64,000 bases of DNA. It comes from Gammaproteobacteria bacterium HGW-Gammaproteobacteria-1 (lineage in GTDB: Bacteria > Pseudomonadota > Gammaproteobacteria > Thiohalomonadales > Thiohalomonadaceae). The notes beneath the pieces are model-generated. The model saw only the letters and a program-made list of their open reading frames with translations. It was not told the DNA's origin and did no database searches. The stretch is taken from assembly GCA_002840095.1 (NCBI GenBank), contig PGZL01000005.1, forward strand, positions 310,001 to 374,000, written 5' to 3'. This document shows positions 1 to 64,000 of the stretch, piece after piece. A program made the translations under genes and the position numbers. Positions within the stretch are counted from its first letter, which is position 1. Every line of letters starts with the position of its first letter.

Positions 1-1299
1 GGGGTCCATCCGCAGGCGCACAAGGAGGATACGGCGGACAAGCCGATCCGCCGCCTGCCGTTCGCCCCGCGCATGATCGTGCCCCTGGCCCAGCATCTGG
101 GCAAGCCGTCGCGCCCCATCGTCCGCGTGGGTGAAGAGGTCGGTCGCGGCCAGCTCATCGCCGAGGCCGACGGCTTCATGTCCGTGCCGCAGCATGCACC
201 CGCCACCGGCGTGGTGGAGGCCATCACCCTGATGCCCAGCGCGCAGGGGCCGCGCGTGCCGTCCATCATCATCAGGGTCTACGAGGCCTCCAACCAGGAA
301 GTGCTGTGGCGCACGCCGCGTGATGTCGCCGCACTGACACCGGAACAAATCGTTCAGGCGGTGCAGGACACCGGCTTGGTGGGCCTGGGCGGTGCCGCCT
401 TCCCCTCCCACGTCAAGCTCAAGGTGCCGGCGGGCGCCGTCATCGACACCCTGCTGGTCAACGGCTGCGAGTGCGAACCTTATCTCACCACCGATCACCG
501 CGTGATGGTGGAACAGGGACGCGACCTGATCCGCGGCACCCAGCTGGCCATGCGCGTGGTCGGCGCGAAGCAGGCGATCATCGGCATAGAAGACAACAAG
601 CCCGATGCCATCGCCGCCATACGCGCCCATCTGCCGGCCGACGGCAGCATCCGCGTCGAGGCGGTGGAAACAAAGTATCCGCAGGGCGCGGAGAAAATGC
701 TGATTTCCTCGCTGCTCGGCCGCGAGGTCCCCTCCGGCGGCCTGCCTGCGCAGATTGGCGTGGTGGTCAACAACGTCGGCACCCTCACCGCCCTGGGCAA
801 GCTGCTGCCGCGCGGCGAAGGGCTCATCGAGCGCGTCATCACCGTGGCCGGTCCCGGCGTGAAGAAGCCGGGCAACTATCTGGTGCCCATCGGCACGCCG
901 CTGCGCTTCCTGCTGGAGTACGTTGGCTTCAACGGCCGGGAGCAGGAGGTGATCCTGGGCGGGCCGATGATGGGCAACGCGGTATCTTCACTGGATGTGC
1001 CGGTCACCAAGGGCAGCTCCGGCGTGCTGGTGCTGTCCAGCAGCGAGATCAGCGCCGAGACCCGCCGCATCCACCCCTGCATCAAGTGCGGCAAGTGCGT
1101 GGCGGCCTGCCCCATGCACCTCAATCCCACCCAGCTTGGCCTGCTCGCGGCCAAGCGCGAGTACGACGCCATGGCGGAGCGCTTCCACCTCAAGGACTGC
1201 ATCGAGTGCGGCTGCTGCAGCTTCGTCTGCCCCTCATCCATTCCCCTGGTGCAGTACTTCCGCATCGCCAAGTCCATCCTGCGCGAGCGAGCGGCATGA
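1..1299 (+). CDS. rsxC: Rnf electron transport complex subunit C (RsxC/RnfC), 5' partial
   Basis: Peripheral NADH-oxidising subunit of the membrane Rnf complex, which couples NADH and ferredoxin redox chemistry to ion transport. The frame is open from base 1 and already reads like the conserved RnfC N-terminus (GVHP...KEDTADKPIRRLP), so the start lies just before the window; the ATG at 73 is internal. A flavin/NADH-binding SLBB-type core is followed by two 4Fe-4S motifs: CIKCGKCVAACP from nt 1078 and CIECGCCSFVCP from nt 1198. The protein ends soon after the second motif, so it lacks the long Ala/Lys-rich tail of the E. coli protein. It overlaps rsxD by ATGA. rsxB would be expected upstream, outside the window. 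Confidence 0.96.
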   Translation, partial: GVHPQAHKEDTADKPIRRLPFAPRMIVPLAQHLGKPSRPIVRVGEEVGRGQLIAEADGFMSVPQHAPATGVVEAITLMPSAQGPRVPSIIIRVYEASNQEVLWRTPRDVAALTPEQIVQAVQDTGLVGLGGAAFPSHVKLKVPAGAVIDTLLVNGCECEPYLTTDHRVMVEQGRDLIRGTQLAMRVVGAKQAIIGIEDNKPDAIAAIRAHLPADGSIRVEAVETKYPQGAEKMLISSLLGREVPSGGLPAQIGVVVNNVGTLTALGKLLPRGEGLIERVITVAGPGVKKPGNYLVPIGTPLRFLLEYVGFNGREQEVILGGPMMGNAVSSLDVPVTKGSSGVLVLSSSEISAETRRIHPCIKCGKCVAACPMHLNPTQLGLLAAKREYDAMAERFHLKDCIECGCCSFVCPSSIPLVQYFRIAKSILRERAA

Positions 1300-2336
1300 A
1301 ACAGCAAATCGAACTGCGCACTTCGCCGCACGTCAAGGCGGCGCATACGGTGGAGCAGATCATGCGCAACGTGGTCTATGCGCTGCTGCCCATCGCCGCC
1401 TTTGCCGTGTGGCAGTTCGGCATCAGCGCCCTGGCCCTGATTCTCGTCGTCACCGCCAGCTGTCTCGGTACGGAATACGCCTTCTCGCGCAGCGCAGGAC
1501 GCGGCAACACCCTGAGCGACTGGAGCGCCGCCATCACCGGCCTGCTGTTGGCCCTGACCCTGCCGCCGGGCTTTCCGCTGTGGATGGGCGCGGTGGCCGG
1601 CTTCATCGCCATCGCCCTGGGCAAGACCCTGTTCGGCGGCCTGGGCTACAACGTATTCAACCCGGCCCTGGTCGGCCGCGCCTTCGTGCAGGCCGCCTTC
1701 CCGGTGGCCATCACCACCTGGACGCCGGCCGGTCTGCCGGGGCGCTTCATGGAGTTCATCCCCTCCACCCTCGCCCTGCCCTTCATGACGCCGGCACCGG
1801 TCGCTGAATGGAGCCGGCAGCAGGTGGACAGCTTCAGCGGCGCCACGCCGCTGGCGCAGTGGAAATTCGAGGGCGTGGTGACCAGCACCAGCGAGCTGTT
1901 CACCGGCATGGTGGCCGGTTCCGCCGGCGAGACCTCGGCCCTGCTGATCCTGCTGTGCGGTGCCTACCTGGCGGCGCGGCGCATGATGGACTGGCGCATC
2001 CCCGCCGCCGTGCTGCTCGGCGCGGTGGTCACCGCCGGCCTGTTCTACCTGGTAAACGACCAGCACTACCCCACGCCGCTGTTCGTGCTGTTCTCCGGCG
2101 GCCTGATGCTGGGTGCGATGTTCATGGCCAGCGACATGGTCGCCTCGCCGGTGACGCCGCTGGGCATCTGGATCTACGGCCTGCTCATCGGCATCGTTAC
2201 CGTCGTCATCCGCTACTTCGGCGGCCTGTCCGAGGGCGTGATGTACGCCATCCTGCTCGGCAACGCATTGTCGCCGCTGATCGAGAATCTGACCCAGCCG
2301 CGCATCTACGGCGCACGCAAGGGGGCCAAACCATGA
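1296..2336 (+). CDS. rsxD: Rnf complex subunit D (RsxD/RnfD)
   Basis: Integral membrane subunit of the Rnf complex carrying a covalently bound FMN. I place the start at the ATG at 1296 (MKQQIELRTSPHVKAAH), which overlaps the rsxC stop by 4 nt and gives 346 residues, normal for NqrB/RnfD. About ten hydrophobic segments are visible. The motif SFSGATPLAQ near the middle holds the threonine that carries FMN in this family. A longer open frame runs upstream through rsxC, but it is only GC-driven openness. Translation is probably coupled to rsxC and to rsxG (ATGA overlap at 2333). Confidence 0.96.
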   Translation: MKQQIELRTSPHVKAAHTVEQIMRNVVYALLPIAAFAVWQFGISALALILVVTASCLGTEYAFSRSAGRGNTLSDWSAAITGLLLALTLPPGFPLWMGAVAGFIAIALGKTLFGGLGYNVFNPALVGRAFVQAAFPVAITTWTPAGLPGRFMEFIPSTLALPFMTPAPVAEWSRQQVDSFSGATPLAQWKFEGVVTSTSELFTGMVAGSAGETSALLILLCGAYLAARRMMDWRIPAAVLLGAVVTAGLFYLVNDQHYPTPLFVLFSGGLMLGAMFMASDMVASPVTPLGIWIYGLLIGIVTVVIRYFGGLSEGVMYAILLGNALSPLIENLTQPRIYGARKGAKP

Positions 2337-3004
2337 GCAGTGTCGCGCCCCTGCCGCCGCAAATCTCCAGCCTGCGCATGATTCAGGTGCTGGGCGGCAT
2401 CGCCATGCTGTCCGGTTTCCTGGTGGTGCTGACCTACCAGCTCACCCTGCCGCGCATCGAGCTGAACCGCCAGCGCGCCATCGAGCGCGCGGTGTTCCAG
2501 GTGCTGCCCGGTGCCACCACGCGGCGCGACTTCCTGGTGGATGACGACGGCGTGCGCCCGGCCGGTGAAGGCGGCAGCGGCACGAAGGTGTACGCTGCCT
2601 ATGACGCCGACGGCAGGCTCAAGGGCATCGCCGCCGAGGCCGGTGCGCGCGGCTACCAGGACATCGTGCGCATCCTCTACGGCTACGACCCGGCCTGCCA
2701 GTGCATCACCGGCTTCGCCGTGCTGCAATCGACGGAAACGCCGGGCCTGGGCGACAAGATCACCAGGGACGCCAAGTTCCTCGCCAATTTCCCGCTGGAC
2801 GCGCGCCTTGCCGCCGACGGCAAACAGCTGGCCAACGCCATCGTCACCGTCAAGCACGGCAGCAAGACGGGGCCCTGGCAGATCGATGCCATCTCCGGCG
2901 CCACCATCACCTCCACCGCAGTGGGCAAGGGCCTGAACAACAGCGCGCAGAACCTGCTGCCGCGCCTGCAACCCCACATCGGAAAACTGGAGGTGCAGCC
3001 ATGA
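2333..3004 (+). CDS. rsxG: Rnf complex subunit G (RsxG/RnfG)
   Basis: Membrane-anchored subunit with a periplasmic FMN domain that passes electrons between Rnf subunits. The 223-residue product starts MSSVAPLPPQ; one transmembrane helix (about residues 18-38) is followed by a soluble FMN_bind domain. Near the C-terminus SGATITSTAVGKGL contains the S-G-A-T motif whose threonine receives FMN from ApbE; no apbE is in the window. The start overlaps the rsxD stop by 4 nt. The stop overlaps an ATG at 3001 (ATGA) that opens a short ORF running into a repeat element, so the normal direct link to rsxE has been interrupted. Confidence 0.96.
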   Translation: MSSVAPLPPQISSLRMIQVLGGIAMLSGFLVVLTYQLTLPRIELNRQRAIERAVFQVLPGATTRRDFLVDDDGVRPAGEGGSGTKVYAAYDADGRLKGIAAEAGARGYQDIVRILYGYDPACQCITGFAVLQSTETPGLGDKITRDAKFLANFPLDARLAADGKQLANAIVTVKHGSKTGPWQIDAISGATITSTAVGKGLNNSAQNLLPRLQPHIGKLEVQP

Positions 3005-3138
3005 CGTTCCAGCTCGACATCAATGTAGGATGGGTAGAGCGCAGCGAAACCCATCACTGCACCCAACCGCAAGGCGATGGGTTTCGCGTGGCTCTACCCA
3101 TCCTACGTTCGCAGCGAGCAATGAAGGTGCAACTCTGA
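3001..3138 (+). CDS. Short ORF reading through a palindromic repeat between rsxG and rsxE
   Basis: A 45-codon frame begins at the ATG overlapping the rsxG stop (ATGA, 3001) and ends with a TGA overlapping the rsxE start (TGATG, 3136-3140). Most of it is translated repeat (the GWVERSETHH type of peptide that such repeats encode), so a protein function is unlikely. What can be seen is that ribosomes leaving rsxG could translate across the repeat and reach rsxE, keeping translational coupling. Whether it is translated is unknown. Confidence 0.3.
   Translation: MTFQLDINVGWVERSETHHCTQPQGDGFRVALPILRSQRAMKVQL
3024..3107. repeat. Palindromic intergenic element, family A copy 1
   Basis: The left arm begins TGTAGGATGGGTAGAGCG and the right arm ends CTCTACCCATCCTACG, with GAAACCCATC / GATGGGTTTC as the inner part. 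About 31 bp of each arm can pair, leaving a short loop. A second copy lies at 57010-57090. It sits inside the rnf operon, between rsxG and rsxE. Confidence 0.85.
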
Positions 3139-3788
3139 TGGCCGGGCGGAAGAGAGACGACACCATCACCGCAGATACCTTCCTCGAAGGCATCTGGCGC
3201 GAGAATCCGGTCTTCGTGATGCTGCTCGGCATGTGTCCGGTACTGGCCGTCACCAACTCGGTGATGAACGCCATCGCCATGGGCCTGGCCACCACCTTCG
3301 TGCTGATTGGTTCCAGCACCCTGGTGTCGCTGCTGCGCCACGTGATCCCCAAGCAGGTGCGCATCGCCACCTACATCGTGATCATCGCCACCTTCGTCAC
3401 CATCGTCGACTACGTCATCCAGGCCATCAGCCTGGACCTGTACAACGCCCTGGGCGCCTTCATCCAGCTCATCGTGGTGAACTGCATCATCCTCGGCCGC
3501 GCCGAGGCCTTCGCCTCGAAGAATCGTCCGCTCAAGGCCGTCGTCAGCGGCCTCGGCATGGGCAGCGGCTTCACCATCGCCCTGCTCTGCCTGGGCAGCG
3601 TGCGCGAACTGCTGGGCAGCGGCACCCTGCTCGGCTTCAGCGTGTTCGGCGCCCAGTTCGAACCCTGGGTGGTGATGATCCTGCCGCCGGGCGGTTTTTT
3701 CGTGCTGGGAGGCTGGCTGCTGCTGTTCAACTGGCTCAGGGAACGCAAGGCCAGCCCGGAAGTGAAGGAGGCGGTTCATGCACGCTGA
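3138..3788 (+). CDS. rsxE: Rnf complex subunit E (RsxE/RnfE)
   Basis: Integral membrane subunit homologous to NqrD. With RnfA it forms the core that binds a 2Fe-2S cluster within the membrane. The start at 3138 (MAGRKRDDTITADTFLEGIW) is chosen because AAGGTG lies 8 nt upstream and upstream in-frame codons belong to the repeat element. The 216 residues are almost all hydrophobic helices. Two conserved cysteines are visible, in GMCPVLAVTNS and VNCIILGRAEAFA, the positions that ligate the cluster with RnfA. The 3' end overlaps rsxA by 11 nt. Confidence 0.95.
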   Translation: MAGRKRDDTITADTFLEGIWRENPVFVMLLGMCPVLAVTNSVMNAIAMGLATTFVLIGSSTLVSLLRHVIPKQVRIATYIVIIATFVTIVDYVIQAISLDLYNALGAFIQLIVVNCIILGRAEAFASKNRPLKAVVSGLGMGSGFTIALLCLGSVRELLGSGTLLGFSVFGAQFEPWVVMILPPGGFFVLGGWLLLFNWLRERKASPEVKEAVHAR

Positions 3789-4359
3789 TTCGCTCACCTA
3801 TATCTTTCTCAACGCCGCCATCGTCAACAATTTCGTGCTGGCGCTGTTTCTCGGCATCTGCCCTTTCCTCGGTGTCTCGGCCAAGTTGAAGACCGCCGTT
3901 TCCATGGGCATCGCCACCATGCTGGTGATGCTGATCAGTTCCATCTGCGCCTACGCCATCAACAACCTGCTGGTGGCCTACGACCTGGAGTTCCTGCGGC
4001 TCATCAGCTACATCGCCGTCATCGCCTCGGCGGTACAGTTGGTGGAGATGAGCATGAAGAAGTTCAGCCCGTCGCTGTTCCGCGCCCTGGGCATCTTCCT
4101 GCCGCTGATTACCACCAACTGCGCCATCCTCGGTCTGGCCCTGTTCCAGACCGCCAAGGAATACGATTTTGTGCAGTCGGTCAGCTACGCCCTGGGCGCC
4201 GGCACCGGCTTCATCCTGGCCCTGGTATTGATGGCCGGCCTGCGCGAAAAACTGGAGCTGGCCGAGGTGCCCGGCATCAGCCAGGGCGCCGCGCTCAGCC
4301 TGATGCTGGCGGGCATCCTGTCGCTGGCCTTCATGGGCTTCGCCGGACTGGGGGCGTGA
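3778..4359 (+). CDS. rsxA: Rnf complex subunit A (RsxA/RnfA)
   Basis: Integral membrane partner of RsxE, homologous to NqrE. The 193-residue length matches the family. Cysteines in LGICPFLGVSAK and TTNCAILGLALF are the expected ligands of the intramembrane 2Fe-2S cluster. The start overlaps the 3' end of rsxE. In E. coli rsxA opens the operon; here it closes the C-D-G-E-A series and is followed directly by a small cysteine-rich ORF. Confidence 0.96.
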   Translation: MHADSLTYIFLNAAIVNNFVLALFLGICPFLGVSAKLKTAVSMGIATMLVMLISSICAYAINNLLVAYDLEFLRLISYIAVIASAVQLVEMSMKKFSPSLFRALGIFLPLITTNCAILGLALFQTAKEYDFVQSVSYALGAGTGFILALVLMAGLREKLELAEVPGISQGAALSLMLAGILSLAFMGFAGLGA

Positions 4360-4361
4360 CC

Positions 4362-4562
4362 ATGGTTTTTCAATTTCTGATTGCCGGCGGTGCTATCCTG
4401 ATGTTGTTGTTGGGATGGATAGCCGTGCAGAAGGTGGCGCGGGCCTTCGCCCGCCGTCACCCCGAGTTCGGTGCCTACCGCGAGGCGGGCGCCGGGTGTG
4501 GAACCGGCAAGTGTGCCTGCGCCAGTGTCGACCACTGTCGCAAACGCGATGTCGAACATTAA
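4362..4562 (+). CDS. Small membrane-anchored cysteine-rich protein, NqrM-like (candidate Rnf Fe-S maturation factor)
   Basis: A 66-residue protein (ATG 4362; an in-frame GTG at 4356 overlaps the rsxA stop). It has one N-terminal transmembrane helix (about residues 3-23), a short basic stretch and a C-terminal cluster C-X4-C-X-C-X5-C followed by RKR. This layout resembles NqrM (DUF539), which has one helix plus a C...CxC...C cluster and is needed to place iron between NqrD and NqrE of Na+-NQR. RnfE and RnfA are the homologues of NqrD and NqrE, and this gene follows rsxA immediately. The maturation role is inferred from architecture and position; the Cys spacing is tighter than in the NqrM I remember. 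Confidence 0.7.
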
Positions 4563-4626
4563 TAACGACTGGGGAATGGTGATGAATTCCGTGATCCAAC
4601 CACCAACCGAACAAAGGGGTGTAACA

Positions 4627-7002
4627 GTGGACGAACGCGTGATCTGGTTCGAGTCTCTCGGCATGGACGATGTGGCTCGGGTAGGCGGCAAGAACGCTTC
4701 CCTGGGTGAAATGATTGGGGGCCTCACCGCCGCCGGCGTGCGGGTACCCGATGGCTTCGCCACCACCTCCGCCGCCTTCCGCGAGTTCCTGCGCCACGGC
4801 CACCTGGCGGAACGCATCAACGCCCGCGTCAGCAAGCTCGACATCGACGACGTCGAAGAGCTGGCCCGCGCCGGCGCCGAAATCCGCCAGTGGATCATCG
4901 ACACACCCTTCCCCGACTCGCTCAACGCCGCCATCACCGCCGCCTGGCGCAAGATGGAGGAAAAGGCCGGTGGTGAAGTGGCCGTGGCGGTACGCTCCTC
5001 CGCCACCGCCGAGGATCTGCCCGACGCCTCCTTCGCCGGCCAGCAGGAAACCTACCTCAACGTACGCGGCCTGGACAACGTGTTGACCGCCATCCACCAC
5101 GTCTATGCCTCGCTCTACAACGATCGCGCCATCGCCTACCGCGTGCACCACAACTTCGAGCATCACGAAGTGGCGCTGTCCGCCGGCATCCAGCGCATGG
5201 CCCGCTCCGACGTCGGTGCCGCCGGCGTGATGTTCACCCTGGACACCGAGTCCGGCTTCCGTGACGCCGTGTTCATCACCGGCGCCTACGGCCTGGGCGA
5301 GACCGTGGTACAGGGTGCGGTGAACCCGGACGAGTTCTACGTCTACAAGCCCGCCCTTGCCGCCGGCAGGCACGCCATCCTCAGCCGCAAGCTGGGCAGC
5401 AAGGCCATCAAGATGATCTACGGCGACAGCGAAGCCCACGGCAAGACCACCAAGACGGTGGACGTGGCCGAGGCCGAACGCCAGCGCTTCTGCCTCACCG
5501 ACGAGCAGTTGCTCGACCTCGCCCGTCAGGCGGTGATCATCGAGAAGCACTACGGCCGCCCCATGGACATCGAATGGGCACTGGACGGTACCGACAACAA
5601 GGTCTACATCGTGCAGGCCCGCCCGGAGACGGTGAAGAGCCGCAGCAACGGCCAGATGATCGAACGCTACCGCCTGAAGGAAAAGGGCGAGGTGCTGGTC
5701 GAGGGCCGCGCCATCGGTCAGCGCATCGGCGCCGGTCCGGCCCGCATCATCATGGACATCTCGCAGATGAGCTCGGTGAAGCCCGGCGACGTGCTGATCA
5801 CCGACATGACCGACCCGGACTGGGAACCGATCATGAAGCGCGCCTCCGCCATCGTCACCAACCGCGGCGGCCGTACCTGTCATGCGGCGATCATCGCCCG
5901 CGAGCTGGGCATTCCGGCCGTGGTCGGCTGCGGTGATGCCACCAAGCAGGTCAAGGACGGCGACGAGGTCACCGTGTCCTGCGCCGAAGGCGACACCGGC
6001 CACATCTACAAGGGCAAGCTGGACTTCGAGGTACAGCGCGCCGACGCCGGCAAGATGCCGGACCTGCCGGTGAAGATCATGATGAACATCGGCAACCCGG
6101 GCCACGCCTTCGAGTTCGCCAACATCCCCAACGCCGGTATCGGCCTGGCCCGCCTGGAGTTCATCATCAACTCCACCATCGGCGTGCATCCCAAGGCGCT
6201 GCTCGACTTCGACAACCAGAGCGACGAGATCAAGAAGGCCATCGGCAAGCGCATGGCCGGCTACAGCGATCCGGTCGGCTTCTACGTGGAGAAACTGACC
6301 GAAGGCATCGCCACCCTGGCCGCCGCCTTCAATCCCAAGCCGGTGATCGTGCGCATGTCGGACTTCAAGTCCAACGAATACGCCAACTTGCTGGCCGGCG
6401 ACGCCTACGAGCCGCACGAAGAGAATCCGATGATCGGTTTCCGCGGCACCTCGCGTTACCTGTCCAAGGACTTCCGCCCCTGCTTCGAACTGGAGTGCCG
6501 CGCCCTGCGCAAGGTGCGCGACGAAATGGGACTCACCAACGTCGAGGTGATGATTCCCTTCTGCCGCACCCTGGAAGAGGCGGAACAGGTGGTCAAGCTG
6601 CTGGCGGAAAACGGCCTGGAGCGCGGCAAGAACGGCCTGCGCGTGATCATGATGTGCGAGATCCCCTCCAACGCCGTGCTGGCCGACGAGTTCCTCGAAT
6701 ACTTCGACGGCTTCTCCATCGGCTCCAACGACATGACCCAGCTCAGCCTCGGCCTGGACCGCGACTCCGGCCTCATCGCCCACCTGTTCGACGAACGCAA
6801 CCCGGCGGTGAAGAAGCTGCTGAGCATGGCCATCCATGCCGCCAAGGCCAAGGGCAAGTACGTCGGCATCTGCGGCCAGGGCCCCTCCGATTACCCCGAC
6901 CTGGCCGACTGGCTGGTGAAGGAAGGCATCAGCAGCGTGTCGCTCAATCCCGACACCGTGGTCGACACCTGGCTGTACATCGCCAGCCAGCAGGGGAAAT
7001 AA
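4627..7002 (+). CDS. ppsA: Phosphoenolpyruvate synthase
   Basis: Converts pyruvate, ATP and water to PEP, AMP and phosphate, the entry step of gluconeogenesis. I chose the GTG at 4627 because AGGGG lies 7 nt upstream and the resulting 791 residues match the 792 of E. coli; an ATG at 4582 is a fair alternative. N-terminal PEP/pyruvate-binding domain ([12 protein letters not shown], then [20 protein letters not shown]), central phosphohistidine domain with catalytic His in [15 protein letters not shown] (about residue 420), and C-terminal PEP-utilising barrel with IGSNDMTQL and the [10 protein letters not shown] loop. The adjacent ppsR encodes its kinase/phosphorylase. Confidence 0.96.
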
Positions 7003-7009
7003 CAAATCC

Positions 7010-7146
7010 AGATACAAGAGCAAAGAGGCAAGATACAAGGGGCGGAGTGCGCTGCGCGCACAGTTGTTTGGTTCCAATAACAACACGAGCGTAGCGAGTT
7101 CATTCCCTTGTATCTTGTCACTTGTATCTTGTATCTCTGCTCTTGA
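7010..7146. repeat. Heptamer-built inverted repeat between ppsA and ppsR (family H copy 1)
   Basis: The left arm (about 7010-7042) reads as 7-base units AGATACA, AGAGCAA, AGAGGCA, AGATACA. The right arm (about 7105-7146) reads as CTTGTAT, CTTGTCA, CTTGTAT, CTTGTAT, CTCTGCT. The arms are complementary and flank about 60 bp. It fills nearly all of the ppsA-ppsR gap. Comparable 7-base-unit elements occur at 25571, 26651, 44935 and 51441. Confidence 0.75.
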
Positions 7147-7170
7147 TGGTTCGATGTGCCAACAGGGTGA

Positions 7171-8019
7171 ATGATCTTGCCGATAGCTGAAAAGCAGCAC
7201 CGCACCGTCTTTTTCGTCTCCGATCGCACCGGCATCACCGCCGAGACGCTCGGTCACAGCATGATGACGCAGTTCGACGGCGTGGAATTCAGCTATACCC
7301 GGCTGCCCTTTCTCGACACTGCCGAGAAAATGGCCGAAGCGGTGCAGCGCATCAACGCCGTAATGGACGACGACGGCATGAAGCCCATCGTCTTCAGCAC
7401 CCTGGTCAACACCGAGCTGCTGGATCAGATCCGGCGCGACTGCAAGGGTGTGGTGCTGGACTTCTTCGACGCCTTCAACGCGCCGCTGGAAGCGGAACTG
7501 GGCATCAAGGCATCCCACGTCATGGGCCGCTCCCACGGCATGGGCAATTTCGCCAACTACACCGCCCGCATCGAGGCGCTCAACTTCGCCCTCAACAACG
7601 ACGACGGCGTCACCACCCGCAACTACAGCGCCGCCGACATCATCCTCATCGGCGTATCGCGCTCAGGCAAGACACCCACCTCCCTGTTCCTAGCCCTGCA
7701 GTTCGGCATCCACGCCGCCAACTATCCGCTCACCGAAGAGGACTTGCAGGTGCGCGCCCTGCCCGAGGCCCTGCGCCCCTTCCGCGACAAACTGTTCGGC
7801 CTCACCATCGACCCTGATCGCCTGCAACAGATCCGCAGCGAACGCCGCCCCAACAGCCGCTACGCCAACTCCAGCCAATGCCAGCTCGAGGTCGACGCCG
7901 TGGAAAGCCTGTACCGCAAGGAAGGCATCCGTTTCCTCAACACCACCCACATGTCCATCGAAGAAATCTCCACCACCATCCTGCAGACGGCCGGATTGAA
8001 ACGCCGCCTGGTCAGCTGA
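7171..8019 (+). CDS. ppsR: PEP synthase regulatory kinase/pyrophosphorylase PpsR (DUF299)
   Basis: Bifunctional regulator that inactivates PpsA by ADP-dependent phosphorylation of a threonine and reactivates it by phosphate-dependent removal. The 282-residue protein has the family opening HRTVFFVSDRTGITAETLGHS and a P-loop GVSRSGKTPTS near residue 155. AGGGTG just before the ATG at 7171 acts as ribosome-binding site. Pairing with ppsA upstream on the same strand is the usual arrangement and supports the call. An inverted repeat separates the two genes. Confidence 0.95.
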   Translation: MILPIAEKQHRTVFFVSDRTGITAETLGHSMMTQFDGVEFSYTRLPFLDTAEKMAEAVQRINAVMDDDGMKPIVFSTLVNTELLDQIRRDCKGVVLDFFDAFNAPLEAELGIKASHVMGRSHGMGNFANYTARIEALNFALNNDDGVTTRNYSAADIILIGVSRSGKTPTSLFLALQFGIHAANYPLTEEDLQVRALPEALRPFRDKLFGLTIDPDRLQQIRSERRPNSRYANSSQCQLEVDAVESLYRKEGIRFLNTTHMSIEEISTTILQTAGLKRRLVS

Positions 8020-8040
8020 AGCGGTAGCAGGCAAAAAGAA

Positions 8041-8103
8041 TTTCACCACAAGGATGCGAGTAGCGCACGACATCTTGATCGTGCGTTCGCATCCATGGTG
8101 AAG
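8041..8103. repeat. Long imperfect hairpin 3' of ppsR
   Basis: TTCACCA, GGATGCGA and CGCACGA on the left pair with TCGTGCG, TCGCATCC and TGGTGAA on the right around a short loop. It lies 20 bp past the ppsR stop. There is no T-run after it, so it is not a standard intrinsic terminator; it may stabilise the 3' end of the mRNA or be another dispersed palindrome. The rest of 8104-8231 shows nothing recognisable. Confidence 0.6.
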
Positions 8104-8231
8104 GAAATTCAGCCGTACTACGCAGGCGCGCCGCTTGCGCAACCCTCTCGTCCAACCGAATGAACGACGCTAAGTCGCGACGTGAACCTTGGCCCACTGG
8201 CTGTGGAAATGCTCTTTCTGGGGAGAATCAA

Positions 8232-8318
8232 TGGTGCCCGGGACCGGGGTCGAACCGGTACGGTGTTGCCACCGAGGGATTTTAAGTCCCTTGCGTCTAC
8301 CAATTTCGCCACCCGGGC
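8232..8318 (-). tRNA. tRNA-Leu (anticodon TAA)
   Basis: The minus strand folds into an 87-nt leucine tRNA, class II with a long variable arm, and with the 3' CCA encoded. The acceptor begins GCCCGGG, the anticodon loop reads CTTAAAA (anticodon TAA), and the T arm has GGTTCGACC. It is the last of three tRNAs downstream of pgsA, the same order as glyW-cysT-leuZ in E. coli. Confidence 0.96.
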
Positions 8319-8378
8319 ATGGGTGTGACGTACGCGACTCTACCGGGACTGCTGCTACTTCGAGAAAGAGAAATTAAG

Positions 8379-8452
8379 TGGAGGCTGGACCCGGAATCGA
8401 ACCGAGGTACACGGCTTTGCAGGCCGCTGCATAACCACTCTGCCATCCAGCC
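8379..8452 (-). tRNA. tRNA-Cys (anticodon GCA)
   Basis: The 74-nt minus-strand sequence starts GGCTGGATGGCAGAG and ends with an encoded CCA. The anticodon loop is CTGCAAA with anticodon GCA, and the T arm is GGTTCGATTC. It is the middle member of the Gly-Cys-Leu series. Confidence 0.96.
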
Positions 8453-8486
8453 GAAACTGCTGCCAGGCGCTGCCAGCGCCTAAATG

Positions 8487-8518
8487 AAAAACCCCGGGCA
8501 GCTACTTGTCCGGGGTTT
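8487..8518 (-). terminator. Hairpin with T-run between tRNA-Gly and tRNA-Cys
   Basis: On the minus strand CCCCGG pairs with CCGGGG, extended by A-T pairs, and is followed by TTTTTCATTT. It lies directly after tRNA-Gly. A second hairpin (GGCGC...GCGCC, 8466-8480) follows before tRNA-Cys. It looks like an intrinsic terminator or an RNA-processing structure inside a tRNA transcript. Confidence 0.6.
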
Positions 8519-8524
8519 CGGAAT

Positions 8525-8600
<76 letters not shown>

Positions 8601-8655
8601 GCTGCCAAATGAGCCGCCTATTTTAGTGCCGGCGGAAATTCTGTCAAGCGCCATT

Positions 8656-9243
8656 TCAGCTATTGGTGCCTGTTTTTTTGCCGCCGTTCAAAACCGGCCA
8701 TGCCGCCATCAGGTAGACGGTCATGGACCACAGGGTCAGTATCGCGGCGACGTACAGCAGGTAAAACCCCGCCTCCGCCGCGTTGATGCCGTACAGGGGC
8801 TCGCGATACAGCAGCAGGAGCAGTGCCACCATTTGCGCCGTGGTCTTCACCTTGCCGATGTAGTTGACCGCCACCTTGCGCGTGGCGCCGACCTCCGCCA
8901 TCCACTCGCGCAGCGCGGAGATGGTGATCTCGCGCCCGACGATGATGGCGGCGGGCAGAGCCATGAGGATGCCATGGTAGTCGGTAGGGTTGCGGTCCAC
9001 CAGCAGAACCAGCGCCGTCGCCACCATCAGCTTGTCGGCGACGGGATCGAGGAAGGCACCGAAGGCCGAGGTTTCGCCCAGGCGCCGGGCCAGGTAGCCG
9101 TCCAGCCAGTCGGTGGCCGCCGCCAGGCCGAAGATGACCGTGGTGGCGATATGGGACCAGCTGACCGGCAGGTAGAAAAACAGCACGAAGACCGGGATCA
9201 GGCCAATGCGCAGCAGCGTCAGGCTGTTGGGGATATTGAGCAT
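8656..9243 (-). CDS. pgsA: CDP-diacylglycerol--glycerol-3-phosphate 3-phosphatidyltransferase
   Basis: Membrane enzyme that makes phosphatidylglycerol phosphate, the first committed step to phosphatidylglycerol and cardiolipin. The 195-residue protein has several transmembrane helices. It carries the CDP-alcohol phosphotransferase signature D-x2-DG-x2-AR-x8-G-x3-D-x3-D, visible as [10 protein letters not shown] ... GAFLDPVAD at about residues 45-70. It follows uvrC by 6 bp and precedes the tRNA genes, as in E. coli. Confidence 0.96.
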
Positions 9244-9249
9244 CAGACT

Positions 9250-11097
9250 CTATTCCGGGTGCAGTGCATCATAGATGCGTTGGGCCAGCTGGCGGCTGAT
9301 GCCATGGACCTTGCTCAGGTCTTCGACGCCGGCGCGGGCGACTTCCTGTAATCCGCCGAACTGGCGCAGCAACTGTTGCCGCCGCTTGGGTCCCAGGCCG
9401 GGGATGTCCTCCAGGGTCGAAGCCCGCCGCGCCTTGGCCCGCCGCTGGCGGTGCCCGGTGATGGCGAAGCGGTGCGCCTCGTCACGCACCTGCTGAATCA
9501 GGTGCAGGGCCGGCGATTCAGGCGGCAGTATAGTGGGCGCCTCCACCCCGGACAAGATGAGCTGCTCCAGTCCCGCCTTGCGCGTCGGTCCCTTGGCCAC
9601 GCCGACCACCAGGATCCCGGCGATGGCCAGTTCCTCCAGCACGTCGTGGGCCTGCTGTACCTGCCCTTTGCCGCCGTCGATGAGCAGGACGTCGGGCGCC
9701 TTGCCCTCCCCCTCCTGCAAGCGGCGGAAGCGCCGGGTCAGCGCCTGGTGCATGGCGGCGTAATCGTCACCCGGCGTAATGCCGTCGATGTTGAAGCGCC
9801 GGTAGTCGGATTTGACCGGGCCTTCCCAGTCGAACACCACACAGGAAGCGACCGTGCGCTCGCCCATGGTGTGGCTGATGTCGAAACACTCGATGCGCTG
9901 CGGCATCGCCTCCAGCTGCAAGGCCTCCTGCAAGGCCTCGAAACGGCCCAGCAGGCTGGCCTTGGAGGCCAGATGGGCCTGGAGGGCGAGCTGGGCGTTG
10001 TTCTGTGCCATGGCGACCCAGCGGGCGCGCTCGCCGCGCAGCCGGCTGCTCAGGGTGACCTTGCGCCCGGCCTGTTCGCTCAGGCCCTCGGCCAGCCAGC
10101 CCTCCTCCTCCAGCGGGTGGCTGAGCAGGATCTCCGGCGGGATCGGCCGCTCCCCCTCGCCCGGTGCGTGCGCCAGGTAATACTGCGGCAGAAAGGCCCC
10201 CAGCAACTCCGCCGGGCCGGCGTCGGCCGCATTGCGGGGATAGAAGGTCTTGTTGCCGAGATTGTGGCCGCCGCGGATGTAGAACACCTGCACGCAGGCG
10301 ACACCGGCGGCGCTGGCCACGGCAATCACATCGCAATCGGCGCCGGCACTGCCGCTGACATACTGCCGCTCCTGCACCCGGCGCAGGTTGGCGATCTGGT
10401 CGCGGTAGAGGGCCGCCGCCTCGAAATCCAGCTCGGCCGCCGCCGCCTCCATGCGCCGCACCAGCTCGTCGATGACCTCGCTGTTCTTGCCCTCCAGGAA
10501 CATCACCGCGTGGCGCACCTCGTCCAGATAGCGCTCCCGCGTCACCAGGCCGACGCAGGGGCCGCTGCAGCGTTTGATCTGGTATTGCAGGCAGGCGCGA
10601 CTGCGGTTGCTGTAGAAGGTGTTGTCGCACTGGCGGATGGGAAACAGCTTCTGCATCAGGTTGAGGCTCTCGCGCACCGCGTTGGAACTGGGATAGGGTC
10701 CGAAGTAGCGGCCGCGCCCGCTGCGCCTGCCGCGATGAAAACTGAGGCGCGGAAATTCATCGTCGGAGAGATAGATGTAGGGATAACCCTTGTCGTCGCG
10801 CAGCAGGATGTTATAGCGCGGCTGCAAGGCCTTGATCAGGTTGTTCTCCAGCAGCAGCGCCTCGCCCTCGGTGTGGGTCACGGTCACGTCGATGCGCTGG
10901 ATCTGCGCCACCAGCGCCTGGGTCTTGGCACTGCCGTCGCTGCGGGTGAAATAGCTGGCGACGCGCTTTTTCAGGTTGCGCGCCTTGCCGACGTAAAGAA
11001 TCTCGCCCGCGGCATCGTACATGCGGTACACGCCGGGAAGGGCCGTCAGGGTACTGAGAAAGGCCTTGCTGTCGAAGGGAGGAAGCGGGTCTTGCAT
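9250..11097 (-). CDS. uvrC: Excinuclease ABC subunit C
   Basis: Makes both incisions in nucleotide excision repair after UvrA/UvrB damage recognition. Domains in order over 615 residues: GIY-YIG nuclease at the N-terminus (GVYRMYD ... ILYVGKARNLKKR), a cysteine-containing region, a UVR/UvrB-binding motif near residues 205-240, the RNase H-like endonuclease core (CFDISHTMGE, LLIDGGKGQ), and C-terminal helix-hairpin-helix motifs (LEDIPGLGPKRRQQLL). It lies between uvrY and pgsA in the conserved order. Confidence 0.97.
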   Translation of the reverse strand: MQDPLPPFDSKAFLSTLTALPGVYRMYDAAGEILYVGKARNLKKRVASYFTRSDGSAKTQALVAQIQRIDVTVTHTEGEALLLENNLIKALQPRYNILLRDDKGYPYIYLSDDEFPRLSFHRGRRSGRGRYFGPYPSSNAVRESLNLMQKLFPIRQCDNTFYSNRSRACLQYQIKRCSGPCVGLVTRERYLDEVRHAVMFLEGKNSEVIDELVRRMEAAAAELDFEAAALYRDQIANLRRVQERQYVSGSAGADCDVIAVASAAGVACVQVFYIRGGHNLGNKTFYPRNAADAGPAELLGAFLPQYYLAHAPGEGERPIPPEILLSHPLEEEGWLAEGLSEQAGRKVTLSSRLRGERARWVAMAQNNAQLALQAHLASKASLLGRFEALQEALQLEAMPQRIECFDISHTMGERTVASCVVFDWEGPVKSDYRRFNIDGITPGDDYAAMHQALTRRFRRLQEGEGKAPDVLLIDGGKGQVQQAHDVLEELAIAGILVVGVAKGPTRKAGLEQLILSGVEAPTILPPESPALHLIQQVRDEAHRFAITGHRQRRAKARRASTLEDIPGLGPKRRQQLLRQFGGLQEVARAGVEDLSKVHGISRQLAQRIYDALHPE

Positions 11098-11141
11098 GGG
11101 CAGACTTTAGCAGACCGGCCCGGCCCGCCGGTGGGCAAAAA

Positions 11142-11780
11142 TCAGGCGATGTTGTCCAGCATGCCGTGGCGGATGGCGAGGCGGGTCAGTTCGGCGTCGG
11201 TACGTACGCCGAGCTTGTCGTAGAGGCGGTAGCGGTAGGTGCTGATGGTCTTGGGGCTGAGGCAGAGCTGCTCCGAGATGTCGCTCATCTTGTTGCCCTG
11301 CATCAGCATCATCATCACCTGCAATTCGCGTCGCGACAGGCGCTGGAACGGCGACTCCGTGCCCGGCAGCAGGGACAGGGCCAGTGACTGGGCGACGGTG
11401 GGGCTGATATAGCGCTTGCCGGCGGCCACCTGGTGAATGGCGTTGATCATCTCGTCCACGTTGCAGCCCTTGCTGAGGTAACCGACGGCGCCGGCCTTGA
11501 GCAGCTGGCTGGGGAAGGGATCGTCGGTATGGACGGTCAGGACGATGACCTTGATCTCGGGATAGGCATGGGTCAGACGGCGGGTGGCCTCGAGGCCGCC
11601 TATGCCCGGCATGCTGACGTCCATCAGCACCACGTCGGGGCAAAACTTCCGCACCGAGTCGATGGCGGCCTCGCCGCTGTCGACTTCGGCATAGACCTTG
11701 ATGCCCTTGACGTCGGTAAGCAGGCGCCGGATACCCGTGCGCACCAACTCATGGTCGTCAACCAGAAGGACATTAATCAT
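11142..11780 (-). CDS. uvrY: UvrY/GacA-family response regulator
   Basis: DNA-binding regulator of the BarA/UvrY (GacS/GacA) two-component system, which usually controls carbon storage and secondary metabolism through Csr small RNAs. I start it at the ATG at 11780 (MINVLLVDDHELVRTG), giving 212 residues, the family length; a longer open frame upstream has no support. The receiver domain has the acidic pair DD near residue 9, phospho-acceptor Asp in DVVLMDVSMPG and Lys in LSKG. A LuxR-type helix-turn-helix (LSRRELQVMMM ... LSPKTISTYRYRL) forms the C-terminus. uvrC follows 44 bp downstream. A promoter and CRP-like site lie upstream. Confidence 0.95.
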   Translation of the reverse strand: MINVLLVDDHELVRTGIRRLLTDVKGIKVYAEVDSGEAAIDSVRKFCPDVVLMDVSMPGIGGLEATRRLTHAYPEIKVIVLTVHTDDPFPSQLLKAGAVGYLSKGCNVDEMINAIHQVAAGKRYISPTVAQSLALSLLPGTESPFQRLSRRELQVMMMLMQGNKMSDISEQLCLSPKTISTYRYRLYDKLGVRTDAELTRLAIRHGMLDNIA

Positions 11781-11815
11781 GGATGAATCTTGCCGGACCG
11801 GGAAATCAACTGACG

Positions 11816-11843
11816 AACATACAGGATTTAGCGCATTTATCAA
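11816..11843 (-). promoter_or_regulatory. Candidate sigma-70 promoter of uvrY
   Basis: On the minus strand a -35 TTGATA (11843-11838) and a -10 TATGTT (11821-11816) are separated by 16 bp. The predicted transcription start is near 11809, about 29 nt before the uvrY ATG. Judged by eye only. Confidence 0.45.
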
Positions 11844-11891
11844 GCGGGCGATATTGGTGCAAACAGCTAGCAAAGGGAAGGTTTTTGACGG

Positions 11892-11907
11892 TGTGAACCA
11901 GTTCACA
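11892..11907. promoter_or_regulatory. Perfect CRP/Vfr-type operator upstream of uvrY
   Basis: TGTGA-N6-TCACA with both half-sites exact, within the wider near-palindrome GTGTGAACCAGTTCACAC (11891-11908). Its centre lies about 90-93 bp upstream of the predicted uvrY start site, close to -92.5, a spacing at which CRP can activate on the same helix face. Match to the CRP consensus is seen directly; binding is inferred. Confidence 0.65.
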
Positions 11908-12056
11908 CTTTTCCACGGGAACAATTTGAGGTTGGTTCTGCGGGTCTAATAAAGGGTCAACCCGCACCGGACGTAGAGTATGGCGGAGACAGTGGGATGA
12001 CGCGCGCCCCTTGGGGCTTGCCCAGCGGGCCGGCCTGCGGCCGTTCAGGTTATTGA

Positions 12057-12147
<91 letters not shown>

Positions 12148-12192
12148 GGGAGGCGGAAGGATAACCGATTGCCACCCCGCTGTTCCAGCAGG

Positions 12193-12220
12193 TTGATATT
12201 CCGCCCAGGCCCGGTATGCT
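12193..12220 (+). promoter_or_regulatory. Candidate promoter of the YccA-family gene
   Basis: -35 TTGATA (12193-12198), 16-bp spacer, -10 TATGCT (12215-12220), placing the start near 12227 and leaving a leader of about 75 nt before the ATG at 12302. By-eye consensus match. Confidence 0.4.
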
Positions 12221-12301
12221 TGTGCGCAAGCCGCCGGGAACCTGCATGCGGTTGCCCGGTCCCAGTCTTCGGATGCCCCAACAACAACACGAGGAGCACA
12301 C

Positions 12302-12970
12302 ATGAATTCCAACGAGTTTGCCGTTGCCCGTACCGGCACCGCGGTTCAGGAAAGCAACAAACTGATCCGCAACACCTATACCCTGCTGTCGATGACGCTG
12401 CTGTTCAGCGCCTTCACCGCCGGCGTGTCCATGACCCTGAACCTGCCGCACCCCGGCCTGATCATCACCCTGGTGGGCTACTTCGGCCTGTTGTTCCTCA
12501 CCACCAAGCTGCGCAACAGCGCCTGGGGCCTGGCCTCGGTATTCGCCCTGACCGGATTCATGGGACTGACCCTCGGCCCCATCATCAATGCCTACCTGAG
12601 CCTGCCCAACGGCACGGAGCTGGTGATGACCGCCATGGGCATGACCGGCGCCATCTTCCTCGGCCTGTCCGCCTATGCCATCACCACCCGCAAGGACTTC
12701 AGCTTCATGGGCGGCTTCCTGATGGCGGGCATCCTGGTGGCCTTCCTGGCCGGCCTGGCAGCCATTTTCTTCACCCTGCCGGGACTGGCGCTGGGCGTTT
12801 CCGCCATGTTCGTGCTGCTGATGTGCGGCCTGATCCTGTATGAGACCAGCAACATCGTGCACGGCGGCGAGACCAACTACATCATGGCCACCGTGACCCT
12901 GTACGTCAGCATCTACAACCTGTTCACCAGCCTGCTGCATCTGCTCGGCGCCTTCAGCGGCGACGACTGA
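12302..12970 (+). CDS. Bax inhibitor-1/YccA family membrane protein
   Basis: A 222-residue protein with about seven hydrophobic segments and a conserved C-terminal region (LILYETSNIVHGGETNYIMATVTLYVSIYNLF), typical of the BI-1/YccA family. E. coli YccA binds and modulates the membrane protease FtsH; members can also act as Ca2+ leak channels. GGAG precedes the ATG by 7 nt. It is monocistronic: a promoter-like element lies upstream and a strong bidirectional terminator directly downstream. Exact function here is unknown. Confidence 0.92.
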   Translation: MNSNEFAVARTGTAVQESNKLIRNTYTLLSMTLLFSAFTAGVSMTLNLPHPGLIITLVGYFGLLFLTTKLRNSAWGLASVFALTGFMGLTLGPIINAYLSLPNGTELVMTAMGMTGAIFLGLSAYAITTRKDFSFMGGFLMAGILVAFLAGLAAIFFTLPGLALGVSAMFVLLMCGLILYETSNIVHGGETNYIMATVTLYVSIYNLFTSLLHLLGAFSGDD

Positions 12971-12991
12971 TCGGTTCCCGGCCTGGTCCAC

Positions 12992-13019
12992 AAAAAAACC
13001 GCCGTAAGGCGGTTTTTTT
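12992..13019. terminator. Bidirectional intrinsic terminator
   Basis: AAAAAAACCGCC pairs perfectly with GGCGGTTTTTTT around the loop GTAA. It ends the YccA-family gene on the plus strand, and lies just past the 3' end of mltG, so it can also stop the fab operon transcript on the minus strand. Confidence 0.9.
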
Positions 13020-13046
13020 GTGTCCCTTCCCTCCCTTTTGCCGCCC

Positions 13047-14066
13047 TCAGGGCGGCGCCCCCCGCTTGAGCTGGTAATAGCGCACGGCGCGGCTGTGCTC
13101 GTCCAGGGTGGCGGAAAAGTGGTGGCTGCCGTCGCCACGGGCCACGAAGTACAAGGCCTCGCCCGGTGCGGGATGCAGCGCGGCATGGATGCTGTCGCGG
13201 CCGGGCATGGCGATGGGCGTCGGCGGCAGACCACTGCGGGTATAGGTGTTGTAAGGCGTATCAGCCGTCAGATCGCGCCGGCGCAGATTGCCGTCGAAAT
13301 CAAAGCCCAGGCCGTAGATGACGGTGGGATCGGTCTGCAAACGGATCCCTTTCTGCAGGCGGCGCACAAACACGCCGGCGATGGCGGGGCGCTCGCTGGC
13401 CAGGCCGGTTTCCTTCTCGACGATGGATGCCAGGGTGAGCGCCTCGTCGGGCGTGCGCAGGGGCAGGCCCTCGCTGCGCCGCTCCCATTCATAGGCCAGC
13501 ACCTCGCTCATCTGGCGGTAGGCGCGGCGCAGGAACTCCTCGTCGCTCAGCTGGCGCGGGAAGTGATAGGTGTCGGGGAAAAAGCGCCCCTCCGGGTGTT
13601 CATCCGGGTGGCCGAGGCGCGCCATGATTTCGCGGTCGGTCAGCCCGGTGAGGGTCTGGCTCAGGTAGGGACTGGTGCGCACGGCATCCAGCATCTGGCG
13701 GAAGTTCCAGCCCTCCACCAGGGTAAGTGCATAAAGATGCACCTTCCCCTCCACCATCAGCTGGAGCAGCCGGCGCGGCGTCATGCCCGGTTCGATGCGG
13801 TACTCCCCGGCGCGCAGCTGGTGGGCGCTGCCCGACAGGCGCGCCATCCACGAGAAATACCGGGCGCTGCTGATGAGCCCGTCCTGCTCCAGCTGCCGCG
13901 CCACGGCCGTCAACGATGCGCCGGGATGGACCGCGACCAGCACCCCCTCCCCGGCCACGGTCAGCGGCGCCGAAACAAAGGACTGGTAGCCGAAGCCGAA
14001 CCAGCCGCCGGTGAGGCTGACGATCAGCACCAGGGCGCCCAACAGACGAAACAGGCGCTCACGCAT
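13047..14066 (-). CDS. mltG: Endolytic murein transglycosylase MltG (YceG-like)
   Basis: Inner-membrane enzyme that cuts nascent glycan strands and is thought to act as a terminase of peptidoglycan polymerisation. Length 339 residues. One N-terminal transmembrane helix (about residues 8-28) precedes a LysM-like subdomain and the YceG catalytic domain, with the catalytic Glu in ASIVEKETGLASERP. It overlaps pabC by 8 nt, the usual arrangement. The partners tmk and holB, which normally follow, are absent, so the conserved cluster ends here. Confidence 0.95.
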   Translation of the reverse strand: MRERLFRLLGALVLIVSLTGGWFGFGYQSFVSAPLTVAGEGVLVAVHPGASLTAVARQLEQDGLISSARYFSWMARLSGSAHQLRAGEYRIEPGMTPRRLLQLMVEGKVHLYALTLVEGWNFRQMLDAVRTSPYLSQTLTGLTDREIMARLGHPDEHPEGRFFPDTYHFPRQLSDEEFLRRAYRQMSEVLAYEWERRSEGLPLRTPDEALTLASIVEKETGLASERPAIAGVFVRRLQKGIRLQTDPTVIYGLGFDFDGNLRRRDLTADTPYNTYTRSGLPPTPIAMPGRDSIHAALHPAPGEALYFVARGDGSHHFSATLDEHSRAVRYYQLKRGAPP

Positions 14067-14871
14067 CGACCGCGTCCCCTATTGCCTGCTGCAGGCGCCG
14101 CGTCACCGACCCCGGCATAAATTCCATACCCTGAACCCGCCGCACCGGCCAGATGCCGATGACGCTGTTGCAGACGAACAACTCGTCGGCACTGCGCAGA
14201 TCGGCCAGGCCCAGCGCCGTCACCTCGCAGGCTATGCCGCCCTGCTCCGCCAGCGCCAGAACGTGGCCGCGCATAACCCCGGCCACACCGCACTGCTCCA
14301 GCGCCGGCGTCCGCAAACGTCCGCCCTGGACCAGGAACAGGTTGCTCATGGTGCCTTCGACCAGGCCTCCTGCCGCATCCAGCATCAGGCCCTCGGCAAT
14401 GTCCGGGTCATCCCATTCGGCCCGCGCCAGCACCTGCTCCAGGCGATTGAGGTGCTTGAGCCCAGCCAGGCGCGGATTGGCGCCGAGAGGCGTGTCGCAC
14501 AGGCGCACGTTGACGCCCTGTTGCGGCCAGTGCGCGGGATGGTCGGGCCAGGGGTGCAGGGAGAGTATGCGGCGCGGGAGCGCCGGCGCCGGCGGCCGGT
14601 AGCCGCGCCCGCCGGAACCGCGGGTGACGATGATCTTCAATACCGCCCGCGCGCTGCCGGCACACAGGGCACGGGCCTCCGCCTGCAAGAGGTCGACAGA
14701 CGGCGGCTCGATGCCGAGACGGACACAGCCCCGGGCCAGGCGTGCCATGTGCTGCGTCCACAACTGCGGTTCACCGGAATGGACGGCAAGGGTCTCGAAC
14801 AGTCCATCGCCGTAGAGCAGGCCGCGATCATCGGCTGCGATTTGGTCGGAGTCCTTGCCGTCGATCAGCAT
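14059..14871 (-). CDS. pabC: Aminodeoxychorismate lyase
   Basis: PLP enzyme that releases pyruvate from 4-amino-4-deoxychorismate to give p-aminobenzoate for folate. The 270-residue protein has the class IV aminotransferase fold: DRGLLYGDGLFETLAV at the N-terminus, the PLP lysine in GLKHLNRLEQV (about residue 140), and EGTMSNLFLVQGG further on. It lies between fabF and mltG as in E. coli and overlaps mltG. Confidence 0.93.
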   Translation of the reverse strand: MLIDGKDSDQIAADDRGLLYGDGLFETLAVHSGEPQLWTQHMARLARGCVRLGIEPPSVDLLQAEARALCAGSARAVLKIIVTRGSGGRGYRPPAPALPRRILSLHPWPDHPAHWPQQGVNVRLCDTPLGANPRLAGLKHLNRLEQVLARAEWDDPDIAEGLMLDAAGGLVEGTMSNLFLVQGGRLRTPALEQCGVAGVMRGHVLALAEQGGIACEVTALGLADLRSADELFVCNSVIGIWPVRRVQGMEFMPGSVTRRLQQAIGDAVDA

Positions 14872-14911
14872 GGGGAAAGTAAACAGGCCCGCAGTCGCGG
14901 GCCTGCTTCCG

Positions 14912-16153
14912 TCACTGGATCTTCTTGAACACCAGGGTGCCGTTGGTGCCGCCGAAGCCGAAGGAATTCGACAGGGCCACCTCGATCTTGCGCTCCTGTG
15001 CCGTATTCGGCACGTAGTTCAGATCGCACTCCGGATCCGGGTTGAAGATGTTGATGGTGGGCGGCGCCACCTGGTCACGAATCGCCAGGGTGGTGAACAC
15101 CGCCTCGATGCCGCCGGCGGCACCGAGCAGATGCCCGGTCATGGACTTGGTGGAGCTCATGGCCAGCTTGTAGGCATGGTCGCCGAAGGCGGACTTGGCG
15201 GCGTCGGTCTCGGCCTTGTCGCCGGCCGGGGTGGAGGTGCCGTGGGCGTTGATGTAGTCCACCTGCTCCGGATTGATGCCGGCATTGCGCATGGCGCTCT
15301 GCATGCAGCGCTTGGCGCCGTCGCCGCCGGCCGCGGGCAGGGTCATGTGGTAGGCGTCGCCGCTCATGCCGTAGCCGATGACCTCGGCATAGATGCGCGC
15401 ACCGCGCGCCTTGGCGAACTCGTACTCCTCCAGCACCACCACGCCGGCGCCGTCGGACAGCACGAAGCCGTCGCGGTCCTTGTCCCACGGACGGCTGGCG
15501 GTGGCCGGGTCGTCGTTGCGGCTGGACAGCGCGCGGGCGGCGCAGAAGCCGCCCAGGCCCAGGGGCGAAGTGGCCATCTCGGCACCGCCGGCAACCATGA
15601 CGTCGGCGTCGCCGTATTCGATGATGCGTGCGGCATCGCCGATGCTGTGGGTGGCGGTGGCGCAAGCCGTCACCAGGGCGATGTTCGGCCCCTTCAGGCC
15701 GTACATGATGGAGACATGGCCGGAGATCATGTTGATGATGTTGCTGGGCACGAAAAACGGCGAAATGCGGCGCGGGCCGCTGGACATCAGGTTCTCATGC
15801 GCCCGCTCGATGCCGGGCAGGCCGCCGATACCGGAGCCGATGGCGACGCCGATCCGATCGGCATTCTCCTCGGTCACCGTCAGGCCGGAATCCTCAATGG
15901 CCTCCTTCGCTGCGGCGATGCCGTAGTGAATGAAGGGATCCATCTTCTTCGCCTCTTTGGACGAGAGATAGTTCTCGACATTGAAGCCTTTCACCGAACC
16001 GCCGAAATGGGTGGTGAAGGCAGAGGTATCGAAATGGGTAATGGGCGCAATGCCGCTCTTGCCGGCAAGAATGCTCTCCCAGGATTCCTTAACGGTCAGG
16101 CCGACAGGGGAAACCATGCCCAAGCCCGTAATCACAACGCGCCGCTTAGCCAA
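14912..16153 (-). CDS. fabF: Beta-ketoacyl-ACP synthase II
   Basis: Elongating condensing enzyme of type II fatty-acid synthesis. I choose a TTG start at 16153 ([18 protein letters not shown]), because GAGGTG lies 6 nt upstream and the product is then 413 residues, exactly the E. coli length; an in-frame ATG at 16180 would add nine unconserved residues. Catalytic triad visible: Cys in [13 protein letters not shown] (about 163), His in [11 protein letters not shown] (about 303), His in [12 protein letters not shown] (about 340). Separated from acpP by a terminator-like hairpin and a long inverted repeat, so it may be expressed below acpP. Confidence 0.95.
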
Positions 16154-16180
16154 GGGACACACCTCTTTGAAATTATCCAA

Positions 16181-16342
16181 AACCCGGAAAGTCCATTAGG
16201 AGGTGCGATGATCGCGCAGAGATTTGGATTCACAAAGGTTTTTACGAAGGAGCGCAATACCGGCTGTATTGCCGACTGAGAAAAATCCTTTGTGGATTCA
16301 AAGATCAAGCGAGGGCGCGTCTCCTAATGAACTTTCCGGGTT
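16181..16342. repeat. Long nested inverted repeat between acpP and fabF
   Basis: Outer arms AACCCGGAAAGTCCATTAGG... (16181-16202) and its near-complement (16321-16342) match over 22 bp with one mismatch. Inside, a GATTTGGATTCACAAAGG / CCTTTGTGGATTCAAAGATC pair forms a second stem, and GCAATAC-CGGCT-GTATTGC is the apical hairpin. The element begins 28 bp upstream of the fabF start. It could be a MITE-like insertion or a folded regulatory RNA; no ORF is evident. Confidence 0.75.
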
Positions 16343-16350
16343 AAAGCAAA

Positions 16351-16383
16351 AGGCCGCGACCACGTGACGTGGTTCGGCGGCCT
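16351..16383 (-). terminator. Intrinsic terminator/attenuator after acpP
   Basis: On the minus strand AGGCCGC-CGA-ACCACGT-C-ACGTGGT-C-GCGGCCT forms a two-part stem followed by TTTTGCTTT. It starts 21 bp past the acpP stop. It would stop part of the transcripts before fabF, matching the high need for ACP. Confidence 0.75.
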
Positions 16384-16403
16384 CGTACAGATACAGCAGG
16401 CAA

Positions 16404-16640
16404 TCAGCCCTGGTGGGCGTTGATGTAGTCTACCGCCTGCTGGACCGTGGTGATCTTCTCGGCGTCTTCGTCCGGAATCTCGGTCTCGAATTCCTCTTCC
16501 AGAGCCATCACCAGCTCGACGGTGTCGAGGGAATCGGCGCCCAGGTCGTCGACGAAGGAGGAGCTGGTTTGTACCTCTTCTTCCTTAACTCCCAACTGCT
16601 CGACAACGATCTTCTTGACGCGTTCTTCGATGCTGCTCAT
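16404..16640 (-). CDS. acpP: Acyl carrier protein
   Basis: Carries acyl intermediates as thioesters on 4'-phosphopantetheine. The start at 16640 ([17 protein letters not shown]) gives 78 residues as in E. coli; GGAGGA lies 9-10 nt upstream. The modified serine is in [15 protein letters not shown] (about residue 37). The product is strongly acidic. Likely has its own promoter in the AT-rich gap before it and a terminator after it. Confidence 0.98.
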
Positions 16641-16675
16641 GACAGGTATATCCTCCAAAGATAATTGACCGCGGT

Positions 16676-16705
16676 ATTGTATTTAAAACCATCGGCCTAT
16701 GCCAG
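16676..16705 (-). promoter_or_regulatory. Candidate acpP promoter
   Basis: In the AT-rich 147-bp fabG-acpP gap the minus strand has CTGGCA (-35, 16705-16700), an 18-bp spacer and TACAAT (-10, 16681-16676). A small hairpin ATGGC-GTGAT-GCCAT overlapping the fabG stop and followed by a T-rich tract (16766-16796) may end upstream transcripts. Weak -35, so tentative. Confidence 0.35.
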
Positions 16706-16787
16706 ATAAATGATGTGGCGAAAAACAGCTCCAAACAACATTAACAACACACGATAACAGCTTGATTAAAAATAATAAAAAATGGCA

Positions 16788-17531
16788 TCACGCCATGTAC
16801 ATGCCGCCATTCACGTGCAGGGTCTCGCCGGTGATGTAGGCCGCTTCGGGCGAGGCGAGGAAGGCGACGGCCGCCGCAATCTCCTCCGGCTGGCCGAGGC
16901 GATTGAGCGGAATCTGCTTGAGCAGCATGTCCTTGTGCTCGTCCGCCAGGGCCCGCGTCATGTCGGTGTCGATGAATCCCGGGGCCACCGCGTTGACGGT
17001 AATTCCGCGTGCGCCGACCTCGCGCGCCAGCGCCTTGGTGAAGCCGAAGATGCCGGCCTTGGCCGCCGCGTAGTTGGTCTGTCCGGCATTGCCCATGGCG
17101 CCGACCACCGAGGCGATGCTGATGATGCGGCCCTTGCGCGCCTTGGTCATGGCACGCAGGCAGGCCTTAGACATGCGGTAGACGGACTTGAGGTTGGTGT
17201 CGATGATGGCATCCCACTCCTCGTCCTTCATGCGCATCAGCAGATTGTCGCGGGTGATGCCGGCGTTGTTGATCAGTACCGTCGGCGCGCCGACGTCCTT
17301 GGTGATGGCATCGAGCACGGCATCGATGCTGGCCTGCTCGGTGACATTGAGCTCCACGCCCTTGCCCTTGACCCCTTCGGCCTGGAGATAGGCACTGATC
17401 TGTTCGGCGCCGGAAGCGGACGTGGCGCTGCCGATGACGGTGGCGCCGCGCTTGCCCAGTGCCAGGGCAATGGCCTTGCCGATACCGCGGCTGGCACCGG
17501 TGACGAGTACGATTTCGTTTTCCATGGACAT
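16788..17531 (-). CDS. fabG: 3-oxoacyl-ACP reductase
   Basis: NADPH-dependent reductase of fatty-acid elongation, short-chain dehydrogenase family. The 247-residue protein has the cofactor motif TGASRGIGKA near the N-terminus, NNAG at about residue 90, and the catalytic Ser-Tyr-Lys set in ASVVGAMGNAGQTNYAAAKAG (Tyr about 152, Lys about 156). GAGGAG lies about 8 nt before the ATG at 17531. It sits between fabD and acpP. Confidence 0.97.
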   Translation of the reverse strand: MSMENEIVLVTGASRGIGKAIALALGKRGATVIGSATSASGAEQISAYLQAEGVKGKGVELNVTEQASIDAVLDAITKDVGAPTVLINNAGITRDNLLMRMKDEEWDAIIDTNLKSVYRMSKACLRAMTKARKGRIISIASVVGAMGNAGQTNYAAAKAGIFGFTKALAREVGARGITVNAVAPGFIDTDMTRALADEHKDMLLKQIPLNRLGQPEEIAAAVAFLASPEAAYITGETLHVNGGMYMA

Positions 17532-17543
17532 CGGGCTATCTCC

Positions 17544-18476
17544 TCAGCTCAGGGCCGCCAGCGTCTCGTCCAGACTGGCGGTGTCGACGATGGCGTAGGT
17601 TTTCATATCCTTGACGATGCGCTTGTTGAGTCCGACCAGCACCTTGCCGGGGCCGCACTCGACCAGGGTGTCCACCCCGTCGGCAGCCATCTTCTGCACG
17701 GTCTCGACCCAGCGCACCGGTTTGTACAGCTGCCGCGCCAGGGCCTGACGCATGGCATCGGCGTCGGCTGCGACCATCACATCAACGTTGTTGATTACCG
17801 GGATTTGCGGTGCCTGCAGGGTGATGCCGGCCAGACGCTGCGCCAGCCTGTCGGCCGCGGGCTGCATCAGCGCGCAGTGGGACGGCACGCTCACCGGCAG
17901 CGGCAGCGCGCGCTTGGCGCCCATGGCCTTGGCCGCTTCCATGGCGCGCTCCACCGCAGCCGCGTGGCCGGCGATGACCACCTGGCCCGGAGAATTGAAA
18001 TTGACGGCAGAGACCACCTGACCCTGCGCCGCACCGGCACAGGCCTCGACCACCTGGGCATCCTCCAGGCCGAGGATCGCCGCCATGGCGCCGGTGCCGG
18101 CGGGAACGGCCTCCTGCATGTAGCGGCCGCGGTCGGCCACCAGGGCCACGCCATCGGCAAATGACAGGGCACCGGCACAGACCAGTGCGGTGTATTCGCC
18201 CAGGCTGTGACCGGCCATGACCGCCGGCTGAGCGCCGCCCTTCTGCTGCCACACGCGCCAGGCGGCAACGCCTGCGGTCAGCATGGCGGGCTGGGTGATA
18301 TGGGTCTGGTTCAGTTCGTCGGCCGGGCCGTTCTGGGTCAGCTGCCACAGATCGTAACCGAGCACGGCTGAGGCCTCGGCGAAGGTGGCGCGCACGACAT
18401 CGTGGGCGGCACCGAGATCGGACAGCATGCCGACGGCCTGGGAACCCTGGCCGGGAAAGACAAAGGCTAAAGACAT
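17544..18476 (-). CDS. fabD: Malonyl-CoA--ACP transacylase
   Basis: Transfers malonyl groups from CoA to ACP. The 310-residue protein begins MSLAFVFPGQGSQAVGM, with the nucleophilic serine in MAGHSLGEYTALV (about residue 92), the substrate arginine a little later (VADRGRYMQEAVP), and the catalytic His in SVPSHCALMQ. It lies 12 bp upstream of fabG. Confidence 0.97.
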   Translation of the reverse strand: MSLAFVFPGQGSQAVGMLSDLGAAHDVVRATFAEASAVLGYDLWQLTQNGPADELNQTHITQPAMLTAGVAAWRVWQQKGGAQPAVMAGHSLGEYTALVCAGALSFADGVALVADRGRYMQEAVPAGTGAMAAILGLEDAQVVEACAGAAQGQVVSAVNFNSPGQVVIAGHAAAVERAMEAAKAMGAKRALPLPVSVPSHCALMQPAADRLAQRLAGITLQAPQIPVINNVDVMVAADADAMRQALARQLYKPVRWVETVQKMAADGVDTLVECGPGKVLVGLNKRIVKDMKTYAIVDTASLDETLAALS

Positions 18477-18517
18477 GAAATCCCCCAGACGTTATCTTTT
18501 TCTAAAAAACTCAAAAC

Positions 18518-18570
18518 AGTCCGCAAATAAACGCAAATTCACGCGAATGGAAACCCGGTATTTGCGGACT
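18518..18570. repeat. Inverted repeat with 10-base units between fabH and fabD
   Basis: AGTCCGCAAATA (18518-18529) pairs with TATTTGCGGACT (18559-18570). The interior continues as decamer-like units CGCAAATAAA, CGCAAATTCA, CGCGAATGGA. It fills much of the 112-bp fabH-fabD gap on the operon strand. Confidence 0.7.
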
Positions 18571-18588
18571 TACGTTTTTAACAACGGA

Positions 18589-19551
18589 TTAGTAGCGCAC
18601 CAGGGCCGAGCCCCAGGTGAAGCCGCCGCCGAAGGCCTCCAGCAGCAGGACGTCGCCGCGCTGGATGCGGCCGTCGCGCACTGCGGCGTCCAGGGCCAGC
18701 GGGACCGATGCGGCCGAGGTATTGCCGTGTTCGGCCACCGTCATCACCACGCGGTCCATGGTCATCTTCAGTTTCCTGGCGGTGGCCTGGATGATGCGGG
18801 TGTTGGCCTGATGCGGCACCAGCCAGTCCACCTCGCTCTTGTCCATGTTGTTGGCGGCGAGGGTTTCATCGACGATGCGGCCCAGGGTATTGACCGCCAT
18901 CTTGAATACTTCGTTGCCGCTCATCTCGATATAGGGACCGGACTCCCCCTTGAGGCCTTCCGAAACGCCGCCGCTGGTGGTGAGCAGCGCTTCGTAACTG
19001 CCGTCCGCGTGCATGTGCGTGGAGAGGATGCCGGGCTCGTCGCTGGCCTGCAACACCACCGCGCCGGCGCCGTCGCCGAACAGCACGCAGGTGTTGCGGT
19101 CGGTCCAGTCGACGATGCGCGACAGGGTCTCGGCACCGACCACCAGGGCGTTGCGCACGCCGCCGGCACGAATGAACTTGTCGGCCACGCCCAGGGCATA
19201 GACAAAGCCGGTGCACACTGCCTGAATGTCGAAGGCCGGACAGCCGTGGATATCGAGGCGCTGCTGCAACAGGCAGGCGGTGCTGGGAAATACGCGATCC
19301 GGCGTGGTGGTGGCGACGATGATCAGATCGATTTCGTCGCTGCCGACACCCGCCGCCTGCATTGCCAAACGCGAGGCACGCTCGGCCAGATCACAGGTGG
19401 TCTGGCCGGGTGCAGCGATGTGGCGCTCCTTGATGCCGGTACGATCGGTAATCCACTCGTCTGAGGTGTCGACCATTTTTTCCAGGTCGGCGTTGGTCAA
19501 CACCTTGTCGGGCAGATAACCGCCTGTGCCGATAATGCGTGAATGTTTCAA
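18589..19551 (-). CDS. fabH: Beta-ketoacyl-ACP synthase III
   Basis: Starts fatty-acid synthesis by condensing acetyl-CoA with malonyl-ACP. The 320-residue protein has catalytic Cys in [13 protein letters not shown] (about 112), His in [11 protein letters not shown] (about 247) and Asn in [10 protein letters not shown] (about 277). The start codon is a TTG that overlaps the plsX stop as TTGA, so initiation is probably coupled to plsX. Confidence 0.97.
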
Positions 19552-20576
19552 ACCGCGCGCCTTTCTTCCAACAGGGTTGTCAGTTGCTCCCGAATGCGCT
19601 CGGGCACGTTCTTGCGCACCTCCACCACCGCCTCATGAATGGCGCGGGTGTAGGCGAACACGTCGGCGCTGCCGTGGCTCTTGATTACGATGCCGCGCAA
19701 GCCGACCAGGCTGGCGCCATTGTAACTGCGCGGGTCGATACGTGCACGGAAGGCCTTCAGCACCGGCAGGGCCACCAGGCCGGCCAGCCGCGTCAGCAGG
19801 TTGCGTTTGAACTCCTGGCGCATGTAATGGCTGATCATCTTGGCCACGCCCTCGCTCGCCTTGAGCGCCACGTTGCCGATGAAACCGTCGCACACCACCA
19901 CGTCCACGGTGCCCTTGTAGATATCGTCGCCTTCGACGAATCCGACGTAGTTGAGGCCGCTCTGCTGCAGCAGGCGCGACGCCTCCTTCACCTGTTCGTT
20001 GCCCTTGATTTCTTCCTCGCCGATATTGAGCAGGCCGACGCTGGGCGATTCGATGTTGCCCACGGTGTGGGCCAGGACCGAGCCCATGACGGCAAACTCG
20101 TACAGGTTCCCGGCGCCGCTGTCGATGTTGGCGCCCAGGTCGAGCACATAGGACTGGCCGCGGATGGTCGGCAGTGCGGTAAGGATCGCCGGGCGATCGA
20201 TGCCGGGCAGGGTCTTGAGCACGAAGCGCGCCGTGGCCATCAGGGCGCCGGTGTTGCCGGCGCTGACGCAGGCCTGGGCGGCGCCGTCCTTCACCAGGTT
20301 GATGGCGACGCGCATGGAGGAATCTTTCTTGTTGCGCAGGGCATGGGACGGCAGGTCGTCCATGGTCACCGTCTGCGAGGCATGGTGCACGCGCAGGCGC
20401 TCGCCGGCCACCGCGGGGTGACGGCGCAGTTCCGCATCGAGGATATGCTGATCGCCGACCAGAATGATGGAAAGTTCGGGGTGGGACTGAATGGCCTGCA
20501 GGGCGGCAGGGACCACGACGCCGGGGCCATGGTCGCCCCCCATGGCATCGAGCGCGATTGTCGTTGTAGCCGTCAT
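19548..20576 (-). CDS. plsX: Phosphate acyltransferase PlsX
   Basis: Makes acyl-phosphate from acyl-ACP, the donor for PlsY in phospholipid synthesis. The 342-residue protein starts [18 protein letters not shown], and has [10 protein letters not shown] and [11 protein letters not shown] motifs typical of PlsX. It follows rpmF and overlaps fabH by 4 nt. Confidence 0.96.
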
Positions 20577-20614
20577 GAAATTGTGTCAGGGGCAGTGACG
20601 GGCGGGCACGCAAA

Positions 20615-20663
20615 AGCGGCCTCAACGCACCGGATGTGCAGACAACCGGTACGCGAGGCCGCT
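20615..20663 (-). terminator. Hairpin between rpmF and plsX
   Basis: On the minus strand AGCGGCCTC and GAGGCCGCT form a 9-bp stem with an inner ACCGG/CCGGT pairing, followed by TTTTGCG. It lies 22 bp past the rpmF stop and could act as a partial terminator or an RNA processing site that lets rpmF be made in excess over plsX. Confidence 0.55.
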
Positions 20664-20685
20664 CTCACCGTGACAGCGCCTGATC

Positions 20686-20865
20686 TTATTCGCCCTTGAC
20701 GTTCAGAACCTTGCGGCCACGGTAGTAGCCATCGGGGCTGATGTGGTGACGCAGGTGGCTTTCACCGGTGGTCGGTTCGATGGAGATGGCGCCCGCCTTC
20801 AGTGCATCGTGCGAACGGCGCATGTCGCGCTTGGAGCGGGTCTTGCGGTTTTGCTGAACAGCCAT
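20686..20865 (-). CDS. rpmF: 50S ribosomal protein L32
   Basis: Small basic ribosomal protein of 59 residues, [20 protein letters not shown] ... [19 protein letters not shown]. The N-terminal [15 protein letters not shown] and the C-terminal [14 protein letters not shown] are the family hallmarks. The zinc-ligand cysteines found in some L32 proteins are absent, as in E. coli. It lies between yceD and plsX. Confidence 0.97.
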
Positions 20866-20900
20866 GGTGTTACCTCGTTAAAGAGTCTTGCTTAATGGTA

Positions 20901-21413
20901 TTAATGCTTCAGTCCGGCCAGGACCGCGAACGGATTTTCGCGCGCGCTCCCCGCCTTATTGTCCGTCCCTGCCCCCGTCGCCGCTGGCGCACATTCGCCT
21001 TCCTTGTGGCGCGGCACGATGGGCAGCGAAAGAATCAATTCGTCTTCCACAACCTCGCGCAGGAACAGGGGTTCCTCCGCGAAAAACAGCGGTTCGTAGA
21101 TCGCCGGCAGGCGTTCCGCCTGCGCTTCGCTGGTCACGACACCCAGCAGGCGCTCCACCTCGATGCCATGTTGCACCTGTCCGAGACAGCGCTGGCAAAC
21201 CAGGTTAACCTGGGCCCGCAGGCGCATCTTCATGAACGTGCGGCGCTCGGCATCGATCCCGAAGTCCAGTTCCACTTCGACCTCACCGTCCGGTGTCGCC
21301 AGCAGGGGCGCAAAACGCCCCATCTCCGCCAGCGGCATGCGCCCGCGCAGCTGCACGCCGGCGCGGGCCAGACGCAGCGGGTCGATGTGTAAAGGCAGGC
21401 GCTCGTCCGACAT
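20901..21413 (-). CDS. yceD: YceD/DUF177 family protein (23S rRNA accumulation protein)
   Basis: The 170-residue product opens MSDERLPLHIDPLRLA, aligning with E. coli YceD. It has a CQRCLGQ motif (family CxRC), a DELILSLPIVPRH segment and the C-terminal NPFAVLAGLK. In E. coli and plants DUF177 proteins support 23S rRNA accumulation. It is first in the rpmF-plsX-fab operon. The best promoter places the transcription start only a few bases before the ATG. Confidence 0.93.
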   Translation of the reverse strand: MSDERLPLHIDPLRLARAGVQLRGRMPLAEMGRFAPLLATPDGEVEVELDFGIDAERRTFMKMRLRAQVNLVCQRCLGQVQHGIEVERLLGVVTSEAQAERLPAIYEPLFFAEEPLFLREVVEDELILSLPIVPRHKEGECAPAATGAGTDNKAGSARENPFAVLAGLKH

Positions 21414-21422
21414 AAGCCGGGC

Positions 21423-21452
21423 ATATTACTCTGGCGCCCGGCTTTTTGTCAA
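21423..21452 (-). promoter_or_regulatory. Candidate promoter of the yceD-rpmF-fab operon
   Basis: Minus strand: perfect -35 TTGACA (21452-21447), 18-bp spacer, -10 TAATAT (21428-21423). The predicted start is near 21416, three or so bases before the yceD ATG at 21413. GCCGGG and CCCGGC flank the -10 as an inverted repeat. Confidence 0.55.
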
Positions 21453-21516
21453 AAGCATTCCACTCGGAAACTCCTTCTGATTCCGTAGCTTCCGCGGCGG
21501 GGATCACACTTTTGTC

Positions 21517-21545
21517 TTGACAAGACTGGGCGATTTCCCTAAATA
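21517..21545 (+). promoter_or_regulatory. Promoter-like element directly before a strong terminator
   Basis: Perfect -35 TTGACA (21517-21522), 17-bp spacer, -10-like TAAATA (21540-21545). Predicted start near 21552. The following terminator would leave a transcript of only about 35-40 nt. It lies between yceD and the carboxylase genes. Confidence 0.4.
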
Positions 21546-21556
21546 GCATGGGGCAG

Positions 21557-21588
21557 AAAACGGCATATCCCCCTATGCCGTTTTTTTT
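21557..21588 (+). terminator. Strong intrinsic terminator upstream of the biotin carboxylase gene
   Basis: AAAACGGCATA pairs with TATGCCGTTTT (11 bp) around TCCCCC, followed by eight T. No plus-strand gene lies upstream, so it acts on a short leader or small RNA, or attenuates the carboxylase genes. Between it and the GTG at 21718 I see only an extended -10-like TGGTATATA near 21673. Confidence 0.85.
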
Positions 21589-21717
21589 GCCTTTTATTCA
21601 CCCAAGGAGCTGGTGTGTACGCGGACCCTCATTAGGGGGCAGGTACACTAGACCCGGACCGGTCTGCCACACTGGTATATAGGTGAGGGCGGCCCGGGAC
21701 GACAGCGAGAGCCGCCT

Positions 21718-23136
21718 GTGATAAAGAAAATCCTCATCGCCAATCGTGGCGAAATAGCCGTGCGCATCGTCCGCGCCTGCGCCGAGATGGGCATCCGCTC
21801 CGTCGCGGTGTATGCCGAGGCGGACCGCCACGCCCTGCACGTCAAGAAGGCCGACGAGGCGTACAGCCTGGGCCCCGATACCGTCGCCGGCTATCTGAAC
21901 GCCCACCGTCTGGTCAATCTGGCCGTGGCCACCGGCTGCGACGCCCTCCACCCCGGGTATGGCTTTCTCTCGGAAAATCCGGAACTTGCGGACATCTGCA
22001 AGCGCCGCGGCATCATTTTCATCGGTCCTGACGCCGAGGTCATCCGCCGCATGGGCGACAAGACCGCTGCGCGCGAGGCGATGATCGCGGCCGGCGTCCC
22101 GGTCACCCCCGGCTCCGACGGCAATGTGGAGTCCCTGGAACATGCCGTCACCGTGGCCAAGACCCTGGGCTATCCCGTGATGCTCAAGGCCACCTCCGGC
22201 GGCGGCGGCCGCGGCATCCGCCGCTGTGAAACCGAGGACGAACTGCGGCGCAATTTCTCGCGCGTGGTGTCCGAGGCCACCAAGGCCTTCGGCAGTGCCG
22301 AGGTATTCCTGGAGAAGTGCATCGTCAATCCGCGCCACATCGAGGTGCAGATCCTGGCCGACGCCCACGGCAACGTCATCCACCTCAACGAGCGCGACTG
22401 CTCCATCCAGCGCCGCCACCAGAAGCTGATCGAAATTGCGCCCTCCCCCCAGCTCAGCCAGGAACAGCGCGACTACGTCGGCGGATTGGCGGTCAAGGCG
22501 GCGGCGGCGGTGAACTACCGCAATGCCGGCACCGTGGAATTCCTGGTGGACAAGGACGACACCATCTACTTCATGGAAATGAACACCCGCCTGCAGGTGG
22601 AACACTGCGTCACCGAGGAGATCACCGGGGTGGACATCGTGCAGGAACAGATCCGCGTCGCCGCCGGACTGCCCTTGCGCCACGCCGGTCTCACCCTGCG
22701 TCCGCGCGGCTATGCCATGGAATTCCGCATCAACGCCGAGGACCCCAAGAACGGCTTCCTGCCCAGCTTCGGCAAGGTCACCCGCTACTTCGCCCCCGGC
22801 GGCCCCGGCGTGCGCACCGACGGTGCCCTCTATACCGGTTACGAGATCCCGCCCTACTACGACTCCATGTGCGTCAAGCTCATCGTCTGGGCGCCGGACT
22901 GGGAGTCCTTGATCAACCGCGCCCAGCGCGCCCTGCGCGACATCGCGGTATACGGCATCAAGACCACCATTCCTTACTACCAGGAAATCCTCAAGAACGA
23001 GGAATTCCGCAGCGGGCGCTTCGACACCAGCTTCGTCGACGCCCACCCGGAACTGGTGGACTACTCCATCAAACGGCCGCAGCGGGAAATCGCTGCCGCC
23101 ATCGCCGCTTCCATTGTCGCCTCCATGGGGCTTTGA
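21718..23136 (+). CDS. pycA: Biotin carboxylase subunit (two-subunit pyruvate carboxylase A / AccC-like)
   Basis: ATP- and bicarbonate-dependent carboxylation of biotin carried on the partner protein. The GTG at 21718 starts the conserved MIKKILIANRGEIAVRIVRA. The 472-residue ATP-grasp protein shows GYGFLSEN, the glycine-rich loop KATSGGGGRGIRR, EKCIVNPRHIEVQ, and the catalytic EMNTRLQVEH segment. Because the next gene is a carboxyltransferase with a biotin domain and not an accA/B/D gene, I read the pair as pyruvate carboxylase or an oxaloacetate decarboxylase-type enzyme rather than acetyl-CoA carboxylase. Confidence 0.88.
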   Translation: MIKKILIANRGEIAVRIVRACAEMGIRSVAVYAEADRHALHVKKADEAYSLGPDTVAGYLNAHRLVNLAVATGCDALHPGYGFLSENPELADICKRRGIIFIGPDAEVIRRMGDKTAAREAMIAAGVPVTPGSDGNVESLEHAVTVAKTLGYPVMLKATSGGGGRGIRRCETEDELRRNFSRVVSEATKAFGSAEVFLEKCIVNPRHIEVQILADAHGNVIHLNERDCSIQRRHQKLIEIAPSPQLSQEQRDYVGGLAVKAAAAVNYRNAGTVEFLVDKDDTIYFMEMNTRLQVEHCVTEEITGVDIVQEQIRVAAGLPLRHAGLTLRPRGYAMEFRINAEDPKNGFLPSFGKVTRYFAPGGPGVRTDGALYTGYEIPPYYDSMCVKLIVWAPDWESLINRAQRALRDIAVYGIKTTIPYYQEILKNEEFRSGRFDTSFVDAHPELVDYSIKRPQREIAAAIAASIVASMGL

Positions 23137-23171
23137 GCCCCGCCGCGCATCAAACTACGGGAACTGACACA

Positions 23172-24995
23172 ATGCCCAAGGTTCATATCACCGAAACCGT
23201 ACTGCGTGACGGCCACCAGTCGCTGATCGCCACCCGCATGCGCACCGAGGACATGCTGCCCATCTGCCCGAAGCTGGATCAGGTGGGCTACTGGTCGCTG
23301 GAAGTCTGGGGCGGCGCGACCTTCGACGCCTGCCTGCGTTTCCTCAAGGAGGACCCGTGGGAGCGCCTGCGCACTCTGCGCCAGGCCCTGCCCAACACCC
23401 GCCTGCAAATGCTGCTGCGGGGACAGAATCTGCTCGGCTATCGCCACTACTCCGATGACGTGGTGCGGGCCTTTGTCGAGCGCGCGGCCAGCAACGGCAT
23501 CGACGTATTCCGCATCTTCGACGCCCTCAACGACACCCGCAACCTGCGCACCGCCATCGAGGCCGTGAAGCAGAACGGCAAGCACGCCCAGGGCGCCATC
23601 AGCTATACCACCAGCCCGGTGCACGGCATTCCGCAGTTCGCCGCCATGGCGAAGGAAATGGAGGCGATGGGCTGCGACAGCATCGCCATCAAGGACATGG
23701 CCGGCCTGCTCACCCCCAGCGCCACCACTGAACTGGTCGAGGCCCTGGTGGCGACGGTGAAGCTGCCCATTGCCGTGCACAGCCACGCGACCTCCGGGCT
23801 GGCCAGCATGTGCCAGCTCAAGGGAATCGAACACGGCGCGGTGCACATCGACACCGCCATCTCCGCCTTCGCCGGCGGCACCTCGCATCCGCCCACCGAG
23901 TCCATGGTGGCGGCCCTGCGCGGCACCGAATACGACACCGGTCTCGACCTGGCGCTGCTGCAGGAGATCGGCTTCTATTTCCATGACGTGCGCAAGAAGT
24001 ACCACCAGTACGAAAGTGAATACACCGGCATCGACACCCGCGTGCAAATCAACCAGGTGCCGGGCGGCATGATCTCCAACCTGTCCAACCAGTTGCGTGA
24101 ACAGGGCGCGCTGGGGCGCATGAACGAGGTACTGCAGGAGATCCCGCGGGTGCGCGAAGACCTGGGCTACCCGCCGCTGGTCACGCCGACCTCACAGATC
24201 GTCGGTACCCAGGCAGTGCTCAACGTACTCACCGGTGCCCGCTACAAGAACATCACCAACGAAGTGAAGTTCTACCTGCAGGGCCGCTACGGCAAAGCAC
24301 CGGGCAGCGTCAATTCCATGGTGCGCCAGCAGGCCATCGGCAACGAGGAAGTGATCGAATGTCGTCCCGCCGACCTGCTGAAACCGGAGCTGGACAACCT
24401 GCGAGATCAGGCCGGCGCCCTCGCCCACAGCGAGGAAGACGTGCTCACCTTCGCCATGTTCCCCGAAGTGGGACGCGAGTTCCTGGAGCAGCGCGAAAAG
24501 GGCGAACTGAAGCCGGAACCGCTGGAACCCATGCCGAGCGAGAACGGCCACATCAGCGCCGCACCGACGGAGTTCAACGTCACCATGCACGGCGAGACCT
24601 ACCACATCAAGGTCACCGGCACCGGTCACAAGAACCGCCAGCAGCGTCCCTTCTACATCACCGTCGACGGCCAGCCGGAAGAGGTCAACGTCGAGACTCT
24701 CGAAGAGCTGTTCTCCGAGGTGGCCGATGCCGCTCCGGCGAAAGGCGGTAACGGCGGCAGCAAGCGGCCGCGCGCCACCAAGCAGGGCCACGTCACCACC
24801 TCCATGCCTGCGGCCATCGTCGAAGTCATGGTGAAGGTCGGTGACGAGGTCAAGGCCGGCACGCCCCTGCTGGTCACCGAAGCGATGAAGATGGAATCCG
24901 AGATCCAGGCGCCCGTCGCCGGCAAGGTGACGGCGGTGCACGTGGTCAAGGGCGATCGCGTCACGCCGGACGAAGCCCTGGTCGAGATCGAATAA
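23172..24995 (+). CDS. pycB: Carboxyltransferase subunit with C-terminal biotin domain (PycB / OadA-like)
   Basis: Transfers CO2 between carboxybiotin and pyruvate/oxaloacetate. Of 607 residues, the N-terminal half is an HMGL-like barrel: TVLRDGHQSLIATRM with metal-binding Asp, RGQNLLGYRHYSDDVV, and IKDMAGLL with the carbamylated Lys family position. A conserved PYC_OADA domain follows, then a Gly/Ala-Pro-Lys linker, and a biotinyl domain ending with the biotinylated lysine in EAMKMESEIQ. No OadB or OadG pump subunits are nearby, which favours pyruvate carboxylase (anaplerotic). Starts 35 bp after pycA. Confidence 0.88.
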   Translation: MPKVHITETVLRDGHQSLIATRMRTEDMLPICPKLDQVGYWSLEVWGGATFDACLRFLKEDPWERLRTLRQALPNTRLQMLLRGQNLLGYRHYSDDVVRAFVERAASNGIDVFRIFDALNDTRNLRTAIEAVKQNGKHAQGAISYTTSPVHGIPQFAAMAKEMEAMGCDSIAIKDMAGLLTPSATTELVEALVATVKLPIAVHSHATSGLASMCQLKGIEHGAVHIDTAISAFAGGTSHPPTESMVAALRGTEYDTGLDLALLQEIGFYFHDVRKKYHQYESEYTGIDTRVQINQVPGGMISNLSNQLREQGALGRMNEVLQEIPRVREDLGYPPLVTPTSQIVGTQAVLNVLTGARYKNITNEVKFYLQGRYGKAPGSVNSMVRQQAIGNEEVIECRPADLLKPELDNLRDQAGALAHSEEDVLTFAMFPEVGREFLEQREKGELKPEPLEPMPSENGHISAAPTEFNVTMHGETYHIKVTGTGHKNRQQRPFYITVDGQPEEVNVETLEELFSEVADAAPAKGGNGGSKRPRATKQGHVTTSMPAAIVEVMVKVGDEVKAGTPLLVTEAMKMESEIQAPVAGKVTAVHVVKGDRVTPDEALVEIE

Positions 24996-25571
24996 TTGAA
25001 ACTGATCCTAGCCTCCACCTCGCCCTACCGGCGCGAACTGCTGCTCCGGCTCGGTCTCGACTTCGAGGCCGCGGCCCCGGATGTCGACGAGGCGCGGCTA
25101 CCGGGAGAAACGCCCAAGCAGCTGGTGCGCCGGCTGGCGGAAGCCAAGGCCCGCGCCGTGGCCAGGAACCACGCCGATGCGCTGATTATCGGTTCGGATC
25201 AGGTGGCAGTACTCGGCGATCGCATCCTGGGCAAGCCGGGCGATCACCAGACTGCCAGCCAGCAGCTGGCCGCGGCCAGCGGCCGCCGCGTGACCTTCCT
25301 GACCGGCCTGTGCCTGTGCAACGGCAGGACCGGCCAGTGCCAGGTGGATGTGGTGCCCTACACGGTGGAGTTTCGCGCGCTCAACGCCAAACAGATCGAC
25401 AACTACCTGCGCCGCGAACAGCCCTACAACTGCGCCGGCAGCTTCAAGTCGGAAGGACTGGGGATCACCCTGTTCCGCCGCATGGAGGGCGAAGACCCCA
25501 ACGCCCTGATCGGCCTGCCGCTGATCAAACTCATCGACATGCTGGGGGTTGAGGGTGTGAGCGTCTTATAG
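24996..25571 (+). CDS. yceF: Maf-family nucleotide pyrophosphatase (YceF, 7-methyl-GTP type)
   Basis: Hydrolyses modified nucleoside triphosphates. The gene starts with TTG immediately after the pycB stop ([21 protein letters not shown]), giving 191 residues. ASTSPYRR and [10 protein letters not shown] are the Maf active-site motifs, and the C-terminal [15 protein letters not shown] ... [10 protein letters not shown] matches the YceF subfamily rather than YhdE. In E. coli it is the divergent neighbour of yceD; here the carboxylase pair lies between them. Confidence 0.93.
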
Positions 25572-25673
25572 GTTTCGAGTTTGGAACAAATAAAGTTTCG
25601 AGTTTCGGGTTTGTAGTTTCGAAAACCACAACACAATCTTGCCGAAACTCGAAACTCGAAACTCGAAACTGCC
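25571..25673. repeat. Heptamer-built inverted repeat between yceF and sppA (family H copy 2)
   Basis: Left part has units GTTTCGA, GTTTCGG, GTTTGTA, GTTTCGA; right part has CGAAACT four times in tandem (about 25642-25670). The two sides are complementary. The element fills the whole gap between the two convergent genes. Confidence 0.8.
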
Positions 25674-26642
25674 TTATCGAATCTGTCCCATCCCCAGGGC
25701 CGTGCCCAGGCTGTTTGCCATTGCCGCCCCCAGGCTGGCGGCGAGGCGTTCGAAATAGCGCGGGCGCGGCGTGAAGTCCACGATGTTCTCGGCGCCGATG
25801 ACGTCGCGCGCCACCTGGCTGGCACTGGCCAGACCGTCCACCAATCCCAGCGCCATACCCTGCTCCCCGGTCCACACCAGGCCGCTGAACAACTGCGGGT
25901 CTTCCTTCAGGCGCTCGCCGCGTCCTTGTTTAACCGCCGTGATGAACTGCTGGTGGATGTCGCCCAGCAGGCTCTTGATGTGCTCCACGTCCTCGGGGCG
26001 CGACGGCGAGAAGGGATCGAGAAAGCCCTTGTGCTCGCCGGCGGTGAGCAGGCGACGCTCCACCCCCAGCTTGTCCATGGTGCCGACGAAACCGAAGCCG
26101 TTCATCAACACGCCGATGGAGCCGACCACGCTGGCCTTGTTGGCATAGATGGAATCCGCCGCGGCGGCAATGTAGTAGCCGCCGGAGGCGCACATGTCGC
26201 TCACCACGGCATACAGGGGAATGGCCGGATGCTTTTCGCGCAGCCGCTTGATCTCGTCGTAGACGTAGCCGGACTGCACGGGGCTGCCGCCGGGACTGTT
26301 GATGCGCAGAATGACGCCGACGGTATTCTTGTCGGCAAAGGCATTGCGCAGCCCGGTGACGATATTGTCGGCGCTGGCGTCGGTGCCGTCGGCGATGACG
26401 CCCTTGACCTCGACCAGCGCAGTGTGGCGGCCGATGGAAACACTGCCGCCGCCCAGTTGGTCCGGCAACATCAGCAGCAGCAGGGTAAACAGGTAAACGA
26501 ACAGCAGGGACTTGAACACGATGCTCCAGCGTCGCGCGCGGCGCTGCTCGTTGAGCGAGGCAAAAGCCAGCCGGTTGACCAGCTCACGCTCCCAGGCGGG
26601 ATCACTTCCGTTCGTCTTTTGTTCAGTCGGTTCCATCGTCAT
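25674..26642 (-). CDS. sppA: S49 family peptidase (SppA-like signal peptide peptidase)
   Basis: Membrane serine peptidase that degrades cleaved signal peptides. I start it at the ATG at 26642 (MTMEPTEQKTN), with AGGA 4 nt upstream; an in-frame TTG at 26657 lies inside a heptamer repeat. Of 322 residues, one transmembrane helix (about 40-62) precedes the S49 domain: NSPGGSPVQ, catalytic Ser in SDMCASGGYYIA, and Lys/Gly region KASVVGSIGVLMNGFGF. This is the short, single-domain form. The gene is bordered by heptamer repeats on both sides. Confidence 0.92.
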   Translation of the reverse strand: MTMEPTEQKTNGSDPAWERELVNRLAFASLNEQRRARRWSIVFKSLLFVYLFTLLLLMLPDQLGGGSVSIGRHTALVEVKGVIADGTDASADNIVTGLRNAFADKNTVGVILRINSPGGSPVQSGYVYDEIKRLREKHPAIPLYAVVSDMCASGGYYIAAAADSIYANKASVVGSIGVLMNGFGFVGTMDKLGVERRLLTAGEHKGFLDPFSPSRPEDVEHIKSLLGDIHQQFITAVKQGRGERLKEDPQLFSGLVWTGEQGMALGLVDGLASASQVARDVIGAENIVDFTPRPRYFERLAASLGAAMANSLGTALGMGQIR

Positions 26643-26650
26643 GCGGTCCT

Positions 26651-26741
26651 GGTTCAAGGTTCAAGGTTCAAGGTTCAAGGTTCAAGGTTCAAGGTTCAAG
26701 GTTCAAGGTTCAAGGTTCAAGGTTCAAGGTTCAAGGTTCAA
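26651..26741. repeat. Tandem array of 13 copies of the heptamer GGTTCAA
   Basis: Ninety-one bases made of thirteen perfect GGTTCAA units. It ends 9 bp before the sppA ATG (sppA reads on the minus strand, where the unit is TTGAACC). Because 7 is not a multiple of 3, gain or loss of units would shift the in-frame TTG codons upstream of sppA and the distance to its promoter. Confidence 0.97.
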
Positions 26742-26749
26742 TAACCATC

Positions 26750-27421
26750 TCATGCCAGCAGTCTGCGCTCATCGGAATTCAGCCAGGCCGGCAGCTCGCC
26801 GATGCCGTCCAGGCAACCGAGGGGCTGATGCTTGAGCAGGCGTTCCGGGTGATGCACGCCATAGCTTACGCCCAGTGCGGCGGTACGCGCATTGCGCGCC
26901 ATCTCCATGTCGTATTCGGTGTCGCCGATCATCAGGGTGGCCTGCGGTTCGGCGCCGAGATGGTCCATCAGTTCCAGCAGCATCTGCGGGTGGGGCTTGG
27001 AACAGGTTTCGTCGGCGCAGCGGGTGGCATGGAACAGCGGGCCGAGGCCGGTCTCCTCCAGCACCTTGTCCAGCCCGCGCCGCCCCTTGCCCGTGGCCAC
27101 CGCCAGCAGGTAGCCCTCCGCCGCCAGGGCGTGCAGGGTCTCGGCGGCCCCCTCGAACAGGGTCGACGGCGTGGGGTCGGCCACCAGGAAGTGATGGCGG
27201 TAGCGCTCCACCACGGCATGCTGCATGTCGGCGTCACTGCCCGGGAACAGGGTCTGGATCGCTTCCGCCAGCCCCAGCCCGATGATGTTGCGCAGTGCAG
27301 ACACGTCCCGGTGCGGCAGGCTCAAATCGCTGATGGCCCCCTGCAGGCAGGCCACAATGCGGGCCTCCGAGTCCATCAGGGTGCCGTCCCAGTCAAATAC
27401 CAACAGTTCGAATCTGCGCAT
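26750..27421 (-). CDS. HAD-IA family phosphatase (phosphoglycolate phosphatase-like)
   Basis: The 223-residue protein has HAD motif I FDWDGTLMDSE (nucleophile and acid Asp), motif II VATGKGRRG, the lysine in SKPHPQMLLE and motif IV IGDTEYDMEMAR. Substrate unknown; Gph-like and pyrophosphatase-like members share this pattern. The rluC stop and this ATG overlap as TGATG at 27423-27419. The order rne / rluC-HAD-sppA matches Pseudomonas. Confidence 0.9.
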   Translation of the reverse strand: MRRFELLVFDWDGTLMDSEARIVACLQGAISDLSLPHRDVSALRNIIGLGLAEAIQTLFPGSDADMQHAVVERYRHHFLVADPTPSTLFEGAAETLHALAAEGYLLAVATGKGRRGLDKVLEETGLGPLFHATRCADETCSKPHPQMLLELMDHLGAEPQATLMIGDTEYDMEMARNARTAALGVSYGVHHPERLLKHQPLGCLDGIGELPAWLNSDERRLLA

Positions 27422-28371
27422 CACTCCGCTTCCAGTCTGTCAATGACCGCACGCAACTCGTCGCCCAGGGGCGCGCTCACGCTGATCTCCTGCCCGCTCT
27501 CCGGCAGGGTGAAATTGAGGGCGCTGGCATGGAGGAACAGCCGCTTCAGTCCGACCTCGGCCATGCGCCGGTTAAAGGCCTCGTCGCCGTACTTGTCGTC
27601 ACCGGCAATGGGATGACCGATATGGGCCGCATGCACGCGCACCTGGTGGGTGCGCCCGGTAATCAGTTCCGCCTCCACCAGGGTGGCGTCCTTATATATG
27701 GCGACGGGGCGGAAGATGGTCAATGCCTCCTTGCCGTCGGCCGCCACCTTGACCATGCGCTCCCCGGACTGGGTCACGTTCTTCAGCAGGCGCGCCTCCA
27801 CCCGCCGCTCGCCCCCCTGCCAGCGCCCCTTGAGCAGGGCCAGGTAACGCTTGTCGCTGCCGCCCTCGCGCAGCAGTTCATGGAAGGCGCGCAGCACGCT
27901 GCGCTTCTTGGCGATGACGATGCAGCCCGAGGTATCGCGGTCGAGGCGGTGGCCCAGTTCCAGGAACGGCGCCTCCGGGCGCAGGGCCCGCAAGGCCTCG
28001 ATGAGGCCGTAACTGAGGCCGCTGCCGCCATGGACCGCGAGACCGGAGGGTTTGTTCACCACCAGCAGGCCCTTGTCTTCATAGATGATGCTGTCATTGA
28101 CCCGCTCCAGCACCCGATCGCCCGGCCGGGCCGGCGCCTCCGCCTCGGCCATGCGCAGCGGCGGGATACGGACGGCATCTCCGGCCTTTATGCGGTAAGT
28201 CGGCTTGATTCGGCCGCTATTGACCCGAACCTCGCCGGTGCGCAGGATGCGATAGATGCGACTTTTCGGCACCCCTTTGAGCTGGGTCATGAGGTAATTG
28301 TCGATGCGCTGGCCCTCGTCTCCGGCCGCCACCTGGATGATCCTGGCACTGGGTTGATCTGTCTGATTCAT
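27421..28371 (-). CDS. rluC: 23S rRNA pseudouridine(955/2504/2580) synthase
   Basis: Makes three pseudouridines in 23S rRNA. I start it at the ATG at 28371 ([17 protein letters not shown]), giving 316 residues, close to 319 in E. coli; a longer open frame upstream is not conserved. N-terminal S4 RNA-binding domain ([19 protein letters not shown]), then the RluA domain with catalytic Asp in [14 protein letters not shown] (about residue 145). Divergent from rne, as in enterics and pseudomonads. Confidence 0.95.
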
Positions 28372-28400
28372 AAGCGAATGATACCAATTCGCACCGGTGA

Positions 28401-28429
28401 TTGATGCATCTTTGCATCGCTGATATAGT
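28401..28429 (+). promoter_or_regulatory. Candidate promoter of rne
   Basis: -35 TTGATG (28401-28406), 17-bp spacer, -10 TATAGT (28424-28429). The predicted start near 28436 gives a leader of about 305 nt. GATGC...GCATC repeats lie in the spacer. Confidence 0.55.
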
Positions 28430-28435
28430 TGCACG

Positions 28436-28741
28436 CTGCCGTTCATGCAGCCGCACGCACTATTCAAGCCAGACCGCGCGCTGCACTCCATGGCGGCGTC
28501 CCTGTCGGACGCAAGGTTAATTTGGTCCCCTCCCCGGACTGGCCGGCGGAAGGGTTAAAAGATGCAGTGGCGGGCGTAACCCGTCACCCAAACAAGTAAG
28601 CGCTCCCGCAACCGGATACAGGCCTGACCGGAACCGGGTGAGCGAGCCGGAGCCCCGCAACGCGGAGGCCCGCCGCCACTCCCGGCTCCCGAGAGCTGTG
28701 CCTGTGCCCGGATGGAGGTTGAGCGCCCGAGAGATAACGAC
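28436..28741 (+). ncRNA. Long structured 5' leader of rne, possible autoregulatory element
   Basis: No ORF of note lies in this stretch. Visible stems include GTGGCGGG-CGTAA-CCCGTCAC (about 28566-28586), and an arm GAGCCGG ... CCGGCTC enclosing CCGC-AA-CGCGG (about 28645-28690). E. coli rne has a 361-nt leader whose hairpin is bound by RNase E for feedback control, and Pseudomonas has a different leader motif. A similar role here is inferred from length, position and structure only. Confidence 0.5.
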
Positions 28742-31345
28742 ATGAAACGCATGCTGATTAACGCAACTCAGCCCGAAGAGTTGCGTGTGGCGCTGGTCGA
28801 CGGCCAGCGTCTGTACGATCTGGATATCGAAAGCACTGCCAGAGCTCAAAAGAAATCAAATATTTACAAAGGACGCATCACCCGCGTCGAGCCCAGCCTG
28901 GAAGCCGCCTTCATTGATTACGGTGCCCAGCGCCACGGCTTCCTCCCCCTCAAGGAAATCTCCCGCAGCTACTTCAAGTCCGATGCCGACCTGTCCGGCC
29001 GCGTCAACATCAAGGACGTGCTGCGCGAAGGCCAGGAGGTGGTCGTGCAGGTGGAGAAGGAGGAGCGCGGCAACAAAGGCGCCGCCCTCACCACCTTCAT
29101 CAGCCTGGCCGGCCGCTACCTGGTCCTGATGCCCAACAACCCGCGGGCCGGCGGCGTGTCGCGCCGCATCGAGGGTGAAGACCGCAGCGAAATGCGCGAT
29201 ACCATGAGCCAGCTCACCATTCCCGAGGACATGGGGCTGATCATCCGTACCGCCGGTGTGGGCAAGAGCGCTGAAGAACTGCAATGGGACATGGACTACC
29301 TGCTCCAGGTGTGGAGTTCCATCGAGTCCGCCGCCCAGGAACGCCAGGCGCCCTTCCTGATCTACCAGGAAAGCAACGTCATCATTCGCGCCATCCGCGA
29401 CTACCTGCGCAACGACATCAACGAAATCCTGGTGGACGAGCCCGGCGTGTTCGAGCAGGGCCGCGACTTCATGAAGCAGGTGATGCCGCAGCACCTGAAC
29501 AAGCTCAAGCTGTATCAGGACAAGGTTCCCCTGTTCACCCGTTACCAGATTGAAAGCCAGATCGAGTCCGCCTTTACCCGTGAGGTGCAGCTGCCCTCCG
29601 GCGGTGCCCTGGTCATCGACCACACCGAAGCGCTGATCTCCATCGACATCAACTCCGCCCGCGCCACCAAGGGCGGCGACATCGAGGAAACCGCCCTCAA
29701 CACCAACCTGGAAGCGGCCGACGAAGTGGCCCGCCAGCTGCGCCTGCGCGACCTGGGCGGCCTGATCGTCATCGACTTCATCGACATGACCCCGGCCAAG
29801 AACCAGCGCGAGGTGGAAAACCGCCTGCGCGACGCGCTCAAGCAGGACCGTGCCCGCGTCCAGGTGGGCCGCATCTCCCGCTTCGGCCTGCTGGAAATGT
29901 CGCGTCAGCGTCTGCGTCCGTCCCTGGGTGAATCCAGCCAGGTGGTCTGCCCGCGCTGCCGCGGCCAGGGCACCATCCGAGGCGTCGAATCCCTTGCCCT
30001 CTCCATCCTCCGCATCATCGAGGAAGAGGCCATGAAGGACAAAACCGGCAAGGTACTGGCGCAGCTGCCGGTATCGGTGGCCAGCTTCCTGCTCAACGAG
30101 AAGCGCCACGTGCTCAACGCCATCGAGGAGCGCCAGAACGTGCAGGTGGTGCTGGTGCCCAATCCGCATCTGGACACCCCGGCCTACGAGGTGGAGCGCA
30201 TCCGCAGCGACGACATGGAGCTGACACCGCGTCCCCGTCCCAGCTATGAACTCATCACCCGGCCGGAAGAAACCACCGAAGCCACCGGCGAGACGCCCAA
30301 GCTGCGCGCCGAGGAGCCGGCGGTGAAATCCGTAATCCCGGCCGCCGCGCCAAGCCCGGTGGGCGCCATCGCCGAAGCCGCCCCCAGCCAGCCCGGCCTG
30401 CTGCGCCGTCTGTTCGGTAGCCTGTTCGGTGCGGCGGAAAAGCCCGTCGAGGAAGAAAAGCCGGCCCGTGCCGAACCGCGCCGCGAGCGCGCCCAGCAAT
30501 CGTCACGCCGCAACCAGGGCGAAGGCCGCGGCGAACGTGAGCGTGGGGAGCGTGGAGAACGCACGGAACGTGGCGAACGCGGCGAGCGCGGAGAACGCGG
30601 CCGTGACAAGGGCCGTCAGCAGCAGCGCAACGCCCAGCCGCAGCAGCCCCGCCCACCCCGCCAGCCGCGCCCGGTCAGCGAAGAAGAAGTGCCGACAGCC
30701 GTGGCGACCGAACAGGAAGCCGGTGCCGCCGCAGCCGATGTGCCGCGTCCGGCCGAGGGCGAACAGCAGCCGCGCGAGGAGCGCAGCGGTTCCCGCCGCG
30801 GCCGCCGCGGTGGTCGTCGTCGCCGTCGTCCGGCCGGTGATGAAGCGGAGGCCTCCGGCAACGAGCCGCAGGATCAGGGCGACGAGGCCGCGCAGGATGA
30901 CGAGGGCGCTGCCCCCGCACCGCACCGCGAGGAGCGCGACCTTGCGCCGCGCGAACCCCGGCCTGTGGAAACCGCGGCCGAACCGGCCGCACAGCCGGAA
31001 GCAGCGACGGCCGAAACGCCCCTGGCGGAGGAACCGAAGCCGGTGCCGCCGGTGACGACTGCGGAGGAACCCCGTCCGGAACCCCGTGACGAGACACCGC
31101 CGCCGGCCCCGCAGCCCGCCCCCGCGCTGCAGCAGATCGAAACGGCCCCCCCCGCCCCGGCGGTGGAAAAGCCCGCCGAACCTGCCCCGGAACCGCGCGA
31201 GGAAGTGACCGCCGCGCCGGCCCCTGCCCCGGCGCCGGAGACTACCCCGGCTCCGGCCGCAGAACCGGTGCAGGAGACTCCGCGCGAGACTCCGCCGCAG
31301 ACCAGCCTGTTTCCCGCCGAGGAAAAGGATGAGTCCAAAAACTGA
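28742..31345 (+). CDS. rne: Ribonuclease E
   Basis: Essential endonuclease for mRNA decay and rRNA/tRNA processing, scaffold of the degradosome. The start is the ATG at 28742 ([18 protein letters not shown]), giving 867 residues. S1 RNA-binding domain at about 38-120, 5' sensor and RNase H-like regions, DNase I-like catalytic core with Asp in [14 protein letters not shown] and IDFIDM, then the zinc link CPRCRGQG near residue 403. The C-terminal half is low-complexity: an Arg/Glu/Gly-rich RNA-binding stretch ([12 protein letters not shown] type, about 600-630) and a Pro/Ala/Glu-rich tail. Shorter than the 1061 residues of E. coli. Confidence 0.96.
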
Positions 31346-31367
31346 ACCTGATCGTCAGGTGCAATAG

Positions 31368-31399
31368 AAAACGGGGAGCCAGGCTCCCCGTTTTTTTTT
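31368..31399. terminator. Bidirectional terminator between rne and the tyrosine phosphatase gene
   Basis: AAAACGGGGAGCC and GGCTCCCCGTTTT form a 13-bp stem with a one-base loop remainder, followed by nine T on the plus strand and a shorter T-run on the minus strand. It separates convergent genes. Confidence 0.9.
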
Positions 31400-31426
31400 G
31401 TGCCGCCTGGCCGCCCCCGGCGTGGG

Positions 31427-31903
31427 CTAGATGCCGTGCCGGCTGCGGATGTCCGCCAGCAGGCCCTGGGCCGCCGCCTCCACCAGATCGAATACCTGCT
31501 CGAATCCGTCCGCCCCGCCGTAATAGGGATCCGGCACCTCGCGCTGCGCCAGCTGGGGGGCGAATTCCAGGAACAGGTGCAACTTGCTCTCCTTGCCTGC
31601 GGGCGACAGGGCGGCAAGCAGGGCGTGATTGTCGCTGTCCATGGCCAGGATGTAGTCGAAGACCTCGAAATCCTCCCGCAACGCCTTGCGTGCCCGCTGC
31701 CCGCTCAGGTCGACACCGCGCCGCCGCGCCGTCTGCTGCGCCCGGTTGTCCGGCGGATTACCCACGTGATAGGCGTGGGTGCCGGCGGAATCCACCATGA
31801 TGCGGTCCGCCAGCCCCGCCTCGCGCACCAGATGCTCGAAATAGCCGTGGGCCATGGGAGAACGGCAAATATTGCCCATGCAAACGAAAAGAACCTTCAC
31901 CAT
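31427..31903 (-). CDS. Low molecular weight protein tyrosine phosphatase
   Basis: The 158-residue protein has the P-loop VCMGNICRSP (C-x5-R-S) at its N-terminus and the general acid Asp in PDPYYGGADGFEQV. The ATG at 31903 is chosen because AGGTGG lies 8 nt upstream; an in-frame GTG at 31915 would add four residues. Follows kdsB in the conserved order lpxK-trm112-kdsB-ptp, though a divergent small ORF lies between. murB, which often follows, is absent. Confidence 0.93.
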   Translation of the reverse strand: MVKVLFVCMGNICRSPMAHGYFEHLVREAGLADRIMVDSAGTHAYHVGNPPDNRAQQTARRRGVDLSGQRARKALREDFEVFDYILAMDSDNHALLAALSPAGKESKLHLFLEFAPQLAQREVPDPYYGGADGFEQVFDLVEAAAQGLLADIRSRHGI

Positions 31904-31965
31904 GTCATTCACCACCTGTTTCCACTACACTCAATAGCCTAGCGCATCACTAGGTCATAACATCC

Positions 31966-32235
31966 ATGGATTGCATCAACCTGTCACTGAGCCAGCTGCG
32001 CAGCCTCATCGGCGAACCGGTATCGCACCGGGGCAGCGCCTGCCACGTCATCGAAGTGCTGGCTGATGGCCCGTCCCTGGTGTTGCAGGACGCGCGCGAT
32101 ACCGAGTTGCAGGACAACCAATACGGCGAGCCGGGCCGCCGCGTGCCGCGTACCTATGTGGTACCGCTGCTGGACGACACGGGCGCCGACATCCATCCGG
32201 AGTTCGCCCGCCTCGGGCTGCTCGCCTGCGACTGA
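31966..32235 (+). CDS. Conserved-looking small hypothetical protein
   Basis: An 89-residue protein, MDCINLSLSQLRSLIGEPVS..., which I do not recognise. It has no signal peptide or membrane helix. A pattern of alternating hydrophobic and charged residues (ACHVIEVLADGPSLVLQD ... RTYVVPLLDD) suggests a small beta-rich fold. It is divergent from the phosphatase gene and followed by a repeat element. Codon use is like that of its neighbours, which supports a real gene. Confidence 0.65.
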   Translation: MDCINLSLSQLRSLIGEPVSHRGSACHVIEVLADGPSLVLQDARDTELQDNQYGEPGRRVPRTYVVPLLDDTGADIHPEFARLGLLACD

Positions 32236-32275
32236 CATTCCGGCACACCACAACAACCGAAAGACAAAACCATTT

Positions 32276-32345
32276 CGCCGCGGAGACGCAGAGGCGCGGA
32301 GATGTACGGCGTGTGGTTCTCTACGCCTCCGCGGCTCCACGGCAA
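32276..32345. repeat. Octamer-built inverted repeat, family C copy 1
   Basis: Left arm CGCGGAGACGCAGAGGCGCGGAG type (8-base units CGCGGAGA, CGCAGAGG, CGCGGAGA); right arm CTCTACGCCTCCGCGGCTCC is its near-complement. It lies between the hypothetical gene and kdsB, which converge. Other copies are at 34355, 43991, 46547 and 55561. Confidence 0.8.
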
Positions 32346-32363
32346 GGGGATACAGTCCTTTCT

Positions 32364-33122
32364 TCAGCCGGCAACGGCGCGTCGCACCCGCTCCAGGTCC
32401 TCCGGGGTATCGACCCCCGGGGCCGGCAGAACCGCGGCCTCGGCCACGTGGATGCGGGCGCCGTGCCACAGCACGCGCAGCTGCTCCAGCACCTCCATCC
32501 GCTCCAGCGCGCAGGGCTCCAGGGACACGTAACGCTTGAGAAAACCCACGCGGTAGGCGTACAGGCCGAGGTGGCGGTAATGCAGGGCCTGGGCCGGCAA
32601 CGCCTCGGTGGTCACGGCGAAGGCGTCGCGATCCCAGGGAATCACCGCGCGGCTGAAATACAGCGCCATGCCCTCGCGGTCCATCACCACCTTCACTGCA
32701 TGGGGATCGAACAACTCGGCGGCGGTGTGGATACGGGTACACAGCGTGGCGACCGCGGCATGGCCGTGGGCCGCCAGATTGTCCGCCACCTGCCGGAGCA
32801 GCGTCGGCGGCATCAGCGGTTCATCGCCCTGCAGATTGACCACGATCTCGTCGTCGCGGTAACCCAGCCGCTGGGCGGCCTCGGCCAGGCGTTCGCTGCC
32901 GGAACTGTGTTCCGGCGCGGTCATGCACACCTCCGCACCAAAGCCCTGCGCGGCATCCTCGATGCGCGGGTCGTCGGTGGCAATCACCACGCTCGCCGCG
33001 CCGCTGGCCAGGGCCTGCTCGTAGACCCGCTGCAGCATGGGCTTGCCGCCGATGTCGAGCAGCGGCTTGCCCGGCAACCTCGTGGAAGCGTAGCGGGCGG
33101 GGATCAGCACCCGGAAGGACAC
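32364..33122 (-). CDS. kdsB: 3-deoxy-manno-octulosonate cytidylyltransferase (CMP-KDO synthetase)
   Basis: Activates KDO with CTP for lipopolysaccharide core synthesis. The 252-residue protein starts at a GTG ([21 protein letters not shown]), with the nucleotide-binding RLPGKPL loop, [21 protein letters not shown] and [11 protein letters not shown] motifs. The GTG follows the stop of the upstream trm112-like gene directly (TGAGTG). Confidence 0.96.
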
Positions 33123-33302
33123 TCAGACTTCCTCGTCGGCCGGCAGCTGGCGTGCCTCATCCTCCAGCATCACCGGGATGTCGTCACGGATGGGATAGGC
33201 CAGGCGGTCGGCCTTGCAAATCAGCTCTTCGCTGTCCTTTTTATAGACCAGGGGTCCCTTGCACAGCGGGCACACCAGTATGTCGAGCAACTTCTTGTCC
33301 AT
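33123..33302 (-). CDS. Trm112 family protein (YcaR-like)
   Basis: A 59-residue protein, [20 protein letters not shown]..., with CPLC and a further cysteine in [20 protein letters not shown]. This is the bacterial Trm112/YcaR zinc-ribbon-like family found between lpxK and kdsB in many proteobacteria. The ATG is at 33302, 3 bp past the lpxK stop. The function in bacteria is not well defined; eukaryotic Trm112 activates methyltransferases. Confidence 0.93.
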
Positions 33303-33305
33303 AAA

Positions 33306-34274
33306 TCACCTCGCCAACAGGGAAAGCAGACGCGCCCCGAAAGTATCGGGCAAACAGGCGCTCACCGCGACGCTCCACAAATGGTCGTCGCCGTAAGTGC
33401 GGCATTTTACGCCATCCTTGGCCGTCATCAGCACCGGCAGCCCGTCGCCGAACTGCACATCGGCCACCGTGTAACGGTAATGATCGGGAAAGGCGTGTTC
33501 GATCACCTCGATGCCGTGATCACGCAACAACTGAAAGAAACGCGGCGGGTTGCCGATGCCGGCGACGGCATGCACCCGGCGACCACGAAAGTCCTCGAGG
33601 GAGCACGCGGTGCCGTCGCGCAGGTGCATCACGGCGCCGGGCAGCAACTCCATCAGGTGTTCGCCCTCCTCCGCCCGGCCGTTGCCGACGCGCAGGTCGA
33701 CGCTGCCGAGCCTATCCGGCGCCTCGCGCAGCGGCCCGGCGGGCAGGCAGAAACCGTTGCCGAGACGGCGCACGCCGTCGAGTACCGCGATCTCCACGTC
33801 ACGCACCAGGCGGTAATGCTGCAGGCCGTCGTCGGAAATAAGGATGTCGCAATCGTGCTGCTGCAACAGCAGCCGGGCCGCCGCCACGCGGTCGGGACCT
33901 ACCGCCATGGGACAAGCGGCGAGCTGGGCGATGAGCACCGGCTCGTCGCCCACCAGGCGCGGATCGGAATCCGCCTCCACCGGCTGCGGCCACTGTGCGG
34001 CGAGGCCGCCGTAGCCGCGGCTGACGATGCCGGGTCGCTTGCCCTGCCCACGCAGAAACTGCGCCAGCCAGATCACCAGCGGCGTCTTGCCGCTGCCGCC
34101 GACGGTGATGTTGCCCACCACCACCACCGGCACCGGCAGGCGCTCGCTTTGCAGCCAGCCCTGGCGATAGGCCAGGCGACGCAGGACCACCAGCGCGCAG
34201 AACAGCCACGACAGCGGCAGCAACAGCAACGCCACCGGGTTGAGGCTGTACCAATAGTGATCGAGTCGCTTCAA
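33306..34274 (-). CDS. lpxK: Tetraacyldisaccharide 4'-kinase
   Basis: Phosphorylates the lipid A disaccharide at the 4' position, sixth step of lipid A synthesis. I favour a TTG start at 34274 (LKRLDHYWYSLNPVALLLLPLSWLF), which puts the N-terminal membrane anchor at the family position and gives 322 residues; a longer frame to 34349 runs into a region without conservation. P-loop VVVGNITVGGSGKTPLVIWL and the ISDDGLQHYRL motif are present. Order msbA-lpxK-trm112-kdsB is conserved. Confidence 0.93.
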   Translation of the reverse strand: MKRLDHYWYSLNPVALLLLPLSWLFCALVVLRRLAYRQGWLQSERLPVPVVVVGNITVGGSGKTPLVIWLAQFLRGQGKRPGIVSRGYGGLAAQWPQPVEADSDPRLVGDEPVLIAQLAACPMAVGPDRVAAARLLLQQHDCDILISDDGLQHYRLVRDVEIAVLDGVRRLGNGFCLPAGPLREAPDRLGSVDLRVGNGRAEEGEHLMELLPGAVMHLRDGTACSLEDFRGRRVHAVAGIGNPPRFFQLLRDHGIEVIEHAFPDHYRYTVADVQFGDGLPVLMTAKDGVKCRTYGDDHLWSVAVSACLPDTFGARLLSLLAR

Positions 34275-34354
34275 CCGTCCCCCCGCCGATAAAACCCTCT
34301 CGTCGCAGACGACTACATGGATGTAGTCGGTTGGAAATGTCTGGAACATATTTC

Positions 34355-34477
34355 CCAGACGCGGAGACGCAGAGGTAATTAAGTGAGACTAATGAATCGT
34401 CAGCCTGTAGCGCCACAATGTGCCGATCCGCCCAACACACAATAGCTGTTCTCTGCGCCTCCGCGTCTCCGCGGCGG
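34355..34477. repeat. Octamer-built inverted repeat, family C copy 2
   Basis: Left arm at 34355-34376 (CAGACGCGGAGACGCAGAGG) and right arm at 34449-34477 (CTCTGCGCCTCCGCGTCTCC and following) flank about 72 bp of unrelated sequence. It lies between msbA and lpxK on the operon strand. Confidence 0.75.
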
Positions 34478-34489
34478 TGTTTGCCTTAG

Positions 34490-36268
<1,779 letters not shown>

Positions 36269-36272
36269 GGGC

Positions 36273-36695
36273 TTACTGGCCCTCGGCCGGCTGGCTGGTG
36301 GCGAAGGTCAGGTGCACGAAGCCCAGCTGGCGCGCCGCATCCATGGCGGTGATCACCGCCTGGTGCGGCGTGCGCCGATCGGCACTGAGGATCACCTGCG
36401 GCTTGGCCTCGTCGCCGGCGGCCTTGGCGATGGCCTGCTTGAGCGTTTCCAGTTTGGTATTGATCACTTCCTGCTGGTTGACGAAGAAGCGGCCCTCGCC
36501 GTCGATGCTGATCTCCACCACTTTGCGTTCGCTCTCGAGGATTTCACCCGTCGCCTCGGGCAGCTCGATGCTGATTTCGGTCTCGCGGTTGAAGGTGGTC
36601 GACACCATGAAGAAGATCAGCAGCAGAAACACCACGTCGATGAGCGGCGTCAGGTTGACGTCCGGCTCTTCCCGCTTGTTGGGCTGGAACTTCAT
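36273..36695 (-). CDS. exbD: ExbD/TolR family biopolymer transport protein
   Basis: Proton-channel partner of the ExbB homologue, energising outer-membrane processes. The start at 36695 (MKFQPNKREEPDVNLTPLIDVVFLLLIFFMV) overlaps the exbB stop as ATGA and gives 140 residues. One transmembrane helix holds the conserved Asp in LIDVVFLLL. A periplasmic domain follows. Lies 4 bp upstream of msbA, as in pseudomonads. Confidence 0.94.
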   Translation of the reverse strand: MKFQPNKREEPDVNLTPLIDVVFLLLIFFMVSTTFNRETEISIELPEATGEILESERKVVEISIDGEGRFFVNQQEVINTKLETLKQAIAKAAGDEAKPQVILSADRRTPHQAVITAMDAARQLGFVHLTFATSQPAEGQ

Positions 36696-37318
36696 CCCGC
36701 GGCATCTCCCGCCTCGCGCTCGCCGTGAATCACTTCCACCAGCTTGAGCGCCTCCTCCTCCATCTTCAGCACCAGGGCGTCCACCTTGCCGCGGAAGTAG
36801 CGGTAGAACATCAGGCTGGGAATGGCGACGGTGAGACCGGCGGCGGTGGTGATCAGCGCCTCGGAGATGCCGCCGGCCAGCACGCCGGGATTGCCCACGC
36901 CCTGGGTGGTGATGGCGGTAAACACCTTGATCATGCCGAGCACGGTGCCGAGCAGGCCGAGCAGCGGCGAAATGGAGGCGATGGTACCCAGGGTGTTGAG
37001 ATAGCGCTCCAGCTCCAGCACCACCTGGCGGCCGGTCTCCTCCAGGCTTTCCTTCATCACCTCGCGGCTGTGGGCCATGTTGAGCAGGCCTGACGCCAGC
37101 ACCCGGCCCAGCGGCGAGCTGTTGCGCAGCGCCAGCACCCGCTCCTGGGACAGCTGGTTGTTCTTGCGCCAGTGCCACACCTGGGCCACCAGGTTGCGCG
37201 GGGTCACCTTGTCCTGGCGCAGGCTCCAGAAGCGCTCGCCGATGATGGCCAGGGCGGCGATGGAACAGAGGATGATCGGCACCATCAGCCAGCCGCCGGC
37301 AACAATAATTTCAAACAC
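36692..37318 (-). CDS. exbB: MotA/TolQ/ExbB proton channel family protein
   Basis: The 208-residue protein starts with GTG (GAGGGG 8 nt upstream). Three membrane segments are visible: near the N-terminus (GGWLMVPIILCSIAALAII), then NTLGTIASISPLLGLLGTVLGMI and GISEALITTAAGLTVAIPSLM, the last two being the family core. Partner of the overlapping exbD. Which outer-membrane system it energises is not shown; the location next to lipid A export is conserved. Confidence 0.94.
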   Translation of the reverse strand: MFEIIVAGGWLMVPIILCSIAALAIIGERFWSLRQDKVTPRNLVAQVWHWRKNNQLSQERVLALRNSSPLGRVLASGLLNMAHSREVMKESLEETGRQVVLELERYLNTLGTIASISPLLGLLGTVLGMIKVFTAITTQGVGNPGVLAGGISEALITTAAGLTVAIPSLMFYRYFRGKVDALVLKMEEEALKLVEVIHGEREAGDAAG

Positions 37319-37409
37319 CCGTGATTCCCCTCGATTACGGCCACAAAAAGTGGCGACACTGTATCAAATGTGGCCCGCGGTAGGAACGGCGCTCCGCTGC
37401 CCGCCGGGC

Positions 37410-39701
37410 TCAGTCGCTGAACCAGTAGCGCCGCGCCTGCTGCCGCCAGGACTCCAGCACCACGCTGTCCGCCGTGAGGCGCACGGTTATGGCGCCCTCC
37501 GCCGCCGTGGTGTGCGATTCGGTCCCGGCGCTGCTGTAACGCGCCGCCACGGCAGGGTGCGGGAAGCCGTAGCGGTTGCGGTAGCCTACCGAGAACAGCA
37601 CATGGCGCGCTGCCACCGCCGTCACGAACGGCGGCGACGATGAGGTCCGGCTGCCATGGTGCGGCGCCACCAGCACGTCCGAGCGCAGCCGCTCCGGGGC
37701 AAAGGCCAGCAGTTCCCCTTCCGCCGCCGCCTCGATGTCACCGCTCAGCAGCACGCTGCCGGCACTGTTGCTGACACGCAGCACGCAGGAACCGTCGTTG
37801 CCGCGGCTGGCGGTGTCCTGCGGCGGATAGAGCAGCTCGAAATCAATGCCGTCCCAGCGCCAGCCCTGGCCGCGGCGGCAGATCTCCGCATCGATTCCGG
37901 CGGCAGGCTCGGCGCTGCTGCTGAGCGTGCGCCCCACGGGCAGTGCGGCCAGTACCGTCGCGAGGCCCCCGGCGTGATCGGTGTCGCCGTGACTCAGGAT
38001 CAGCGTGTCGATGCGGTCGATGCCGAAATGGCGCAACAGCGGCACGATGACCATTGCGCCGGCATCGGCGTCGGGGCCATAGCGCGGCCCGGTGTCGTAC
38101 AGCAGCACGTGTCCCGCGGTACGCACCAGCACCGCCAGCCCCTGCCCCACGTCCAGCACCGTCACCGCCGCCTCCCCCGGGGCAGGTCCCGGCGGCTGCA
38201 CCAGCAGCATCGGCAACAGCCAGAACAGACCCAGCCAGCGCGCCGGCCAGCCGCGCGGCGCCAGCAGCCAGGCCAGTCCGAGCACGGCCGGTACCACCGT
38301 CCACGGCGCCGCCGCCAGCACGCTCCATTCCGGCGGCGCCAGTCCCGCGCAAAACTCCAGCCACCACCACAACCCGTCCAGGGCAAGCAAGGCCAGGTGC
38401 AGCACGCCTGCCGCCGCCCCGGGCAGCACAGGGGCGAGCGCCGTGCCCAGCAGCACCAGCGGCACCACCACCAGCGACACCCAGGGCACCGCGGGCAGGT
38501 TGGCCAGGGGCGCGACCAGCGGCACCTGCTGGAACCACACCGCCAGCAGCGGCGCCAACCCCGCCGCCACCAGCAACTGCACCCGGCCCCAGCGCCACCA
38601 CCAGCCGCCCGAACCGAGGCGCGCCCCCATGCCGTAGAGAATCACCGCCACCGCGCCGAAGGAAAGCCAGAAGCCCGGCGCCAGCACGGCCAGCGGATCG
38701 AGAAGCAGCACCGCCAGCAGGGCCAGGGCCAGCACCCGCGACGGCCGCGGCGTGCGCTGCCCCAGCAGCGCCAGCATGGCCACCGCCACCATGATCAGGG
38801 CCCGCCGGGTGGGGATGGAAAAACCGGCCAGCGCCGCATACAGCAGGGCGGCGAAGAGGGCCGCCAGGGCGGCGGCCTTGGGCGACGGCAGGCGCTCGGG
38901 CCAGGGCCAGAAGCGGCGCACCAGGAAAAACAGCAGGCCGGCGACGATGCCTATGTGCAGGCCGGAAATGGCCACCAGGTGGTTGGTGCCGGTGGCGCGC
39001 AGCAGCTGCCATTGTGCCGGCGTGATGCCCTGGCGCTCGCCCAGGGCCAGGGCCGCCAGCATGCCGCCCAGGGGATGCTCCCCCGCCAGTACGGTCAGCT
39101 TTTCGTACAGCTGCTGGCGCAGTCGCTGCAGGGGAAAGTCGCCGCTGTCCTGCGCCAGCCGCACGGTTTCGGTCCCCGGCCGCACATAGCCGGTGGCGCG
39201 CAGGCGCTGCTGGTAGAGCCACCCCTCGTAGTCGAAGCTGCCGGGATTCACCATGCCGTGCGGGCGCTTCAGGCGCACCTGCAGGCGCCAGCGCTCGCCC
39301 GCCTGCAGCGGCGGCGCCGGGGCATACCAGGCCAGCCTTACCCGGCCGGGCGGCGGCAACTCGGCGCCGTCATGCAGCAGGCGCGAGGTTTCCAGCAGAA
39401 AGCGGGTGCGTTGCGTATCCGTTTCGGGAATACCGGCGACGACGCCCTCGAGCACCAGGTCCTCGCCCTCCAGCGCGGCCGGCAGGTGTTGCTGCAACAC
39501 GGTGGTGGCGCTGAACCAGGCCCACAGAAAGCCGGCCGCCGCCAGCGCAACGGGCCGTGCCGCCCAGCGCCGGGACCGTGGGAACAGCCAAGGCAGCACC
39601 AACAGCGGCAGCAGCGCGGCCAGCCAGGGCGCGGCCGGCAGCTCCGCCTGCACCTGGAGAACGGCAATACCGAAAAGAAAGGCCAGCGTCCCTGCGACCA
39701 T
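37410..39701 (-). CDS. comEC: DNA internalization-related competence protein ComEC/Rec2
   Basis: Inner-membrane channel for single-stranded DNA uptake in transformation. The 763-residue protein has an N-terminal membrane stretch and OB-like region (DUF4131), a central Competence domain with many helices (LVAISGLHIGIVAGLL, about residue 245), and a C-terminal metallo-beta-lactamase-like domain (VLDVGQGLAVLVRT, LSHGDTDHAGGL, APHHGSRTS). Complete, suggesting natural competence is possible; pilus genes are not in the window. Confidence 0.95.
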   Translation of the reverse strand: MVAGTLAFLFGIAVLQVQAELPAAPWLAALLPLLVLPWLFPRSRRWAARPVALAAAGFLWAWFSATTVLQQHLPAALEGEDLVLEGVVAGIPETDTQRTRFLLETSRLLHDGAELPPPGRVRLAWYAPAPPLQAGERWRLQVRLKRPHGMVNPGSFDYEGWLYQQRLRATGYVRPGTETVRLAQDSGDFPLQRLRQQLYEKLTVLAGEHPLGGMLAALALGERQGITPAQWQLLRATGTNHLVAISGLHIGIVAGLLFFLVRRFWPWPERLPSPKAAALAALFAALLYAALAGFSIPTRRALIMVAVAMLALLGQRTPRPSRVLALALLAVLLLDPLAVLAPGFWLSFGAVAVILYGMGARLGSGGWWWRWGRVQLLVAAGLAPLLAVWFQQVPLVAPLANLPAVPWVSLVVVPLVLLGTALAPVLPGAAAGVLHLALLALDGLWWWLEFCAGLAPPEWSVLAAAPWTVVPAVLGLAWLLAPRGWPARWLGLFWLLPMLLVQPPGPAPGEAAVTVLDVGQGLAVLVRTAGHVLLYDTGPRYGPDADAGAMVIVPLLRHFGIDRIDTLILSHGDTDHAGGLATVLAALPVGRTLSSSAEPAAGIDAEICRRGQGWRWDGIDFELLYPPQDTASRGNDGSCVLRVSNSAGSVLLSGDIEAAAEGELLAFAPERLRSDVLVAPHHGSRTSSSPPFVTAVAARHVLFSVGYRNRYGFPHPAVAARYSSAGTESHTTAAEGAITVRLTADSVVLESWRQQARRYWFSD

Positions 39702-39770
39702 GTTTCATGTCCCTGACCGATTGTGGATAATAGGCCCGCCCAGTCCAGCCCAGGCGCTCTTCCGCCCATC

Positions 39771-40313
39771 ATGCCGAAAAAGTTTCTCAAGCGCTTCATG
39801 CCGGATCACCGAGTGATCCGCGAGCACAGGCACCTGCGCATCTTCGGCACCCTGCTGCACGACCCCAACCTGTTCCACCTCAACCGCCGTTCCGCTTCGG
39901 GCGCCTTTGCCAACGGCCTGTTCTGGGCCTTCGTGCCGATGCCCCTGCAGATGCTGCCGGCCTCGTTGTTCGCCATCGCGTTCCGCGTGAACCTGCCGCT
40001 GTCCATCGCGCTGGTGTGGGTCACCAACCCGTTCACCATGCCGCCGCTGTACTACTTCTGCTACAAGGTGGGAAGCTGGCTGCTGGATGTGCCGGTGCAG
40101 TCCATCGAGTTCGAACTGTCGCTGCATTGGCTGAGCACCGAATTGTCCCGCATCTGGGAACCGTTCCTGCTCGGCTGTTTCGTGGTGGGCGCCATCAGCG
40201 CCCTGCTCGGCTATTTCGGCGTGCGCGGCCTGTGGCGCCTGCACCTGATCCGCCACCTGCAACACAAGAAGCGTGAGCGGGAGCTGCGCAAGACTTTCGA
40301 GAATAAACCGTAG
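39771..40313 (+). CDS. DUF2062 domain-containing membrane protein
   Basis: A 180-residue protein from the ATG at 39771 (MPKKFLKRFMPDHRVIREH). Conserved N-terminal HRHLRIFGTLLHDPNLFHLNRRS, then hydrophobic segments with FVPMPLQMLPASL and VTNPFTMPPLYYF, typical of DUF2062. Function is unknown. It sits next to comEC and the lol genes, as in Pseudomonas. Its stop codon TAG is the first triplet of the repeat element that follows. Confidence 0.9.
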   Translation: MPKKFLKRFMPDHRVIREHRHLRIFGTLLHDPNLFHLNRRSASGAFANGLFWAFVPMPLQMLPASLFAIAFRVNLPLSIALVWVTNPFTMPPLYYFCYKVGSWLLDVPVQSIEFELSLHWLSTELSRIWEPFLLGCFVVGAISALLGYFGVRGLWRLHLIRHLQHKKRERELRKTFENKP

Positions 40314-40380
40314 GAGTGAATCGTATTCGCGATTGTCCGTGTGTACTGAACGCCGGTCGCGAATACGATTCGCTCCTACA
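40311..40380. repeat. Palindromic element, family B copy 1, supplying stop codons of both flanking genes
   Basis: Left arm TAGGAGTGAATCGTATTCGC (40311 on) and right arm GCGAATACGATTCGCTCCTA (to 40378) are near-complementary. The outer TAG of the left arm is the stop of the DUF2062 gene, and the outer TAG of the right arm, read on the minus strand, is the stop of lolD. A second copy is at 54502-54565. Confidence 0.9.
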
Positions 40381-41053
40381 TAATAATCCTGCCGTCTTCC
40401 AATCTGAGAATGCGGTGCATGCGCGCCGCCAGCCCCATGTCGTGGGTCACCACCACGAAGCTGGTCTTGAGTTCCTCGTTCAGTTCCAGCATCAAGCCAT
40501 AGACCTGTTCCGCCGTGTGCTGATCCAGGTTGCCGGTCGGCTCGTCCGCCAGCACGCACTGCGGCCGGGTCACCAGGGCGCGGGCCAGGGCGGCGCGCTG
40601 GCGTTCGCCGCCGGACAGCTCGCCCGGCTTGTGGCTCAGGCGGTGGCCCAGGCCGACGCGCTGCAACAGTTCCGTGGCGCGGGAGGCGGCCTCGTCGACC
40701 CGAGCCCCGCCGATGAGCAGCGGCATCGCCACGTTTTCCAGGGCGCTGAATTCCGGCAGCAGGTGATGGAACTGGTAGACGAAGCCCAGGGCGCGGTTGC
40801 GCAGGCGGCCGCGCGCGGCTTCGCCCAGGCGGGCCATGTCCTGTCCCGCCACCTCGACGCGGCCGGCACTGGGCAGTTCCAGGCCGCCGAGCAGGTGCAG
40901 CAGCGTGCTCTTGCCGGAGCCGGAAGCCCCCACCACGGCGACGCGCTCGCCGCGCGCCACGGCCAGGCCCACCTCGCGCAGCACTTCCACCGCCTGCGGG
41001 CCCTCGGTATAGGTCTTGCCCAGACCGTGACAGGACAGCACCGTCTCACTCAT
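40376..41053 (-). CDS. lolD: Lipoprotein-releasing ABC transporter ATP-binding protein LolD
   Basis: ATPase that drives release of outer-membrane lipoproteins from the inner membrane to LolA. Of 225 residues: Walker [11 protein letters not shown]-loop region [12 protein letters not shown], signature LSGGERQR, Walker [13 protein letters not shown]-loop VVTHDMG. Overlaps the upstream permease gene by 8 nt. Its stop codon comes from the flanking repeat. Confidence 0.95.
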
Positions 41054-42293
41054 AGCGCAGGGCCTCCGCCGGCTGGGTGCGCGCCGCGCTCCAGGCCGGG
41101 TACAGGGTGGCGACGATGCTGAGCAGAAAGGACACCACGGCGATGCGGCCCACGTCGCCCCAGTCCAGCTGCGAGGGCAGCTTGCTGATGTAGTACACGT
41201 CCGCCGGCAGGAACTGCACGGAGAACAGCCGTTCGATGGCGGGCACGATGGTTTCCACGTTGAGCGCCAGGGCGATGCCGCCCACCACGCCGAAGAGGGT
41301 GCCGATGAAGCCGATCACCGTGCCCTGCACCATGAACACGCCCATCACGCCGTTGGGCGACAGGCCCAGGGTGCGCAGGATGGCAATGTCGGTCTTCTTG
41401 TCGGTCACCACCATCACCAGGGTGGACACGATGTTGAATGCGGCCACCGCCACGATGAGGAACAGGATCACGAACATCACCGTCTTCTCGGTGCGGATGG
41501 CGCGGAAGAAATTGGCGTGCTGCTGGGTCCAGTCACTGACCTGGAAGGTACCGGGCAGGGTCTGCGCCAGCTCGCGCACCACCCAGGGGGCCTTGAACAT
41601 GTCGTCCAGCTTGAGCCGCACGCCGGTCACCTCGCCGGGCATGCGGAACAGGATCCCGGCGTCCTCGATGTGCACCAGGGCCAGGGCGCTGTCGTATTCG
41701 TACATGCCCACCTCGAAGATGCCGCTGACGGTGAAACGCTTCAGCCGCGGCAGCACCCCCGCCGGAGTCACGTTGGCCGCCGGCGTCACCAGCGTCACCT
41801 TGTCGCCCGTCATCACGCCGAGGATGCGCGCCAGATCGATGCCGAGCACGATGTTGAACTCGCCCGGCCGCAAATCCTCCAGGCTGCCCGTCACCATCTT
41901 GCTGCCCACCTCCGACACCGCCGGCTCCTCCGCCGGCAGCACGCCGCGGATCAGCGCGCCGTTGACGCGCTGGCCCTCGATGAGCATGCCTTCCTTCTGG
42001 ATGTAAGGCGCGGCGCCCAGCACGCGGGCGTCGCGCTGCGCCGCCGTCGCCACCTCCTGCCAGTTGCGCAGCGGCACGCCGTAGCCGCTGATGGTGGCGT
42101 GCGAGGTCATCCCCAGGATGCGGGTGCGCAGCTCCTGCTCGAAACCGTTCATCACCGACAGCACCGTGATCAATGCCGTCACGCCCAGGGCGATGCCGAG
42201 CATGGAAATGAGCGAGATGAAGGAGATGAAATGATTGCGGCGCTTGGCGCGGGTATAGCGCAGGCCGATGGAAAGTATGAGTGGTCGAAACAT
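41046..42293 (-). CDS. Lipoprotein-releasing ABC transporter permease, LolC/E family
   Basis: The 415-residue protein has one helix at the N-terminus ([21 protein letters not shown]), a large periplasmic domain and three C-terminal helices ([19 protein letters not shown] and following), the MacB/FtsX-like permease plan. Only one LolC/E-type gene accompanies lolD here, whereas E. coli and Pseudomonas have lolC, lolD and lolE. It may form a homodimer (LolF type), unless another permease is encoded elsewhere. Confidence 0.93.
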
Positions 42294-42320
42294 GGGGCGA
42301 CATTAAACCACAACACGCCC

Positions 42321-42680
42321 TTATCCGCCTGCGATCAACTCCACCGCATTGCCGTCCGGATCGCGGCAGAACAGCGCCGCCCGGCCGGAGCGGCTGCGGG
42401 TATAGGGAATGCCTGCCGCCTCCAGGCGGGTGACCAGTGCGTCCAGATCGGGACAGGACAGGGCCACGTGGCGATCGCGCCCGCCGTGGTCGGGACGCCC
42501 GTCCACCGGGTCGGGATTGGGCAGCTCCAGCAGGTGGATCTGCTGTCCGCCGACGTCCAGCCAGGCGCCGGGAAAGCCCAGTTCGGGCCGCGGCGCCTCG
42601 GCCAGGCCGAGGATGTCCCGGTAAAAACCCAGGGCGCGGGCAGTGTCAGCGACGAGCAGGCTGACGTGATGTAAACGCAT
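42321..42680 (-). CDS. VOC family protein (glyoxalase/bleomycin resistance-like)
   Basis: A 119-residue single-module protein: MRLHHVSLLVADTARALGFYRDILGL, then HVALSCPDLDALVTRLEAAGI and the ending FCRDPDGNAVELI. His (N-terminal), His (in RHVALS) and Glu (C-terminal) could form the metal site usual in this superfamily. Substrate unknown. It lies upstream of the lol genes and divergent from dapC. Confidence 0.9.
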   Translation of the reverse strand: MRLHHVSLLVADTARALGFYRDILGLAEAPRPELGFPGAWLDVGGQQIHLLELPNPDPVDGRPDHGGRDRHVALSCPDLDALVTRLEAAGIPYTRSRSGRAALFCRDPDGNAVELIAGG

Positions 42681-42703
42681 ATGGCAGCAGTTTCCTTGGA
42701 TAA

Positions 42704-42733
42704 TTGGACGGTCAACACCCCGCCCCCTATAAT
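42704..42733 (+). promoter_or_regulatory. Candidate promoter of dapC
   Basis: Perfect -10 TATAAT (42728-42733) with a weak -35 TTGGAC (42704-42709) at 18 bp. The -10 is half of a small palindrome CCTATAATAGG. The start would be near 42740, leaving about 44 nt before the ATG at 42784. Confidence 0.5.
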
Positions 42734-42783
42734 AGGCGGCCGTTTTTGGCCTTAAAACAATTACATCCAGACTCCGCGCCGCG

Positions 42784-43980
42784 ATGAACCCGGACCTCGA
42801 CAGGCTACAGCCCTATCCCTTTGAAAAGCTTGCCCAGCTCAAGGCCGGGGTGACTCCACCGGCAGCGCTGTCGCATATCGTGCTGTCCATCGGCGAGCCC
42901 AAGCACCAGCCGCCCGCCTTCATCCGCGACGAGCTCATCGCCAATCTGGCCGGCCTGGCCAACTACCCGCTCACCAAGGGCCGGGTAGAACTGCGTGCCG
43001 CCATTGCCCAGTGGCTGACCCGCCGCTTCCGGCTCAGGGACGGCAGCGTGGACGCCGAAAAACACATCCTGCCGGTCGCCGGTACCCGCGAAGCGCTGTT
43101 CGCCTTCGCCCAGGCGGTGGTGGACCGCGGCAGCAGTCCGTTGGTACTGATGCCCAACCCGTTCTACCAGATCTACGAAGGCGCCGCCCTCCTCGCCGGC
43201 GCCGAGCCGTATTTCATGAACGCCACCGCCGCCACCGGCTTCCTGCCCGATCTGGACGCCGTGCCGGATGAAGTATGGCGACGCTGCCAGTTGCTCTACG
43301 TCTGCTCGCCGGGCAATCCCAGCGGCGCGGTGGCGCCCATCGAGTACTTCCAGCGCCTCATCGCCCTGGCCGACCGGCACGACTTCATCATCGCCTCGGA
43401 CGAATGCTATTCCGAGCTGTACAACGACGAGACCAATCCTCCCGCCGGCCTGTTGCAGGCCTGTGCCGCGCTGGGGCGAGACGACTTCCACCGTTGCGTG
43501 GTATTCCATTCGCTGTCCAAGCGCTCCAACCTGCCCGGCCTGCGTTCCGGCTTCGTGGCCGGCGATGCGCAGGTGCTCAACAGGTTCCTGCTCTACCGCA
43601 CCTACCAGGGCTGTGCCCTGCCGCCGCCGACCCAGGCCGCCAGCATCAGCGCCTGGCAGGACGAGGCACACGTGGTGGAGAACCGCGCCTATTACCAGCG
43701 CAAGTTCGACGCCGTGCTGGAGATACTGCGGCCGGTGCTGGCGATGGACAAGCCCGCCGCCGGCTTTTACCTGTGGACGGAGACGCCCATCGACGACGAA
43801 CGCTTCACCCGAGAACTGTTCGCACAGCAGCACGTCACCGTGCTGCCCGGCAGCTATCTGTCGCGCGAGGCGCACGGGACCAATCCCGGCCGCAACCGCG
43901 TACGCATCGCCCTGGTGGCGGAAATGGATGAATGCGTGGAGGCGGCCCGCCGCATTCGCGCATTTGCTGAACAAATTTGA
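42784..43980 (+). CDS. dapC: Succinyldiaminopimelate transaminase
   Basis: PLP aminotransferase of the succinylase branch of lysine/diaminopimelate synthesis. The 398-residue class I/II enzyme starts MNPDLDRLQPYPFEKLAQLK, with SIGEPKHQPP, the Asp-containing IIASDECYSELY, and the PLP lysine in HSLSKRSNLPGLRSGF (about residue 243). The downstream dapD and dapE support the assignment over other aminotransferases. Confidence 0.94.
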   Translation: MNPDLDRLQPYPFEKLAQLKAGVTPPAALSHIVLSIGEPKHQPPAFIRDELIANLAGLANYPLTKGRVELRAAIAQWLTRRFRLRDGSVDAEKHILPVAGTREALFAFAQAVVDRGSSPLVLMPNPFYQIYEGAALLAGAEPYFMNATAATGFLPDLDAVPDEVWRRCQLLYVCSPGNPSGAVAPIEYFQRLIALADRHDFIIASDECYSELYNDETNPPAGLLQACAALGRDDFHRCVVFHSLSKRSNLPGLRSGFVAGDAQVLNRFLLYRTYQGCALPPPTQAASISAWQDEAHVVENRAYYQRKFDAVLEILRPVLAMDKPAAGFYLWTETPIDDERFTRELFAQQHVTVLPGSYLSREAHGTNPGRNRVRIALVAEMDECVEAARRIRAFAEQI

Positions 43981-43990
43981 AAAACGAACT

Positions 43991-44073
43991 TCCGCCGCAG
44001 AGACGCAGAGACACGGAGATGGCTAATGCAAACCTGGCTTGTGCCACTCTGCGCCTCTGCGTCTCTGCGGCAG
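43991..44073. repeat. Octamer-built inverted repeat, family C copy 3
   Basis: Left arm CCGCAGAGACGCAGAGACAC (8-base units CGCAGAGA, CGCAGAGA, CACGGAGA) and right arm CTCTGCGCCTCTGCGTCTCT pair around a short middle. It fills the dapC-dapD gap on the operon strand; dapD has its own GGAG after the repeat. Confidence 0.85.
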
Positions 44074-44095
44074 GTTTTTAAAACTGGAGAATGAA

Positions 44096-44920
44096 ATGAA
44101 CGATATCAAGAACGTCATTGAAGAAGCCTTCGAGCGCCGCGCCGAGATCACCCCGCGCAACGTCGAGACCCACGTGAAGGAAGCCGTCGAAGAGGCCATC
44201 CGCCTGCTCGACAGCGGCAAGGCCCGCGTCGCGGAGCGCCAGTCCGTGGGCAAGTGGACGGTGAACGAGTGGCTGAAGAAGGCCGTGCTGCTCTCCTTCC
44301 GCATCAACGACAACGAATTCATGAAGGGCGGCTTCACCAACTACTACGACAAGGTGCCCTCCAAGTACGCCGACATGAACTCGCGCGACTTCCGCGAAGG
44401 CGGCGTGCGCGTGGTACCGCCGGCCACTGCCCGCCGCGGCTCCTACATTGCCTCCGGTGCGGTGCTGATGCCGTCCTACGTCAACATCGGCGCCTACGTC
44501 GACTCCGGCACCATGGTCGACACCTGGGCCACCGTCGGCTCCTGCGCCCAGATCGGCAAGAACGTGCACTTGTCCGGCGGCGTCGGCATCGGCGGCGTGC
44601 TGGAGCCGTTGCAGGCCGCCCCCACCATCATCGAGGACAACTGCTTCATCGGCGCCCGTTCCGAAGTGGTGGAAGGCGTCATCGTCGAGGAAGGTTCCGT
44701 CATCTCCATGGGCGTGTACATCGGCCAGTCCACCAAGATCTACGACCGCGAGACCGGTGAAGTGCACTACGGCCGCGTCCCCGCCGGTTCCGTCGTGGTG
44801 TCCGGCAACCTGCCCTCCAAGGACGGCAAGTACAGCCTGTACTGCGCGGTCATCGTCAAGAAGGTGGACGAGAAGACCCGCGGCAAGGTCGGCATCAACG
44901 AGCTGTTGCGCGATATCTGA
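44096..44920 (+). CDS. dapD: 2,3,4,5-tetrahydropyridine-2,6-dicarboxylate N-succinyltransferase
   Basis: Succinylates tetrahydrodipicolinate. The ATG at 44096 ([20 protein letters not shown]), with GGAG 6 nt upstream, gives 274 residues, the E. coli length. The left-handed beta-helix of hexapeptide repeats is clear from about residue 100 to 240 ([25 protein letters not shown] and similar). Gene order dapC-dapD-arsC-like-dapE is typical of pseudomonad-like gammaproteobacteria. Confidence 0.97.
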
Positions 44921-44934
44921 AGCGAAGTGGCAAG

Positions 44935-44982
44935 TAACAAGTTGCATGAATTTCTTGTAACTTGAAACTTGTCACTTGCAAA
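44935..44982. repeat. Heptamer-built inverted repeat between dapD and the ArsC-like gene (family H copy 3)
   Basis: Left arm units AAGTGGC, AAGTAAC, AAGTTGC; right arm units CTTGTAA, CTTGAAA, CTTGTCA, CTTGCAA. The arms are complementary. The right arm ends 7 bp before the ATG at 44989, so it occupies the ribosome-binding region of the next gene; no clear Shine-Dalgarno sequence is left. Confidence 0.8.
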
Positions 44983-44988
44983 GACTCC

Positions 44989-45336
44989 ATGACCACTCTT
45001 TACGGCATCAGGAACTGCGATACCGTGCGCAAGGCCCGCGCCTGGCTCGATGCGCACGGTATCGCCTACCGCTTTCATGACCTGCGCGCCGACGGCATCG
45101 ATGCCGCCACGCTCAGCGGCTGGCTGCAGCAGGTCGACACGGCGACGCTGATCAACACCCGCGGCACCACCTGGCGACAGTTGCCGGAGAATGCGCGGCA
45201 GATCGGCGACAACGATAGTGCCGTGCGGCTGATGCTGGAACACCCGACGCTCATCAAGCGCCCGGTGCTGCTGCAAGACGACAGGATCACTGTGGGCTTT
45301 GCCGCAGCCGTCTACGAAAACCTGTTCGGTGCCTAG
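44989..45336 (+). CDS. ArsC/Spx family reductase-like protein (YffB type)
   Basis: A 115-residue thioredoxin-fold protein, MTTLYGIRNCDTVRKARAWL, with a single N-terminal cysteine in the ArsC position (NCDTVRKA) and the conserved LIKRPVLL segment. YffB-type members are neighbours of dapE in E. coli; arsenate reduction is not established for them. An upstream ATG at 44962 lies within the heptamer repeat and is not favoured. Confidence 0.9.
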   Translation: MTTLYGIRNCDTVRKARAWLDAHGIAYRFHDLRADGIDAATLSGWLQQVDTATLINTRGTTWRQLPENARQIGDNDSAVRLMLEHPTLIKRPVLLQDDRITVGFAAAVYENLFGA

Positions 45337-45376
45337 GACCGGCGTTTCACCGCCACCTCACTTTGTGGCCTAATAG

Positions 45377-46534
<1,158 letters not shown>

Positions 46535-46546
46535 ATCGATTAACAC

Positions 46547-46655
46547 CTGCCGCTGAGGCGCAGAGACGCGGAGATTAGTCGGCGGCGACGCGTTTACGGC
46601 AGGTCGCATCTCTGCACTCGTAGCGTCAACACGGATATATGCTCCGCGCCTCAGT
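46547..46655. repeat. Degenerate family C element after dapE (copy 4)
   Basis: Left arm CTGCCGCTGAGGCGCAGAGA plus CGCGGAG is clear; the right side is broken up, with CTCCGCGCCTCAG at 46642-46654 as the matching piece. Within the 260-bp dapE-46796 gap nothing else is coding. Confidence 0.55.
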
Positions 46656-46658
46656 CCC

Positions 46659-46692
46659 TGCAGGGTGCGCATCGCGCACCGGCTGCGCAGCA
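46659..46692. repeat. Partial family D element
   Basis: TGCAGGGTGCGCATCGCGCACC followed by GGCTGCGCAGC resembles one arm plus fragments of the family D palindromes at 53728 and 61704. It directly follows the degenerate family C element. Confidence 0.4.
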
Positions 46693-46795
46693 CTAAAGAT
46701 TTTCCGCACCCTGCCGTTACAGTCACCGTTCCCTAAAGTTCTCCGCGCCCGGGACGCTATGTCGGACACAGCGCCGCCCCGCCGTGGAGGACACC

Positions 46796-47899
46796 ATGAT
46801 CGTCACCAGTTCCAATCTCCAGCTGCACAGCAGCTACAGCTATCTCGAATACCAGCGTCAGCGCGAATCCCTCACCGTATGGAAGGACGGCCCGGAAGGC
46901 CGCCGCCAGGTGACCATGGAAGCGGAAAGCGAACGGCTGCACATGGAGGCCGGCGGCACCCGCCTGCGCCATGCGCAGCAGGCGCCGCGCCTCGCACCGC
47001 CGCCGCAACGCGCCGCGGTCACGTCGCCGGCCCCTGCATCAGTGCCGGCGGCCGCAGTCGATGAAGCGGACGCCACTGCCTATACCGCCGAGGAACTCCA
47101 GGTCACCGTGCTCAAGCTGCTGGTGGAACGGATCACCGGCCGCCGCCTGGAATTGTTCGACGCCAGGGAGCTGAACCACGGCGAAAAGGTCGAGCTGCCG
47201 CCGGAGCAACACGGCCGCAGCAATGGCCGCGAAGGCTGGGGCGCGGTCTATGAGCGCGAGGAAACCACGGTGGAACAGGAGAGCACCCGCTTCTCCGCCC
47301 AAGGCGTGGTGCGCACCGCCGACGGCCGCGAGATCGAGCTCAGCGTGGAACTGAACATGAGCCGCGAATTCATCAGTCACAGCAACCTCACCGTGCGGGC
47401 GGGCGATGCCCTGAAGGATCCGCTGGTGATCAACTTCGAAGGTGCGGCGGCCCAGCTCACCCGAACCACCTTCGCCTTTGATATCGACGTCGACGGCAGC
47501 GCGGATCAGATCGCCTTCGTCGGACCCAACAGCGGCTTTCTCGCCCTCGATCGCAATGACGACGGCGTGATCAACGACGGCAGCGAACTGTTCGGGGCCC
47601 TGAGCGGCAACGGCTTTGCCGATCTCGCCGCCTACGATGAGGACGGCAACGGCTGGATCGACGAAGGTGACGCGATATTTACGCGCCTGCTCGTCTGGAG
47701 CCGCGACGCGGACGGCGAGGATCGGCTGGACGGTCTGCTGCTGCGCAATGTCGGCGCCCTTTATCTGGGCCAGGCCGCGACGCCGTTTTCCCTCAAGGAT
47801 GAAGGCAATGCCCTGCAGGGTGTGGTGCGCGCCAGCGGAATCTATCTTGCGGAAGACGGCGGCGTGGGAACGGTGCAGCAGCTGGATCTGGTTGTGTGA
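46796..47899 (+). CDS. Hypothetical protein with EF-hand-like calcium motifs
   Basis: A 367-residue protein; the ATG at 46796 has GGAGG 5 nt upstream. No signal peptide is seen. The N-terminal part (1-100) is polar with an Ala/Pro linker. The middle (about 150-230) is probably beta-rich (VRTADGREIELSVELNMSREF). Two calcium-loop motifs follow: DRNDDGVINDGSELFG and DEDGNGWIDEGDAIF (about 255-300). This C-terminal arrangement resembles the end of some RTX/hemolysin-type and VCBS-like proteins. Function unknown; possibly an exported or Ca-responsive protein. Confidence 0.8.
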   Translation: MIVTSSNLQLHSSYSYLEYQRQRESLTVWKDGPEGRRQVTMEAESERLHMEAGGTRLRHAQQAPRLAPPPQRAAVTSPAPASVPAAAVDEADATAYTAEELQVTVLKLLVERITGRRLELFDARELNHGEKVELPPEQHGRSNGREGWGAVYEREETTVEQESTRFSAQGVVRTADGREIELSVELNMSREFISHSNLTVRAGDALKDPLVINFEGAAAQLTRTTFAFDIDVDGSADQIAFVGPNSGFLALDRNDDGVINDGSELFGALSGNGFADLAAYDEDGNGWIDEGDAIFTRLLVWSRDADGEDRLDGLLLRNVGALYLGQAATPFSLKDEGNALQGVVRASGIYLAEDGGVGTVQQLDLVV

Positions 47900-47934
47900 A
47901 GTCGTGGGTCGTCCGACCCACCGCGATAAGAAAC

Positions 47935-48603
47935 TCAGCGCTGGTGCGTGACCTTGTCGCGCAGGTAGACCGGTTGCGCCAGCGCGGCATCCACCGCCTT
48001 GCCCGCATGCCACGCGGCGGCGGCAAGCGCCAGTATGTCCACGGCCTGCGGGTAACGATCGCCGTAATGGGTCGTCACGGCGCAGCGCTGCGCCAGCACC
48101 TCGCCATAGGTCGCCCAGCCGCTGCCCGCGCCCGTGCAATCCGCCGCCCGCGGCAGCGGCACCAGTTCCGGCGCGAACACGCCCTCCTCGCCCTCGGGCA
48201 GCATCACGCCGTCCTGTTCCCGGTACAGCCCCCAGTACACCTCGCCCATGCGGGCGTCGATGGCCGCGGCCACCCGATGCGCGCCGTACTCGCGCCAGGC
48301 GCCCTGCGCCAGCGCCGCCAATGTGGACACCGGCAGCACCGGCAGTTCGGCGGCGAAGGCCAGTCCCTGGGTGACGCTGGCCGCGATGCGCACCCCGGTG
48401 AAGCTGCCGGGACCGCGGCCGAAGGCGATGGCGTCCAGCCCGGCGAGCGTCAGGCCGGCTTCCGCCAGCACCTCCTCCACCATGGGCAGCAGCAGTGCCG
48501 CGTGTTCGCGCGGCGCCAGCTGCGAACGCGCATGCACGGCGTCGCCGTCGCGCAGGGCGACGGAGCAGGATTCGGTGGCGCTTTCCAGGGCTAGCAGCTT
48601 CAC
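47935..48603 (-). CDS. tsaB: tRNA threonylcarbamoyladenosine biosynthesis protein TsaB
   Basis: Partner of TsaD/TsaE in t6A synthesis on ANN-decoding tRNAs. The 222-residue protein starts with GTG (MKLLALESATESCSVAL) and has the family motif AFGRGPGSFTGVRIAASVTQGLA. ASKHA fold without the metal ligands of TsaD. Confidence 0.95.
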   Translation of the reverse strand: MKLLALESATESCSVALRDGDAVHARSQLAPREHAALLLPMVEEVLAEAGLTLAGLDAIAFGRGPGSFTGVRIAASVTQGLAFAAELPVLPVSTLAALAQGAWREYGAHRVAAAIDARMGEVYWGLYREQDGVMLPEGEEGVFAPELVPLPRAADCTGAGSGWATYGEVLAQRCAVTTHYGDRYPQAVDILALAAAAWHAGKAVDAALAQPVYLRDKVTHQR

Positions 48604-48655
48604 GGCATCAGGAAGTCGTTCGATGAGGGACAGCGATTATCGCATGAAGGGCAGA

Positions 48656-48761
48656 GCGCCGCTCCCGGCCATCCTTGGCCTCCGCGGCATAAGTCCATCC
48701 CTGGACAAGCGCCGCTCCCGGCCATCCTTGGCCTCCGCGGCATAAGTCCATCCCTGGACAA
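48656..48761. repeat. Two tandem copies of a 53-bp unit with paired hairpins
   Basis: The unit starting GCGCCGCTCCCGGCC is present twice without change (48656-48708 and 48709-48761). Each unit holds two small hairpins, GGCCATCCTTGGCC and GTCCATCCCTGGAC. It lies between tsaB and the outer-membrane protein gene. Confidence 0.92.
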
Positions 48762-48763
48762 AA

Positions 48764-48796
48764 CAACGCCCGCGCCTTTGAAGGGCGCGGGCGTTG
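48764..48796 (-). terminator. Terminator of the outer-membrane protein gene
   Basis: CAACGCCCGCGCC and GGCGCGGGCGTTG form a 13-bp stem with a 7-base loop. On the minus strand it is followed by TTTTGT. It lies 13 bp past the stop of the 48810-49454 gene. Confidence 0.75.
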
Positions 48797-48809
48797 CGTT
48801 GGAGCGCAA

Positions 48810-49454
48810 TCAGAACGCGTAGGATACGCCGATAGCGACCTGGGGATACCACTTGTAGCTGTCCAGACTGTTTTCCAGGCTGGCCTGTTCGCGATCGATG
48901 TCGGTTTGCGTCACGCCGACGACATTGGTCGCCAGCGTCACCTTGGGCGATCCCTGATAGGCGGCACCGATCTCGACGCTCATCCCGAACCCGGTACCTT
49001 TGGCCGCATTGCCCCAGCCCAAGCCCACATACGGGCCATTGTCGAAGGATACGTCGCCGTTGACGTACTCGCCGGCGCCCAAGGTGCCGGTATTGCCGTC
49101 GATATCATAGGTGCTTCCGGGCTTGACGCTCATGGCCAGCTTGTTGCCGTTGAACAGGTAGCCGGCGGTCAGCCGGAACGTCCCGCCACCCGGATGCCAG
49201 TCCAGCAGCAGCGCGGAACTCTGCCACTTGAGGTCGATATCGAAATCAGTCCCACTCTCGGTGGCGGAGGTATTGAATTTGTAGCTGTTCACGCCAAGAC
49301 GGGCATTGAGGGTATCTGTCAGCGACTTGGTGACTTCCGCCCCCAGGCCCAGCAAGCCGGCCTTGACTCCGATCCCCAGCCCCGCGTCCGCCTGTGCCGC
49401 ACCGGCGCCCAGCATGGCTGCCGCCATGATTCCACCCATTACCGCTCGTTTCAT
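48810..49454 (-). CDS. Outer-membrane beta-barrel protein
   Basis: A 214-residue protein with a Sec signal peptide (MKRAVMGGIMAAAMLGAGAA, cleavage probably after AQA). The mature part has alternating amphipathic strands (LGIGVKAGLLGLGAEVTKSL, FRLTAGYLFNGNKLAM, YVGLGWGNA) and ends in ...VAIGVSYAF with the C-terminal Phe recognised by Bam. About eight strands are likely. Ligand unknown. Confidence 0.88.
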   Translation of the reverse strand: MKRAVMGGIMAAAMLGAGAAQADAGLGIGVKAGLLGLGAEVTKSLTDTLNARLGVNSYKFNTSATESGTDFDIDLKWQSSALLLDWHPGGGTFRLTAGYLFNGNKLAMSVKPGSTYDIDGNTGTLGAGEYVNGDVSFDNGPYVGLGWGNAAKGTGFGMSVEIGAAYQGSPKVTLATNVVGVTQTDIDREQASLENSLDSYKWYPQVAIGVSYAF

Positions 49455-49519
49455 GTTCTTGTCTCCCCGGCGTATGAAGTAAGTGAGGCCAGTCTACCCA
49501 TGGGACGGCAGCCGCACAA

Positions 49520-51430
49520 TCATCCCTGGGCAAAGAAGCGCTGCACCACATCCAGCCTGCGGGTCTTGGTCATGGGCGGCAGGCTGTCGATGAATACGCG
49601 GCCATAGGACTTGCTGCCCAGGCGCGGGTCGCACAGCATCAGCACGCCGCGATCGTTCACGTCGCGGATCAGCCGCCCCACGCCCTGCTTGAGGGTAATG
49701 ACCGCCTGCGGCAGCTGGTATTCCATGAAGGGATTGCCGCCCTGCTCGCGCATGGCCTCGATGCGCGCCTGCAACACCGGGTCGCCGGGTGAGGCGAAGG
49801 GCAGCTTGTCGATGATGACGCAGGACAGGGCCTCGCCGCGCACGTCCACGCCCTCCCAGAAACTGCCGGTGCCGAGCAGGATGGCATTGCCCAGGGCACG
49901 GAACTGCTCCAGCAGGCGTGAGCGCGGCATTTGTCCCTGCACAAGCAATGGGTATTCCAGGCGCCCTTCCAGCAGGGCGGCGGCCTCCTGCAAGGCGCGG
50001 TGGCTGGTGAACAGCAGAAAGGCGCGGCCGCGGCTGGCCTCCAGCACCGGCAGCGCCTGTTCCACCACGGCGGCGGTATAGGCCGGGCTGTTGGGATCGG
50101 GCAGCTCCGGCGGCACGTAGAGCAGGGCCTGGCGCGCAAAATCGAAGGGGCTGTCCCAGCGATGGGTCTTCGCCTCCTGCAGGCCGAGACGGTGGGTGAA
50201 GTGCTCGAAACTGTCGCCCACCGCCAGGGTGGCCGAGGTGAAGATCCAGGCGCAGGGCCGCGCGCTCACCTGGGCCTGGAACAGCGCCGCCACATCCATG
50301 GGCGTCAGGTTGAGGGAGAAGGAACGGGTGTGGGTTTCGTACCAGTGGATCTGATCACCGGAAGCATCGCTGCTCACCTGGGCGTAGCGCAGCAGCAGCT
50401 CCTCGCAGCGACGCAGGCAGCTTTCCAGGCCCTTGCCGCGCGACGCCAGCGGCTTGAGCTGGGCATGCAGTTCCTTCAGCGCCGTGTCCACGTCATCCAG
50501 CGCCGCGCGGAAGCCCGGCCGCTGCGCGATCTCGCGCCAGGCACCGCGGCGCTGCTCGATGCCGAAGGCGAGCCGCAGATCCTTCACGGTCTTTTCCAGA
50601 TGCTCGGCGGCGCTGCGCAGGCGACCGCTTTCACCGGCCTCGCGCAGATCCTCGGCAATGGTGTCGTGGGCCAGCTCCAGCAGCTGGTTGCCGCTGACCG
50701 TGGTGCCGAAAAAGTTAGAGGCGGTCTCCGGCAGCTGGTGCGCCTCGTCGAGGATGAAGGCATTGGCGCCCGGCAGCAGTTCGCCGAAGCCCTCGCCCTT
50801 CAGGGCCATGTCGGCGAACAGCAGGTGGTGGTTGACCACCAGCACGTCCGCTTCCTGCGCCCGGCGCCGCGCATGCATCAGGTGGCAGTCGTCATAACGG
50901 GTGCATTCGCTGCCCAGGCAGTTTTCGCCGGTGGAGGTGACCTGCGGCCACAGCGGCGCGTCCTCCGCCAGCTCGGTCAGCTCGGCGATGTCGCCGCTGC
51001 GGGTGCGCCCCGACCACTCGCGCACCAGTTGCAGATCGGACACTTCGCTGCGGCTGCGAAAGCGCCCCTCGCTCAGGGCCAGTTCCATGCGGTGCAGACA
51101 GAGGTAATTGGCGCGCCCCTTGAGCAGCGCCACGTCCACCGGCACCGCCAGCGCCTGGCGCACCAGGGGCAGATCCTTGTGAAACAACTGATCCTGCAGA
51201 TTCTTGGTGCCGGTGGAAACGATCACCTTCTGTCCCGACAGCAGCGCCGGCACCAGGTAGGCGAAGGTCTTGCCGGTACCGGTACCGGCCTCGGCGACGA
51301 ATACTTCCTGTTTTTCCAGTGCGGACGCGACCGCCTCGGCCAGCTCCTGCTGCTGGGCGCGCGGTGCATAACCGGGAATCAACTCGGCAAAGGGGCCATC
51401 CGCGGAAAGGATGGTGTGGATGTCATGCAT
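49520..51430 (-). CDS. ATP-dependent DNA helicase, DinG/YoaA family
   Basis: XPD-like superfamily 2 helicase. The start at 51430 (MHDIHTILSADGPFAELIPGY) gives 636 residues, the size of YoaA and shorter than DinG. Walker A EAGTGTGKTFAYLVPAL, DEAH box ILDEAHQLPE, C-terminal motif VI GVGRLIRD. Four cysteines for an Fe-S cluster lie between: NYLCLHR, GENC, GSEC, YDDC. YoaA acts with the Pol III chi subunit at stalled forks in E. coli; the same role is inferred. The upstream repeat begins 11 bp before the start codon. Confidence 0.94.
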   Translation of the reverse strand: MHDIHTILSADGPFAELIPGYAPRAQQQELAEAVASALEKQEVFVAEAGTGTGKTFAYLVPALLSGQKVIVSTGTKNLQDQLFHKDLPLVRQALAVPVDVALLKGRANYLCLHRMELALSEGRFRSRSEVSDLQLVREWSGRTRSGDIAELTELAEDAPLWPQVTSTGENCLGSECTRYDDCHLMHARRRAQEADVLVVNHHLLFADMALKGEGFGELLPGANAFILDEAHQLPETASNFFGTTVSGNQLLELAHDTIAEDLREAGESGRLRSAAEHLEKTVKDLRLAFGIEQRRGAWREIAQRPGFRAALDDVDTALKELHAQLKPLASRGKGLESCLRRCEELLLRYAQVSSDASGDQIHWYETHTRSFSLNLTPMDVAALFQAQVSARPCAWIFTSATLAVGDSFEHFTHRLGLQEAKTHRWDSPFDFARQALLYVPPELPDPNSPAYTAAVVEQALPVLEASRGRAFLLFTSHRALQEAAALLEGRLEYPLLVQGQMPRSRLLEQFRALGNAILLGTGSFWEGVDVRGEALSCVIIDKLPFASPGDPVLQARIEAMREQGGNPFMEYQLPQAVITLKQGVGRLIRDVNDRGVLMLCDPRLGSKSYGRVFIDSLPPMTKTRRLDVVQRFFAQG

Positions 51431-51440
51431 CTGGAAGATA

Positions 51441-51511
51441 GTTTCGAGTTGCGAGTTTCGAGTTTCGAAAACCGGCGCCCCTGCCACACGGAACTCGAAA
51501 TTCGAAACTAT
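51441..51511. repeat. Heptamer-built inverted repeat upstream of the helicase gene (family H copy 4)
   Basis: Left arm GTTTCGA, GTTGCGA, GTTTCGA, GTTTCGA; right arm GAACTCGAAATTCGAAACT. The same heptamer as at 25571. It lies between the gene ending at 51515 and the helicase start at 51430, covering the likely ribosome-binding region. Confidence 0.8.
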
Positions 51512-51514
51512 GTT

Positions 51515-52015
51515 TTATCGGTTTTGCCAGACTTCGTCGGAAATCAGCCCCTGCTCCCGTGCCCACACCAGCCGGCCGATGGCCTTGAACTTGGCGACGG
51601 ACATGGGGCCGCGCTTGCTACGGGCACTGTTCTCGGACTCGCGTACCGCCTCGACCAGGACGTCGCGCTCGGCTTCCCATATTTCGGAAGGCTCGAACTC
51701 CTCGTCCATCAGCACCAGCACCACGCTGTCCCATTCCTGTTCCAGCTTGAGCTGGCCGATGCGCTGGCCACCCTTGCTCTCGTCGAAGATGGCGCGGCCC
51801 TTGATCTGCACCCGCCGGCCGGCGCGCTCGCCGCCGCGGCCGACGGCGTCGTAGCCCAGCTGCGGGTCCTTGCACGGCTCCAGATCGAGCAGACGGCTGG
51901 CGTCGTACTTGGCAATCTCCCCACTCACAGCCAGGGGCTGCCCCGTCGTCCGGCGGTACTCCGCCGCCAGGCGCCGTGTCTCCGCCATCAGTTTGTCTAC
52001 TGAATAAAGTCCCAC
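51515..52015 (-). CDS. Conserved hypothetical protein with PD-(D/E)XK nuclease-like motif
   Basis: A 166-residue protein, MGLYSVDKLMAETRRLAAEYRRTTG. I do not know a named family for certain. A helix with Glu (AVSGEIAKY), then LGYDAVG and RVQIKGRAIF spaced like the E ... D ... (E/Q)-x-K core of restriction-endonuclease-like folds of the Mrr type, followed by strand-like WDSVVLVLMD. The C-terminus has SVAKFKAIGRLVW. It precedes the DinG/YoaA-type helicase on the same strand, so a DNA-related role is plausible but inferred. Confidence 0.78.
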   Translation of the reverse strand: MGLYSVDKLMAETRRLAAEYRRTTGQPLAVSGEIAKYDASRLLDLEPCKDPQLGYDAVGRGGERAGRRVQIKGRAIFDESKGGQRIGQLKLEQEWDSVVLVLMDEEFEPSEIWEAERDVLVEAVRESENSARSKRGPMSVAKFKAIGRLVWAREQGLISDEVWQNR

Positions 52016-52131
52016 TCTGGACCGCTCCCGCCATCGTTGCGACGCAGTATATTACCAGCCCGGGGGCGGCAATACGTCGTTGTGTATCCCCCGCACTTGT
52101 GACGGCCCCCGGCTACAGGCACCATCACGCC

Positions 52132-53709
52132 ATGCCCTACGATCTTTCCACCCAGCGCCGGCTCGTCCACAACCTGCAACATTGGCAGGAAGAAGACCTG
52201 GGCGCCGCCGCGGTGCAACTGCTGGAAACCCACATTTCCTGGATCCTGCTGGTGGGCGACCATGCCTACAAGCTGAAAAAACCCCTCGACCTGGGCTTTC
52301 TCGACTACTCCAGCCTGGAGCGGCGGCGCCGTTTCTGCGAGGAGGAGGTCCGCCTCAACCGCCGCACCGCGCCGCAGCTCTACCTGGAAGCAGTGCCGGT
52401 CAGCGGCACGATCGATAATCCCTATTTCGGCGCCGGAGGCCCGGTACTTGAGTACGCGGTGAGAATGCGGCGCTTCCCGGCCGGGCAGCTGCTGGACGAG
52501 CTGCTGCACCAGGACCGCCTGCCGCCGGCTCTCATCGACACACTGGCACGGACCGTGGCCGGTTTTCATGCCGCGGCGGCACCGGTCGACGCCGGCTCCG
52601 CGCTGGGCACGCCGGAAGCGGTATACCTGCCGGTGCGGGAAAACTTCGAGCAGATCCTGCCGCGCCTGAACGATGCCGACCTGATCGCCCGGGCGCGGCA
52701 GCTGGCGGCCTGGGCGGCGGCGGAAAAAGAGCGGCACGGCGCGCTGCTGCAGCAACGCCGCACCGACGGTCACATCCGCGAGTGCCACGGCGACCTGCAC
52801 CTGGGCAACATCGTCCTGCTCGACGGCGAACCGCTGCCCTTCGACGGCATCGAGTTCAACGACAACCTGCGCTGGATCGACGTGATCAGCGACAGCGCCT
52901 TCCTGATGATGGACTTGCAGGCACGCGGCCGCAGCGACTACGCCTGGCGCTTTCTCGACGGCTACCTGCAACACACCGGCGACTACGCCGCCCTGCCCCT
53001 GCTGCCCTGGTATCTCAGCTACCGCGCCATGGTGCGGGCCAAGGTGGCGGCCATCCGCGCCGCACAGGCGGGCGACGACGCGGCGCTGCGCGCGCGCAGT
53101 GAAGGGGAAATCGGCGCCTACCTGCACCTCGCTGCCTCCTATGCGCAGCCGCGCCGCCCGGCCCTGATCATCACCCACGGCCTCTCCGGCTCGGGCAAGA
53201 CGCGCCACAGCCAGGTGCTGCTGGAACAGCTGGGCCTGATCCGCCTGCGCTCCGACGTGGAGCGCAAACGCCTGTTCGGGCTCGCGCCGACGGCGGCCAG
53301 CGGCTCCGCCGTCGGCGGCGGCATCTACAGCACCGATGCCGGCGCGCAGACCTACGCCCATCTCGCCGTCACGGCGGAAAACATTCTGCGCGCCGGATTC
53401 CCGCTGCTGATCGACGCCACCTTCCTGCGCCGCGCCCAGCGCGACGACTTCCGCCGCTTGGCGCAGGACCTCGGCATCCCCTTCCTCGTCGTCGCCTTTC
53501 AGGCCTCCGGCGATGAACTGCGCCGCCGCATCCGGCAGCGCCAGGCCCATGGCGCCGACGCCTCCGAGGCGGGCATTGAGGTGCTGGAACGACAACTGGC
53601 GACACAGGAAACCCTCGCCGATGATGAACCGCACCTCACCGTCGATACAGAACAGGCCGATGCCGACACGGCCATGCTGGCCCAGGTCAGGAAACGGCTT
53701 TGGCCATGA
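52132..53709 (+). CDS. Bifunctional aminoglycoside phosphotransferase-like/P-loop kinase-like protein
   Basis: A 525-residue fusion; ATG at 52132 (MPYDLSTQRRLVHNLQHW). The N-terminal two thirds is APH-like, with catalytic loop ECHGDLHLGNIVL (Asp about 223) and metal Asp region PFDGIEF. The C-terminal third is an AAA_33/zeta-type P-loop domain: THGLSGSGKTRHSQ and LRSDVERKRLFG. This two-domain protein is common in proteobacteria; its substrate is not known and drug resistance should not be assumed. Confidence 0.9.
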   Translation: MPYDLSTQRRLVHNLQHWQEEDLGAAAVQLLETHISWILLVGDHAYKLKKPLDLGFLDYSSLERRRRFCEEEVRLNRRTAPQLYLEAVPVSGTIDNPYFGAGGPVLEYAVRMRRFPAGQLLDELLHQDRLPPALIDTLARTVAGFHAAAAPVDAGSALGTPEAVYLPVRENFEQILPRLNDADLIARARQLAAWAAAEKERHGALLQQRRTDGHIRECHGDLHLGNIVLLDGEPLPFDGIEFNDNLRWIDVISDSAFLMMDLQARGRSDYAWRFLDGYLQHTGDYAALPLLPWYLSYRAMVRAKVAAIRAAQAGDDAALRARSEGEIGAYLHLAASYAQPRRPALIITHGLSGSGKTRHSQVLLEQLGLIRLRSDVERKRLFGLAPTAASGSAVGGGIYSTDAGAQTYAHLAVTAENILRAGFPLLIDATFLRRAQRDDFRRLAQDLGIPFLVVAFQASGDELRRRIRQRQAHGADASEAGIEVLERQLATQETLADDEPHLTVDTEQADADTAMLAQVRKRLWP

Positions 53710-53727
53710 GCGCGAATTGCCTTCCTG

Positions 53728-53793
53728 GTAGGGTGCGCACCGCGCACCAAGCTCCCCCCGCAAGCAACCCACGGTGCGCAGTGCGCACACTAC
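53728..53793. repeat. Palindromic element, family D copy 1
   Basis: GTAGGGTGCGCACCGCGCAC on the left and GTGCGCAGTGCGCACACTAC on the right form an inverted pair around a short middle. A second copy at 61704-61760 is closely similar. The element lies between the APH/P-loop gene and the membrane protein gene. Confidence 0.85.
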
Positions 53794-53803
53794 GCAAAAC
53801 GGC

Positions 53804-54469
53804 ATGAGCGACCACCTTCTCGCCATCCTGTTCAGCCCGCGCCTGCTCGGCGCGCTGATGCTCTACGGCCTGCTGGTGATGGCGCTGGAGTACTTCACCG
53901 CACGCCTGCACCATGCGGTGCGGGACGTCGGCCTCACCGCCTGGATGGTGGAACACGTGCTGCTGCCGTGGAGCCGGGTGCTGGTGCTGCTGCTGTTTCT
54001 GGTGCTCGCCTACCCGGCGCTGTTCGGGCTGGCCGAGGCGCCCCCCGTGGCCGACCTGCTGTGGTCGCGGAACGGTCGCATCAGCACCCTCATCAATACC
54101 GCCTTCGTGCTCAGCCTGCTGCTGCCGCTGGCGCCGCTGCTGGGCAATCTCAAGGGGCTGGTGCTGCCGGTGCAGGCCATCGCCATGACGACGCTGCTGT
54201 TTCACTGGCTGGCACTGGCGCTGAATGTCGCCGAGGTGAGCTATTGGCCGGGCGGCCTGGCGCTGCTGGCGATCCTGGCCCTGGCACCGATCACCCAGTC
54301 ACTGGCCCATCACGCCAGCCACTGGCTGGGCGGCCATCTCAACCGCATCAACAACCGGGAAGGCTTCGAGAATCTGCTGTATGAAGGTCTGCTGCTGTTC
54401 TTCCAGGTGCCGGCGGTGCTCATCTATACCCTGGCGCTGGGACGACAGTTACGGGGTGTCATCGCCTAG
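53804..54469 (+). CDS. Hypothetical multi-pass membrane protein
   Basis: A 221-residue protein from the ATG at 53804 (MSDHLLAILFSPRLLGALMLYG). Five or six hydrophobic segments are visible. A His-rich stretch (ITQSLAHHASHWLGGHLNRINNREGFENLLYEGLLLF) near the C-terminus is the most distinctive region. I do not recognise the family. It is bracketed by family D and family B repeats. Confidence 0.8.
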   Translation: MSDHLLAILFSPRLLGALMLYGLLVMALEYFTARLHHAVRDVGLTAWMVEHVLLPWSRVLVLLLFLVLAYPALFGLAEAPPVADLLWSRNGRISTLINTAFVLSLLLPLAPLLGNLKGLVLPVQAIAMTTLLFHWLALALNVAEVSYWPGGLALLAILALAPITQSLAHHASHWLGGHLNRINNREGFENLLYEGLLLFFQVPAVLIYTLALGRQLRGVIA

Positions 54470-54501
54470 GGAAGTTCGGCCTTTCGCTCCCGGGCCCTGC
54501 C

Positions 54502-54565
54502 ATCGCGAATACGATTCGCTCCCACGAACGGTGCACGAATTGCAGGAGCGAATCCTATTCGCGAT
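54502..54565. repeat. Palindromic element, family B copy 2
   Basis: ATCGCGAATACGATTCGCTC on the left and GAGCGAATCCTATTCGCGAT on the right. The core sequence is that of the 40311 element but with arm order reversed, so the loop sides face outward relative to copy 1. It lies between convergent genes. Confidence 0.88.
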
Positions 54566-54589
54566 AAAGGCCCAACGGGCGCCGCAACC

Positions 54590-55537
54590 TCACCCGCCAA
54601 ACCGCGCCGTCACCATCCACGTCGCCGCGCTGCCCGCCAGCAGGAAGGTTGCCAGCGACAGGATCGAATACAGCCGGTAGCGCCGCACCAGCAACTCCTG
54701 CGGCAATACCGACAGCAGGTAGGGACGGCGGCTGTCGTCGGGCCGCGTCAACAGGTGGTGCACCGGACCGCGGGCCCGTTGCGCCTGCGCCGCCAGCACG
54801 TCCTTCCATGCCGCCTTGCGCACCTCCTCCCACTCGTCGAGGCTGAGCACACCGTCGTTGTTGCGATCGAAACGTGCATGCAGCGCCACCTGATCGCGTT
54901 TCCATTCCGCCAGCAGTTCGCGCACTTCCTCGTGGGTATTGGGCAGCTCCTGCGAGCCGCCGATGGTGCGGAACTGGCCGATGGCATAGAGCACGTCGCC
55001 CGGATGCATGCGCTTCTCGGTGTAGCGGTAGCGCCCGATGCGCCCGCGCCGCACGCCACCGCCCCACACCGGCGTATCGCCGTACCACACTTCGCTGATG
55101 GCCGGCGTTACCTCGGCGCCCTCGGGGTCGATGACGCATTCACCGGTGTCGTCCTTGAGCACAAACAGATCGTCGCTGGTGCCGGCGCGCAACGTCTGCC
55201 AGCGGCTGCGGTGGCCGCCGCGGACGTCGTAGGTTTCCACCTTTTCCTCCACCTTGAAACTGAACCAGGTGCAGGTGGTGCCCGACAGCGGGGCGATGAT
55301 GGGCGTGCCCGGCATCAGGTAGCCGATGCCGTCCAGCTCAACGTAACCCTGGGCGGCGGAACGCACCTTCGACGTGGGCGTACCTTCGATGGTGTGATAA
55401 CGGTGGACGAAGCGGAAGATGGCGTAAAAGGCGCCGAGGGTCAGCGCGATGAGTACGCTCGCGCCGATCCAGAACTCGGCCGGGGCGAGCTGCTGCACGC
55501 GGAGCGCCCAGTCGGGCGGGATCAGGGATTCGAACAC
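54590..55537 (-). CDS. GIDE domain membrane protein with EF-hand motif
   Basis: A 315-residue protein (MFESLIPPDWALRVQQL). One helix near the N-terminus (about 22-42) and another at the C-terminus (YSILSLATFLLAGSAATWMV). Between them lies a GIDE-like region (VELDGIGYLMPGTPIIAPLSGTTCTWFSFKVEE), the domain also found in eukaryotic mitochondrial MULAN/MAPL E3 ligases, and a calcium loop DRNNDGVLSLDEWEE (about 225-240). No RING is present. It follows lemA, a frequent pairing. The function is not known. Confidence 0.85.
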   Translation of the reverse strand: MFESLIPPDWALRVQQLAPAEFWIGASVLIALTLGAFYAIFRFVHRYHTIEGTPTSKVRSAAQGYVELDGIGYLMPGTPIIAPLSGTTCTWFSFKVEEKVETYDVRGGHRSRWQTLRAGTSDDLFVLKDDTGECVIDPEGAEVTPAISEVWYGDTPVWGGGVRRGRIGRYRYTEKRMHPGDVLYAIGQFRTIGGSQELPNTHEEVRELLAEWKRDQVALHARFDRNNDGVLSLDEWEEVRKAAWKDVLAAQAQRARGPVHHLLTRPDDSRRPYLLSVLPQELLVRRYRLYSILSLATFLLAGSAATWMVTARFGG

Positions 55538-55560
55538 GGGTAGTTAACCGGAAAAATCAA

Positions 55561-55690
55561 CCGCCGAGACGCTGAGGACGCAGAGAGTCATCAGCTTCAA
55601 GATATCAGGGTAGCGCCGAACGTCACCCGATGGGTACAGCGGAAGGCGCACACGAAATTCCTCTGCGATCTCGGCGTCTCTGCGACGAGG
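55561..55690. repeat. Octamer-type inverted repeat, family C copy 5
   Basis: Left arm CCGCCGAGACGCTGAGGACG plus CAGAGAG at 55561-55588; right arm CTCTGCGATCTCGGCGTCTC at 55661 on. It fills the lemA-GIDE gap on the operon strand. Confidence 0.7.
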
Positions 55691-55697
55691 GGGGTGT

Positions 55698-56270
55698 TTA
55701 GCCGAACAGCGCCTTGACGTCCACGTCCTTCTTCTCGTCTTCGCTGAACTCCAGCAGATCCTTCGGCCCGAAGTTGAACATGCGTGCGACGATGACGTCG
55801 GGGAACTGCTCGATGCGCACGTTGTTGACGTTGACGCTTTCGTTGTAGAACTCGCGCCGGTCGGCGATGGCGTTCTCCAGGCCGGAGATGCGGTGTTGCA
55901 GGTGCTGGAAATTCTCGTTGGCCTTGAGGTCCGGATAGGCCTCGGCCACGGCGAACAGGTTGCCCAGGCCGAGGCGCATCTGCGTCTCCGCCTGCCCCAG
56001 GGCGCCGACGTCACCGCGCTCGCGCGCCGCCGCCACGGAGGAGCGCGCCTGCATCACCTTCTCCAGGGTCTCCTGCTCGAACTTCATGTACTGCTTGCAC
56101 ACCTCGACCAGCTTGGGCAGCTCGTCGTGGCGCTGCTTGAGCAGCACGTCGATGTTGGACCAGGCCTTGGCCACGGCATGCTTGAGCGTCACCAGGTTGT
56201 TGTAGATGGCGATGACGTAGATGAGTACGACTGCGAGTATGCCCAAAGTGATGAAACCGCCGATGCTCAT
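55698..56270 (-). CDS. lemA: LemA family protein
   Basis: A 190-residue protein with one N-terminal helix (MSIGGFITLGILAVVLIYVIAIYNNLV) and a coiled helical domain with the family sequence AWSNIDVLLKQRHDELPKLV and the later FNFGPKDLLEF. Conserved in many bacteria, role unclear (membrane-linked, sometimes next to GIDE or TPM-domain proteins). First gene of a likely two-gene unit with the GIDE protein. Confidence 0.94.
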   Translation of the reverse strand: MSIGGFITLGILAVVLIYVIAIYNNLVTLKHAVAKAWSNIDVLLKQRHDELPKLVEVCKQYMKFEQETLEKVMQARSSVAAARERGDVGALGQAETQMRLGLGNLFAVAEAYPDLKANENFQHLQHRISGLENAIADRREFYNESVNVNNVRIEQFPDVIVARMFNFGPKDLLEFSEDEKKDVDVKALFG

Positions 56271-56339
56271 GCCGCGCTCCCGGGTTATTGGTGTGGGTAT
56301 GGGAGTGCAGTTTCGGGGTTTTCGTCGCGGGGTTCAACC

Positions 56340-56927
56340 TCAGGCGTAAAGATCGATTTGCGGCGTCGCGGCCTCGCCGCCCTGCTCCTCGGGCGCGGCG
56401 GTCTCCAGCGCCTGCTGCAGGCGGGCCTCCATGGCCATGCGCGCCGCCTGCGCCGCCACGGCACGGTCCTGTCCCGAAGGCTGCGCCGGCGCCAGGGCGG
56501 CGCGCAGAATCTGCTCCGCCTTGCGCTGGGTCGCCACCGGATCCCCCGGCACCGCCGAAGTATCTATGCCCACCTCGCCGCCCACGGCATAGTAGCGGCC
56601 GTCAGGGCCGCGCTGGTAGGTAAACGCCGCCCCGCTGCGCACCAGCCCGGCACCCGCCGCCACATGGGCCAGCTCGTGGGCGCGCACCTCGCGATCCCGC
56701 GCCTGCAGCTGCTGCAGAGCCTGACGCTCCTCGGGCGACTGAGCCTCCTGCTGCTGCCCAAGCGGCCGGGCCTCCTGCCGCGCATCCGGCGTGCGAGTCT
56801 CCTGACTCTGCCCGGCGGACGTCCCAGACCCGCGCGCCGCCTCCGGACCGGCATCGCCGGCCACGGCAGGCCGCTCCCCCGCCGGGCGGGGATAGAGGGC
56901 AAAGGGGCTGGTGGCGGAAATCTGCAT
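56340..56927 (-). CDS. SprA-related putative metallopeptidase
   Basis: A 195-residue protein. A Pro/Gln-rich disordered N-terminus (1-75) precedes VRAHELAHVAAGAGLVRSGA with an HExxH zinc motif, then FTYQRGPDGRYYAVGGEVGIDTS, the SprA-family core. A conserved DPVATQRKAEQILRAALAPA follows. No signal peptide. Proteolytic activity is inferred from HELAH only. Confidence 0.85.
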   Translation of the reverse strand: MQISATSPFALYPRPAGERPAVAGDAGPEAARGSGTSAGQSQETRTPDARQEARPLGQQQEAQSPEERQALQQLQARDREVRAHELAHVAAGAGLVRSGAAFTYQRGPDGRYYAVGGEVGIDTSAVPGDPVATQRKAEQILRAALAPAQPSGQDRAVAAQAARMAMEARLQQALETAAPEEQGGEAATPQIDLYA

Positions 56928-57009
56928 ATATGGATTTTAGCCAAGGGGATGACCGCGGTCACCCCGGCGGAACACGCTGCCACCGGGAACGCACCTGAAG
57001 GCAACTCCG

Positions 57010-57090
57010 CAGGATGGGTAGAGCGCAGCGAAACCCATCGGAAGTAGTGCCGCCCCATGATGGGTTTCGCTACGCTCTACCCATCCTACG
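57010..57090. repeat. Palindromic element, family A copy 2
   Basis: AGGATGGGTAGAGCGCAGCG on the left and CGCTACGCTCTACCCATCCT on the right, with inner GAAACCCATC / GATGGGTTTC. The arms are nearly identical to those at 3024-3107. It lies between the SprA-like and flavin reductase genes. Confidence 0.9.
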
Positions 57091-57121
57091 TGAGAGGCAT
57101 TCCGCCATTGGAACGCCTGCC

Positions 57122-57658
57122 CTACTTCATCCGCGATTTGATTTTGAACCGCTCCCCCGCCGCAAAGAAGTTGCCCTGCCCTTCATGATGAATGGTGCGC
57201 GGATTCTTCACCGCAGTGTCGCGCCAGGCCTGCACCACCTCCAGCACGAAGAAGCAGTACGCATTGACCATGCGCGTATCCACCACCCGGCATTCCAGGT
57301 TGGAGTAACACTCGGCGATGAGCGGTGCATTGACCAGCGCCGCCTTCTTTGGCGTCAAGCCAAAGCGCTCGAACTTGTCCACCTCCGCCCCGGAGGTATT
57401 GCCGCAACCCACCACCTGTTCGGCCAGCTCCACCGTCGGGATGTTGATGACACACTCTTTGGTTGCCTTCAACGCGGCAAAGGAAAAGTCGCGGTTGCTC
57501 ACCACGCAGCCCACCAGCGGCGGCTCGAACTCCAGTAGGGTGTGCCAGGACATGGCCATGACGTTGGCGCGGCCCTTGTGCGCCGTGGTCAGCAGCACCA
57601 CCGGGCCGGGCTCGAGCAGGGTGTAGACCTTGGAGAGCGGGAAGGAACGTTTGGCCAT
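57122..57658 (-). CDS. Flavin reductase family protein
   Basis: A 178-residue split-barrel protein: MAKRSFPLSKVYTLLEPGPVVLLTT, with ANVMAMSWHTLLEFEPPLVGCVVS and the family stretch SFAALKATKECVINIPTVELAE. FMN-binding fold; partner and substrate unknown. No neighbouring monooxygenase is present. ATG at 57658. Confidence 0.92.
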   Translation of the reverse strand: MAKRSFPLSKVYTLLEPGPVVLLTTAHKGRANVMAMSWHTLLEFEPPLVGCVVSNRDFSFAALKATKECVINIPTVELAEQVVGCGNTSGAEVDKFERFGLTPKKAALVNAPLIAECYSNLECRVVDTRMVNAYCFFVLEVVQAWRDTAVKNPRTIHHEGQGNFFAAGERFKIKSRMK

Positions 57659-57780
57659 GATGTTGTGACCCGATAAATGACAGATGCTGGGCTTCCTGTG
57701 TCAGCCCATGCCTCGCTGAAGCCCAACAATTCCCCTCCGCCGAATATACGGCCATCAAACAGATAGACATCAGCAGCAGT

Positions 57781-58215
57781 TCATCCTATCGGCGCATGCG
57801 CCGCCCAGAACTGCGCCGGTGTCACTATCGGATAGTGCTCGGCCAGCGCGAGCAGATCCTTGTCGCCGGTGATGAGGTAGTCGGCACCGAAGCTTTCGAT
57901 TGCTGCCAGCAGCGTTCCCAGGACAGGCCCGTCATCGGGATCACGCAATCCGGGATCGGAGGCAAGATTAGGAGCTATCAGTTCTGCTTGAATGGCGAGG
58001 ATATCGAGCAGGTCGTCGATCTCGCTCGGCGTCAGGTGGTGGCGATGTTGCAAACGCGGCAGGACGCGCCGCAGCTCGTCGAGGATGTAGGGGGAAAGAA
58101 GAACCTCAAGGGCGCCGTGGTGCCATGCGCCGAGGATGCGGCCGGGAACGCTTGCCGGATAGGCGATACCCGACAGCAGCACGTTGGTGTCCAGCACCAC
58201 CCGCAGGGTCGCCAC
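57781..58215 (-). CDS. PIN domain toxin of a type II toxin-antitoxin pair
   Basis: A 144-residue PIN domain with GTG start (MATLRVVLDTNVLLSGIAYP). Acidic residues of the nuclease site: Asp in LDTN, Glu in ILDELRRVL, Asp in DYLITGDKDLLAL and the PDDGPVLG loop. This matches the 'putative toxin component, PIN family' group. It starts 15 bp after the antitoxin gene. Target RNA unknown. Confidence 0.92.
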   Translation of the reverse strand: MATLRVVLDTNVLLSGIAYPASVPGRILGAWHHGALEVLLSPYILDELRRVLPRLQHRHHLTPSEIDDLLDILAIQAELIAPNLASDPGLRDPDDGPVLGTLLAAIESFGADYLITGDKDLLALAEHYPIVTPAQFWAAHAPIG

Positions 58216-58230
58216 GGTCTATCCAGCCCG

Positions 58231-58506
58231 TCAGCGGCGGCGCTCGGCGGCCACCGCCGCATCGATCTCGGCCATCCCCTCTTCCTCCGGGACATTTTTG
58301 TATCCGGCCTCGATGCGCTGGCACAGGGTTTCGAAACGCGCCTGCATGCGCTGAATGCGCTCGAACAGGCGGGCGTCGACCAGGGCAGCGACCGGCTTGC
58401 CATCCTTGTTGATGACGATGCTGTCGTGACGGTATTGCACCTGATTGAGCATTTCGCCCAGGTTCTGGCGGAAACGGACGGCGCTGGTTTTGGTAATCAT
58501 GGTCAT
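58231..58506 (-). CDS. Phd/YefM-type antitoxin
   Basis: A 91-residue protein, MTMITKTSAVRFRQNLGEMLNQVQYRHDSIVINKDGKPVAALVD, with the Phd/YefM DNA-binding N-terminus. The C-terminal part is helical and charged and would wrap the toxin. An in-frame ATG follows at 58500. The inverted repeats over the start region suggest autoregulation. Confidence 0.92.
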   Translation of the reverse strand: MTMITKTSAVRFRQNLGEMLNQVQYRHDSIVINKDGKPVAALVDARLFERIQRMQARFETLCQRIEAGYKNVPEEEGMAEIDAAVAAERRR

Positions 58507-58537
58507 TACCCCATAATGGTCATGCTGGTCATTATGG
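58504..58537. promoter_or_regulatory. Candidate operator of the toxin-antitoxin operon
   Basis: CCATAATG (58511-58518) and CATTATGG (58530-58537) form an 8-bp inverted repeat with an 11-bp spacer. A second small repeat CATTA-CCCCA-TAATG (58504-58518) overlaps the antitoxin start codon. Position and symmetry fit Phd-type autorepression. Confidence 0.6.
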
Positions 58538-58567
58538 TAGTTGGACGATGGGAGTTCAAGCCAGTAC

Positions 58568-61069
58568 CTAGGGCTGTCGCGGCTTGGCCCGCGCCGTCGG
58601 CGTCGCGGTCCACGGGTCGTCGGGCCAGGGGTGTTTCGGATAGCGGCCCTTCAGTTCCTTTCTCACTTCCGCGTAGGTGCGTTCCCAGAAACCTTTCAGA
58701 TCCTGCGTCACCTGGATCGGGCGTTGCGCCGGGGAGAGCAGGTGCAGCATGACGGCGACCTTGCCATGGGCGACGCGCGGGGTGTCGGCGAGGCCGAACA
58801 GTTCCTGCAGTTTTACCGCCAGCACCGGCGGCTGGCCCGGTTCGTAGTGCAGGCGTTTGTGCGAGCCGCTGGGGACCTTGAGATGGGTCGGCGCTTCGCT
58901 GTCGAGGCGCTGGGCGCGTTCCCAGCCGAGGCTGTCGCGCAGGATGGATTTCAGTTCCAGCCGTGACAGATGACTGCGGCGGCTCATGCCGTTGAGGTAG
59001 GGCGCGAGCCACTGCTCCGGCGTGGCCAGCAGCGCGGCGTCGGACAGGTCGGGCCAGCCCTCTTCCGGGCTCCACTGGCGCAGGGACTCCACCCGCGCCT
59101 GGAGCTGGCGCGTCTCGTCGTCCCAGGGCAGCACCGTCAATCCCATCTGGCGGATGCCGTCGAGCAGCGCTGCGGTCATGCGCTCCGGGGCAGCCTTGTC
59201 CAGCGGTGCGCTCTCCAGTTCCAGCGCGCCGAGGCCGCGCACGCGCCGCGCCACCACCGCTTCCGTCGCCGCATCCCAGCGCACCTCTTCGCGCCATTGC
59301 AGGCGGGCGGCGTGCACCTGTTCCAGCTCGGCCAGGGTGATGGGCGCGGCGCTGCGGATGCGACTGTCGTCGCCGGCGCCGTCCAGTTCGGCGGCGACGA
59401 TGTAGGGCTGGCGCGCCAGCGGGCAATGGGTTTCCAGCTTGCCGCCGCGGCCGTTGGCGAGCAGGTAACGGCCGCCCTCGCCGCGCTGCCGCGCCACGCG
59501 GTCGGGATAGGCCAGGGACAGCAGCAGGCCGCATTCGGCGATGTGGGTTGCGTCGGGGGCCGTCGCGTCGACCAGGTGACGCCATTGGCGTGAGGAACGC
59601 TCGGCGCCGGCGCAGGCATTGGGGTCCGCATCTAAGCGGCGGGCGCCGTCACGGCCGTCGCGGCGGTGGGCCTGCAAGGCCTCCAGCCGCACCGCGAAAT
59701 CGCAACTGCGCTCGTGCGGCGGGCCGCGCAGGATGTCGCGCTCGGACAGCAGGGCCGCCACGTCACAGGCCAGCCCCGCGAGACCCAGCGGTTTGGCGCG
59801 CAGCAGCATGTGGGATAGGCGCGGATGCAGCGGCAGGTTCGCCATCTCTCGGCCCAGGGCGGTAATCCGACCCTCGCCGTCCAGGGCCTCCAATTCGGTG
59901 AGCAGCGCATTGGCTTGCGCCAGCGCACCGGCAGGTGGTGTGTCCAGCCAGCGCAGGGCGGCGGCATCGCGCACGCCCCACTGCGCCAGGTCCAGCGCCA
60001 GCGGGGCGAGATCGGCGCTGCCGATCTCGGGCAGGGCAAAGGGGATCAGGCCACGCTGGGTGCCCTCGCCCCACAGCCGGTAGCAGACGCCGGGACCGAG
60101 ACGGCCGGCGCGGCCGGCGCGCTGGTCGGCGCTGGCGCGGGGGACCCGCACCAGCTCCAGCCGGGTCAGGCCGCTGCGCGGGTCGAAGCGCGGCACCCGC
60201 GCCCAACCGCTGTCCACCACCACCCGCACACCCTCGATGGTGAGGGAGGTCTCGGCGATGTTGGTGGCCAGCACCACCTTGCGCCGGCCCTGCGCGTCCG
60301 GCACCAACGCACGCTGCTGCGCCTCCAGGGGCAGGTCGCCGTAGAGGGGATGCAGCTGCACCGGGGCATCGGCCAGCAGTTCGGCCACGCGGCGGATCTC
60401 GCCGGAACCGGGCAGGAACACCAGCACGTCGCCCTCGGTCTCCCCCAACGCGCGGCGCACCGCTGCGGCGGCGATGTCCGCCGGACGGCCCTCCGGCTCG
60501 CTGTTCAGATAACGGACATCCACCGGGTAGGCGCGGCCCTCGCTGGTGAGGACAGGAGCATCGAGGAGTTTCGCGATGGCGGCCCCATCCAGGGTGGCGG
60601 ACATTACCAGCAGGGCCAGGTCCTCGCGCAGGGCCTCACCGGCGTCCAGGCACAGGGCCAGGCCCAGGTCGCTGTGCAGATGGCGTTCGTGGAATTCGTC
60701 GAAGATCACCAGGCCGACGCCGGCCAGTTCCGGGTCCGATTGCAGGCGGCGGGTCAGGATGCCCTCGGTCACCACCTCGATGCGGGTGCGGGCGGAGACC
60801 TTGTGTTCGAAGCGCACCCGGTAGCCCACGGTCTCCCCCACAGCCTCGTCCAGCAGTTGGGCCATGCGCGCCGCCGCCGCCCGTGCCGCCAGCCGGCGCG
60901 GCTCCAACATCAGGATGGTTTTACCAGCCAGCCAGGGCGCATCCAGCAGCGCCAGGGGCACCGCCGTGGTCTTGCCCGCGCCGGGCGGCGCCTGCAATAC
61001 CAGCCGGCGGCCCGCGCCGAGCCGGTTTTTGATATCAGGCAAGATGTGGTGGATGGGGAGTTCGGTCAT
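58568..61069 (-). CDS. hrpB: ATP-dependent helicase HrpB
   Basis: DEAH-box RNA helicase-like protein, 833 residues. Walker A APPGAGKTTAVPLAL, DEFHER box (VIFDEFHERHLHSD), SAT motif LLVMSATLDG, motif VI QRAGRAGRLGPG. The C-terminal HrpB-specific region includes WLAPYLNGMSRRSHL. Its cellular role is poorly known. ATG at 61069. Confidence 0.94.
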   Translation of the reverse strand: MTELPIHHILPDIKNRLGAGRRLVLQAPPGAGKTTAVPLALLDAPWLAGKTILMLEPRRLAARAAAARMAQLLDEAVGETVGYRVRFEHKVSARTRIEVVTEGILTRRLQSDPELAGVGLVIFDEFHERHLHSDLGLALCLDAGEALREDLALLVMSATLDGAAIAKLLDAPVLTSEGRAYPVDVRYLNSEPEGRPADIAAAAVRRALGETEGDVLVFLPGSGEIRRVAELLADAPVQLHPLYGDLPLEAQQRALVPDAQGRRKVVLATNIAETSLTIEGVRVVVDSGWARVPRFDPRSGLTRLELVRVPRASADQRAGRAGRLGPGVCYRLWGEGTQRGLIPFALPEIGSADLAPLALDLAQWGVRDAAALRWLDTPPAGALAQANALLTELEALDGEGRITALGREMANLPLHPRLSHMLLRAKPLGLAGLACDVAALLSERDILRGPPHERSCDFAVRLEALQAHRRDGRDGARRLDADPNACAGAERSSRQWRHLVDATAPDATHIAECGLLLSLAYPDRVARQRGEGGRYLLANGRGGKLETHCPLARQPYIVAAELDGAGDDSRIRSAAPITLAELEQVHAARLQWREEVRWDAATEAVVARRVRGLGALELESAPLDKAAPERMTAALLDGIRQMGLTVLPWDDETRQLQARVESLRQWSPEEGWPDLSDAALLATPEQWLAPYLNGMSRRSHLSRLELKSILRDSLGWERAQRLDSEAPTHLKVPSGSHKRLHYEPGQPPVLAVKLQELFGLADTPRVAHGKVAVMLHLLSPAQRPIQVTQDLKGFWERTYAEVRKELKGRYPKHPWPDDPWTATPTARAKPRQP

Positions 61070-61179
61070 GGCGGCAGCGGCACAAAAAGCCGATTGTACT
61101 CCAGATGATCACGCCGCCCTTTTGTGCCAAGCTTCGAGTACGGCTGTTTCTCGACAACGCAACGTGAAAGGAGAGTCGT

Positions 61180-61638
61180 ATGGAAAATATGTGGGTTTTG
61201 GTCGCCAACGGCAGCGAAGCGCGGGTATTCAATCTGACCAAACGCAGCGACGGCCTCAAGCTGGTCAGCGAACATCTCCATCCCGCAAGTCGCATGAAAG
61301 GCGAAAAACTGGCCTCGGATCGGCCCGGCACCTACATGGAGGACAGCAGCAGCATGAGCACCGGCAGCGCCTATGAAGAGCCGATGTCTCCCAAGGAGTA
61401 TGAAATCGACCGCTTCGCCCATGAACTGGCGGGCACCCTCAACAGCGGCCGTACCGCCAACAGTTACGGCAAGCTGACCATCGTCGCCCCGCCCGCCTTC
61501 CGCGGCCTGCTCAACAAGCACATGAACGATCAGGTCAAGAAGCTGATCACCCAGCAGGTCGACAAGGACTACACCAAGGTCAACGAACGCGAGCTGCTGG
61601 GGCAGCTCGAACCGGTGCTGTTCCCGCTGGTCTCCTGA
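61180..61638 (+). CDS. Host attachment family protein
   Basis: A 152-residue protein, MENMWVLVANGSEARVFNLTKRS, with the family pattern LVANGSEARVF, FAHELAGTLN and LTIVAPPAFRGLLNKHMNDQVKKLI. It was named after an Agrobacterium attachment gene and has an eRF1/baeRF-like fold; the name does not prove a role in host contact. AAAGGAG lies 6 nt before the ATG. A terminator follows at 61663. The 110-bp gap before it contains a GGCACAAAA...TTTTGTGCC pair. Confidence 0.88.
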   Translation: MENMWVLVANGSEARVFNLTKRSDGLKLVSEHLHPASRMKGEKLASDRPGTYMEDSSSMSTGSAYEEPMSPKEYEIDRFAHELAGTLNSGRTANSYGKLTIVAPPAFRGLLNKHMNDQVKKLITQQVDKDYTKVNERELLGQLEPVLFPLVS

Positions 61639-61662
61639 CCGGGTCGGCTTGTCAGATCCACA

Positions 61663-61689
61663 GGGGGAGCCGGCGGCTCCCCCTTTCAT
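61663..61689 (+). terminator. Intrinsic terminator of the host-attachment-family gene
   Basis: GGGGGAGCC pairs with GGCTCCCCC (9 bp) around GGC, followed by TTTCATTT. It lies 25 bp past the stop. Confidence 0.8.
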
Positions 61690-61703
61690 TTCCGCTCCGA
61701 CAA

Positions 61704-61760
61704 TGTAGGGTGAGCACCGCGCACCAATTCAACGCCGACGGTGCGCAGTGCGCACCCTAC
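61704..61760. repeat. Palindromic element, family D copy 2
   Basis: TGTAGGGTGAGCACCGCGCA on the left and GGTGCGCAGTGCGCACCCTA on the right form the same palindrome as at 53728. It ends 3 bp before the stop codon of bioA, between convergent genes. Confidence 0.88.
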
Positions 61761-61762
61761 CT

Positions 61763-63112
61763 CTAATCCCGCACCGCCACGTCGATGCCTTCCGTCATCA
61801 CCTGGGCCAGGAATTGAATCTGCTCCGGCGTGATCACGTAGGGCGGCATCATGTAGCTGACGTTGCCCAGCGGACGCAGCATGGCGCCGCGCGACAGGGC
61901 GTGCCGGTACAGGCGCAGGCCGCGCCGTTCCTGCCAGGGATAGGGCGTGCGATTCGCCTTGTCCTGCACCATCTCCACCGCCAGGATCATGCCGGTCTGG
62001 CGCACCTCGGCCACATGGGGATGATCGCGCAGGTGCTTCGTCGCGCGTGCCATCTCCGCCGCCAGCGCCTTGTTGCGCTCGATGATGTCGTCCTCGGCGA
62101 AGATATCCAGCGTGGCCAGGGCCGCGCTGCACGCCAGCGGATTGCCGGTGTAGGAATGGGAGTGCAGGAAGGCGGCAAGCCGTTCGTATTCGCTGTAGAA
62201 CGCCTGGTACACCGTCTCGTGGGTCAGCACCACCGACAGCGGCAGGTAGCCGCCGGTCAGTCCCTTGGACAGGCACATGAAATCGGGCGTGACGGCCGCC
62301 TGCTCGCAGGCGAACAGCGTGCCGGTACGGCCGAAGCCGACGGCGATTTCGTCGGCGATGAGATGCACGCCGTGGCGATCGCAGGCCTCGCGCAGCAGCT
62401 TGAGGTAAACGGGGTCATACATGCGCATGCCGCCGGCGCACTGCACCAGCGGTTCGACGATCACCGCGCACACCTCATGGGCATGGCGCGCCAGGGTCTC
62501 TTCCATGTGGGCGAAGGCGCGGGCGGAGTAATCGGCACAGCTCTCCCCCGCCTCGCGCTGGTAGCAATCGGGCGAGGGCACGGTGATCGGCGTCAGCAGC
62601 AGGGGCTGGTAGGTTTCCTTGAACAGGGCCACGTCGCCCACCGCCAGCGCGCCCAGGGTTTCGCCGTGATAGCTGCCGGCCAGGTTGATGAAGCGGGTCT
62701 TGTTCTTCTGCCCCGTGTTCTGCCAGTAATGAAAGCTCATCTTGAGCGCCACTTCGATGGCGGCCGAGCCGTTGTCGGCATAGAAGCAGTGGTTGAGCCC
62801 CGGCGGCGTCAATTCGATCAGCCGCTCCGACAGGCGCACCACCGGCTCGTGGGTGAAGCCGGCGAGGATCACGTGTTCCAGCTGATCCAGCTGCGCCTTG
62901 ACCGCGTTGTTGATGCGCGGATTGGCGTGACCGAACATGTTCACCCACCAGGAACTGATGGCGTCGAGATAGCGATTGCCTTCGAAATCCTCCAGCCACA
63001 CGCCCTCGCCGCGGCGGATGGGGATCAGCGGCAGCTGCTCGTGATCCTTCATTTGGGTGCAGGGATGCCACACCACCGACAGATCGCGCCTGGCCCAGTC
63101 GTTGTTGTTCAT
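61763..63112 (-). CDS. bioA: Adenosylmethionine--8-amino-7-oxononanoate aminotransferase
   Basis: PLP enzyme making 7,8-diaminopelargonate in biotin synthesis. The 449-residue protein shows [35 protein letters not shown], the PLP-contacting Asp in [13 protein letters not shown] and the PLP lysine in [13 protein letters not shown] (about residue 282). Overlaps the upstream ubiA by 4 nt. bioB/F/C/D are not in the window. Biotin is the cofactor of the carboxylase pair at 21718-24995. Confidence 0.96.
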
Positions 63113-63969
63113 GTCAGGAGATAGTGCAGCGCGATGCCGACGAAGATCGACGCGCCGAGATAGTGGTTGTTAAGGAAGGCGCGGAAGCATTGCTGCGCGT
63201 CGCAGCCGCGGATCAGGTATTGCTCGTATACCGCGAATCCCGCTGCCGCCAGCAGGCCCAGGTAGTACCACACACCGAGGGAAAAGCTCAGCCCGGCCAG
63301 CACGAACAGAGCAAACATAATTCCCTGCATCAGGCCGATGATGAGGCGGTCGTGGCGGCCGAAGAGTATGGCGGAGGATTTCACGCCGATCTTCAGGTCA
63401 TCCTCGCGGTCGGCCATGGCGTACATGGTGTCGTAAGCCAGCGACCAGAACACGTTGGCGATGAAGAACAGCCAGGCGGCGGACGGCACCTCACCCAGCT
63501 GCGCGGCAAAGGCCATGGGCACCGCCCAGCCGAAGGCGACGCCCAGATAGGCCTGCGGCAGATAGGTATAGCGCTTGGTGAAGGGATAGGTGGCGGCGAG
63601 CAGCACGCCGATGATGGACAGCTGGATGGTGAGCGGATTCATCAGCAACACCAGCGCAAAGGCCAGCAGCGACAGCACGGCAAATACCATGACGGCCTCG
63701 CGCGGGCGGATGGTGCCGGCGGCCAGCGGACGCTGTTTGGTGCGGGCGACGTGCAGGTCGATATGGCGGTCGGCGTAGTCGTTGATGGCGCAGCCGGCGG
63801 AGCGCATCAGCACGGTGCCCAGCACGAATACCACCAGCACCAACAGGTTCGGCTTGCCCTCGCCCGCCACCCACAGTGCCCACAGCATCGGCCACATCAC
63901 CAGATAGATGCCGATGGGACGATCCAGGCGGGTGAGACGCACGTACTCGCGCAAGCGCTGGGCAATCAC
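63109..63969 (-). CDS. ubiA: 4-hydroxybenzoate octaprenyltransferase
   Basis: Integral membrane prenyltransferase of ubiquinone synthesis. The 286-residue protein starts with GTG (GGAG 6-9 nt upstream). Eight or nine helices are visible. The Asp-rich motifs are present: [15 protein letters not shown] (about residue 64) and [16 protein letters not shown] (about 185). It overlaps bioA. Confidence 0.96.
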
Positions 63970-63970
63970 A

Positions 63971-64000
63971 CTATTCTCCGTAAAAATTTTCGAACCGTAG
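63971..64000 (-). CDS. Possible 3' end of a further gene upstream of ubiA
   Basis: On the minus strand the frame from the window edge reads LRFENFYGE and stops with TAG one base before the ubiA GTG. Such tight spacing would fit an upstream gene in the same operon; ubiC is the usual neighbour, but nine residues are too few to identify it. Confidence 0.2.

Follow-up and report, generated by a model that had tools for sequence, protein, structure and literature searches.

A small one-helix cysteine protein encoded after rnfA in one clade of Rnf operons, a candidate accessory in iron or Fe-S cluster handling

The stretch of DNA analysed here, which we call the window, comprises 64,000 nucleotides of Gammaproteobacteria bacterium HGW-Gammaproteobacteria-1 (contig PGZL01000005.1, positions 310,001 to 374,000) and begins inside an Rnf operon that closes with a gene for a small cysteine protein (Table 1). 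Since rnfB and a PFOR-type oxidoreductase gene lie upstream of rnfC in the same genome, outside the window, the complete order is rnfB, PFOR, rnfC-D-G-E-A and the small gene, beyond which lie ppsA and a PSRP gene. RnfA and RnfE were tested by profile, and the names rnfB, PFOR, rnfC, rnfD, rnfG, ppsA and PSRP gene are presumed from general family features. We refer to the gene order (B)-PFOR/KGOR-C-D-G-E-A as A-last and to the order A-B-C-D-G-E as A-first. The ligand cysteines of both subunits are present in the sequence (28 and 115 in RnfA, 33 and 116 in RnfE), in agreement with an earlier note on this DNA. The same note had placed the small gene directly after rsxA; the adjacency stands but the operon type does not, as the gene in question is the rnfA of an rnfB-PFOR-rnfC-D-G-E-A operon and not the leading gene of an rsxA-first one. 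Two further Rnf operons are found in the window genome, both with the order A-B-C-D-G-E, one of them with rnfH and the other with nth. The small gene is absent from both, and the ligand cysteines are present in all three RnfA/RnfE pairs of this genome.

Table 1. Features of the Rnf operon and its downstream neighbour, in window coordinates
Feature	Position	Strand	Basis and remarks
rnfC	1..1299	+	operon context; 5' end lies upstream, outside the window
rnfD	1296..2336	+	operon context and related loci
rnfG	2333..3004	+	place in operon and conservation in related loci
rnfE	3138..3788	+	PF02508, 226.9 bits
rnfA	3778..4359	+	PF02508, 196 bits; ligand cysteines present
small one-helix cysteine protein gene (66 aa)	4362..4562	+	ATG at 4362; translation, conserved family, purifying selection
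membrane helix, residues 2-32	4365..4457	+	AlphaFold2 model; predicted N-out/C-in
conserved tail (predicted cytoplasmic)	4458..4541	+	H-P-E-F-G-x-x-R-E-x-G-x-G-C-G, then C46, C51, C53, C59
ppsA-like phosphoenolpyruvate synthase gene	4627..7002	+	presumed family; start codon uncertain

Two other features of this region were observed. Between rnfG and rnfE there is a near-perfect inverted repeat of 82 bases (3025-3106), which resembles a small palindromic repeat element lying within the operon; RNA folding of 3020-3125 gives -63.2 kcal/mol (z -9.7), and the arms of the repeat recur at 57009-57089 of the window. Just past the ppsA/PSRP pair, three tRNA genes, Leu(taa), Cys(gca) and Gly(gcc), occupy 8232-8600 on the minus strand, and several of the open reading frames listed there are artefacts of these tRNA genes.

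The ATG of the small gene lies 2 nt after rnfA; translation from a GTG at 4356 instead would give 68 residues, with the start overlapping the rnfA stop. Cysteines 46, 51, 53 and 59 form the pattern C-X4-C-X-C-X5-C (translation of 4356-4562), and in the AlphaFold2 model (41 homologues) the helix has a pLDDT of about 89-97 while the tail is loosely predicted. The translation and the modelled helix therefore confirm the anatomy given in the earlier note, that is, 66 residues, one membrane helix and this cysteine pattern. Over 58 homologues, lysine plus arginine residues number 0 before the helix and 2.6 on average after it, and by the positive-inside rule the protein would be oriented N-out/C-in with a cytoplasmic tail. 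In the helix, W19 is invariant and V22-Q23 near-invariant; in the tail, C46 and C59 are invariant, and C51 and C53 reach at least 90% (alignment A3, 41 homologues). Exactly four tail cysteines are found in 55 of the 58 homologues, three in two and five in one, and the main spacing is C-X3-C-X-C-X4/5-C (40/58). Four same-genus sequences differ 34/9/70 times at the three codon positions, with a dN of 0.04-0.07 against a dS of 0.17-0.47. As the differences fall mostly in third positions and dN is low with respect to dS, the small gene is real and under purifying selection; because homologues, moreover, recur beside rnfA, this reading frame is a gene rather than a chance ORF.

The protein belongs to a real family that is unnamed and undescribed. 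No Pfam or NCBIfam family matched the window protein or the 13 members scanned, a PDB sequence search returned nothing relevant and a plasmid collection contained no match. In the same order, 14 of 20 genomes carry the small gene, which lies between rnfA and ppsA in all 13 fully readable loci, and the match in L006, the fourteenth, is flanked by these neighbours as well. The ppsA-like gene that directly follows in the window is a frequent neighbour of the small gene. When 84,980 species genomes were scanned, 58 named loci were obtained, among them one from a near relative, a MAG labelled Thiohalomonas denitrificans whose small protein is 92% identical. Most of these loci belong to Gammaproteobacteria (Thiodiazotropha, tubeworm symbionts, Thiothrix, Sedimenticola, Thiocystis), and others to Rhodoferax, Nitrosomonadales, Opitutales and other Verrucomicrobiota, and two MAGs labelled Hyphomicrobiales. 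The gene is directly 3' of rnfA in 55 of the 58, and PFOR is upstream in all 46 of the rnfA-adjacent loci with a contig long enough. The three exceptions possess an A-last rnfA and have the small gene elsewhere: about 8 kb downstream on the same strand (G385), on a contig other than that of rnfA (G386), or beside ppsA and away from rnfA (G387). Simple hitch-hiking within the operon is weakened as an explanation by these three genomes, which keep the gene away from rnfA.

The distribution follows one clade of Rnf. In the class sample, a small one-helix cysteine protein is encoded after rnfA in 25 of 30 A-last operons, some members being strongly diverged with three core cysteines (alignment A4), and in none of the 22 A-first operons, including the two of the window genome; 18 of these 22 were scanned across most or all of the operon. 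In Verrucomicrobiota, the gene accompanies all seven A-last RnfA (7/7) and none of the A-first RnfA. Together with the named loci, these counts uphold the recurrence beside rnfA on which the earlier note had made its reading depend. The start codon often overlaps the rnfA stop by 4 nt. Furthermore, a maximum-likelihood tree of RnfA (82 rows) separates A-first from A-last by a 100/100 branch, with the small gene in 32 of 37 A-last rows vs 0 of 45 A-first rows; related genomes make these counts non-independent, and for this reason no p-value is given. About four changes on the tree are needed for the A-last rows that lack the gene, which fits a few losses. By profile, no convincing distant copy was found for the five A-last operons without it (L114, L117, L120, L121 and L123), so that either the gene is not absolutely required everywhere or a substitute exists. 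A phylum-wide RnfA search gave no further A-last genome in the sample that it covered. The A-first operons carry the same RnfA/RnfE ligand cysteines and no small gene. Being limited to one Rnf clade, the small protein is not a general Rnf factor: the link to Rnf drawn in the earlier note survives as a close association with A-last Rnf and fails for Rnf as a whole, given the empty A-first rows. The features that recur in the Rnf-linked family are a place directly after an A-last rnfA, one helix with a W at its end and three or four tail cysteines, and the window protein shows all of them.

The surroundings of A-last operons vary. Some contain a different 2-oxoacid oxidoreductase together with sucCD- and mdh-like genes, which replace PFOR and ppsA. 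This second oxidoreductase type accompanies A-last Rnf in L187, L188, L189 and L197, some of which adjoin sucCD- and malate dehydrogenase-like genes, and a reductive-TCA link of Rnf is possible there. In many genomes, the A-last operon is followed not by ppsA but by a gene for an FNR-like protein of about 285 aa (L106, L117, L118, L119, L120, L123, L167, L169, L170 and L198-L202).

What we observe directly is a real gene with a conserved architecture, tied to A-last Rnf and retained also outside the operon. Its position after rnfA, the frequent 4-nt overlap and the restriction to one clade suggest that the product is a partner of RnfA or of RnfA/RnfE, and it probably handles iron or Fe-S clusters for A-last Rnf. 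According to the mechanism that we propose, the protein would be an accessory of a single Rnf clade (B - 2-oxoacid:ferredoxin oxidoreductase - C-D-G-E-A), translated right after RnfA; its helix would serve as an inner-membrane anchor, the tail presumably lying in the cytoplasm. The tail cysteines and the HPEFGPxREEGGGCG segment may be the binding site for iron or for a labile Fe-S cluster, which would be delivered to the intramembrane [2Fe-2S] site common to RnfA and RnfE or used in the repair of this site. The protein would then be to this Rnf what NqrM is to Na+-NQR, and perhaps what RseC is to Rsx. We give a little under an even chance to the protein being an A-last-Rnf accessory whose cargo, iron or a labile Fe-S cluster, serves to build or mend the RnfA/RnfE [2Fe-2S] site; delivery or repair of the [2Fe-2S] cluster is the most economical reading, at roughly even odds. 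More tentatively, the family could be an undescribed Rnf-specific Fe-S maturation family with no detectable sequence relationship to NqrM, serving the clade linked to 2-oxoacid oxidoreductases and replacing RseC where the latter is absent. The literature that we searched contained no named Rnf maturation factor.

Two other readings are live rivals to cluster delivery or repair. In the first, which we consider unlikely, the protein would be a small permanent subunit of A-last Rnf with an Fe-S or zinc site of its own, wiring or docking electron flow among ferredoxin/PFOR, RnfB and the RnfA/RnfE cluster. The strict co-occurrence with the PFOR-linked operon and the four tail cysteines of 55 out of 58 homologues are consistent with a subunit, and the strong conservation of HPEFGPxREEGGGCG suggests a fixed interface. 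However, the core cysteines number only three in the diverged forms, some A-last operons do without the small gene, and the A-last operons of other genomes encode a full-length RnfB with its N-terminal helix and cysteine domain.

The second rival comes from RseC. In E. coli, Rsx depends on RseC for its function, and RseC interacts with both RsxB and RsxD; in the isolated domain of RseC its three conserved cysteines hold an Fe-S cluster that is sensitive to oxygen, and reduction of SoxR by Rsx requires at least two of the three (PMC11729352). Autotrophy in C. ljungdahlii, itself Rnf-dependent, requires rseC; deletion of this gene lowers rnf transcripts, and the authors favour a regulatory role (PMC9124969). 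None of the 13 members matched PF04246. The tails of the diverged members align with the N-terminal CX2CX5C of RseC (KPGCGACASKGSCSTS vs KSACGSCASAEGCGTS, alignment A4) with a score of 27.8. Shuffles reached at most 14.4, or 21.5 when the cysteine columns were fixed, and the N-terminal part of RnfB, used as a control, scored 16.2. The window-type tail scored 14.3 against RseC, which is not beyond chance (shuffle 95% 14.2, maximum 15.7), and did not match the tail of the diverged form (12.7 vs 14.5), while the full-length profiles of the window-type and diverged forms scored 64.7 vs a shuffle maximum of 26.7. As their tails fail to match, the two forms are linked solely by the full-length profile and by position. 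By the match of the diverged members, RseC is a better sequence lead than NqrM. It is present in the window genome, and was unmatched at E 0.01 in eight genomes with A-last Rnf and the small gene (G392, G389, G101, G415, G507, G578, G485 and G388). In G349 (L195), which has an A-last Rnf, profiles detected neither the small gene nor RseC (the latter at E 0.01), and this genome offers a natural test of the need for any such factor.

On this basis, the small protein could be an RseC-type accessory or regulator, its cysteines sensing redox state or iron and controlling Rnf activity or expression with no cluster building. We find this improbable: the RseC-like CX2CX5C of the diverged members, the lowered rnf transcripts of the C. 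ljungdahlii mutant (PMC9124969) and the eight genomes with no RseC match speak for it, but the protein has 66 residues and no apparent DNA-binding segment, its window-type tail resembles RseC no better than chance allows, and the window genome encodes both proteins.

NqrM is the factor named for placing a buried [2Fe-2S] cluster, and it belongs to NQR. As a reference we aligned ten proteins of the same class taken with PF04400 (family cut-off, 22 bits). Neither the window protein nor any of the 13 members matched PF04400, and NqrM was not found in the window genome with this profile. With hhalign, the full-length comparison scored 20.3 against shuffles that kept the helix and tail segments apart (median 16.2, 95% 25.0, maximum 30.0), and the alignment spans only the hydrophobic helix; the tails alone gave 12.2 vs 14.8, also within the shuffles. 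The NqrM signature GSCGG(L/I) and the cysteine spacing that follows it are absent from the family. With scores inside the shuffles and no GSCGG, the likeness to NqrM is one of architecture and genomic place, and common descent is unsupported; the similarity at profile level that the earlier note had anticipated was not recovered. Scanning 13 members against Pfam and NCBIfam, and running hhalign with segment-preserving shuffles, led us to reject NqrM homology. A true but divergent NqrM (DUF539) recruited to Rnf, to which the shared size, single N-terminal helix, C-in orientation, four cysteines and place at the end of a homologous operon would point, is in our view very improbable. A mini-RnfB, in which the small protein would replace the membrane/cysteine module of RnfB, is weakened by the full-length RnfB encoded in A-last operons of other genomes.

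The family offers a concrete, small and clade-specific candidate for cluster placement in RnfA/RnfE, and natural controls are at hand in the A-last operons that lack the gene beside those that have it, in the A-first operons that share a genome with them, and in the contrast between genomes with RseC and genomes lacking it. If the protein is a maturation factor, the small gene would be needed to produce A-last Rnf in other hosts. The A-last clade is linked to ferredoxin oxidoreductases of the pyruvate/2-oxoglutarate type in sulfur-oxidising bacteria and animal symbionts, and, judging from the gene neighbourhood, A-last Rnf may supply reduced ferredoxin for carbon assimilation.

Compared with known systems, the small protein resembles NqrM in having 60-80 aa, with a cysteine tail (predicted cytoplasmic) after a single N-terminal helix, and in being encoded at the end of the operon for a homologous complex. 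Unlike NqrM, its signature is HPEFGPxREEGGGCG instead of GSCGG, with another cysteine spacing, and its gene adjoins rnfA whereas that of NqrM adjoins nqr/apbE. A review states that NqrM is seemingly required to insert the intramembrane [2Fe-2S] cluster of NQR (PMC12174285). RnfF of Rhodobacter capsulatus, an RseC-ApbE relative, contains the motifs CX2CX5C and CX3CXCX2C (PMC11729352); the second of these, known to us from the published motif only, resembles the main spacing C-X3-C-X-C-X4/5-C found here. RseC itself, with about 150 aa, two helices, an N-terminal cysteine domain and a cytoplasmic domain at the C-terminus, differs from this protein of 66 aa and one helix. Like RseC/MucC (PF04246), however, it would be a membrane protein with a cytoplasmic cysteine motif, the CX2CX5C being matched by the diverged members, and just as RseC/MucC is functionally tied to Rsx/Rnf, the small gene is tied genomically to A-last Rnf.
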